DNA from: a bacterium
GTDB lineage: Bacteria; Sysuimicrobiota; Sysuimicrobiia; Sysuimicrobiales; Segetimicrobiaceae
Reading direction: 5' to 3'
Assembly: GCA_035308905.1 (NCBI GenBank)
Contig: DATGFS010000051.1
Span: 1 to 37,339, forward strand
DNA length: 37,339 bases
Shown piece by piece: positions 1-37,339 of the stretch; the stretch's first letter is position 1; the number at the start of each line of letters is the position of its first letter. The notes beneath the pieces were generated by a model that saw only the letters and a program-made list of their open reading frames with translations, did no database searches and was not told the origin of the DNA. A program made the translations under genes and the position numbers.

Positions 1-351
1 CACCCGTACGCCCAGCGCCGCCAGTTCGGCCCGAAACTCGTTGATCAGCCGCTGCAGCGCTTCCAGATCCGCCCGGGTCACCTGTGGCGCCGGCGCCGGT
101 GCCGGAATCTGAATGCTCTCGATCCGCGCCAGTAACCGCGCCACCACCATCGCCATTTCGTACCGCGTCATGGCGCGGTCGCCCTTGAAGGTCCCGTCGG
201 GATATCCCTCGACCAGGCCCTTCGCCGCGAGCTCAGCGATCGCGTCGTATGCCCAGTGGTTCGTAGGCACATCGGCGAACGGCTGCGCAAACGCGGGGGC
301 GACCATCGCGAACATGACCACGGTCGCGACGGCGAGCGCGAGATATCTCAT
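1..351 (-). CDS. SLH-domain envelope protein, N-terminal part
   Basis: The gene runs off the left edge, so only the first 117 residues are visible. A signal peptide (residues 1-22, ending AFA-Q) is followed by one SLH domain (about 24-64) with the motifs FADVPTNHWAYDAI, GYPDGTFKG and MTRYEMA. A Pro/Ala linker and the start of a coiled-coil (LEALQRLINEF) follow. This order is typical of SLH outer-membrane proteins of cyanobacteria, Negativicutes and Deinococcus, where SLH binds peptidoglycan polymers and a C-terminal barrel sits in the outer membrane. The barrel would lie outside the window and is not seen. The ATG overlaps the upstream gene's stop (ATGA), so translation is probably coupled to the two envelope genes before it. 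Confidence 0.85.
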   Translation of the reverse strand, partial: MRYLALAVATVVMFAMVAPAFAQPFADVPTNHWAYDAIAELAAKGLVEGYPDGTFKGDRAMTRYEMAMVVARLLARIESIQIPAPAPAPQVTRADLEALQRLINEFRAELAALGVRV

Positions 352-1124
352 GCCGCCCATTCCCCTCCGGTTTGCGCCGCCACAGGGCGGCGGCGCAGCG
401 CGACGACCAGGCCGCAGGCGAGGGCCACGGCGAGAATGCCCGCGGTGACTTCAGGCCACCCGCCGTCCGACGCCGCCAGGCCGTCGAGACGGACCGAGAT
501 CGCGTCCCCGGGGCGCACGGGTCCGGCCGACCACCGGACGTAGCGGCGGCCCCGCTCCGTGACGACGCCGCCGCGCAGGCCCGTTCCCGACGCGCGGATG
601 CCGCGTTCCGGCAGGAGCATCTCCACGTCGTTCGCTCCGTACGGCAGGATCCAGCGCACCGTGGCCGTGGCGCCGCGCGGCTCGAAGACAAAGGCGTACG
701 CCATCTCGCCCGCGGCGAAGAGCGGCGGGACACCGTCCACGATCACCCCGTTCACGACCCGTGGGCGGCGCCATCCGCTGACGAAGTCGACCGGCTCCAC
801 GCGGCGGGGACGAGGCGCCACCTCGGGCAGCGGAAACAGCAGGCGGTCCCGCTCTCGTCCCAAGATGACGTGATCCGGCTCCGTGGCCAGCCGCTGGATC
901 ACGCTTACGCGCAGCGCGCCGCCGTCGGATTCGACGACCATGAACGCGACCGTCCCGGTGACAGGCAGCAATTCCCCCCCGGCCTCGGAGACCGTCGCAG
1001 CCGGGTTCGCCCGGGCCGCCGGCACAACCGCGACCACGAGTGCGCCCCCTATAAGAATGAGAGCTGCGCGGACGCCTCGTCCCGAACGCCGCGTCCGCCC
1101 GGCCGAGGGCGACGCCGCGGTCAC
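348..1124 (-). CDS. Membrane-anchored extracytoplasmic protein, unknown function
   Basis: I do not recognise the family of this 258-residue protein. Basic residues and a hydrophobic stretch (about 19-38) form an N-terminal signal or anchor. The body (about 40-220) looks rich in beta strands. A second membrane segment (about 226-244), followed by an Arg-rich tail, suggests that the body lies outside the cytoplasm with the C-terminus inside. It overlaps the genes on both sides by 4 nt (ATGA), between an Ig-like secreted protein and an SLH protein, so a role in the same envelope assembly is likely. A carboxypeptidase-regulatory-like or other beta-sandwich fold is possible but not shown by any motif I can see. 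Confidence 0.7.
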   Translation of the reverse strand: MTAASPSAGRTRRSGRGVRAALILIGGALVVAVVPAARANPAATVSEAGGELLPVTGTVAFMVVESDGGALRVSVIQRLATEPDHVILGRERDRLLFPLPEVAPRPRRVEPVDFVSGWRRPRVVNGVIVDGVPPLFAAGEMAYAFVFEPRGATATVRWILPYGANDVEMLLPERGIRASGTGLRGGVVTERGRRYVRWSAGPVRPGDAISVRLDGLAASDGGWPEVTAGILAVALACGLVVALRRRPVAAQTGGEWAA

Positions 1125-2596
1125 GGCGCTATCACCACGGCCAGCCGAAAGATTGGCAGCGCGTACCCGAGCGCGAGCCCCGGACCGTCGTCGAGAACCG
1201 TCAGGTGCGGCACCTGATAGGTCAGGACCGTGCGGTCCTTGCCTTCGTAGATCATGGGGTAGAGATCGATCAGATGCACCCCGGGCCCGCCCGTGGCCGT
1301 CAGGTAAATCGTCACGTCGCCCCGGCTGTTGAATCCGCAGGCGTAGCCCTCATAGGCGTTGTCGTAGGTTACCGCCACGCCGTTGTCGAGCTCGGTCCAC
1401 CCGATGCCCCTGATTTCCACCTTGAAACGCTCGCCGGGCTTGACTCGCGCGGGCGCCACGGCGACCAGGCTGCGTTGGACGAAGTACGGCGTCGAGGCGA
1501 CGACCTTTCCGTCTTGCACCAGCTGGATCATGTGCCAGCCGCCCAAATCGTCCGGCACCGCCAGCCGCTGGGCCAATGAGCCGTCGGGCTTGACGGTGGC
1601 CGTCGCAAGCTTGTTGGTGATCACCGGCGACATCCCGGTCATCCGGTTGCCGGCTCCCATCGTCGCCCACACGACGTCCGCCGGGCCGCCCCCGCGCAGT
1701 CCCTTCGCACTGAGGTCGATCCGCGAGAGAATCGGACCGGCGCCTGGGGTGGCAGTGACCGACACGCCGGGCGCCGGGTCGGACGTCGGCACCATCGCGC
1801 GCGCGGCGGCCTGAGACAGCCGGGCCACGCGCGCCGGCGCCGGCCAGTCCAGGCGGTTCGGCGGAACGGCGCCGCCGGCCGTGACGGTAAACGTCCAGGT
1901 CCGGTCGATGCAGAGATGAAGGATCGTGCATCCGGCCCCCTGCTGCGGATTGAGATACGGCGTGCCGGCCGAGGCGACGTCAAATTGAACCACGTGCGGG
2001 CCCGGACCGCCGGCGGCCCGGAAGCGCGCATGCGCTGCGCCTCGCGTCGTCACCGCGGACACGAATCCGAGGTAACGGTTGTCGTAGCGGATCGCCGACG
2101 TGCTCCAGGGCGCCGGGGCCATCCCGTGCACGGCGACGTCGATCGGCGTCCCGACCGGCCCGCTCGTCGGCGTCATCGTCGCGCCGAAGTCCACGTGGAA
2201 GTCCGACTGGGCGATCTGGCGGCCGTCGAGGACGGCCGCGACCTGATGCGGGCCCCAGAGATCCTCGGGCGCCGTGAACCCGACGGCCACCCGGCCCTGC
2301 GCATCCGCCACGGCCCGGCCGAGGAGCACCGGCGCCGGTTGGTAGTCGACGCCGGAGTACGTCACCATGCCTTTCGCGGCGTTGGTGCGAAACTTCCCGT
2401 CTTCGGACAGCCACCCGATCGCCAGCTGCGCGCCGGGCGAGAAGCCGATGCCCGTCAGCCGGACCGCCGTGCCGGGCAGGCCGTGCACGGGTGACAGCGT
2501 AATCGACGGCTCCGCGGCCGCCTGCGCCCCAGGCATCCCGGGCCCCACCGCCAAGACGGTCAGGAGTGCCATCACGATCCATCGAACTCCGTGCAT
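1121..2596 (-). CDS. Secreted Ig-like (IPT/TIG-type) repeat protein
   Basis: This 491-residue protein has a signal peptide (residues 1-27, cleavage near AQA-A). The mature part has repeated beta-sandwich-like units. Phrases such as SPVHGLPGTAVRLTGIGFSP, TSGPVGTPIDVAVHGM and ARVKPGERFKVEIRGIGW are typical of IPT/TIG-like extracellular domains. Pairs of the type YDNRYLGF / YDNAYEGY recur, which suggests an internal duplication of about 240 residues. No catalytic motif is visible. It is the first gene of a coupled three-gene set with the membrane protein and SLH protein downstream. A structural or ligand-binding role at the cell surface is the most that can be inferred. Confidence 0.75.
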   Translation of the reverse strand: MHGVRWIVMALLTVLAVGPGMPGAQAAAEPSITLSPVHGLPGTAVRLTGIGFSPGAQLAIGWLSEDGKFRTNAAKGMVTYSGVDYQPAPVLLGRAVADAQGRVAVGFTAPEDLWGPHQVAAVLDGRQIAQSDFHVDFGATMTPTSGPVGTPIDVAVHGMAPAPWSTSAIRYDNRYLGFVSAVTTRGAAHARFRAAGGPGPHVVQFDVASAGTPYLNPQQGAGCTILHLCIDRTWTFTVTAGGAVPPNRLDWPAPARVARLSQAAARAMVPTSDPAPGVSVTATPGAGPILSRIDLSAKGLRGGGPADVVWATMGAGNRMTGMSPVITNKLATATVKPDGSLAQRLAVPDDLGGWHMIQLVQDGKVVASTPYFVQRSLVAVAPARVKPGERFKVEIRGIGWTELDNGVAVTYDNAYEGYACGFNSRGDVTIYLTATGGPGVHLIDLYPMIYEGKDRTVLTYQVPHLTVLDDGPGLALGYALPIFRLAVVIAP

Positions 2597-2623
2597 CGCC
2601 GTCCCCCCCCGGGCAAGCGCCCT

Positions 2624-2652
2624 CTTATAGTGAGGAGCCAGTCGACTGGCGA
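2624..2652 (-). promoter_or_regulatory. Possible promoter for the Ig-like envelope operon
   Basis: On the minus strand TCGCCA (2652-2647) and TATAAG (2629-2624) are 17 bp apart and lie 27 nt upstream of the ATG at 2596. The -35 match is only 4 of 6. It overlaps the hairpin at 2634-2660, so terminator and promoter may share sequence. Confidence 0.35.
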
Positions 2653-2660
2653 CTGGCTCC
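2634..2660 (-). terminator. Hairpin after the first Cyc2-like gene
   Basis: A perfect 11-bp inverted repeat (2634-2644 with 2650-2660, 5-nt loop) lies 26 nt beyond the stop of the gene at 2687. There is no T-run after it, so it may be a U-less terminator, an mRNA-end stabiliser or an operator for the next operon. Confidence 0.5.
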
Positions 2661-2686
2661 CCGGCTACGACCGATGTTCTGCGCCG

Positions 2687-4117
2687 CTAGAACGACCACC
2701 ACGTGTAGAAGAGCAGCATGTCGTTGTCGCCGGCGTTGCGCCCCTTGCCGTCGTAGTTCGTCGTGCCGCCGTTGAATTCCAAGAAATACTGGTATTGGAG
2801 CCCGACGCGGACGTTGTACCAGGGGAACCCCTTGCCGGTGTTGTTGGCGAACGGCGTCCAGTTGACCTCCGCGATGATCGACTGCGTATCGGGGCTGTGC
2901 GCCGCGCTGCCGGTGAGGCTCCCGGTCGGGTAGAGCTTCGTGTCGGAGCTGCCGGAGATTGCATTGTAGGCCAAGGTGGCCCCGTACGTGTTGTTCCAGT
3001 AGTATGCCGCGGCAACGCGGAACTGGTTGAGGGTGTCCGACCGGTTCGACGTCTTGCCCGCGTTGAACGACGCGGTGCGGTCCTGGTCCTCATGCAGATA
3101 GTTCGCGGTCACGGCCAGCGTATTGGCGCCGAAGGTGCGCTGGTAAATGAGATCGACACCCCAGTCGCGATACTCATTTTGCGCAAGCGGGTTGGCGATG
3201 CCGGAGACCTTGTTCAACGGCGCGTCGAAGTACAGCGCGCCGACCTCGAGAAAATTCGTCGCCCACGTGCGCTGCCAGGCGAGCCGGAAGTAAGGCGCGC
3301 TGCCGTTGATAAACCCGACGGCGGGATTGCTCCGGCCGAGCAGCGTCAGATCGTCCGTGCTGTAGGTCTGGTACTCTCCGATCTGCGCGTAAATGCTGTT
3401 GTCGAAGAACGCGTAGAGGCTGGCCCCGACCACGTTCGAGCCGAGCGAGTTGATGATGGGCCGCGCGATCGGCGCGACGGCGTTGGTGGGCCCGAAGTAC
3501 GGAAAGAAGTATCGGGCCCCGTCGCCGGAGTCCCGGCTTCCGTAGAGGGCGTTGTCGTACGGATCGCCCTGGGTCGTCTTGTTGTTCAGGTCGAATCCCA
3601 GCAGGAGCGAGTGGCCGCCCTTCAGCGCGATCGGCTTGGTGAGTTTGAGGTCCGACGGCCCCTGCCCGATGTAGGTGGGCCGCCGCGCGACGAGGCCGTC
3701 GCCCAGGTTGATGTAGATCTTTTCGAGCACGCCAGCGCCCCACGCCCCCTTGCCGTAGGTGCGGCCGGTCGCGATGATGAAATTGGCGCAGCCCGGGGTG
3801 ACGAAGTTGTTGGCGCCGTATCCGACCGGCGCCGTCGGCCGATCCTTGGCGAGGCCGGTATAGCTCGGCATGAAGTTGACATTGAACGGCATGCGCGACC
3901 AGGGACCGGTTCCGCCGCCCAGCGTGTAGCCGTTGACCTTGAACGACATGCCGAACGGTGTCAGTTCTGGACCGAAGCCGCCGACGTGACAGGCGCTGCA
4001 CGGAGCGCCTGTCTGCCCGGCGAAGCTGGGCACCGCGTCGGCCGGTGAGATCCACAACATCGCGAGCCCGACCGCCAGCGTTCCCAGACCCGCCGCACGC
4101 GCAACACCGCGAACCAC
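2687..4117 (-). CDS. Cyc2-like monoheme cytochrome c-porin fusion, copy 1
   Basis: This 476-residue protein has a signal peptide (1-28, ending ADA). Next comes PSFAGQTGAPCSACH with one heme c site (C40, C43, H44), then PELTPFGMSFKVNGY. The remaining 400 or so residues alternate aromatic and polar positions as in a beta-barrel, and the chain ends in Phe, as outer-membrane barrels do. Cyc2 of iron oxidisers has the same layout and length. In Cyc2 an outer-membrane heme accepts electrons from Fe(II) and passes them to periplasmic carriers. Many relatives with a GGFGP loop after CxxCH are uncharacterised, so the substrate is not proven. The start is GTG with AGGGGGAG upstream. It lies 49 nt behind the sulfocyanin-like gene and is probably cotranscribed with it. 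Confidence 0.7.
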   Translation of the reverse strand: MVRGVARAAGLGTLAVGLAMLWISPADAVPSFAGQTGAPCSACHVGGFGPELTPFGMSFKVNGYTLGGGTGPWSRMPFNVNFMPSYTGLAKDRPTAPVGYGANNFVTPGCANFIIATGRTYGKGAWGAGVLEKIYINLGDGLVARRPTYIGQGPSDLKLTKPIALKGGHSLLLGFDLNNKTTQGDPYDNALYGSRDSGDGARYFFPYFGPTNAVAPIARPIINSLGSNVVGASLYAFFDNSIYAQIGEYQTYSTDDLTLLGRSNPAVGFINGSAPYFRLAWQRTWATNFLEVGALYFDAPLNKVSGIANPLAQNEYRDWGVDLIYQRTFGANTLAVTANYLHEDQDRTASFNAGKTSNRSDTLNQFRVAAAYYWNNTYGATLAYNAISGSSDTKLYPTGSLTGSAAHSPDTQSIIAEVNWTPFANNTGKGFPWYNVRVGLQYQYFLEFNGGTTNYDGKGRNAGDNDMLLFYTWWSF

Positions 4118-4166
4118 AGTCTACTCCCCCTGTCCGGCGCCCGCCGGAGTGTTGGAAGGAACGGTC

Positions 4167-4709
4167 TTACTTGACTGTGATGGTCGCCGCGCCGGACGGC
4201 GTCACGCTTGGTTCGGTGGCCGTCGCGGATACGACGAGCGCGTCCCACTGGCCGGAAATCGCGTGCCCCGGCACGCCGCACACGAGCTCGTACGTCCCGG
4301 GCTTACTCGCCTCGAACGTGAAGGTCAGCTGTTGGCCTTTGGCGCTGCCCGCGGCGAAGTTCGGGGTCGTCGCGCCGGCAAACGCCGGGCTGGACGGCGG
4401 CGCCACCTGCGTGTGGGCGCCGGACGCCAGCACGGCCAGGCTGTGGTTCGTCGTATCGGCGTTCTCGAAACGCACGAGCACCTGCCAGCCCGCAGGAACC
4501 GTGATCGTCATTGCGCCGCGCTGGTAGCCGTTGAACGCAAAGCCGCCGTTCGCCGTCTTGTTGGCGGTGATCGTGATCTCGGCCGTATGCGTCGCCGCGT
4601 GCAGCAGCGGCGTCCCGAGGACCAGCGCACCCGCCGCCACGAGAGACAGCACAACGAGTCCCCAGCGCAGCGCGCGCCCGGCCCGTGCGATCTTCTGTTG
4701 CTGCTTCAA
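4167..4709 (-). CDS. Sulfocyanin/rusticyanin-type blue copper protein with axial Gln
   Basis: This 180-residue protein has an N-terminal membrane segment (about 15-37), which could act as a signal or a lipid-side anchor. The cupredoxin domain that follows carries sulfocyanin hallmarks: GFAFNGYQRGAMTITVPAGW, NHSLAV and CGVPGHAISGQWDALVVS. Type 1 copper ligands by position are H89, C144 and H149. The axial position, Met in sulfocyanin and rusticyanin (C-x4-H-x4-M), is Q154 here; the codon CAG is clear. Gln is the axial ligand in stellacyanins and lowers the potential. The start is TTG with GAGGTGAT just upstream. Flanked by two Cyc2-like genes, it is a likely periplasmic electron acceptor for them, as rusticyanin is for Cyc2. 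The exact partner is inferred. Confidence 0.8.
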   Translation of the reverse strand: MKQQQKIARAGRALRWGLVVLSLVAAGALVLGTPLLHAATHTAEITITANKTANGGFAFNGYQRGAMTITVPAGWQVLVRFENADTTNHSLAVLASGAHTQVAPPSSPAFAGATTPNFAAGSAKGQQLTFTFEASKPGTYELVCGVPGHAISGQWDALVVSATATEPSVTPSGAATITVK

Positions 4710-4759
4710 GGATCACCTCGGCACAGATATGGCATCGTGAGGCAAGGCCACCGGCAATC

Positions 4760-4765
4760 ATCATA
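4760..4765 (-). promoter_or_regulatory. -10 box of the sulfocyanin-cyc2 operon
   Basis: TATGAT on the minus strand lies about 50 nt upstream of the TTG start. No good -35 hexamer is at 17 bp (TATCGC, partly covered by the palindrome at 4787-4806), as expected for an activator-dependent promoter. The gap from the palindrome edge (4787) to this box is exactly 21 nt. Confidence 0.6.
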
Positions 4766-4786
4766 CGGACGTGGCGGCGGGCGCGA

Positions 4787-4806
4787 TATCGGATGAAACA
4801 CCGATC
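4787..4806. promoter_or_regulatory. Palindromic operator, site A
   Basis: TATCGG-N8-CCGATC matches 11 of 12 positions of the motif shared with sites B and C. It is centred 31.5 bp upstream of the -10 box at 4765, which puts it near -43 from the probable start of transcription, a class II activator position. Confidence 0.65.
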
Positions 4807-4809
4807 CCT

Positions 4810-4829
4810 TATCGGTCTCTCGACCGATA
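4810..4829. promoter_or_regulatory. Palindromic operator, site B
   Basis: A perfect TATCGG-N8-CCGATA; the symmetry extends to 9 bp per arm (4808-4816 with 4823-4831). It starts 23 bp from site A, about two helical turns, so two dimers could bind on a similar face of the DNA. Confidence 0.65.
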
Positions 4830-4870
4830 AGACACACATCGGCTGTGCCGCGGGCCCCGCCCCACGCGAA

Positions 4871-4897
4871 GAGGCCGGTGAACGTCCCACCGGCCTC
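4871..4897 (-). terminator. Hairpin after the second Cyc2-like gene
   Basis: A perfect 10-bp GC-rich stem (4871-4880 with 4888-4897, 7-nt loop) begins 24 nt past the stop codon at 4922. It lacks a T-run but sits between this gene and the next promoter, where a terminator is expected. Confidence 0.5.
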
Positions 4898-4921
4898 TCG
4901 ATCGGTCCCCGCCCCACCGGT

Positions 4922-6412
4922 CTAGAACGAGAACATGGTGTACAGGAGCAGCTCGTTGTTGTCGGCGGCATTGCGGCCGTGCCCGTCGTAGTTGGTCGTC
5001 CCGCCGTTGAATTCCAGGTAGTACCGGTACTGAAGCCCGACCCGGTAGTTCAGCCACGGGAAGCCCTTCCCGGTGTTGTTGCCGTTGGGCGCCCAGTTGA
5101 TTTCGCCGATGATCACCTGGGTTTCTGGGCTGTGGGCCGCGCTACCCGTCAGCGCCGTCCCGGGATACAGCTTGGTGTCCGTGCTGCCGAAGATCCCGTT
5201 GTACGCCAGGACCGCCCCGTATGTCGCGTTCCAGTCGTAGAGGGCGGCGACCCGGAACTGGTTCAGGAAGTCGCTCGGATTCGACGTCTTCCCGGCCCCG
5301 AACGACGCGGTACGGTCCTGGTCTTCGTGCAGGATGTTGGCCAGCACCGTCAGCGTGTTCCGCCCGAACGTCCGGTTGTAGGTCAGATCGAGGCCGTAGT
5401 CGCGGAACTCGTTTTGCGACGCTGGGTTCGCGATACCCGGAATCTGGTTGAGGGGCGCGTCCAGGTACAGCGCGCCAACCTCCAGGTACTGGGTCCCCCA
5501 CGTGCGCTGCCAGGCGACGCGGAAGTACGGCGCGTTGCCGTTGACAAACCCGATGGTCGGCGGCGATGTCTTCCCGAGCGTGGTGATCGTGTACGGGGCA
5601 AACGTCTGAATGATCCCGGCCTGCACGTACAGGCTGTTGTTCCAGAACGCGTAGACGCTGGCCCCGAAGTTGGACGTGCCGAGCGAGCTGAGCATCACGC
5701 TCGCATTGCCGCTCACGGCGTTCGTGCCGAGGAAGCTCAGCGGGAAACTGTAGCCGTACAGCGCGTCGTCCCAGGGGTCGCCCATGGTCGCCTTGTTGTT
5801 CAGATCCAGGCCGAGCAGCAGCGGCTTCCCGCCCACCGTGATCGGCCTCGTGAACTTGAAGTCGGAGGGAGCTTCGGAGAACTTGATGTTGCCGGGGCCG
5901 GTGGGAAGGCTCATCCACATCTTGCCGATGCCGCCGATGCCCCACGAGTCCTTGTCAAACGTGCGCCCCGCCGCGAAGAGAAACGACGCGCACCCCGGCG
6001 TCACGAAGTTGTTGGGCCCATAGTTCGTGGGCGCCGTCGGCCGATCTTTGCCCAGGTTGACGAACGACGGATTGAACTGAACGTTGAACGGCATGTGCGA
6101 CCACGGCCCGCTGCCGCCGCCCATCGTGTAGCCGTTCAGTTTGAACGAGATCCCGAACGGCGTGAGCAGCGGCCCAAACCCTCCGAGGTGACAGGCGCTG
6201 CACGGCGCGCCCGTCTGGCCCGAGAAGCTCGGCAGCGCCTCCGCGGGGGGGATCCACCACGCCGCCAGCGCGATCGCGAGAGCCCCAAGAAAAGCCGCGC
6301 GGCGGGCGGCCCAGGGACGTACTGCTCGGTCCGGCGGCGTACACTTCGGTGACGGTTGCATCACGAGGCGCATCATGGTGAAGATGATAGGAAAGCCAAC
6401 GATTCGCTCCAT
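4922..6412 (-). CDS. Cyc2-like monoheme cytochrome c-porin fusion, copy 2
   Basis: This 496-residue paralogue of the product at 2687-4117 has the same layout. The signal region ends PAEA, followed by LPSFSGQTGAPCSACH (C71, C74, H75), LTPFGISFKLNGYTM, then about 400 residues of predicted beta-barrel ending in Phe. Conserved stretches such as LNGGTTNYDGHGRNA-type and AHSPETQ run close to the C-terminus in both copies, so the whole gene was duplicated. The start is uncertain: the ATG at 6412 gives a long N-terminus, and ATGs at 6376 or 6361 would place the signal peptide more normally. None has a strong ribosome-binding site. No operator with the shared geometry points at this gene, so control may differ from copy 1. 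Confidence 0.7.
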   Translation of the reverse strand: MERIVGFPIIFTMMRLVMQPSPKCTPPDRAVRPWAARRAAFLGALAIALAAWWIPPAEALPSFSGQTGAPCSACHLGGFGPLLTPFGISFKLNGYTMGGGSGPWSHMPFNVQFNPSFVNLGKDRPTAPTNYGPNNFVTPGCASFLFAAGRTFDKDSWGIGGIGKMWMSLPTGPGNIKFSEAPSDFKFTRPITVGGKPLLLGLDLNNKATMGDPWDDALYGYSFPLSFLGTNAVSGNASVMLSSLGTSNFGASVYAFWNNSLYVQAGIIQTFAPYTITTLGKTSPPTIGFVNGNAPYFRVAWQRTWGTQYLEVGALYLDAPLNQIPGIANPASQNEFRDYGLDLTYNRTFGRNTLTVLANILHEDQDRTASFGAGKTSNPSDFLNQFRVAALYDWNATYGAVLAYNGIFGSTDTKLYPGTALTGSAAHSPETQVIIGEINWAPNGNNTGKGFPWLNYRVGLQYRYYLEFNGGTTNYDGHGRNAADNNELLLYTMFSF

Positions 6413-6492
6413 CCGTGGAATTACGGAGGCCGCATCCGGAAAAATGCGGAGGCAATCCCCGGCCCGATGTTCGGGCGGAGACCCGAGGACGG

Positions 6493-6512
6493 TATCGGTG
6501 GTGCATCCGATA
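6493..6512. promoter_or_regulatory. Palindromic operator, site C
   Basis: A perfect TATCGG-N8-CCGATA; the symmetry extends to 9 bp per arm (6490-6498 with 6507-6515). It lies between the divergent Cyc2-like gene and the response regulator gene, 21 nt from the TACGAT at 6534-6539. This is the same distance as at the sulfocyanin promoter. Confidence 0.65.
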
Positions 6513-6533
6513 CCGGGCTCGGGGATGAGCCTT

Positions 6534-6539
6534 TACGAT
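6534..6539 (+). promoter_or_regulatory. -10 box of the response regulator-kinase operon
   Basis: TACGAT lies 8 nt before the GTG at 6548. No -35 match is visible at 17 bp, where site C ends. The short distance suggests a leaderless or nearly leaderless transcript driven by an activator at site C. Confidence 0.55.
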
Positions 6540-6547
6540 AGGCGCAG

Positions 6548-7258
6548 GTGAGGCCCGTGCAGACCCGGTCTGGGACGGCGCTTATTCGCGTGCTCGTCGT
6601 GGACGACCACCCCGTATTCCGCGAAGGGACCCGCCGCATTCTGGAAGCGCTTCCCGACATCCGCGTTGTCGGCGAGGCCGCGGACGGGACGGAGGCCGTC
6701 CAACTCGCGGACGTGCTGCGGCCCGACGTCGTCATTCTCGATATCCGGCTTCCGGGGCTGAACGGCGTGGAGGCCACACGCCGAATCGTCCATATGGCTT
6801 CCGATACCCACGTGCTCGTGTTGACCGCCTATGACGACGACGGGTACGTCGCGGCGCTCATGAACGCGGGGGCGCTCGGCTACCTGCTGAAGAGCGTCTC
6901 CGGTGCCGAGCTCGCCGAGGCCGTGCGGACGGTCAGCCGGGGTATGCCGGTGCTGCACCCGGTGATCGCCCGCAAGGTGGCGCGCTACTGGGCGCAGTCC
7001 ACCGATCCGGCCAGGCCGGGGGTCACCACGATCACCTCGCGAGAAGTGGAGGTGCTGGATCTGGTCGCGCAGGGCCTCCACAACAAGGAGGTCGCCGAAC
7101 GGCTCGGGCTCAGCACGCGAACCATCGAAACGCACCTCGAGCACATCTTCGCCAAACTCGGGGTGTCGTCTCGCACCGAGGCCGTGACGCTTGCGCTGAC
7201 CCGCCACCTGCTGCACACCGACAGCACGCCGGATCCAAACGCCGGCGGCACGCCATGA
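6548..7258 (+). CDS. NarL/FixJ-type response regulator
   Basis: This 236-residue protein has a receiver domain (about 13-130) with acidic DD near residues 19-20, phospho-acceptor D65 (VILDIRLPG) and K115 (YLLKS). A LuxR-type helix-turn-helix follows (about 160-220, ITSREVEVLDLVAQGL, TIETHLEHIFAKLGV). It is a transcription factor activated by the kinase encoded next, which overlaps it by 4 nt (ATGA). The starts GTG 6548 (8 nt after the -10 box) and GTG 6557 (after AGGTGAGG) are both possible. The palindrome at site C just upstream, repeated before the sulfocyanin gene, is a natural candidate for its own binding site, which would make it autoregulatory. Confidence 0.93.
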   Translation: MRPVQTRSGTALIRVLVVDDHPVFREGTRRILEALPDIRVVGEAADGTEAVQLADVLRPDVVILDIRLPGLNGVEATRRIVHMASDTHVLVLTAYDDDGYVAALMNAGALGYLLKSVSGAELAEAVRTVSRGMPVLHPVIARKVARYWAQSTDPARPGVTTITSREVEVLDLVAQGLHNKEVAERLGLSTRTIETHLEHIFAKLGVSSRTEAVTLALTRHLLHTDSTPDPNAGGTP

Positions 7259-8298
7259 CCGCCGGCGCCGCAGCCGCTCCGGCGCCGGCAGCCGTTTGCG
7301 ACCGGTTGCGGGTGCCAATCCGGGACTGCCGATTCTGGACGATCCAGGCATTGGTTCTGCTCATCGCGGCGGCGGACTTCGCGGCTGACGTTCTCCTCGC
7401 GCAGAACGCCGCGGTGAGCGTCGTCATCGTCACCCTGTTCTTCATTCCGGTGACGTACGCCGCCGTTGCGTTCGATTTCTGGCGGGCCACCATCACCGCC
7501 GTCTGGTGCGTGGTCGTAGATGTGCCGATCATGCTGGTTCAGCATCGTGGAGCGCCGGAACTCGAACAGATGTTTCTCCTCGCCGCCATCGTCGGCGCCG
7601 GCATGTACGTGGCGTATTGGGTGGACCGAGAAGCCGCGGCGCGGGCCGCCCTTCGACTGTACGCGCGCGCCGTCGTACGCGGACAGGAAGATGAACGCCG
7701 GCGGCTGGCCCACGACCTGCACGACGAGACCATCCAGGAGTTGATGATCCACTGCAGGCAGCTCGACGAGTTGAACCACGCGATGAGGGCGCACGGAGCG
7801 GACGCGACGGCCAGCGTGCGGGACGCCCGCGACTCCGCCGAGCGCATCGTACAGGAGCTCAGGGAGCGGATTCGCGCGCTGCGTCCCGCGGTGCTGGATG
7901 ATCTGGGACTGGCGGCCGCTATCGAGCAAATCGTCGGCCGCTACCGGCAAGAGACCGGCGCAACCGGCGAGTTTCGTGTACACGGCGCCGCGCGCCGGCT
8001 TTCCGCCGAGACGGAGGTCGGCCTGTTCCGCATCGCGCAGGAGGCCGTCCGGAACGCGGAGCGGCACGCCCGGGCGACCCGTCTGCACGTCGATCTGGGA
8101 TTCGACGCCGGTCAGGTACGGCTGCGCGTCATAGACGACGGCGCCGGCTTCGTCCTCGACGGGAACCGTGGATTGGCCGCCGACGGACATTTCGGCCTGC
8201 TCGGGATGCGGGAGCGGGCCCATCTCCTGGATGGAAGCCTGGACATCCGCACGAGTCCCCGCGGGGGAACCCAGATCACTGTCGCGGTTCCCGGATAA
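7255..8298 (+). CDS. Membrane sensor histidine kinase, HisKA_3 type
   Basis: This 347-residue kinase has four predicted membrane segments (about 28-50, 53-76, 79-96 and 105-123) with almost no extracytoplasmic loop. Sensing is therefore likely within the membrane or at the cytoplasmic side. The dimerisation/phosphotransfer helix carries H156 in AHDLHDETIQE. The ATPase domain shows the N box (AQEAVRNAERHA), the G1 box (DDGAGF) and GHFGLLGMRERA. It is the cognate kinase of the response regulator upstream. The signal is unknown; its position next to the cytochrome and copper genes suggests a redox or metal-related cue, which is inference. Confidence 0.93.
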   Translation: MTAGAAAAPAPAAVCDRLRVPIRDCRFWTIQALVLLIAAADFAADVLLAQNAAVSVVIVTLFFIPVTYAAVAFDFWRATITAVWCVVVDVPIMLVQHRGAPELEQMFLLAAIVGAGMYVAYWVDREAAARAALRLYARAVVRGQEDERRRLAHDLHDETIQELMIHCRQLDELNHAMRAHGADATASVRDARDSAERIVQELRERIRALRPAVLDDLGLAAAIEQIVGRYRQETGATGEFRVHGAARRLSAETEVGLFRIAQEAVRNAERHARATRLHVDLGFDAGQVRLRVIDDGAGFVLDGNRGLAADGHFGLLGMRERAHLLDGSLDIRTSPRGGTQITVAVPG

Positions 8299-8319
8299 CG
8301 GCCGGCCCGCCCCCGTCCC

Positions 8320-8982
8320 TCACTCGTCGACGACGTATTCGAACAGCCACACGCCCAGCACCAGCACGATCACGTCGAACGCCGCGAGAAAGCCGGCGGG
8401 CCCGAGGATCGCGCCAAACGGCGCGCCTTCGAGCGCCGCGCTCACGCCGGACAGCGAGACCACGATCGCGGGCAGGGTGACCGGCACCAGGAGAATCGGA
8501 AGCAGGACCTCGCGCAGACGCGTCGCCGCCGCCATCGCCCCGAGCAGCGTGCCCGTCGCCGCAAACCCCACGCCGCCGAGTCCGAGCGGGAGTGCCACCC
8601 CGGCGATCCGCCGGCCGAGATCCGGCGTGACGAGCACCGTCTCCGCGAGCACGATCACGGCCATGACCAGGAGGGTGAGCAGCAGATTCGCGGCGGCCTT
8701 GGCCAGGAACAGCGTGCCGCGGCCCACCGGGGACAGCAGCACGCCGGAGAACGCCTGACGGTCCTGCTCCAGCGCCTGCGAGCGCGCCAGGCCGAGCGTT
8801 GCCGCGAAGACGACGGTGATCCAGAGAATGGCCGCGGTGACGGCCGGGGCCGGGGCGCTGCCGACCGCGACGCCCTGCACCACCAGGGCAAGAAACGCGA
8901 CGAGGCTCATCGACGTCACGAGCTCGCGCGTGCGCAGCTCCGCCAGCACGTCTTTCCAGATGAGCGCCGCCGCGGCCCTCAT
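8320..8982 (-). CDS. ccmB: Heme exporter membrane subunit CcmB
   Basis: This 220-residue protein has six hydrophobic segments and the CcmB N-terminus (IWKDVLAELRTRE), with QALEQDRQAFSGVLLSP in the second loop, a CcmB hallmark. It is the permease half of the CcmAB ABC transporter of cytochrome c maturation system I, which drives release of heme-loaded CcmE. It starts inside the end of ccmA (4-nt overlap). ccmC, ccmE and ccmF are not in the window; this gene is the last of the minus-strand run and faces the kinase gene tail to tail. Confidence 0.9.
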   Translation of the reverse strand: MRAAAALIWKDVLAELRTRELVTSMSLVAFLALVVQGVAVGSAPAPAVTAAILWITVVFAATLGLARSQALEQDRQAFSGVLLSPVGRGTLFLAKAAANLLLTLLVMAVIVLAETVLVTPDLGRRIAGVALPLGLGGVGFAATGTLLGAMAAATRLREVLLPILLVPVTLPAIVVSLSGVSAALEGAPFGAILGPAGFLAAFDVIVLVLGVWLFEYVVDE

Positions 8983-9722
8983 CGCCCGCGATACCAGGCG
9001 TCGACCGCCGCGGCGTCGAGACCGGCGAGCGGGAGCGGCGGGCCGAGGCGTCCGCCGCCGAGCACTCGCGCCTCACCGCCGATCCGCACCGCCTCCGCGG
9101 ACTGATGCGTGGCCAGCACCACCGTCCCGCCGTCCCCGCGAAACCGGTCGAGGTGCGCGGCGAGCTGCGAGGCGGCGTCCGGATCGAGGCCGGCGAACGG
9201 CTCGTCGAGGATCAAGACGGCCGGCTGATGCAGGATGGCGCGCGCCACGGCCGCGCGCTGGCTGAGCCCCCGGGAGAGCCGGGCGGCGACGGTCTCGCGG
9301 TACCCGGCGAGACCGAGCAGCGCGCAGACCTCGTCGATCCGGGGGCGCGGCGCGGCGAGATCGTACAGCGCCGCGAACAGGCGGAGATTTTCGGCCACCG
9401 TCAGGCCGCCGTAGAGCATCGGCTCGTGCCCGACGTAGCCGATGCGGCGCCGCGCGCGCGGATCGGTGAAGAGCTCCTCGCCGCCGACGAGGACGGTCCC
9501 CCGCTGGGGGCGCAGCAGTCCGGCGAGCGCGCGCAGGAGCGTCGACTTACCGGAGCCGTTCGGCCCGAAGACGGCGAGGGCGCCGCCGGCGGGGACTTCC
9601 AGGGAGACGCCCCGCAGCACCCGCTCGCGGCCGAAGCCGCGCCAGACGTCGCGGGCGGCGACCGCCGCGTGGGCCGCCGGGGAGGCCGACGCGGCGGCGG
9701 AGTCCTCGGCGGCGGCCTTCAC
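8979..9722 (-). CDS. ccmA: Heme exporter ATPase CcmA
   Basis: This 247-residue ABC ATPase has Walker A GPNGSGKST (53-61), signature LSRGLSQRAAVARA, Walker B ILILDEP-type (AVLILDEPFAGLD) and the switch His in ATHQ. Its length and coupling to CcmB identify it as the ATPase of the cytochrome c heme-handling transporter. Its Ala-rich N-terminus (first 20 residues) is longer than usual. It lies 13 nt behind the BshC-like gene. Confidence 0.88.
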   Translation of the reverse strand: MKAAAEDSAAASASPAAHAAVAARDVWRGFGRERVLRGVSLEVPAGGALAVFGPNGSGKSTLLRALAGLLRPQRGTVLVGGEELFTDPRARRRIGYVGHEPMLYGGLTVAENLRLFAALYDLAAPRPRIDEVCALLGLAGYRETVAARLSRGLSQRAAVARAILHQPAVLILDEPFAGLDPDAASQLAAHLDRFRGDGGTVVLATHQSAEAVRIGGEARVLGGGRLGPPLPLAGLDAAAVDAWYRGR

Positions 9723-9735
9723 GTTCGCGCGCGCG

Positions 9736-11307
9736 TCAAGAACGGCCGAGATCCGGCACGAGCGCCGCGACCTCGTTCGGGTCGAACAGGAAGAACGGGT
9801 AGCCGCGGAACTCGACCACGTCCTCGGCCGGCGGCTGGGCGTTGAGGGCCGCGAGCTGCGCTTCGGCGCGGGCGATCTCGGGCGCTAGCGTCCTGGCCAG
9901 CAGGGCGTTCGTTTCCCGGATCCGCTGCGTCGCCGCGCGCCGCTCGCGGCCCGGGCGCATCGTCTCGACCTCGCGAATCAACCGCCATTTCTCGTCGACG
10001 AGGTGCCGCTCCGCCTCCCCGGCCGCGGCAAGGTGCCGGTCGGGGTTGTGCCGGAGATCCATGAGGCGGCGCTCGAGCGTGTGGCGCTCCCGCGCGGGAT
10101 CGCGCTCCCCGCCGAGCGGCAGGTGCAGCGTCGCGGTGGCGACCGCGTAGGGCGCGAGCCCCGCGGTGAACAGCCGCTGCGCGAGCGGATCCGTCACGCG
10201 GTCGTACCGGCCTCCGCCGACGCCGTGGATGAAGAGATCGCCGAGGCACAGCCGCGTAAACAGCGTGAGCATGAGCGCCTTGGGCCGCACCGCCACGCCC
10301 GAACCGGCGAACATCTCGACACCGCCGGGACCGGCCGGAATCGTCGCCAGCGGACGCTCCGCGGAACCGAGCACCAGGCGGCCGCCCTCGCGCGAGGCGT
10401 ACAAGTCCATCCGGCGGCCGCCGTGGAGAATCCAAAACGGCGTCTCCGTTCGGCCGCCGGCCTCGACGAGGTTCGGGAACGGATTGGCGGCGGAGCGCAC
10501 GCGGTGCGCGCGCCGGTAGTCGTCCAGGCAGCCGTTGTAGGCGTCGCGCAGTCCGCGCGGGTCCTGCAAGAGGTGCAGCGCGAACGCCTCAAACTCCGGC
10601 GTGGACGCGAGCGTTGACACGTTCATGTCGAGATACCGCGGCGCGCCGGCCCGAGCCTCGTACGCCCGCCGCAGACCGTCGAGATACGCGGCCAGCGTTG
10701 CGGCGCTCCGGCGGACCGCCGGCTCGGCGGCCGCGAACGCGGCGAACCGGTCGAGCAGGTCGGGCATCCCGAGGGTCTCGAGGTCGCCGCGCACCGCGGC
10801 CGCGAACCCGGCCCACGCATCCGGCGGGGGCACGGCTGCCGACTCGAGCGGCACGTCATCGGCGAGCGGGACCAGCGTCCGGGTCGCCCGCCCGAGGCCG
10901 TCGCGTCCCGTGGGCACGCTCGCGGAAATCGCGCCCGTCGCGTCCGAGTCGACGACGCAGTGAATGCCGGCCGCCCCGTTGATTCCGCACACCTTGCTCA
11001 ACAAGAAGTACTTGATCCAGACGCCCGGGTGAAAGAAGACCGGCTGGTGTCCCATCAGGACGAACGGCCGGTCCGCGTCCGGCGCCCCCACGAGCTTCGC
11101 TGCGCGCTCCCGGGTCCGCCGGCGAAAGTCGCGCAGCGGCACGCCGAGGACGGCCCCGCCGGCGCCCGGATCGTGCACCTTGACCAGCGACGGCAGGCGC
11201 TCCGGAGGCGGGACGATCAGGGTCTCGCCGGAGCGCTCCGGGATCGCGTAGTCCGTCTCCACTGCCGGGGAGTCCGGGGCCGGGCCGCCCCGCGCGGACG
11301 GGCTCAC
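9736..11307 (-). CDS. BshC-like candidate, uncharacterised family
   Basis: This 523-residue cytosolic protein has a Rossmann-like segment with MGHQPVFFHPGVWIKYFL (about 85-102). It ends in a helical region rich in charged residues (RHTLERRLMDLRHNPDRH), and a middle motif reads DLFIHGVGGGRYDRVTD. Canonical BshC, which joins cysteine to GlcN-malate in bacillithiol synthesis, has a comparable GQQ-x-G segment and similar length, but the match here is distant. Proteins with this GHQPxxFHPGVW motif are, as far as I recall, unnamed. Directly behind a BshB1-like deacetylase (GTGA overlap), it is a candidate cysteine ligase. The GTG at 11307 is chosen because of that overlap; a GTG at 11262 is an alternative. 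Confidence 0.55.
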   Translation of the reverse strand: MSPSARGGPAPDSPAVETDYAIPERSGETLIVPPPERLPSLVKVHDPGAGGAVLGVPLRDFRRRTRERAAKLVGAPDADRPFVLMGHQPVFFHPGVWIKYFLLSKVCGINGAAGIHCVVDSDATGAISASVPTGRDGLGRATRTLVPLADDVPLESAAVPPPDAWAGFAAAVRGDLETLGMPDLLDRFAAFAAAEPAVRRSAATLAAYLDGLRRAYEARAGAPRYLDMNVSTLASTPEFEAFALHLLQDPRGLRDAYNGCLDDYRRAHRVRSAANPFPNLVEAGGRTETPFWILHGGRRMDLYASREGGRLVLGSAERPLATIPAGPGGVEMFAGSGVAVRPKALMLTLFTRLCLGDLFIHGVGGGRYDRVTDPLAQRLFTAGLAPYAVATATLHLPLGGERDPARERHTLERRLMDLRHNPDRHLAAAGEAERHLVDEKWRLIREVETMRPGRERRAATQRIRETNALLARTLAPEIARAEAQLAALNAQPPAEDVVEFRGYPFFLFDPNEVAALVPDLGRS

Positions 11308-11987
11308 AGCACGTCCCCGAGGCTCGCCACGCCGATCGGCTCTTTGGTCGCGAACGGCTCGCCGTACGGGCGGCGGATCCGGCTGCCCCAATACGCGGCG
11401 ACGGACCGGATCGTGTCGAGGATGCCGAGGTTGTTGCGCTCCTCGTTGAACTGCGAGCGGTAGCATGCCACGGCCTCGAGTTTGCGTTCGATGTGCTCGG
11501 AGATGTCGACGATAAACGCGGGGACGACCTGCAGCCGGTAGTGCGTACAGAAGTAGTGCACAATGCGGTCCGGATAATGCGGCGCCCCGCGCATGTCGGT
11601 CCGCGTCAGCTTGGCGTAGAAGCGGGCCGCCTCGCCGAGACGTTCCGCCGCCAGATGATCCGGATGGGCGTCCACCCAGTAGGGAATGCACAGCAGGTCC
11701 GGCCGGACCTCGCGGATCACCTCGGCCACCGCCACGCGATTCTCCACCGTGTCCATGAGGTACCGGTTCGGCAGCGGCAGCGTGATCCGGCGCTCGACGC
11801 CGAGAAGGCGGGCGGCGGCCCCGCTCTCGGCGCGCCGGCGCTCCGGCGATCCCATCGGCGTCGGCTCGCCGTCCGTCAGATCGAGCAGCGTGACGGTCTC
11901 GCCGCGGGCCACGAGTGATGCGACCGTCCCGCCCATCCCGATCTCGGCGTCGTCCGGGTGCGCGCCGATTACGAGGACGTTCGCCAC
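11304..11987 (-). CDS. bshB1: PIG-L family deacetylase, BshB1-like
   Basis: This 227-residue enzyme has the zinc motif GAHPDDAEIG (H10, D13) and AHPDH (H108, D110, H111), the full PIG-L set. VIGAHPDDAEIGMGGT, the SPERRRAES helix and the C-terminal FATKEP match the BshB1 branch, which removes acetyl from GlcNAc-malate in bacillithiol synthesis. Other LmbE-type deacetylases remain possible. The GTG start has GGGAGGT 7 nt upstream, and both lie inside the 3' end of the glycosyltransferase gene (19-nt overlap). It couples to the BshC-like gene downstream. Confidence 0.8.
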   Translation of the reverse strand: MANVLVIGAHPDDAEIGMGGTVASLVARGETVTLLDLTDGEPTPMGSPERRRAESGAAARLLGVERRITLPLPNRYLMDTVENRVAVAEVIREVRPDLLCIPYWVDAHPDHLAAERLGEAARFYAKLTRTDMRGAPHYPDRIVHYFCTHYRLQVVPAFIVDISEHIERKLEAVACYRSQFNEERNNLGILDTIRSVAAYWGSRIRRPYGEPFATKEPIGVASLGDVL

Positions 11988-12712
11988 CGGCTGACCTCCC
12001 GGTCGATGATCGTGAGATAGTAGGTGCGCCGCGCCTGCGGGTCGTCGAGCCCGCCCCAGAACCGCCGCTCCGGATTCTTGTAGATGCGCGGCACCGGGAT
12101 TTCCGCAACCGTGAGCCCGAGCCGCGCGGCCTGCAGCCACACCTGCAGCGGCAGCCCGTAGCTTGGCTCGTCGAGACGCATGCGCGCCAGACCCGTGACG
12201 CGGTACGCTTTGAACCCGCACCACGCGTCGGTAAGCCGGAAGCCCGTGAGCTCGTTGACGATCCGCGTGATCTCTTCGTTGAGCCGCTGCCGGTCCGGCG
12301 GCGCGGGATCATCCTGGGCCCCCGGCGCCTCCGGATGATAGCGGCTGCCGGAAACGATGTCAAACCGGCGTGCCGCCGCGAGAAACTCCGGGATCAGCCG
12401 CGGCTCGTGCTGGCGGTCGCAGTCGATCGTGACGGCGATGTCGAACTCGCCGTCGACCGCGTAGCGAAACCCATCGATCAGCGACTGGCCGTAGCCTTCA
12501 TTCACCGCGTGCGTCAGCACGTGGACGTCCGCGAGGCGCGCTTCCGCCGCGGCGAGGATTGCCGCCGAGCCGTCGGTCGAGCCGTCGTTGACGACGACGA
12601 TGCGCGCGGCCGTGTGGCGGCGCACCTCGTCCAGCACCTCGGCGAGCGTCGCCGCCTCGTTGTAGAGCGGCATCACAACGACGGCGCGCGGCGGTCTCGG
12701 TGTCTCGGTCAT
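11969..12712 (-). CDS. GT2 family glycosyltransferase
   Basis: This 247-residue protein has a GT-A fold with VVVMPLYNEA at the N-terminus, VVNDGSTDGS and a DxD motif (D96-C-D98) followed by RQHEP. It resembles dolichyl- or polyprenyl-phosphate mannosyltransferases but has no C-terminal membrane segments. BshA, the usual first enzyme of bacillithiol synthesis, is a GT4 enzyme, so this gene is not BshA in spite of its place before bshB1. It could act in envelope glycan synthesis or make an unusual thiol precursor. It lies 120 nt after hemB, with no clear promoter. Confidence 0.85.
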   Translation of the reverse strand: MTETPRPPRAVVVMPLYNEAATLAEVLDEVRRHTAARIVVVNDGSTDGSAAILAAAEARLADVHVLTHAVNEGYGQSLIDGFRYAVDGEFDIAVTIDCDRQHEPRLIPEFLAAARRFDIVSGSRYHPEAPGAQDDPAPPDRQRLNEEITRIVNELTGFRLTDAWCGFKAYRVTGLARMRLDEPSYGLPLQVWLQAARLGLTVAEIPVPRIYKNPERRFWGGLDDPQARRTYYLTIIDREVSRWRTSS

Positions 12713-12832
12713 AGGCTAAGGGGTGCAACGACGGCGGGACGCCGGCTATGCCCCGCCGGGATCAGCCGCGTTCGGGGCGCCACCCGCCGGGGATCGCCTG
12801 GACGCGCCCGCGACGAGATGCCGGCGTCGTCG

Positions 12833-13813
12833 CTAGCCTCGTCGCAGACGTTCCGCGGCGGGGCGGGCGAAGTACGTGAGAATCAGATCGGCGCCGGCCC
12901 GGCGAATCGCCGTCAGCACTTCGAACATCGCCTGGGTCTCGTCGAGCCAGCCGTTCGCGGCCGCGGCCTTCAACATCGCGTACTCGCCGCTCACGTGATA
13001 CGCGGCCGTCGGCATCCCAAACGTCGCTTTGACCCGGCTGAGCACGTCGAGGTAGGGCAGCGCGGGCTTGACCATCACGATGTCCGCGCCCTCCTCGATG
13101 TCGCTTTGGACCTCGCGGAGCGCCTCCGCGGCGTTGGCCGGGTCGAGCTGGTAGGCGCGCCGGTCGCCGAAGCGCGGCGCGCTTTCCGCGGCGTGCCGGA
13201 ACGGCTCGAAAAACGCGGACGCGTACTTGGCCGCGTAGGCGAGCACCCCCACATCGGCGCGGCCCGCGGCGTCGAGCGCGCGGCGAACCGTCCCGACCTG
13301 GCCGTCCATCATGCCGGACGGCGCGACGAGATCCGCTCCCGCGTCCGCGTACGACAGCGCGATCCGCGCGTAGGCCTCGAGGGTCGCGTCGTTGTCGACG
13401 GCGCCGTCCCGGACGACGCCGCAGTGTCCGTGTGAGGTGTACTCGCAGAGGCACAGGTCGGGAATGAGCACGAGCCGGTCGGCGAGCTCGCCGCGCAGCC
13501 GGCGCAGCGTCTGCTGGACGATCCCTTCGGCGTCCCACGCGGGGGTCCCGGCCTCATCCTTGCGCGCGGGAATCCCGAATAACATCACCGCGGGCACGCC
13601 CGCCTCGGCCAGGGCGCCGCACTCTTCGACGACGCTCGTCATCGTGTGCTGGAGCTGTCCCGGCATCGCCGCGATCGGCGCGGGCCGCGACTGGCCCTCC
13701 TTTACGAACAGCGGCGCGATGAAGTCCGCCGGGGCGAGCGCCGTCTCGCGCACCATCTCGCGAAGGCGCTCGGTGCGCCGGAGGCGCCGGAACCGCCGAT
13801 CGGGAAACCCCAT
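12833..13813 (-). CDS. hemB: Delta-aminolevulinic acid dehydratase (porphobilinogen synthase)
   Basis: This 326-residue enzyme condenses two 5-aminolevulinate molecules to porphobilinogen. The zinc-type cysteine cluster is intact (C121, C123, C131 in CLCEYTSHGHCG). The two Schiff-base lysines are K196 (AAKYASAF) and K249 (VMVKPALPYLD). The ATG at 13813 is preceded by GGAGG and lies 5 nt after the hemD stop; this fits the family length. It follows hemC and hemD in one transcript. hemA and hemL are not in the window. Confidence 0.95.
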   Translation of the reverse strand: MGFPDRRFRRLRRTERLREMVRETALAPADFIAPLFVKEGQSRPAPIAAMPGQLQHTMTSVVEECGALAEAGVPAVMLFGIPARKDEAGTPAWDAEGIVQQTLRRLRGELADRLVLIPDLCLCEYTSHGHCGVVRDGAVDNDATLEAYARIALSYADAGADLVAPSGMMDGQVGTVRRALDAAGRADVGVLAYAAKYASAFFEPFRHAAESAPRFGDRRAYQLDPANAAEALREVQSDIEEGADIVMVKPALPYLDVLSRVKATFGMPTAAYHVSGEYAMLKAAAANGWLDETQAMFEVLTAIRRAGADLILTYFARPAAERLRRG

Positions 13814-13818
13814 GCCGC

Positions 13819-14625
13819 TCACCGTCCTCCGGAAGTCACGGCGGGCCCCGGGCGCGGGCTGAGGGCGGCGCGCAGCGCGTCGACGAGGCCGGCCAGCGTG
13901 TAGGTCGTCGCAACCACGCCGACGCGCAGGCCCGCCGCGCGCGCCGTCGCGGCCGTGACCGGACCGATGCACGCCACGAGCACCCCCCCGAGCGCCCGGC
14001 GCACGTCCGGACCGGCGAGCTGCAGAAAATAGCGTACCGTGGACGAGCTCGTGAACGTCATCGCGTCGATGCGCCCCGCGCGGACGGCCTCGAGCACCGC
14101 CGGCGCGGGCGCGTCGTCCGCCTCGGTGCGGTACGCCGACACGACGTCCACCGCGGCGCCGAGCGCGCGGAGCCCTTCCGGCAGCACGTCGCGCGCGACG
14201 GCCGCGCGCGGCAGCAGGATGTGCACGCCGCGTAGATCGTGGCGGCCGAACGCCGCGACGAGCGCCTCGGCGCGGAACTCCCCGGGTGACAGGACCGCCC
14301 GCAGGCCGTGGTCGCGGAGCGCTTCGTCGGTGCCGGGCCCGATGACCGCGAGACGCGCGCCGCCGAGCGCCTGGGCCGTCGCGCCGAGGGCGGTCAGCCG
14401 CTCGATGACGGCGGCGACGCCGTTCCGGCTCGTGAACACGACCCAGCCGTAGTCGCCGATCCGCCGCAGCGCGGCGTCGAGCGGTGCGTAATCGGCGGCG
14501 GGCACGATCCGGATCGTCGGAAATTCGAGGACCTCGGCGCCCTCGGCCTCGAGGAGCCGCCGCAGCCGGCCGTCCTCGCGGGGCCGGGTGACCACGATCC
14601 GGCGGCCGCCGAGCGCGCCGCTCAC
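13819..14625 (-). CDS. hemD: Uroporphyrinogen-III synthase
   Basis: This 268-residue enzyme inverts ring D of hydroxymethylbilane and closes the ring. The family has little sequence conservation. GRRIVVTRPREDGRL at the start, VVFTSRNGV, AVIGPGTDEAL, DAMTFTSSSTVRYF and VACIGPVTAATARAAG are the usual landmarks of the two HemD lobes. The GTG start overlaps the hemC stop (GTGA), which supports the call by context. Confidence 0.9.
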   Translation of the reverse strand: MSGALGGRRIVVTRPREDGRLRRLLEAEGAEVLEFPTIRIVPAADYAPLDAALRRIGDYGWVVFTSRNGVAAVIERLTALGATAQALGGARLAVIGPGTDEALRDHGLRAVLSPGEFRAEALVAAFGRHDLRGVHILLPRAAVARDVLPEGLRALGAAVDVVSAYRTEADDAPAPAVLEAVRAGRIDAMTFTSSSTVRYFLQLAGPDVRRALGGVLVACIGPVTAATARAAGLRVGVVATTYTLAGLVDALRAALSPRPGPAVTSGGR

Positions 14626-15575
14626 GGCATCTGCCTGACGGGCTCCCGCGCGGGGGACGCCGCCCGGTCGCCGGTGATGTCGGGCGAGTCGGCGAACACG
14701 CGATCCGCCACAGAGAGACCGAGCCACCGCGCCGCGCCGACCGGCGCCGTCGCACGGTGCCGGCGGACGACGCGTCCGTCCTCGGTCGCCAGCAGGCCTT
14801 CCAGAATGACGCGGTCGCGGTCGACCGTCGCGAGCGCGCCGGCCGGCGCGCGGCATCCGCTGCCGAGCCGGGCGACGAAGGCGCGCTCCGCGGTCACGGC
14901 CTCGTGGGCCGCAGAATCGTCGACCAGGCGCACGAGGTCGAGGACGGCCGGGTCGTCACGGCGCGCCTCCACGGCCAGCGCCCCCTGCGCCGGTGCGGGC
15001 AGCATCACATCGGGCTCGAGCCATTCCGAGACCCGGTCCTCCCACCCCATCCGCACCAGTCCGGCGGCGGCGATGCAGAGCGCGTCCGCGTCCCCGCGGT
15101 CGAGCTTCTGCAGGCGCGTATCGAGGTTCCCGCGGATCGACACGATGACGAGATCCGGACGGCGGGCCCGCAGCTGCGCGGCGCGCCGGAGACTGCTCGT
15201 CGCGACCCGCGCGCCGGCGGGCAGGCCGGCGAGGGATTCTCCGCGGCGCGAGACGAGCACGTCGCGCGGATCGGCGCGGGTCATCACCGCGCCGAGGCAG
15301 AGGCCCGGATGCAGCGCCGTCGGGAGGTCTTTCGCACTGTGCACCGCGACGTCGCACCGGCGCCCGGCGACCGCCGCCTCGAGCTCTTTGGCAAAGAAGC
15401 CGATGCCCTCGAGCTGCTCGAGGGGCACGTCGGAAGCGCGATCTCCCGCGGAGTGAATGATGACCGTCTCGACGGCGACCGCGGGCTCGCGCGCCCGAAG
15501 GGCGTCGGCGAAGATCTGCGTCTGCCGCAGGCTCAGCCGGCTTCCGCGCGTGCCGACACGCAGTGTCCTGGCCAT
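14622..15575 (-). CDS. hemC: Porphobilinogen deaminase (hydroxymethylbilane synthase)
   Basis: This 317-residue enzyme links four porphobilinogens. VGTRGSRLSLRQT at the N-terminus, HSAKDLPT, SSLRRAAQL and the dipyrromethane cofactor cysteine C241 (GSGCRAP) are all present. It is the first of the hemC-hemD-hemB block. The start ATG lacks a clear ribosome-binding site, and a small hairpin (15591-15608) separates it from the gene before. Confidence 0.95.
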   Translation of the reverse strand: MARTLRVGTRGSRLSLRQTQIFADALRAREPAVAVETVIIHSAGDRASDVPLEQLEGIGFFAKELEAAVAGRRCDVAVHSAKDLPTALHPGLCLGAVMTRADPRDVLVSRRGESLAGLPAGARVATSSLRRAAQLRARRPDLVIVSIRGNLDTRLQKLDRGDADALCIAAAGLVRMGWEDRVSEWLEPDVMLPAPAQGALAVEARRDDPAVLDLVRLVDDSAAHEAVTAERAFVARLGSGCRAPAGALATVDRDRVILEGLLATEDGRVVRRHRATAPVGAARWLGLSVADRVFADSPDITGDRAASPAREPVRQMP

Positions 15576-15590
15576 CGAAAGCGTCGCGGC

Positions 15591-15608
15591 GCCGGCCTTG
15601 CGGCCGGC
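15591..15608 (-). other. Small hairpin between the zinc-ribbon gene and hemC
   Basis: GCCGGCC-TTGC-GGCCGGC forms a 7-bp stem directly after the stop codon at 15609 and 15 nt before hemC. It could trim or partly terminate the transcript, and might set lower hem expression than that of the genes upstream. This is speculative. Confidence 0.35.
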
Positions 15609-15944
15609 CTAGCGGCGGCCCCTTTTGCCGGATCGCTTCCGGGACGCGGGACGGCCCGACGCTCGATGGCCCGCGCGGCGTGAGACAGCCTTCGCCCGGG
15701 CTGCCCCCGCGGCCCGGCGGCTTCCCGAGGCGGGACGGCGGCGCGGCGCGCCGGCGGCCGCCGCGGCGCGCCGGGCTCCCCTTGCGGGACGTGCGGCAGT
15801 ACCTCCTGCCGGCTCGAACGCGCGCGCGTCGTACCACGCCCACCGGTAGGTCGTGGGGCAACGCAGGTACACGGGCCCGTCGGCCCGCTTCGCGACCTCA
15901 TGAGACACGTCGCAGAAGATGCAGCGGTAGAGTATGCCTGCCAT
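15609..15944 (-). CDS. Small zinc-ribbon-like protein with Arg/Ala-rich tail
   Basis: This 111-residue protein is not a family I can name. Residues 1-45 hold C8-x2-C11 and C29 with H15 nearby, a possible incomplete zinc ribbon, followed by a well-ordered stretch YRWAWYDARAFEP. Residues 48-111 are almost only Ala, Arg, Gly, Pro, Ser and Lys, very basic and probably disordered. This tail resembles nucleic-acid-binding tails of histone H1-like bacterial proteins. It lies 19 nt behind the HD-domain gene and ahead of hemC. Confidence 0.6.
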   Translation of the reverse strand: MAGILYRCIFCDVSHEVAKRADGPVYLRCPTTYRWAWYDARAFEPAGGTAARPARGARRAAAAAGAPRRRPASGSRRAAGAARAKAVSRRAGHRASGRPASRKRSGKRGRR

Positions 15945-15963
15945 TCCCGTCCCCCTCCCCTGT

Positions 15964-16680
15964 CTAAAGCAGCTTGGTGCCGTTCATCTGCAGCCTGAAC
16001 TGACAGTGCAGCCACTGCGCCGCCCGGCGGCACATCGCCATGCGGGGCAGGAAGATCTCGAAGTACTCCATCACCTGCGAGATCCGGGTATCGATCGTGA
16101 GCTCGAGCGTCACGCTGCGCGCCGGGGCGTCCACGCGCAGGAACGAGTGCTCGACGGCGTAGTTCACCCGATCGTGGATGTCGAACGTGGTCGGGTCGGG
16201 GTTGCGCACGCGGGTCCGGTGCACGTCCGACTTGTCGGCGATGATCAGCGCCGCGCACACGTCGCTCACGGGCTCGCCGGTCAGTTCCTCGTGGTTGCCG
16301 ATCGCCCCCATCACCACCGCCATGTCCAGCGGGTCCATTCCGAGCCGCGTCAGGATGCGGCTCGCCAGCAGCGCGCCGGTGGCCTCGTGGCCCACGCGGC
16401 CCACGAGGTTGCCGATGTCGTGCAGGTATCCGGCGATCGCCGCGAGCTGGACCAGGCGCTCGTCGTCGTCGAGGCGTCGCAGGATGTTGCCGGCGATGTT
16501 GGAGACCAGCGTGGCGTGCCTGAAGCCGTGCTCCGTATAGCCGATCGCCCCGGTATACTCGTTGGCCTTCGTCAGATAGGCTTCGACCTCGGAGTCGCGC
16601 TTCACGTCGTCGAGGACGATCGGCCGCCGCCCCGGGGCGCTGGGGACCGCCGGGCCCGCGCCCGGCGCCGGTTCCGGCAT
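15964..16680 (-). CDS. HD-domain phosphohydrolase
   Basis: This 238-residue protein has a metal-dependent HD domain (about 48-170) with H55 (GFRHATLVS), H87-D88 (GYLHDIGN), a third His in GNHEE and a final Asp in IADKSD. The C-terminal 70 residues are unlike other HD families I can name. Such HD proteins are often found next to yajC and tgt in Gram-positive-like lineages; the substrate (nucleotide, RNA end or other) is unknown. It starts 3 nt after yajC ends. Confidence 0.85.
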   Translation of the reverse strand: MPEPAPGAGPAVPSAPGRRPIVLDDVKRDSEVEAYLTKANEYTGAIGYTEHGFRHATLVSNIAGNILRRLDDDERLVQLAAIAGYLHDIGNLVGRVGHEATGALLASRILTRLGMDPLDMAVVMGAIGNHEELTGEPVSDVCAALIIADKSDVHRTRVRNPDPTTFDIHDRVNYAVEHSFLRVDAPARSVTLELTIDTRISQVMEYFEIFLPRMAMCRRAAQWLHCQFRLQMNGTKLL

Positions 16681-16683
16681 GCC

Positions 16684-17010
16684 CTAGGAGCCGGCCGCCG
16701 CGCCCTTGTTGACGACGGACTGCACCGCCGTCCGGTCCGCCTGCACGCGCACGTTCTGCGCCAGTTCGAGCAGGACCCGGTTGTCCCTGAGCTCCACGAT
16801 CACGCCGTACAGTCCTCCACGCGTCAGCACCCGATCGCCTTTCTTGAGGCGCCCCAGCATCTCGCGGTGGCGGCGCTGCTGCGTCTGCTGGGGGCGGATC
16901 GCGATGAAATAGAAGACCGCAAAGATGACCACCAACGGCATCAACTGCGCGATCTGCTGGCTGGTCACCCCCGAGGCCTCCCCTGCTGCGGTTCCGACGG
17001 CGCGCGACAC
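16684..17010 (-). CDS. yajC: Preprotein translocase accessory subunit YajC
   Basis: This 108-residue protein has one membrane segment (about 22-40, ending FIAIRPQQ), the signature of YajC, then a cytoplasmic domain with LKKGDRVLTRGGLYGVI. It joins SecDF-YidC near the Sec channel. It lies 40 nt behind tgt, the classical tgt-yajC order; secD and secF do not follow here. Confidence 0.93.
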   Translation of the reverse strand: MSRAVGTAAGEASGVTSQQIAQLMPLVVIFAVFYFIAIRPQQTQQRRHREMLGRLKKGDRVLTRGGLYGVIVELRDNRVLLELAQNVRVQADRTAVQSVVNKGAAAGS

Positions 17011-17050
17011 GCCTTCTGCGGTTCGCCGGGCCTTCCCTGTCTGACCTATC

Positions 17051-18163
17051 CTACCATGCGGTCTTATAGCGGGCGAGCGCCGCCTCGCTCCACGCCGCGA
17101 ACCGGTCTTCGAGAATCGAGTCGCGCATTGCCGCGACGAGACGCGCCATGAACGCGATGTTGTGAAGGCTCACTAGGCGCGGCCCGAGCATCTCCCCGGC
17201 CTTGAACAGATGGCGAAGGTACGCGCGCGTGTACCCGCGGCACGCCGGGCACGGGCAGCCGTCCTCGAGCGGCGTGAGATCGGCCGCGTGCGCCGCGTTG
17301 TGCAGCTGCAGGCGTCCGTCCGCGGTGAGGGCGACGCCCGTCCGCCCGACGCGCGTCGGAAGCACGCAGTCGAACATATCGACCCCGCGCCGCACCGCTT
17401 CGACGCTGCTCGGCGGCACGCCGACCCCCATCAGGTACCGGGGCAGATCCGAGGGGAGCCGCCCCGTCACCGCGGCCAGCAGGTCATACGTCATCGTGCG
17501 CGGCTCGCCGACCGACAGTCCACCGATCGCGTAGCCGGCGAACTCGAGGCCGGCGATCTCGTCCGCCGCGCGGCGGCGCGATCCCGCGTCGAACCCGCCC
17601 TGGACGATCCCGAACAGCGCCTGATCGGGCCGCCGGTGGGCGTCCCGAGACCGGCGGGCCCATACGGCGGTCCGGCGTTCGGCCTCCTCTACGGCGGAGG
17701 GGGGCGCCGGGTAGCCGAGGCAGACGTCGAGCGGCATGATGATGTCCGCGCCCAGCCGTCCCTCCAGATCGACCACGCTCTCCGGCGTTAGGTGGATCTC
17801 GCGCCCTTCGACGGGAGACCGGAACGTCACGCCTTCGTCGGAGACCCGGCGCAGATGGGCGAGGCTGAACACCTGGTAGCCGCCGCTGTCCGTAAGGATC
17901 GGCCCGTCCCAATGCATGAACCGGTGCAGGCCGCCGGCCCGCTCGATCAGGTCGATCCCCGGCCGCAGCATCAAATGGAAAGTGTTCGCGAGCACGATCT
18001 GCGCCCCGGCGCCGCGGACTTCTTCGGGCGTGAGGCCGCGGACCGTGCCGTGCGTGCCGACCGGCATGAAGGCCGGGGTCTCGACGGGACCGTGCGGCGT
18101 GTGGAGCAGGCCGGCGCGCGCGCCCGTCGCGGAATCGGTGTGCACGACCTCGAACCGGAACAT
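17051..18163 (-). CDS. tgt: tRNA-guanine(34) transglycosylase
   Basis: This 370-residue enzyme exchanges G34 of GUN-anticodon tRNAs for preQ1. Catalytic residues are D92 (LTDSGGYQVFS) and the nucleophile D265 (FDCVLPTR). The zinc site is C303, C305, C308 and H334. The ATG at 18163 fits the family N-terminus (FRFEVVHTD); longer frames upstream are not needed. queA, the next enzyme of the pathway, lies 800 nt away on the same strand but in another transcript. Confidence 0.96.
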   Translation of the reverse strand: MFRFEVVHTDSATGARAGLLHTPHGPVETPAFMPVGTHGTVRGLTPEEVRGAGAQIVLANTFHLMLRPGIDLIERAGGLHRFMHWDGPILTDSGGYQVFSLAHLRRVSDEGVTFRSPVEGREIHLTPESVVDLEGRLGADIIMPLDVCLGYPAPPSAVEEAERRTAVWARRSRDAHRRPDQALFGIVQGGFDAGSRRRAADEIAGLEFAGYAIGGLSVGEPRTMTYDLLAAVTGRLPSDLPRYLMGVGVPPSSVEAVRRGVDMFDCVLPTRVGRTGVALTADGRLQLHNAAHAADLTPLEDGCPCPACRGYTRAYLRHLFKAGEMLGPRLVSLHNIAFMARLVAAMRDSILEDRFAAWSEAALARYKTAW

Positions 18164-18173
18164 CGCGCGTGGA

Positions 18174-18179
18174 AGTATA
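18174..18179 (-). promoter_or_regulatory. Possible -10 box of the tgt run
   Basis: TATACT on the minus strand lies 10 nt before the tgt ATG, and no ribosome-binding site follows. This fits a leaderless transcript. No -35 box is clear. Confidence 0.35.
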
Positions 18180-18224
18180 GCATCTCTCGCCCATCTCGAA
18201 TTTGCGGCGGGGAGCTTCGGCCGC

Positions 18225-18253
18225 TTGAGCCGGTCCGCTCCGTCCGTTAGAAT
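18225..18253 (+). promoter_or_regulatory. Promoter of the Ala/Pro-rich unknown gene
   Basis: TTGAGC (18225-18230) and TAGAAT (18248-18253) are 17 bp apart, a good housekeeping-type promoter divergent from tgt. Confidence 0.6.
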
Positions 18254-18301
18254 CGCGTCGGGCGAGGCAGTATGACTCGCGTCATGATCGGGGAGCGTGC
18301 G

Positions 18302-18841
18302 ATGGCCGACGAGATGAGCCGTGAGGAGAAGATCGCCGCCGCGAAAGCCAAAGCGGAGGCGATGAAGGCGCAGCGCGCGGCCCAGGCCGCAACACCCGGC
18401 GCGTCTGGCTCCCCGGCCGCTCCCGCCGGTCCGTCGGCGCCCGCGGCGCCCGGTGGCGCGGCGCCCGCGGCGGCGCGTCCCGCCGCCCCCGCCAAGCCCG
18501 CGCCCGCCACCCCTGCCCTCGCCACCTCCGACAATCCCGGCGGACAACCCGTCGTCGCGCCGCAGAACGCGAAGATCCAGGCGCTCGGCACGATCAACCA
18601 GAGCGTCGAGCTGCGGGCCGACGCTACGGAGGACCAAAACATCCGCCGGCTGCTCGGCGGCATCGGCGCCTATCGCAACCCGCTCCGCAACGCCTGGCAG
18701 GTGGACTACCGGTACTATGCCGAGGCGGTCAAGCGGCTCACCGCGGCGGGCTACCAGATCGAAGGCAAGGATTACCTCGGACGGTCGCTCGAACAGTGGG
18801 CGCCGGCGCGCCGAGGATGGACGCGGATTGCCCCGAAGTAA
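18302..18841 (+). CDS. Ala/Pro-rich protein with conserved-looking C-terminal domain, unknown
   Basis: I do not recognise this 179-residue protein. It starts with a charged helix (MSREEKIAAAKAKAEAMKAQ), then has about 55 residues of Ala/Pro linker. A compact C-terminal part (about 90-179) follows, rich in aromatic residues: NIRRLLGGIGAYRNPLRNAWQVDYRYYAEAVKRL. The layout, a helical anchor and a flexible tether to a folded end, resembles accessory subunits of membrane or respiratory complexes, but no family is shown. The ATG at 18302 has GGGGAG upstream; an ATG at 18272 is in frame too. Confidence 0.65.
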   Translation: MADEMSREEKIAAAKAKAEAMKAQRAAQAATPGASGSPAAPAGPSAPAAPGGAAPAAARPAAPAKPAPATPALATSDNPGGQPVVAPQNAKIQALGTINQSVELRADATEDQNIRRLLGGIGAYRNPLRNAWQVDYRYYAEAVKRLTAAGYQIEGKDYLGRSLEQWAPARRGWTRIAPK

Positions 18842-18936
18842 GGCGACCGCGACGGCGGGAGCTGTCGCAACCGGCGCGTCGTCGGGGCCGTTCCTTCAGC
18901 GGCGGCTGAGATCCGAACCGTGATCGCGCCCCGGTA

Positions 18937-19962
18937 TCAGAGGATCAGCATCGCGTCTCCAAAGCTGTAGAACCGGTACCTCAGGCGGATCGCTTCCGCG
19001 TAGGCGGCGAGGATCCGCTCGCGCCCGGCGAAGGCACTCACGAGCATCAACAGCGTCGTCCGCGGGAGATGGAAGTTCGTGATCAGCGCGTCCGTCGCGC
19101 GGAAGCGGAACCCGGGCGTGATGAACAGCCCGGTGCTGCCCCCTCCCGCCGTGACCGTCCCCGCGTCGCCCGCGATCGACTCGAGCGTCCGCACCACCGT
19201 CGTGCCGACGACGACCACCCGGCCGCCCGCCGCCCGCGCGCCGTTGATCGCCGCCGCCGCCTCCGCGCTCAGCTCGTAGTCCTCGGCCTCCATCCGGTGC
19301 CGCGTCACGTCGTCGACCTCGACGCCGCGGAAGGTGCCGAGTCCGACGTGCAGCGTCACGAACGCGACGCGCACGCCGCGCGAGCGGACCGCATCGAGCA
19401 GCGCCGGCGTGAAGTGGAGACCCGCCGTCGGGGCGGCGACCGCCCCCTCGCGCTCGGCGTACACGGTCTGGTAATCCGCGGGATCGTCGAGCGGCCGTTC
19501 GATGTACGGCGGTACCGGGAGCTCCCCGGCCCGTTCCAGCGCCGCTCGAAGATCGCCCGCATGATGCAGCGTAACAAGGCGCGTACCCTGCTCGGTCGGT
19601 TCGCCGATCGTGACCTCAATCGCCCCGCCGCCGAAGGAGAGGCGCGTTCCGGGCCGGAGACGCTTTCCGGGCCGCACCAGCGCTTCCCAGCGGCCGTCCG
19701 CGGGCTTCAATAGAAGAACCTCGACCGCGCCGCCCGTCGCCCGTCGGCCCCGCAGCCGGACCGGCAGCACCTTCGTGTCGTTCAGCACCAGCGCGTCGCC
19801 GGGGCGAAGATACTCGGGGAGATCCCGAAAGATGCGGTGCTCGAGCGCGCCGGTGTCCCGGCGCAGCACCAGGAGACGCGAACTGTCGCGGGGGCGGGCC
19901 GGCGCCTGCGCGATGAGCTCGCGCGGGAGATCGTAATCGAAATCGGGGAGCCGGAGGCTCAG
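18937..19962 (-). CDS. queA: S-adenosylmethionine:tRNA ribosyltransferase-isomerase
   Basis: This enzyme transfers the ribosyl part of SAM to preQ1 in tRNA to give epoxyqueuosine. The N-terminal family motif PDFDYDLPRELIAQAP lies upstream of any ATG, GTG or TTG in this frame. The frame is closed by the TAG of the preceding spoIID gene, and only a CTG at 19962 gives the usual start (SLRLPDFDYDLP) and length (341 aa). Later landmarks include GDALVLNDTKVLPVRLRG, PTAGLHFTP and SYGD-like FYSFGDAMLI. The GTG at 19869 would delete 31 conserved residues. It is the last gene of the yebC-ruv run and meets the plus-strand gene at 18841 tail to tail. Confidence 0.92.
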   Translation of the reverse strand: MSLRLPDFDYDLPRELIAQAPARPRDSSRLLVLRRDTGALEHRIFRDLPEYLRPGDALVLNDTKVLPVRLRGRRATGGAVEVLLLKPADGRWEALVRPGKRLRPGTRLSFGGGAIEVTIGEPTEQGTRLVTLHHAGDLRAALERAGELPVPPYIERPLDDPADYQTVYAEREGAVAAPTAGLHFTPALLDAVRSRGVRVAFVTLHVGLGTFRGVEVDDVTRHRMEAEDYELSAEAAAAINGARAAGGRVVVVGTTVVRTLESIAGDAGTVTAGGGSTGLFITPGFRFRATDALITNFHLPRTTLLMLVSAFAGRERILAAYAEAIRLRYRFYSFGDAMLIL

Positions 19963-19995
19963 AGGCCGAACGCCTCGTCCGTCGCCGATGGGCGT

Positions 19996-21237
19996 CTAGT
20001 AGCGCGGTTCGATCGCCACGCCCGTGTAGTAGTACTTGAGGATCTGTTCGAACGTGAAGCCGTGAACCGCCATCGCGCGCGCCCCCCACTGGTCGAGACC
20101 GACGCCGTGGCCGGACCCCCGCCCGGTGAAGCCGGCCGCCGCGCCCTGCCGCGCGACGGTGAACATCGTGCTGCGCAGCACGCTCGCGCCGACAAGGAGG
20201 CGGAACCGGTTCGCGTTCATCTCCTGGGCCCGCCCGTCGCGGCCCCGCAGCAGCACCGTGACGACGCGGCCCCACGGCGTAACGCGGCCCGGAGCGACCT
20301 CGTCGAGGCCGGTGAGATCCGCGCCTCCGCGGCGGAGAGCGGCCTCGATCCCCGCCAGCGGCAGCATGGTGCTCCAGGCCACGCCGGGCGCGTCCAGCGC
20401 GTACGGATCCGGCACCCCCCGCAGGTATGGGTACAGCGTGCCCCACACGTTCTCGCTATCCTCGGTATGGCCGCCTGAGTTCGAGTGGTAGGCCGCGAAG
20501 ATCGGCCGGCCGTCGTAGGTGAGGACGAGCCCACGGGTCGCGTCCACCGCCGCCGTCGCGGCCGGATCCTCGACCCCGGCGCCGAGGTAGACCTGCGCGT
20601 CCGTTGTCGCCGGAAGATCGAAGCCGGCATCCGCGGGCGAGGCGCCCTGGGCGGTTGGGTGCGCGACCATCCGCTGCACCGCGAGTGTGCGGGCGGCCAC
20701 CGCCTGCGCGCGGACGGCCTCCGGCGGCCAGCGCGGGTCCACCTCGCCTTTGATCACCCCGTACAAATAGGACTCGAGGTCGAGGACGTTCACGACCGTG
20801 ACCTGACCCGCGGGCGTGCGCCGCAGCTCGAGCGCCCCGCGATACGGGCGCCCGTCCGCCCGCAGCAGACCGTGTTGCGCCGTCAGACGGACGGCCGGAC
20901 CCAAGGGGGTGCCGGAGAGATCGAGTCCGGCGCTGCCGCCGGCGGTCGCGATCCAGGCCGTGCCGCCCGGCGGCTGCGGCAGCACAACCGGTACAGGCGC
21001 CGTAAGCATCGACACCGACACATCTTCGGCGGTGACCGGACCGTCCGCGCTGATTTGGACCGAGGGACGATCGACCAGGATGCCGACGCGGATAACGAGC
21101 GATTCGGTCCCGCCCGCGGGCAGGAGGCCGGGCGAGGCCGCCGCCGCACAGCACCCCACGACGCCGGCGAGGGCGCCAGCCAGGATCACCCGGAGCGGCC
21201 GTCGCCGCCGCCCCCGCGGCCGGAGCGCGCCGTTCAT
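19996..21237 (-). CDS. spoIID: SpoIID/LytB-domain protein
   Basis: This 413-residue protein has an N-terminal membrane segment or signal (about 17-38) and a SpoIID domain with VNVLDLESYLYGVIKGEV, AQAVAARTLAV, AAYHSNSGGHTEDSENVWG and GRGSGHGVGLDQWGARAMA. SpoIID cleaves peptidoglycan glycan strands as a lytic transglycosylase. In non-sporulating bacteria its relatives act in cell wall remodelling, so the gene does not show sporulation. The ATG overlaps the DUF2905 stop (ATGA). Confidence 0.9.
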   Translation of the reverse strand: MNGALRPRGRRRRPLRVILAGALAGVVGCCAAAASPGLLPAGGTESLVIRVGILVDRPSVQISADGPVTAEDVSVSMLTAPVPVVLPQPPGGTAWIATAGGSAGLDLSGTPLGPAVRLTAQHGLLRADGRPYRGALELRRTPAGQVTVVNVLDLESYLYGVIKGEVDPRWPPEAVRAQAVAARTLAVQRMVAHPTAQGASPADAGFDLPATTDAQVYLGAGVEDPAATAAVDATRGLVLTYDGRPIFAAYHSNSGGHTEDSENVWGTLYPYLRGVPDPYALDAPGVAWSTMLPLAGIEAALRRGGADLTGLDEVAPGRVTPWGRVVTVLLRGRDGRAQEMNANRFRLLVGASVLRSTMFTVARQGAAAGFTGRGSGHGVGLDQWGARAMAVHGFTFEQILKYYYTGVAIEPRY

Positions 21238-21449
21238 CGCCTGGCGAAGAGGAGGTTGAGAAGCAGCGTGAGGATGAGACTCACGAGCACGCTGCCGAGG
21301 ACCGGAACGTACAGCGTGAATCCCTTTCGCTGGATGTAGATGTCGCCGGGGAGCCGGGGCAGCATCCCCAGCAGCACAATCGCACCTCCCATAATGACGA
21401 GGAGGATGCCGAGTCCGATCAGCAGCCGGCCGATGGACGCGGGCGTCAC
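21234..21449 (-). CDS. DUF2905 small membrane protein
   Basis: This 71-residue protein has two membrane segments (about 8-29 and 47-67) joined by [19 protein letters not shown], the DUF2905 signature. Its function is unknown. It is commonly found next to ruvB, as here (4-nt overlaps on both sides). Confidence 0.9.
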
Positions 21450-22519
21450 GAGAACAGCGCCCCCTGGCCGCGCGGGGCCGGCCCATGGTCCGCCGACGCG
21501 GCGAGTCCCAGATGGTCGCAGGCCTGCGGTGTGACGCGCCGGCCCGACGGCGTTCTCGTCAGAAAGCCGATCTTCAGGAGGTAGGGCTCGATCATCTCGA
21601 CGATGCTGTCGACCTCTTCGTTGAGCGTCGCCGCGAGCGCGTCCACGCCGACCGGGCCGCCGCCGTAGACCTGGACGACGGTGCGCAGCAGCTCGCGGTC
21701 CTGCGCGTCGAGCCCGATCGGATCCACGCCCTCGAACTCGAGCGCCTCCTTGGCGACCTCAAGCGTGATCGTGCCCTCGGCGCGGACCTGGGCGTAGTCG
21801 CGCACCCGGCGCAGCAGCCGGTTCGCGATCCGCGGCGTCCCGCGCGACCGGCGCGCGATCTCCTCCGCGCCGTCGTCGGCGACCGTGACGGCCAGGATGG
21901 ACGCCGACCGGCGCACGACCTTGGCGAGGTCATCGACCGGATAGAAGTCGAGGTGCTGCGTGATGCCGAAGCGGTCGCGCAGCGGCGACGAGAGCAGGCC
22001 CGCGCGGGTCGTCGCGCCGACCAGCGTGAACGGCCGCAGCGTGTAGCGCAGCGTGCGCGCGTGCGCGCCCTTCTCGATCACGAAGTTGACGCAGAAATCC
22101 TCCATCGCGGGATAAAGAAACTCCTCGACCGTCCGCGGCAGCCGGTGGATCTCGTCGATGAACAGTACGTCGCCGGCGTCGAGGTTGGTGAGGATCCCCA
22201 TGAGGTCGCCGCCCCGCTCGAGCGCGGGCCCCGAGGTGGTGACGATCTTCGTTTTCATCTCGGCGGCGATGACGTTGGCGAACGTCGTCTTGCCGAGGCC
22301 CGGCGGCCCGTGCAGCAGCACGTGATCGAGCGCTTCGCCCCTGTCGCGGGCCGCCCGGATGCTGATGGAAAGCCCCGTGATGACGCGGGCCTGTCCGATG
22401 CACTCCTCGAGACGCTTCGGCCGGAGGCTGCGGATGAACTGCTCGTCCTCGACGGCCCCCCGCTCGGGCGGCGGCTCGCCGCCCCCGCCCGCCGGCCCGA
22501 TGGTGCGCTCCCGCGTCAT
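21446..22519 (-). CDS. ruvB: Holliday junction branch migration ATPase RuvB
   Basis: This 357-residue AAA+ motor has Walker [10 protein letters not shown] (71-79), Walker [11 protein letters not shown], the sensor-1 region [19 protein letters not shown] and a C-terminal winged helix (GLLKIGFL-type, [14 protein letters not shown]). Hexamers pump DNA through RuvA-bound Holliday junctions. It overlaps ruvA by 4 nt. The N-terminal 22 residues are a Gly/Pro-rich extension. Confidence 0.96.
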
Positions 22520-23172
22520 GCGGGCGAGCCCGTCTTCGCGGACCGGTCCGATCCGCGCTCCACGCGGTAGACTTCCTGCAAGAGCGCTTCCGCGGACGCG
22601 ATCGCGCCGTTCCGCCGCAGCGCGTCGGCCACCATGCGCCGGGCCTCGGCGGCGCGATAGCCGAGCTGCCGCGTCAGCACGTCGACGACTTCGTCCTGGA
22701 AGTCCGCAGGCGCGGCCTCAGGCTCCGCGGGCGCGTCCGTGCGGAGGAGCGCGTACTTGCCCATTTTCCCGTGCAGCGCCGCGACGATCTTCTCCGCGGT
22801 GCGCGCGCCGACGCCCGGCAGCTTCTGCAGAAAGCCGATATCCTTGCGCTCCACGGCGTCGGCCACCCGCTCGATCGGATGCGCCAGCGCCTTCATCGCC
22901 TTCGTCGGCCCGACGCCGTCGACGGTAATGAACCGCTCGAAGAACTCCTGCTCGACCTCGCGTAGAAATCCCACCAGCAGCGGACGCGGCTGGTTCGTGC
23001 TGACGTGGTACGAGATATGCAGCTCCACGGTCTCGTCGAGACGGTGCGGATCGGCGCGCAGCAGGTCGCGCAGGAACGCCGGGAGGTGGACCTCGTAGCC
23101 GACGCCGGCGCAGTCGATGACCAGCATCTCCTCGGTACGGCGCATCACCCGGCCGCGCAGCAGCGCGATCAT
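22516..23172 (-). CDS. ruvA: Holliday junction binding protein RuvA
   Basis: This 218-residue protein has an OB fold (1-65, [18 protein letters not shown]), two helix-hairpin-helix motifs ([26 protein letters not shown]) and a C-terminal RuvB-binding domain after an acidic linker. It overlaps ruvC and ruvB by 4 nt each. Confidence 0.95.
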
Positions 23173-23660
23173 GCCGGCGTCCTCAGCGGCACGCCGCGGC
23201 GGGAGAGCGCCACCAAGGCCAGCGCCAGCGCGTCGCCGACGTGGCTGACCGGCTCCCGGTCGAGAGTCAGCAGCGCGCGCACCATCCGCTGGATCTGGCG
23301 CTTGTCGGCGCGCCCGGAGGTGACGAGGGCGCGCTTCACCGCGGCCGGGGGAATCGTCTCCACGGGGATGCGCCGCTCAGAGGCGGCGACGCTGATCACG
23401 CCGCAGACATGGCCGATGAGAATGCCGGTGCGGGGAAAGGCGGGATGCGCGAAGACGTCTTCGAGCGCGATCGCGCCGGGCCGCCACTCCGCGAGGACTT
23501 CGCGGAGCCCGACGTAGAGCTCCGCCAGGCGCTCGCTCAGCGGCGCGCGGGGGTCGGTGCGGATCACCCCGGCCTCGGCGACGCGAAGCGCGGGCCCGGC
23601 CGTCTCGATCATACCGTAACCCGTCAGATGAAGTCCTGGATCGAGGCCGAGCATCCGCAC
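23169..23660 (-). CDS. ruvC: Holliday junction resolvase RuvC
   Basis: This 163-residue endonuclease cuts Holliday junctions. The acidic site is D7 (MLGLDPG), E67 (IALEDVFA) and D143. The position that is Asp in E. coli is H140, as in Thermus RuvC, so activity is expected. The GTG at 23660 gives the family N-terminus MRMLGLDPG; longer upstream frames are not needed. Confidence 0.93.
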   Translation of the reverse strand: MRMLGLDPGLHLTGYGMIETAGPALRVAEAGVIRTDPRAPLSERLAELYVGLREVLAEWRPGAIALEDVFAHPAFPRTGILIGHVCGVISVAASERRIPVETIPPAAVKRALVTSGRADKRQIQRMVRALLTLDREPVSHVGDALALALVALSRRGVPLRTPA

Positions 23661-23724
23661 AACGCCGCCGCGCCGAGGAGGCACAACGGCTCCGCGGCCC
23701 CCTGCCGGCCGGCGAGGCTGGGAA

Positions 23725-23759
23725 GCGAACACGAACCGGTGTTCGCCGGTGGCACCGGC
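23725..23759 (-). other. Two hairpins in the dinB-ruvC gap
   Basis: An 8-bp inverted repeat (23725-23732 with 23739-23746, 6-nt loop) is followed by a second (23745-23750 with 23754-23759). They lie in the 170-nt gap after the DinB-like gene and could end its transcript or structure the ruvC leader. Nothing else is seen in the gap. Confidence 0.35.
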
Positions 23760-23830
23760 CTTCCTGCGCGGGCTCGGCACGCCCGGCCGGCCTCCGGACG
23801 CCCCCATGACACGAAGCCCGCCCCGAGGGG

Positions 23831-24292
23831 TCAGCGAGCCGCGAAAACCGGCTTGATCCCCGCGATCCGAAGATAGATGGACAGTTGCCCGTTGTGGTAG
23901 AAGGTGTGCGGCACCGCAAACCCGACCACGACGCCCTGCGGCAGCTTGGCGCCCCACGGCGTCTCGACGATCTTGGCCGCTTCCTGATCCGTGAGCTTGG
24001 CCAATCCCGCGACGTAGCGCTCCCCACCCTGGCGGACCGCATCCAGGACCTGCGCCCTCGAGCGGAAGTTATCCGGCGGGAACGCGGTGACGCGCTCCCA
24101 CACGGTCTTGCCGATGTTATCGCTAAACATGACCGACGTGTTCGCGAGGTGCAGTGCGATCTCGCGGAACGACCGGGTGTCCAAGCCCTCGGGCTTGTCG
24201 TCCAGGCGTCCCTCGGGCATCAACTCGACGTTCTGCTGAACGGCGGTCCAGATCGCGCGGAATCCTGGTTCGATCGTCTCCCGTACCCCCAT
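23831..24292 (-). CDS. DinB-like (YfiT fold) metalloprotein
   Basis: This 153-residue four-helix-bundle protein has the three histidines expected for the metal site: one in LHLANTS and two in HTFYHNGQL. DinB/YfiT family members are often thiol-dependent transferases that use bacillithiol or mycothiol. This fits the BshB1-like gene in this genome, but the substrate is unknown. The ATG at 24292 follows a GGGGGTG; a GTG at 24301 is also possible. Confidence 0.85.
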   Translation of the reverse strand: MGVRETIEPGFRAIWTAVQQNVELMPEGRLDDKPEGLDTRSFREIALHLANTSVMFSDNIGKTVWERVTAFPPDNFRSRAQVLDAVRQGGERYVAGLAKLTDQEAAKIVETPWGAKLPQGVVVGFAVPHTFYHNGQLSIYLRIAGIKPVFAAR

Positions 24293-24316
24293 AAGGGACA
24301 CCCCCGTCTGTAATGG

Positions 24317-25051
24317 TCAGCCGACCTGCTGCAGTACCTCGTCCGGGATATCGAAATTGGCGTAGACGTGCTGCACGTCGTCGTGGTCCTCAAGCGCCTC
24401 CATGAGCCGCAGCACCTGCTGCGCCTCCTTGCCGCTCACCGGTACGGACGACTTCGGCACCATCGTGATCTCGGCCAGCGTCGGCTTCCAGCCGGCCTCC
24501 TCGAGCGCGCGCCGCACCTTCATAAAGTCCTCCGGCGCCGTCGTGATCTCGTACTCGCCGTCCGTCGTCTTGATGTCCTCCGCGTCGATCGCCCGCGTGA
24601 TGACCTCGTCCTCCGACGCGACCGTGCGGGGCAGCGTGATGAGCCCCTTCTTCTCGAACATCCACGCGACCGACGCGCCCATCGCACCGCCGGCCTTGGT
24701 CAAGATGTTGCGGACCTCGGAGGCGGTGCGGTTCTTATTGTCCGTGGCGACCTGCACGAGGAGCGCGACGCCGGCGGGCCCCATGCCCTCGTAGGTCATC
24801 TCTTCGTACACGGCGCCGTCGCCGCCGCCCGCCCCACGCGCCACCGCCCGCTGAATATTGTCGTTCGGCATGCTCGCTTCGCGGGCGCGCTCGATCGCAG
24901 ACCGGAGGCGCATGTTGTTGGCCGGGTCGCCGCCGCCGTCTTTCGCGGCGATGATGATCTCCCGCGCGAGCTTGCTGAAAATCTTGCCGCGCTGCTGGTC
25001 CACCTTGCCCTTCTTGATCTTGATGTTGTGCCACTTGGAATGTCCTGACAC
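24317..25051 (-). CDS. yebC: YebC/PmpR family protein (TACO1-like)
   Basis: This 244-residue protein has the family start SGHSKWHNIKIKKGKVDQQR, then MPNDNIQRAVARG and NRTASEVRNILTKAGG. Members act as transcription regulators or as factors that relieve ribosome stalling. The start is GTG with AGGGGG upstream. It is the first gene of the run to ruvCAB and has a clear promoter. Confidence 0.95.
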   Translation of the reverse strand: MSGHSKWHNIKIKKGKVDQQRGKIFSKLAREIIIAAKDGGGDPANNMRLRSAIERAREASMPNDNIQRAVARGAGGGDGAVYEEMTYEGMGPAGVALLVQVATDNKNRTASEVRNILTKAGGAMGASVAWMFEKKGLITLPRTVASEDEVITRAIDAEDIKTTDGEYEITTAPEDFMKVRRALEEAGWKPTLAEITMVPKSSVPVSGKEAQQVLRLMEALEDHDDVQHVYANFDIPDEVLQQVG

Positions 25052-25075
25052 GGCGAGCCCCCTAAGGAACGACCC

Positions 25076-25096
25076 GCCCGGGCATCACGCCCGGGC
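25076..25096 (-). other. Hairpin in the yebC leader
   Basis: GCCCGGGC-N5-GCCCGGGC forms an 8-bp GC-only stem between the promoter (25108-25136) and the yebC start. It would lie in the 5' UTR, perhaps as an mRNA stabiliser or attenuator. Confidence 0.45.
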
Positions 25097-25107
25097 CTGC
25101 TCCTACT

Positions 25108-25136
25108 ACTATACTGGGGCGGCCCCGGACCGGCAA
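25108..25136 (-). promoter_or_regulatory. Promoter of the yebC-ruv run
   Basis: TTGCCG (25136-25131) and TATAGT (25113-25108) are 17 bp apart on the minus strand. This is a strong housekeeping-type match. Confidence 0.7.
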
Positions 25137-25213
25137 GCGGGTCGGCGCGCAGGACACGCCGTGACCCAACGACGAACGTGGGCGCATGCGTCCGCAGACC
25201 GCGGCCCCACGAC

Positions 25214-27514
25214 ATGCCGCGCCATAACCTCCCCGCGCAGCTAACCAGTTTCATCGGCCGGGAGCGCGAGATCGCGGAGGTCCGGCGATTTCTTTCGACG
25301 ACCCGTCTGCTGACGCTCACCGGCGCGGGGGGCGCCGGCAAATCCCGCCTGGCGTTCCAAGTCGCGGCGGAGGCGCTCGACGACTTCGCCGACGGCGTGT
25401 GGACCGCGGAACTGGCGCCGATCGCCGACCCCACTCTCGTCGCCCAGGCCGTCGCGTCCGCGCTCGACGTGCCGGAGCAACCGGGGCGACCGTTGACCGA
25501 CACGCTCGCGGATTACCTGCGGTCGAGATCCCTGCTGCTCGTCCTGGACAACTGCGAACATCTGCGGACGGCGTGCGCGGCGCTCGCGACGGCGCTGCTG
25601 CAGGGGTCGCCGGGTCTACGTATCCTCGCGACGAGCCGGGTGCCGCTCACCGTGCCCGGCGAGGTGCTCTGGCGGGTGCCGTCGCTCTCCGTGCCGGAGG
25701 CACGTCCGCGGTCGCCCGACGAGATTCGTCACTACGAAGCGGTGCGGCTCTTCGTGGAGCGCGCACGCGCCGTGCAGCCCGCGTTTGCCCTCACCTCGGA
25801 TAACGCCCGCGCGGTCGCGGACGTGTGCCGCGAGCTCGACGGCATCCCGCTCGCGATCGAACTCGCCGCGGCGCGAACGCGGGTGCTGGCGGTCGGGCAG
25901 ATCGCGGAGCGCCTGCACGACCGGTTTCGGCTGCTCACCGGCGGGAGCCCGTCCGCCCTGCCCCGCCACCAAACGCTGCAGGCGACGATGGACTGGAGCT
26001 ACGGCCTCCTCGCGGCGCACGAACGGACTCTGCTGGGGCGGCTGTCGGTGTTTGCCGGGGGATGGTCGCTGGAGGCGGCGGAGGCAGTGTGCGCGGACGG
26101 CGGGCTCGAGCGGACCGAGGTCCTCGACGTACTGGCGCACCTGGTCGACAACTCGCTCGTCTTGGCGGATATGCCGCGCGACGAGACGCGGTACCGCCTC
26201 CTGGAAACAGTGCGACAGTACGCTCAGGCCCGGCTCGAGGACTCGGACGAGGCCGTAAGGGTCCGGCGGCGGCACCGCGACTGGTACCTCGGCCTGGCGG
26301 AACGAGCGGACGCGAGCGTGCGCGGTCCGGACGAAGAGACCTGGCTCGCGTTGGTGGAGACGGAACACGATAACCTTCGCGCGGCGATCGAGTGGACGAA
26401 GGCGCAGCGGGACGCGGAGGCGGAACTCCGGCTGGCCAGAGCGTTGGAATGGTTCTGGTATTTGCTCGGGCACTGGACGGAAGGCCGCGCACGGCTCGAA
26501 GAGGCGATCGAGAGAGGCGCGGCCGCGCCGCCCTCATACATGCCGAAGATTCTGGTAGGGGTAGTGCGTCTCGCGTACCGCATGGACGATCTCAGACGGG
26601 CCGAAGCGCTGTGCACACAAGGCTTGACACTGACGCGGCAACTCGACGACAAGTCCGGCACCGCGCAGTTTCTATTGTGGTCGGGGATTATCGCGGTCGC
26701 GGAAAATCGGCCCGCGGACGCTGTGCCGCGGGTGGAGGAAGCGCTGGCTGTGTGCCGGGCGATCGGAGACCGGTGGTGGGAACTGGAAGCGCTGGCGATG
26801 CTCGGCACCGTGGCGACGATGCGTGGCGACTATCCACGCGCCGGAGCGTGCCTCACGGAATGTCTCACCCTCAGCCGGGAAACCGGCAACGCCAACAACA
26901 CGTCCTACGCCCTTCGCGGCCTGGGTGTCCTCGCGGTGCGGCGAGGCGACGCAGCGGGCGCGCTTGTGCACTATACGGAATGTCTGGACCTGTGCCGGCG
27001 GGTCAGGACGCCGGGCATCATCGCCGAGTGCTTCGAAGGCCTGGCCCGAACCGCGGCACTCCGCCGTGAGCACGAACGGGCCGCGGTACTGTTCGGCGCC
27101 GCCGACGCGTTGTTCCAGAGTCTCGGAGGCCGCCTGCCGTTGTGGGCCGACGAGTCCGAACACGACCGGCACGTGGCCGCGGCCCGGAGCAAAATGGGCC
27201 CGGCGGCGTTTGCCGCAGCAGACGGTCGAGGCCGGGCCATGACCGTCGACCAAGCACTCGAGTACGCGCTACCGCCGGCGCCGCCGGGGCGGACCCCCCG
27301 CGATGCCGAGGCGGAGACGCTGACGGCCCGGGAACGAGAAGTCGCATCCCTCGTCGCGCAGGGACTGACGAACCGCCAAGTAGCCGCCAGGCTCGTCGTT
27401 ACCGAGCGCACCGCCGAAACCCACGTGCAGAATATCCTCAACAAGCTCGGCTTCACCTCCCGCGCACAGATTGCCGCCTGGGCGGTCGCGCAGGGGCTGC
27501 TCCCCACCGCCTGA
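25214..27514 (+). CDS. STAND-type ATPase regulator with TPRs and LuxR domain
   Basis: This 766-residue protein starts LPAQLTSFIGRE, then has an NB-ARC-like ATPase with Walker A GAGGAGKS (37-44) and Walker B LLLVLDNCEHL. The helical middle (about 330-660) has TPR-like repeats. A LuxR-type helix-turn-helix ends it (about 700-760, LTAREREVASLVAQGLTNRQ). Such proteins sense a ligand through the repeats and activate transcription. The ATG at 25214 gives the family start; a GTG at 25178 is in frame. Its targets may be the three plus-strand genes downstream, but no binding site is visible. Confidence 0.9.
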   Translation: MPRHNLPAQLTSFIGREREIAEVRRFLSTTRLLTLTGAGGAGKSRLAFQVAAEALDDFADGVWTAELAPIADPTLVAQAVASALDVPEQPGRPLTDTLADYLRSRSLLLVLDNCEHLRTACAALATALLQGSPGLRILATSRVPLTVPGEVLWRVPSLSVPEARPRSPDEIRHYEAVRLFVERARAVQPAFALTSDNARAVADVCRELDGIPLAIELAAARTRVLAVGQIAERLHDRFRLLTGGSPSALPRHQTLQATMDWSYGLLAAHERTLLGRLSVFAGGWSLEAAEAVCADGGLERTEVLDVLAHLVDNSLVLADMPRDETRYRLLETVRQYAQARLEDSDEAVRVRRRHRDWYLGLAERADASVRGPDEETWLALVETEHDNLRAAIEWTKAQRDAEAELRLARALEWFWYLLGHWTEGRARLEEAIERGAAAPPSYMPKILVGVVRLAYRMDDLRRAEALCTQGLTLTRQLDDKSGTAQFLLWSGIIAVAENRPADAVPRVEEALAVCRAIGDRWWELEALAMLGTVATMRGDYPRAGACLTECLTLSRETGNANNTSYALRGLGVLAVRRGDAAGALVHYTECLDLCRRVRTPGIIAECFEGLARTAALRREHERAAVLFGAADALFQSLGGRLPLWADESEHDRHVAAARSKMGPAAFAAADGRGRAMTVDQALEYALPPAPPGRTPRDAEAETLTAREREVASLVAQGLTNRQVAARLVVTERTAETHVQNILNKLGFTSRAQIAAWAVAQGLLPTA

Positions 27515-27638
27515 TCGGTACGGAGCGGCGTTCGCTCGCCAAAGATACGTACCGGATACGGGCTTTCCTCGATGATGGCCGCGCCGTCCCTTCCTATAGT
27601 GGGACACAAGCTCACAGACGACGAGGAGGGATGCGGCG

Positions 27639-27914
27639 ATGCCGAGGTTTGTCGTCGAACGCGAGATCGCGGGGGCCGGCGATCTCTCGGCCCAGGATCT
27701 GCGGGCAATCTCGCAGCGGTCGTGCAGCGTGCTCAACGAAATGGGGCCCCAGATTCAGTGGGTGCAGAGCTATGTCACCGGCGACAAGATCTACTGCGTG
27801 TACCTCGCGCCGAACGAGGCGATGGTCCGCGAGCACGCCCGGAAAGGCGGGTTCCCGGCCAACCGCGTGGCGGAGGTGCGGACTGTTATCGATCCGACGA
27901 CCGCAGAAGCGTAG
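27639..27914 (+). CDS. DUF4242 (SCO4226-like) small protein
   Basis: This 91-residue protein has a ferredoxin-like fold pattern with FVVEREIAGAGDLSAQDL, QWVQSYVTGDKIYCVYLAPNEAMVREHA and a C-terminal TVIDP, as in DUF4242. One member, SCO4226, binds nickel. AGGAGGGATG precedes the ATG, and a TATAGT lies at 27595-27600, so it may have its own promoter. Confidence 0.85.
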   Translation: MPRFVVEREIAGAGDLSAQDLRAISQRSCSVLNEMGPQIQWVQSYVTGDKIYCVYLAPNEAMVREHARKGGFPANRVAEVRTVIDPTTAEA

Positions 27915-27975
27915 GCGGGCCGGACCCGATCGACGGCGGCGCGCCGGCGGCTCTAATCGAAGAGAGGAGCGACTG

Positions 27976-28560
27976 ATGCGAACGCAAGCGCTGAGAATGC
28001 TCGTGCTGAGCGTGGCGGTCGTTCTGGTGTGGAGCGCCGGCCTACCGGCGTTCACCGCCGAGCCCAAGCTCAACCAAGACGTGATCAGGAAACTTTCGGC
28101 CGCCCGGCTGGCGACCGCCAAGTACTCGACCGATCTCGCCCAGGCGAAGGCCGACGGCTACACGATCATCACACCGATGATTCCGAATATGGGCTACCAC
28201 TTTCTGAACCCCAAGATCGCCGGGTTTGACGTCACGAAGCCCCCGATCCTCGTCTATGTGCGCAGGGGCGACGCCTGGCAACTCGTCGCGATCGAGTGGG
28301 TCTTCCCCAAGAAGCCGGCCGTACCGCCGCTCCAAGGCGCCACGTACGGTTCCTTCGGCGCCGCGTGCCACTACGCCGACGGGTCCTTCCTGCCCTCGTT
28401 TTCCGAGGCGATGTGCGCGAAGAAGCACCCGCAAACCGGTGCGGCCTTCGGCTTCTGGCACCCGCCGCTGGTGACGTTCCACGTCTGGCTCTGGTACCCG
28501 AATCCGAATGGGGTGTTCGGCGAGTACAATCCGCTGCTCACCCCGTTCAACAATGACTGA
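27976..28560 (+). CDS. Secreted protein of unknown function (GYHFLNP family)
   Basis: This 194-residue protein has a signal peptide (1-28, ending TAE). Its motifs are NMGYHFLNPKI, PPILVYVRRGDAWQLVAIEWVFP and FHVWLWYPNPNGVFGEYNP. I recall relatives with GYHYxNP and HVWLWxxNPxGMF in many bacteria, all uncharacterised. Two Cys (ACHYADG, AMCAKKH) could form a disulfide. AGAGGAGC precedes the ATG. Its end overlaps the cupredoxin gene by 8 nt, so the two are probably made together. Confidence 0.75.
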   Translation: MRTQALRMLVLSVAVVLVWSAGLPAFTAEPKLNQDVIRKLSAARLATAKYSTDLAQAKADGYTIITPMIPNMGYHFLNPKIAGFDVTKPPILVYVRRGDAWQLVAIEWVFPKKPAVPPLQGATYGSFGAACHYADGSFLPSFSEAMCAKKHPQTGAAFGFWHPPLVTFHVWLWYPNPNGVFGEYNPLLTPFNND

Positions 28561-28996
28561 CGCGAGGCGGGGAGGGCGCCGACGCCCTCCCTTCTCTCCC
28601 GCACGGCGCATTGCTTGGCCGCTTGTCCTCGGCGCCCTGCTGCTGCCCGTCCCGGTGGGCGGGGCGCAGCCGGCCGTCGTCAGCGTCACGATGCGGGAGT
28701 TCATGTTCCAACCGACCACCATCCGGCTCGCCGCGGGCCAACCCGTGCGGCTCGTCCTCCTGAACCGGGGGCAGCTCGCCCACCAGTTCGAGACAGCCTA
28801 CCTTCACGCGGTCCCCGTGCGGGTCGCGGGCGACGTGCTGTCCGTCGAGGCCGCCGGGCTCGACGTCACGCGCCTCAACCCGGACGGAACAGCGCGGCTG
28901 GAATTCATCCCCCAGCACCGGGGCCGCTACGTGTTTGCCTGCACGATCGAGGGACACCGGGAGGCCGGGATGACCGGCGCGCTGGACGTGCGATGA
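28553..28996 (+). CDS. Secreted cupredoxin with complete type 1 copper site
   Basis: This 147-residue protein has an Arg-rich N-terminus and a signal or anchor segment (about 20-38). A single cupredoxin domain follows. EFMFQPTTIRLAAGQPVRLVLLN leads to the ligands H77 (AHQFE), C130, H135 and M140 (CTIEGHREAGM). It looks like an electron carrier or copper carrier outside the cytoplasm, of the plastocyanin or sulfocyanin-like class. Unlike the product at 4167-4709 it keeps the axial Met. Confidence 0.8.
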   Translation: MTDARRGGRRRPPFSPARRIAWPLVLGALLLPVPVGGAQPAVVSVTMREFMFQPTTIRLAAGQPVRLVLLNRGQLAHQFETAYLHAVPVRVAGDVLSVEAAGLDVTRLNPDGTARLEFIPQHRGRYVFACTIEGHREAGMTGALDVR

Positions 28997-29042
28997 CCGG
29001 GGCGGCGCAGGGACGATCGGTTCGCGAGGGTGGCCGCGGGCC

Positions 29043-31550
29043 TTACTTGATGTGCACGGACACCGTGGCGGTGCCGGATGTCGCGACGCCGTCCGGACCG
29101 GCCGTCGCGGCCGCGGTGATCACGAGCGTTCCGCCGGACGGACGCAGCCACGGGTTGACCTGATAGGAGAACGTGCCCGACTGATCGGTCCGGATGTAGA
29201 CGTCCGCGGCCTGCACCTTGAGCGCGCCGCTCTCGCTCGTCACCGTGATGTGCACGAGCGTCCCCGGCGGCGAGGCGCCGGTAATCGTCAGCGGCAGCTC
29301 GACGTCGCTGCCGTGACGCGGCGCCGTAATCACCACCGGCAGCGTGGCATGGTCGCGGCCGGCGGACGGGATCGTTTGGGGAGGGCCGCCCGGCGCTCCG
29401 GTCACGACCGCGGGAACGGCGGGCACAGGCGCCGGTGCCCCCGCCGACGCAGGCGAGCCTGAAGGCCCGGGCGGCACGGGCGAACCTGAAGGCCCGGGCG
29501 GCGCCGCCGGTTGGTCCGGCGACGGCGTCACCGGCGCGGCGCCGCCTTCGGGCTGCGTACCGCGGATGAACACCTCCGGACGATTGGTGCAGCCCGCGGC
29601 CGATGTGTCCGTGGCGCAGACCGTCGCCTGCACGACGCCGTCGGGCGACGTCCAGTCGTCCTTGCCGATCAGCGGCAGGATCTGCTTCATGAACGCCGCC
29701 CACGTCCGCGCGGGGAGACTGCCGCCCGTGACCTTGTTCATCGGCGAATCGTCGTCGTTGCCCACCCAGACCCCGGCGACGATCGAGGGCGTAAACCCGA
29801 TGAACCAGGCGTTGCGGTAATCGTCCGCGGTGCCGGTCTTGCCGGCCTCGGGAATGCCGATCTGGGCCGCGGTGCCGGTGCCGCGCTGGACCACGCCCTT
29901 CAGCAAGTCGGTCATTACGTAGGCGACCTCGGGGCTCAGCACGACGTGCCGGTCGGCGACGTGCTCCTCGAGCACCTTCCCGTGGTAGTCCGTCACGCGC
30001 GTGACGGCGACCGGCGCCGCGCGCACGCCGCCGTTCGCGAACACGCCGTAGGCCGAGGCCAGCTCGAGCAGCGTCACGTCCGAGGAGCCGAGCGTCAGAG
30101 AGAGGTTTGCCTGCAGCGGACTGTCGATGCCCATCCGATGCGCCAGGTCGACGATCGCGCGCGGGCCCACTTCCTCCTCGAGCCGGATCGACGCGACGTT
30201 GATCGAGTTCTCGAGCGCGTAGCGCGCCGTGATGGAGCCGTGCCACTTCTTGTCGTAGTTTTCCGGCTTCCAGACGCTGCCGTCCGGCATCGGAAACTCG
30301 ATCGGCGCATCGAGCAGCATCCGCGTCGGCGGAATGCCGCGCATCACGGCGACGGTGTAGGTGAACGGCTTGAACGCCGACCCCGGCTGCCGGTGCGCCT
30401 GCCACGCGCGGTTGAACTGACTGGTTCGGAAGTCATATCCGCCGATCATCGCCCGCACGTACCCGGTCCGCGGGTCGATCGCGACCATCGCGCCCTGCTG
30501 CGCCTGGAGATGATCGCGCTTCGCCTCGTCGATCGCGCGGCGGACCGCCTGCTCCGCGGCCGCCTGCATATGGAGATCGAGCGTGGTATAAACGCGCAGC
30601 CCGCCCTTGTAGAGCATCTCCTCGCCGTAGCGCTGGAGGAGACCCGGCAGAATGTAGCTCACGAAGTACGGCGCGCGAATGCCGACAAGCCCGGCGTTGG
30701 ATTTCGCGGCGAGGTGCAGCGCGGCGTGCTCCGCCGCGCGCATCTGCGTCGGGGTGATGTCCCCCTGCTCCGTCATCCTCACCAATACCTCGCCCATCCG
30801 GGTGCGGGCGCGGTCGAGGTGCTCGTAGGGCGAATAGTAGGACGGGGCGCGGATGAGGCCCGCCAGCATCGCGCTTTCCGGCAGCGAGAGCGCGTCGGCG
30901 GGCTTCCCGAAGTACACCTCCGCGGCCGTCTCGACGCCGTAGGCGCCCTGGCCGAAGTACACCTGGTTGAGGTAGCGCTCCAGGATCTCGTCCTTGGTGA
31001 GCCGCCGCTCGATCTGCACGGCGAGCAGGATCTCCGCGATCTTGCGGGTGAGCGACTTCTCGCTCGTGAGGAACATGTTGCGGGCCAGCTGCTGCGTGAT
31101 CGTGCTGCCGCCCTCGGCGTACCCGCGGTCGTGAAGGTTGCGTAGACCCGCCCGGACCACGCCGCGCAGCGAGAAGCCGCGGTGCCGGTAGAAGTCCGCG
31201 TCTTCCGTGTCGATGACGGCGCGCTGGAAGTTGTTCGCGACGTGTGACAGCGGGATGCTGTCGCGGTTCTCGCGGTACAGGCTGGCGATGATCTGCCCGT
31301 CCGACGAGTAGATCCGGGTGGCTTCGCTCGGCAGATCGTAGAGGGCGTCGACCGACGGAAGGTGCGTGCTGATCGCGGCCGCCGCGCCGAAAAGCAGCCC
31401 GGCGCCGACGAGGACGACGGCGGTGCCGGCAAGAGCCAGGGTGAGCGCGGCCTGACGGACGATCCGCCACTGCCGCGGCGTCAGGCGCCACCCCCGCGCG
31501 TGCGCGGCGGTGGATCGCCGGACCGAATTCGGCCCTCGCGGTCTCCCCAT
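29043..31550 (-). CDS. Class A penicillin-binding protein (PBP1A type)
   Basis: This 835-residue bifunctional wall synthase has a membrane anchor (about 35-60). The GT51 glycosyltransferase domain has E116 in DTEDADFY and EGGSTITQQLARNMF. The transpeptidase has S391-x-x-K394 (QPGSAFKPF), SIN (in ENSINVAS) and K571-T-G. After about residue 665 comes a Pro/Gly/Ser linker with a short repeat, then a beta-rich module of about 110 residues (ITAPRHGSDVELPLTITG). The extra C-terminal part looks like an Ig-like domain that may bind wall or envelope partners. It faces the cupredoxin gene tail to tail. Confidence 0.93.
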   Translation of the reverse strand: MGRPRGPNSVRRSTAAHARGWRLTPRQWRIVRQAALTLALAGTAVVLVGAGLLFGAAAAISTHLPSVDALYDLPSEATRIYSSDGQIIASLYRENRDSIPLSHVANNFQRAVIDTEDADFYRHRGFSLRGVVRAGLRNLHDRGYAEGGSTITQQLARNMFLTSEKSLTRKIAEILLAVQIERRLTKDEILERYLNQVYFGQGAYGVETAAEVYFGKPADALSLPESAMLAGLIRAPSYYSPYEHLDRARTRMGEVLVRMTEQGDITPTQMRAAEHAALHLAAKSNAGLVGIRAPYFVSYILPGLLQRYGEEMLYKGGLRVYTTLDLHMQAAAEQAVRRAIDEAKRDHLQAQQGAMVAIDPRTGYVRAMIGGYDFRTSQFNRAWQAHRQPGSAFKPFTYTVAVMRGIPPTRMLLDAPIEFPMPDGSVWKPENYDKKWHGSITARYALENSINVASIRLEEEVGPRAIVDLAHRMGIDSPLQANLSLTLGSSDVTLLELASAYGVFANGGVRAAPVAVTRVTDYHGKVLEEHVADRHVVLSPEVAYVMTDLLKGVVQRGTGTAAQIGIPEAGKTGTADDYRNAWFIGFTPSIVAGVWVGNDDDSPMNKVTGGSLPARTWAAFMKQILPLIGKDDWTSPDGVVQATVCATDTSAAGCTNRPEVFIRGTQPEGGAAPVTPSPDQPAAPPGPSGSPVPPGPSGSPASAGAPAPVPAVPAVVTGAPGGPPQTIPSAGRDHATLPVVITAPRHGSDVELPLTITGASPPGTLVHITVTSESGALKVQAADVYIRTDQSGTFSYQVNPWLRPSGGTLVITAAATAGPDGVATSGTATVSVHIK
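29452..29505 (-). repeat. Two 27-bp tandem repeats in the PBP linker
   Basis: Two near-identical 27-bp units encode a repeated PPGPSGSP in the linker before the C-terminal module. It is coding, in frame and probably variable in copy number among relatives. Confidence 0.7.
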
Positions 31551-31671
31551 CAGCGGCCTCTCTTTGCGTCGATGCTGTCGGCTGCGATTGGTACAACGGT
31601 GGCCCGGAAGGCGATCCCTCCCGGGCCGAGCCAGACGCCGCTCGTCATCCGACCTTCAATGAATATACCCC

Positions 31672-31700
31672 ACTATACCTTCTCGGGGACGACCGGGCAA
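31672..31700 (-). promoter_or_regulatory. Promoter of the class A PBP gene
   Basis: TTGCCC (31700-31695) and TATAGT (31677-31672) are 17 bp apart on the minus strand, nearly identical to the yebC promoter. The leader to the ATG at 31550 would be about 115 nt. Confidence 0.65.
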
Positions 31701-31742
31701 CTGCCCGCCGCCGCCCGCGATTGTGAACGTCCGGCCGGCGCG

Positions 31743-31771
31743 TTGACGCTCCGGGGGGCCGATGCTACGAT
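31743..31771 (+). promoter_or_regulatory. Promoter of fdhD, leaderless type
   Basis: TTGACG (31743-31748) and TACGAT (31766-31771) are 17 bp apart. The ATG at 31781 follows the -10 box by 9 nt, so the transcript would begin at or next to the start codon. Confidence 0.65.
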
Positions 31772-31780
31772 GAGCGCGCG

Positions 31781-32734
31781 ATGACGTCCTCTGCCGACGG
31801 AACGCCCGAGGCCGCCCCCCCAGCCGGCGGACCGGCCGCCGGCGACCACGAAATCAAGGCCGCCCGGACCAGCACGACCCGCCGCCGGGTGATCCAGGCC
31901 CGCGAGGACTCCGCGCAGACCCGCACCGACGTGCTGGCGGTGGAAGAGCCCCTCGAGATCCGTCTCTATCCCCCGGACGGCGGACCCTTCACCCGGATCT
32001 CGGTTACGATGCGTACGCCGGGGCACGACTTCGAGCTCGCCGCCGGATTCCTGTACACGGAGGGCGTGCTGCGGACGCCCGACGACGTCCGCACCATCAG
32101 CTACTGCACCGATCCATCCCTCGACGGAAGCCAGCAGTACAACATCGTCAACGTGGCGCTGCGCCCGGACGCGGCGTACGATCCCGAGCGGCTCCGCCGC
32201 AACTTCTACACCACGTCGAGTTGCGGCGTCTGCGGCAAGGCCTCGATCGAGGCGATTCACGTGCGCGGCATCGGCGCCGTGACCGGCGACGGCCTCACGA
32301 TCGACGACGAGATCCTGGCCCGGCTCGGAGACGCCCTGCGGGAGGCGCAGACGCTGTTCGCCAAGACGGGCGGCCTCCACGCGGCGGGCTTGTTCGACCG
32401 GAACGGCCGCCTGCTCGTCCTGCGGGAGGACGTCGGCCGGCACAACGCGGTGGACAAGGTGGTGGGGCATGCGTTCCTGGCACGGCGGCTGCCGCTCCGG
32501 GCGCACATCGTCATGGTGAGCGGCCGGGCCAGTTTCGAGATCGTCCAGAAGGCCGCGGCCGCCGGGGTTCCCATCGTCGCGGCCGTCTCCGCGCCCTCGA
32601 GTCTCGCCTGCGATACGGCCGACGCGTTCGGGATGACGCTGCTCGGCTTCGTCCGCGGTCCGCGGTTCACCGTGTACACCGGCGCGCAGCGCGTCCGCCT
32701 CCGCGGACGCGCCTCCGCCGCCGACACGGAATAG
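31781..32734 (+). CDS. fdhD: Formate dehydrogenase sulfurtransferase FdhD
   Basis: This 317-residue protein has the sulfur-relay cysteines C148 and C151 (SSCGVCGK) on a flexible loop. Other landmarks are EEPLEIRL, RTPGHDFELAAGFLYTEG, GGLHAAGLFD, REDVGRHNAVDKV and VSGRASFEIVQKA. FdhD passes sulfur from IscS to the bis-MGD cofactor of formate dehydrogenase-type enzymes. A molybdo- or tungsto-enzyme must therefore be encoded elsewhere. The first 40 residues are a low-complexity extension. Confidence 0.95.
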   Translation: MTSSADGTPEAAPPAGGPAAGDHEIKAARTSTTRRRVIQAREDSAQTRTDVLAVEEPLEIRLYPPDGGPFTRISVTMRTPGHDFELAAGFLYTEGVLRTPDDVRTISYCTDPSLDGSQQYNIVNVALRPDAAYDPERLRRNFYTTSSCGVCGKASIEAIHVRGIGAVTGDGLTIDDEILARLGDALREAQTLFAKTGGLHAAGLFDRNGRLLVLREDVGRHNAVDKVVGHAFLARRLPLRAHIVMVSGRASFEIVQKAAAAGVPIVAAVSAPSSLACDTADAFGMTLLGFVRGPRFTVYTGAQRVRLRGRASAADTE

Positions 32735-32746
32735 CGTTCGGCCGTC

Positions 32747-33763
32747 TCACAACCCGAGCATCGCCGCCAGCCGCATCAAGCCCCACCCGAGCCCGAAGCA
32801 CGCGGGCAGCGTCAGCACCCATGCGGTCACGATGTTTCTGGCCACGCTCCACCGCACCCAGCGCATGCCTTTGGACGCCCCGACGCCCAGGATCGCCCCG
32901 TTGATCGCGTGCGTCGTGCTGATCGGGATGCCGAGCCGCGTGGCGATTTCGATCGTGGTCGCCGCCGCCGTCTCGGCGGCGAACCCGTCGATGGGATGCA
33001 GCTTGGTGAGCCGGAATCCCATCGTCTTGACGATGCGCCAGCCGCCGGCCGCCGTGCCCGCGCCCATGGCGCACGCGCAGACCACCATCACCCACACCGG
33101 AACGTAGAACGCGGGGCCGAGCGCGCCGTACGCGAAGAGCGCGAGCGCCATGATCCCCATCGTCTTCTGCCCGTCGTTGCCGCCGTGGCTGAACGCCATG
33201 TACATCGACGACAAGAGCTGCAGCCGGCCGAATACCCGCGTGACGCGCGCCGGCGGGTTGCGATAGAACAGCCAGTACAATCCGACGATGATGGCGCCGG
33301 CGGCGAGCAGCGCGATGAGGGGCGAGTAGCCGATCCCGATGCCCACCTTCACGACGCCGGACACCAGGACCGCTTTGAAGCCGCCGGTGGCCACGCCGGC
33401 GCCGAGGACGCCGAACAGCAGCGCGTGGCTCGAGCTCGTCGGCATGCCGAGGTACCAGGTGAAGAAGTCCCAGCCGATGCCGGCGACCAACCCGGCCGCG
33501 ATCGTGGTCTGGGTGACGACGTGCGGGTCGACGAGGCCCTTGCCGACGGTCGTCGCCACGGCCGTGCCGGTCACGGCGCCGGCGAAATTGAGGACACCCG
33601 CCATGACGACCGCCTGGGCGGGCCGCAGAACCCGCGTGGCCACCGCGGTCGCAATCGCGTTCGCGGCGTCGTGGAAGCCGTTCACGAACTCGAAGACGAG
33701 ACCGAGCGCGAGCACCGACGCCAGCAGCACGAAATGTGTGTTCACGTCGCGTACCGGTTGCAT
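32747..33763 (-). CDS. pit: Pit family inorganic phosphate transporter
   Basis: This 338-residue membrane protein has two inverted repeats of the PiT family. GFHDAANAIATAVATR lies in the first half, with GMPTSSSHALLFG after it. FSHGGNDGQKTMGIMALAL and GIPISTTHAINGAILGVG lie in the second. It brings in phosphate, often as a metal-phosphate complex, using ion coupling. The ATG at 33763 gives a normal length; an in-frame GTG at 33745 is possible. It ends 12 nt from fdhD, tail to tail. Confidence 0.93.
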   Translation of the reverse strand: MQPVRDVNTHFVLLASVLALGLVFEFVNGFHDAANAIATAVATRVLRPAQAVVMAGVLNFAGAVTGTAVATTVGKGLVDPHVVTQTTIAAGLVAGIGWDFFTWYLGMPTSSSHALLFGVLGAGVATGGFKAVLVSGVVKVGIGIGYSPLIALLAAGAIIVGLYWLFYRNPPARVTRVFGRLQLLSSMYMAFSHGGNDGQKTMGIMALALFAYGALGPAFYVPVWVMVVCACAMGAGTAAGGWRIVKTMGFRLTKLHPIDGFAAETAAATTIEIATRLGIPISTTHAINGAILGVGASKGMRWVRWSVARNIVTAWVLTLPACFGLGWGLMRLAAMLGL

Positions 33764-33921
33764 CCGGTCGCGCGCGATCCCTCCGCGCCCGGGACCGCCT
33801 TCGCCGGCGGGGCGGCCGGTCCGGGGATACGGGACCTCCCGGCGCAAAAAAGGAGTATACAGTTAATGGTTCAATATTCCGTAACCACGCGTCCGGCCAC
33901 CGCGGCCGTCGCGGGAGCGCA

Positions 33922-35685
33922 ATGGAATCGGAACGCCACACGGGAACATCGACGCATTCCGGGCGCGGGGGGCGGCCTCACGGCGGCGGCCCTGCCGCCG
34001 GCCGCCATGAGACACAAGCCGGCGAGTCCGACGCCGGCGATCCGCGCCTGCGCGCGGACCTGATGAAACGCCTCGTCGGACTCAGCGAGGCGCTCAATCG
34101 TCCCTCGTCGGTCGCGGGCGTCGCGTCGGCCATCGGCCGGGCGGCCGCCGACCTCAGCGGCGCGGACCGTGTGGCAGTCCTGCTGCGTTCGGCGAGCGGG
34201 GTCATCAGCTGTCCGTGGTCGCACGGCGTGTCGACGGCGTACGTCGCCGAGATCACGACCCCCGAGGGCGCCGCCCCGTGGTCCCATCTCGCCCGGCACG
34301 ACGAGCTCGCGTGCATGGATCTGCCGAAGCAACGGCGGACGTCCGCGCCCGAGCCGGTGCTCGTTGAAGACGTCCGCGCGCTCCCGCCGGGCAACGAGAC
34401 CCGGCGCCGGGCCGAGCGCGAGAATTTCCGCGCCTTCGCCTCGTGGCCCCTGATTCACGAGGGGCGCGCGACCGCGGCGGTGGCCTGCTATTACGGCGCC
34501 CCCCGCACGTGGTCGGCGCCGGAGCGCGAGGCCATGCAGGCGTTCGCCTGGCAGGCCGCGGCCGCGCTCGAGAACGGCCGCTCCTACGAGGCGCAGGGCC
34601 GCCGCACCGCCGAACTGGAGGCGCTCTACGAATTGAGCAAGCGGCTGCGCAACGCGCGCACGCCGGAGGAGATGTACCCCATCCTCGTCGAGCACATCGT
34701 GCGCCTCATCCGCGCGGATCACGGCGCGCTCGCGCTGCTCGGCGCCGACGGCACCACGTTGACGACCGTCCACGCCTCGGGGCTCGCGGCCGGGCACATC
34801 GGGACGACTGCACCGGTCTCGCCGCCGCTCCGCCGCATGTTCGAGGCCGACACCGCGCACGTCACGGCCGACCTCTCGGGTGACGACGCCGTCGCGTTCG
34901 GCGCGGCGCGGGACGCCCATGCCGTGCTCGGCCCATTCGCGGTCGCCGCGCTCCGGGCGGACCAGCACGTGATCGGCGCGATCACAGTCGGACGCGCCCG
35001 CCGCGGGCAGAAGGAACCGTTCCTCGAAACCGACGTGCGCCTGCTGAAGAGCATCGCCGAAACCGGCGGCGCGGCGATACACCGCACCCGCCTCTATCAG
35101 ACCCTCCAGGACTCCTATATCGAGATGGTGGTCACGCTGGGGCGCGCGCTGGACGCCCGGGATTCGTACACCGGCGGCCACAGCGAACGCCTTGCCGAAT
35201 GGTCGGAGGCGACCGCCCGCCTCCTCGGCTGTCGCGACGAAGAGACCATGGACATCCGGTGGGGCGCCCTGCTCCACGACATCGGCAAAATCGCGGTGCC
35301 GGATGCGATCTTACGGAAACCGGCGAAGCTCACGGAGGAAGAGTGGCAGATCATGCGCCAGCATCCGATCACCGGCGAAGAGATCCTGCGTCCGGTCGAC
35401 CGCATGCGCGGCGTGGCGCGCATCCTGCGCGCCCACCACGAGCGGTGGGACGGCAAGGGCTATCCGGACGGGCTTGCGGGTGAGCGCATTCCGCTCGGGG
35501 CGCGGATCCTGGCGGTCGTCGACGCCTACAGCGCGATCACGGACGAACGCCCCTACAAGGCGGCCCGCTCGCACGACGAGGCGGTCGTCGAGCTTCGGAA
35601 ATCGGCCGGGACGCAGTTCGACCCGAAAGTGGTCGAAGCGTTCTGCAAGATGCTGGAGCGGCGCACCGACCGCGCGGCCACATAG
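33922..35685 (+). CDS. GAF-GAF-HD-GYP cyclic-di-GMP phosphodiesterase
   Basis: This 587-residue protein has a disordered N-terminus, two GAF domains (about 50-220 and 235-390) and an HD-GYP domain (400-587) with H452-D453 (LLHDIGKI), HHERWDGKGYPDGL and VVDAYSAITDERPYK. HD-GYP proteins hydrolyse cyclic-di-GMP. GAF domains sense small molecules or redox state. The ATG at 33922 is chosen for GGGAG just upstream; the frame is open further back. No diguanylate cyclase gene is in the window. Confidence 0.9.
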   Translation: MESERHTGTSTHSGRGGRPHGGGPAAGRHETQAGESDAGDPRLRADLMKRLVGLSEALNRPSSVAGVASAIGRAAADLSGADRVAVLLRSASGVISCPWSHGVSTAYVAEITTPEGAAPWSHLARHDELACMDLPKQRRTSAPEPVLVEDVRALPPGNETRRRAERENFRAFASWPLIHEGRATAAVACYYGAPRTWSAPEREAMQAFAWQAAAALENGRSYEAQGRRTAELEALYELSKRLRNARTPEEMYPILVEHIVRLIRADHGALALLGADGTTLTTVHASGLAAGHIGTTAPVSPPLRRMFEADTAHVTADLSGDDAVAFGAARDAHAVLGPFAVAALRADQHVIGAITVGRARRGQKEPFLETDVRLLKSIAETGGAAIHRTRLYQTLQDSYIEMVVTLGRALDARDSYTGGHSERLAEWSEATARLLGCRDEETMDIRWGALLHDIGKIAVPDAILRKPAKLTEEEWQIMRQHPITGEEILRPVDRMRGVARILRAHHERWDGKGYPDGLAGERIPLGARILAVVDAYSAITDERPYKAARSHDEAVVELRKSAGTQFDPKVVEAFCKMLERRTDRAAT

Positions 35686-35691
35686 GACAAC

Positions 35692-35970
35692 TCAGCCTTG
35701 CTTTTCCACCTTCCGCGTCGTGTGATCGAGGCATGTGCTGATGTCCGCTTGGTCGATGGTCTCGCCGGGCTTTGCGGTGAGCGTGACAATTACCTGATCC
35801 GCGCTCGGCGCAACCTGCATCGTCTGAACTTTCGCGTACTGGGGCGTGGGGCAGGAGCAGCGGCCTTCGGCGCATTCATTGAGTCCGTTCATCAGGTCGG
35901 CTTGCTTCGTTCCGACGGCCTTGACCGTGATCTTGATGTTCGATCCGTCGCCCTCTACCGAGTACTTCAT
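35692..35970 (-). CDS. Small Cys-containing protein, unknown
   Basis: This 92-residue protein is not a family I recognise. It has an acidic/polar N-terminus, then C33-x4-C38-x-C40 (CAEGRCSC) with PTPQY and C80-x2-H83 near the C-terminus. It could be a small metal- or cluster-binding protein, or a disulfide-held one. AGGAGG lies 7 nt before the ATG, so it is probably expressed. The IS element starts 94 bp upstream and may have cut or replaced its promoter. Confidence 0.7.
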   Translation of the reverse strand: MKYSVEGDGSNIKITVKAVGTKQADLMNGLNECAEGRCSCPTPQYAKVQTMQVAPSADQVIVTLTAKPGETIDQADISTCLDHTTRKVEKQG

Positions 35971-36064
35971 GGCACGGCCTCCTGTCACGTCGGCGGCCGC
36001 ATGTGACGTGGGGCGGCGTCGGCGCGGCAATGGTCCTTCTTCAGAAGAGTTCGGTGAGCGACCT

Positions 36065-36106
36065 GAGAGATAGGTAACACTTTGTACCGGACACATGGGT
36101 AACACT
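36065..36106 (+). repeat. Left terminal inverted repeat of the IS
   Basis: 42 bp containing two direct copies of ATRGGTAACACT, 25 bp apart (outer copy ATAGGT, inner copy ATGGGT). The repeated half-sites are likely transposase binding sites. Confidence 0.85.
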
Positions 36107-36127
36107 CCTTCCCTGAAAGGGGGAGGG

Positions 36128-37312
36128 ATGATGCCCTGGAGGGAGTGTTCGGTGATGGATGAAAGGATGCGGTTTATTGCTCGTCGGCTGGCAGGCGAGC
36201 CCATGGCGGAATTGTGTCGCGAGTTTGGGATCTCGCGCAAGACCGGCTACAAACTCGTCGATCGGTATCAGGAATGCGGCATTCATGGACTCACCGACCG
36301 CAGCCGTCGTCCGTTTCGCTATGCCAACCGACTACCCTTTCAAGTCGAAAACTACATCCTCAATGTGAAGCGTGAGCACTCCAGTTGGGGCGCGCGCAAA
36401 ATTCGCGAGCGCTTGAGGCGCCGGTTTTCCGGGATTCCCCTCCCCGCCAAGAGCACGATCCATGCCGTGCTGGATCGCCACGGCCTGGTGCAGCGCCGCG
36501 GGCGGATCCGGCGTCGCGCTCAGGGCACCTCCTTGTCGCTCGGACACCGTCCCAATGAATTGTGGTGCACCGATTACAAAGGCGAGTTCCTGCTCGGCAA
36601 TCGCCAGTACTGTTATCCGCTGACCGTGACCGACCACGCCAGCCGGTTTCTCCTGGCCTGCGAAGCGCTCTCGTCCACCCAAGAAACCTATGCGTTTACG
36701 GCCTTTGAGCGGCTGTTTCAAGAGCACGGCCTCCCGGCCAACATCCGCAGCGATAATGGCGTCCCGTTCTCATCTGCGCACGCGCTCTTCAACTTGAGCC
36801 GGCTGGCGGTCTGGTGGCTACGTCTCGGCATTGGCATCGAGCGCATCCAACCCGGCCATCCCCAACAGAACGGCCGGCATGAACGCTTGCACCTCACGTT
36901 GAAGAAAGAAGCCACCAAGCCCGCCGCCCCCAACTTCCTGCAGCAGCAGGCGCGCTTTGACACGTTTGTCGACATCTTCAACAACGAGCGCCCGCACGAA
37001 GCGCTGAACATGCAATGTCCGGCCGAAGTCTATCAGCCCTCCCCTCGCCCCTACACGGGCTTGCCGGATCTCGATTATCCGCTGCATGACAAAACGATCG
37101 TGGTGACCCGGTGCGGTCGCATCTGTCTGGGTGCGATCAAGATCAATCTCAGCCAGGTCTTTGCGGGACAAGCCGTCGGCATTAAAGAAGTGCACGACGA
37201 TATCTGGCTGGTCAGCTTTATGGACTATGACTTGGGCTACTTTGATCTCGAGACGCGCGTGCTCGAACCGCTCGACAATCCGTTTGGGCCGAAAGTGTTA
37301 CCTATGTCTTAG
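36128..37312 (+). CDS. IS481-family DDE transposase
   Basis: This 394-residue transposase has an N-terminal helix-turn-helix (about 25-60, LCREFGISRKTGYKL, GLTDRSRRP) and a DDE integrase-fold core: D149 (WCTDYKGEF), D209 (RSDNGVPF) and E252 (QQNGRHERLHLTLK). It cuts and joins the element's ends. The ATG at 36128 follows GGGGGAGGG; an ATG at 36095 lies inside the left repeat. The last codons (VLPMS) and the stop lie in the right repeat. Confidence 0.93.
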   Translation: MMPWRECSVMDERMRFIARRLAGEPMAELCREFGISRKTGYKLVDRYQECGIHGLTDRSRRPFRYANRLPFQVENYILNVKREHSSWGARKIRERLRRRFSGIPLPAKSTIHAVLDRHGLVQRRGRIRRRAQGTSLSLGHRPNELWCTDYKGEFLLGNRQYCYPLTVTDHASRFLLACEALSSTQETYAFTAFERLFQEHGLPANIRSDNGVPFSSAHALFNLSRLAVWWLRLGIGIERIQPGHPQQNGRHERLHLTLKKEATKPAAPNFLQQQARFDTFVDIFNNERPHEALNMQCPAEVYQPSPRPYTGLPDLDYPLHDKTIVVTRCGRICLGAIKINLSQVFAGQAVGIKEVHDDIWLVSFMDYDLGYFDLETRVLEPLDNPFGPKVLPMS

Positions 37313-37335
37313 GTACGAAGTGTTACCCATGTCTC
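37294..37335 (-). repeat. Right terminal inverted repeat of the IS
   Basis: 42 bp pairing with 36065-36106, again with two copies of ATRGGTAACACT 25 bp apart. The order of the two variants is swapped relative to the left end. It overlaps the transposase 3' end. Confidence 0.85.
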
Positions 37336-37339
37336 CGGG

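Follow-up and report, generated by a model that had tools for sequence, protein, structure and literature searches.

LuxR/NarL-type regulators can activate transcription from a class II position, an example being the lux box near -42. RegA belongs to a response-regulator family other than NarL. Two NarL-type response regulators of dormancy, DevR/DosR of Mycobacterium tuberculosis and OsdR of Streptomyces coelicolor, combine a palindromic operator with positive autoregulation and serve stress-type regulons. For Cyc2, the RegB/RegA two-component system has been proposed to control the rus (cyc2) operon of Acidithiobacillus ferrooxidans, RegA usually binding upstream of the -35 box (PMC5506826).

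In the window, by which we mean the whole stretch of 37,339 nucleotides analysed here, a NarL-type response-regulator gene (RR-A) and a kinase gene lie next to genes for a sulfocyanin and two Cyc2-like porin-cytochromes. The locus resembles DevR/DosR and OsdR in its NarL-type regulator, its palindromic operator and its predicted positive autoregulation, as well as in a putative stress-type regulon and a paralogue accompanied by a GAF-domain HisKA_3 kinase (G000:C4, G000 being the genome of the window). It differs in the operator itself, which is ATCGG-N8-CCGAT here and AGGGCCGATCGGCCCT for OsdR (PMC5069765). The GGGAC/GGGCC half-sites of DosR-type operators are likewise not found, the half-site here being ATCGG with an 8-bp spacer, and because the operator sequence differs we do not claim membership in the DosR regulon. 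Further differences are that RR-A fits the VraR and NarL structures slightly better than that of DevR, that its own kinase is without a GAF domain by Pfam, and that the target is a cupredoxin/porin-cytochrome module. As with RegB/RegA, a two-component system is proposed for a Cyc2-containing electron-transfer operon, but the site here replaces the -35 box and the regulator is of the NarL type. As in lux-box class II activation, a 20-bp dyad lies by the -10 region, over the -35 position, but with a new half-site sequence and in an uncultured-looking lineage. The class of mechanism is known. What appears to be new, judged by the papers searched, is the operator family with its range, together with the private circuit proposed for the Cyc2/sulfocyanin module; we found there no published NarL operator of this kind from the lineage.

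Genes and putative operators of the locus

The features are listed below by position in the window; G002 is a congener, the nearest relative with the cluster, whose response regulator is 77% identical.

2687-4117, minus strand: Cyc2-like monoheme porin-cytochrome b, 476 aa, downstream of the sulfocyanin gene (CSACH in the translation; family alignment)
4167-4709, minus strand: sulfocyanin-type cupredoxin, TTG start, Shine-Dalgarno GAGGTGATCC upstream (Pfam SoxE PF06525, 3.8e-23)
4760-4765, minus strand: putative -10 box TATGAT of the sulfocyanin gene, with 21 nt between it and the proximal operator (TATGAT at equal offset in G002)
4787-4806, minus strand: putative promoter-proximal operator of the sulfocyanin gene, GATCGGTGTTTCATCCGATA on this strand (kept at the G002 SoxE and SoxE2 promoters)
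4810-4829, minus strand: putative distal tandem operator, a perfect palindrome 23 bp upstream of the proximal one (the 23-bp spacing recurs elsewhere)
4922-6412, minus strand: Cyc2-like monoheme porin-cytochrome a (cyc2a), 496 aa, between the two operators (alignment; low-confidence strand-rich model)
6412-6427, no strand: dyad TCCGTGGAATTACGGA, TCCGT-N6-ACGGA, in a noncoding block that is conserved between the upstream regions of cyc2a and G002 SoxE2, outside the described operators
6470-6487, plus strand: TTCGG-N8-CCGAG, a degenerate distal dyad lying 24 bp upstream of the operator of the regulator gene (partly conserved in G002)
6493-6512, plus strand: putative operator of the response-regulator gene, a perfect palindrome (conserved in G002)
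6534-6539, plus strand: putative -10 box TACGAT of the response-regulator gene, with 21 nt between it and the operator (TACCAT at equal offset in G002)
6548-7258, plus strand: RR-A, NarL/LuxR-type response regulator, GTG start (Pfam Response_reg 3.4e-29, GerE 2.9e-20)
7255-8298, plus strand: HisKA_3-type membrane sensor histidine kinase, overlapping the RR-A stop codon (Pfam HisKA_3, HATPase_c)

RR-A consists of a receiver and a LuxR-type DNA-binding domain, both above the Pfam cut-off (PF00072 and PF00196), and its phospho-acceptor aspartate is indicated by the motifs VVDDH...VILDIRLPG...LKS; the HisKA_3 kinase gene that overlaps its stop codon is the paired kinase. VraR, NarL and DevR, all NarL-family regulators, are among its closest relatives of solved structure, and its relatives in named genomes reach about 50% identity or less. 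The sulfocyanin gene encodes a SoxE cupredoxin domain (PF06525, 3.8e-23), while the score against the TIGR03094 sulfocyanin equivalog is 81.0 bits versus a cut-off of 168.4. Cyc2 porin-cytochromes are expected to be outer-membrane beta-barrels of about 16 strands. The label is plausible for the two heme proteins, which combine one CSACH heme motif with a Cyc2-like layout: the single CxxCH motif lies near the N-terminus, as in Cyc2, and CSACH is invariant in an alignment of nine homologues. The AlphaFold model of cyc2a is strand-rich, at a pLDDT of 38.6 too uncertain to prove a barrel, and Foldseek returned weak matches, nearly all to outer-membrane porins, which at query TM scores of 0.15-0.32 are only suggestive; searches of Pfam, NCBIfam and PDB sequences gave no match for this protein. 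Directly past the kinase gene, near two heme-protein genes, CcmB and a CcmA-like ABC ATPase (heme export, cytochrome c maturation) are encoded at 8320-9722 on the minus strand.

A sequence-only reading of this DNA had reported three copies of TATCGG-N8-CCGATA, one with a mismatch and no others in the window, lying at two promoters on opposite strands exactly 21 nt from a TAYGAT -10 box, with no good -35 box, in the geometry of a class II activator site. These coordinates proved correct to the base: the palindrome is exact at 4810-4829 (TATCGGTCTCTCGACCGATA) and 6493-6512 (TATCGGTGGTGCATCCGATA) and carries one mismatch at 4787-4806 (TATCGGATGAAACACCGATC), all three copies being intergenic and inside 1.7 kb. 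No further copy was found in the window with up to two mismatches allowed, for which the chance mean is 1.1 matches versus the three seen, two of them exact. The genome-wide search that the same reading had proposed returned only the 4810 and 6493 copies as exact matches in the whole 4.006-Mb genome, and allowing one mismatch added two more palindromes (C4:70168 and C65:795).

Both gaps are exact as well. Positions 4766-4786 are the 21 nt separating the 4787 palindrome from ATCATA at 4760-4765 (TATGAT on the minus strand), and TACGAT at 6534-6539 is set off from the 6493 palindrome by the 21 nt of 6513-6533; at the sulfocyanin promoter it is the imperfect copy that lies 21 nt from the -10 box, the exact copy at 4810 being distal. 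Since TAYGAT occurs only ten times in the window, both strands together, two exact 21-nt gaps are not expected by chance. A sigma-70 scan of 4650-6600 found no -35/-10 pair, which bears out the remark on the -35 box. Placing the -10 hexamer at -12 to -7 puts the centre of the palindrome near -43.5, and with an operator fixed over the -35 position, a poor -35 and a recognisable -10, class II activation is well supported by the geometry. No operator/-10 arrangement of this kind directed towards cyc2a was found. The start codon of the regulator gene, GTG in the window and ATG in G002, lies only 8 and 9 nt past the -10 box, respectively, which suggests that the RR-A mRNA is probably leaderless and lends independent support to this -10 assignment.

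Tandem operators with an exact 23-bp period occur at 4787-4829 of the window and also at L177:17144-17186, L179:795-837 and G002:C77:20937-20977; the spacing recurs in G002:C77, G005:C89 and G000:C65 and is degenerate at G002:C74, hinting at cooperative binding of two dimers. The intergenic region upstream of the regulator gene also holds CCGCAT-N8-ATGCGG at 6430-6449, a perfect 6-8-6 dyad built of different half-sites, which is not kept in G002.

Recurrence of the putative operator-promoter module

Conservation in relatives, which the sequence-only reading had named as a check, is seen in the congener. G002:C74 carries the same cluster plus an extra sulfocyanin gene, and at all three orthologous promoters the palindrome ends 21 nt from a -10 box (TATGAT, TACCAT and TACCAT). 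When the promoters of the two species are aligned, TCGGTNTNNNATCCGAT and part of the distal site are kept at the sulfocyanin gene, and CCGAGCCCGGTAT...CACCGATACC (minus-strand reading) at the regulator gene. The 21-nt gap is thereby kept at five of five promoters across the two species, which supports the prediction that the regulator would control its own gene and the sulfocyanin gene. A second sulfocyanin and Cyc2-like cluster, accompanied by another NarL-type regulator/HisKA_3 kinase pair, was observed at G000:C48 (L163), G002:C82 (L164) and G001:C120 (L165), and in G000 and G002 it has palindrome-like sites about 170 bp upstream of the sulfocyanin gene, without the 21-nt -10 geometry.

The genome's nearest relatives belong to a single order with seven families, and the next closest genomes come from other phyla. 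This pattern would fit a one-order phylum such as Sysuimicrobiota/CSP1-3, which has been described with one class, one order and five families (PMC11604079). Written for its core, which lies 22 nt from TANNNT where the full palindrome lies 21 nt from the -10 box, the pattern ATCGG-N8-CCGAT-N22-TANNNT has 108 matches in 28 of the 43 genomes of the order, so that the proposed class II geometry is strongly supported by its recurrence at equal offset. As controls we used other spacings and outgroup genomes, the reversed pattern being judged too weak as it contains TAG words. In the order, the five spacings N15-N19 together gave 13 matches, N22 being about 40-fold above the control spacings; in the family, 43 N22 matches in 12 genomes compare with 7 for the five spacings N24-N28 together; and in the outgroup the N22 pattern has 22 matches, in 20 of 248 genomes. 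These counts refute the idea that the site is private to the window's genome. The half-site spacer is equally distinct: across 488 kb drawn from genomes of the family and the order, where most loci were picked by regulator or target gene and not by the palindrome and some loci overlap, a spacer of 8 bp occurs in 45 copies versus 0-6 for any other length. A histogram of sites was set aside as primary evidence, being partly selected (loci retrieved by the pattern). The -10 boxes across sites are mostly TA(C/G/T)NNT, their first, second and last bases being fixed by the search, and no -35 pattern was found across the order and family sites.

The genes behind the other sites encode CBS and CBS-BON proteins, OsmC, dienelactone hydrolases (DLH), DoxX and proline dehydrogenase, and also a cold-shock protein, baeRF10, a tRNA-editing domain, regulators and metabolic enzymes; the CBS, OsmC, DLH, DoxX and baeRF genes recall a DosR-type stress regulon. 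We conclude that signal-responsive activators of one family very probably bind the palindrome. As a sequence rule, it predicts about 100 activator-dependent promoters in one order, for which the papers searched yielded no described operator, and it points to the regulator family that would read them.

Candidate regulators of the window sites

Sites within 2.5 kb of a NarL-type regulator homologue number 22 of 108, versus 0.75 expected. Among 45 NarL-type regulators from the family, those with an upstream site fall mainly into two clades, RR-A and RR-B. The RR-A clade with sites comprises the window and G002. RR-B is a widespread GerE-type paralogue with recognition helix SVKTVQTHRAHI, present in the window's genome at G000:C50, where the gene is preceded by a near-match of the operator and followed by a CBS-BON gene, and is taken to be autoregulated. 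Elsewhere in this genome, at G000:C4:46604 to 48560 (L253), a GAF-HisKA_3 kinase gene is followed by an RR-B-like regulator gene, and an operator core lies at the start of the kinase gene or just ahead of it, an arrangement that recalls DosS/DosR.

The sequence-only reading had called the adjacent regulator the obvious binder. What stands of this is that RR-A is favoured, since the sites at RR-A loci have a distinct sub-motif and their linkage to the gene is conserved; what does not stand is the obviousness, the element being order-wide and also upstream of RR-B. The sub-motif, ATCGGTR-N4-ATCCGAT, is found at three of the five promoter-proximal operators of RR-A loci, a fourth differing by one left-arm base and the fifth being degenerate. 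Of the RR-A-locus sites, 5/5 have a purine at operator position 7, versus 6/105 of the sites at other loci, and 4/5 have AT at positions 12-13, versus 1/105, with p-values of about 4e-6 that overstate independence, the five sites coming from two related species. If these differences reflect binding, the sub-motif names the bases that separate private from shared specificity. The distal window site at 4810 is RR-B-like at positions 7 and 12, and upstream of the RR-A sister regulators G001:C142 and G004:C14 no convincing dyad with equal geometry was found. We put at roughly 0.6 the probability that RR-A is the local binder, autoregulating and activating the sulfocyanin-cyc2 operon from a class II position.

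Since the element also lies upstream of RR-B, which is present at C50, the window operators could instead be bound by RR-B, RR-A being its downstream target in a hierarchical cascade. This reading fits an operator class that is order-wide, RR-B-clade genes with upstream sites in most genomes of the family, G000 included, and the sulfocyanin gene of G003, which has an RR-B-type site at an equal 21-nt gap in a genome where no RR-A orthologue was found. It is a serious rival but the less likely of the two readings, as the RR-A-locus sites differ systematically at inner positions 7, 12 and 13 and the RR-A gene is linked to such sites in both species that have it.

Proposed mechanism and direction of control

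Returning to RR-A, we propose that the palindromes are operators of a family of NarL-type response regulators activating from a class II position, where a dimer centred near -43.5, over the missing -35 box, would recruit RNA polymerase to the TANNNT -10. In the window the binder would most likely be RR-A (6548-7258), phosphorylated by the adjacent HisKA_3 kinase; it would (i) activate its own, probably leaderless, gene and (ii) activate the sulfocyanin-cyc2 operon via the site pair 23 bp apart. RR-A would then be a locus-specific paralogue of the more general, autoregulated RR-B, which may rely on this operator architecture throughout the order to run a stress or redox regulon. The two Cyc2-like porin-cytochromes and the sulfocyanin, a module putatively serving metal oxidation or extracellular electron transfer, are predicted to be switched by a dedicated two-component system. 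The broader proposal, that the order shares one operator-promoter module for paralogous NarL-type activators and that a duplicated regulator altered the inner bases, gaining a private autoregulated Cyc2/sulfocyanin circuit, we consider an even bet; if true, it would show in readable form, and in a lineage about which little is known, how a regulon is subdivided once its regulator has been duplicated.

Repression, too, can work through a palindrome over the -35 region, by blocking polymerase, and the direction of control is unreadable from the sequence. A repressor operator is nonetheless improbable here, for the sites have no recognisable -35 box and a fixed offset, and their neighbours are NarL-type regulators. 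A reading as RNA hairpins, terminators or chance inverted repeats can be dismissed. Each palindrome could fold on paper into a short hairpin, and the window holds 41 perfect 6-8-6 dyads when any sequence is allowed, but the half-site spacing, the sequence and the -10 offset are conserved across the order and no T-run follows the palindromes. A separate GC-rich hairpin (GAGGCCGGTG...CACCGGCCTC, 4868-4900) follows just past the cyc2a stop codon and is probably the end of that transcript.
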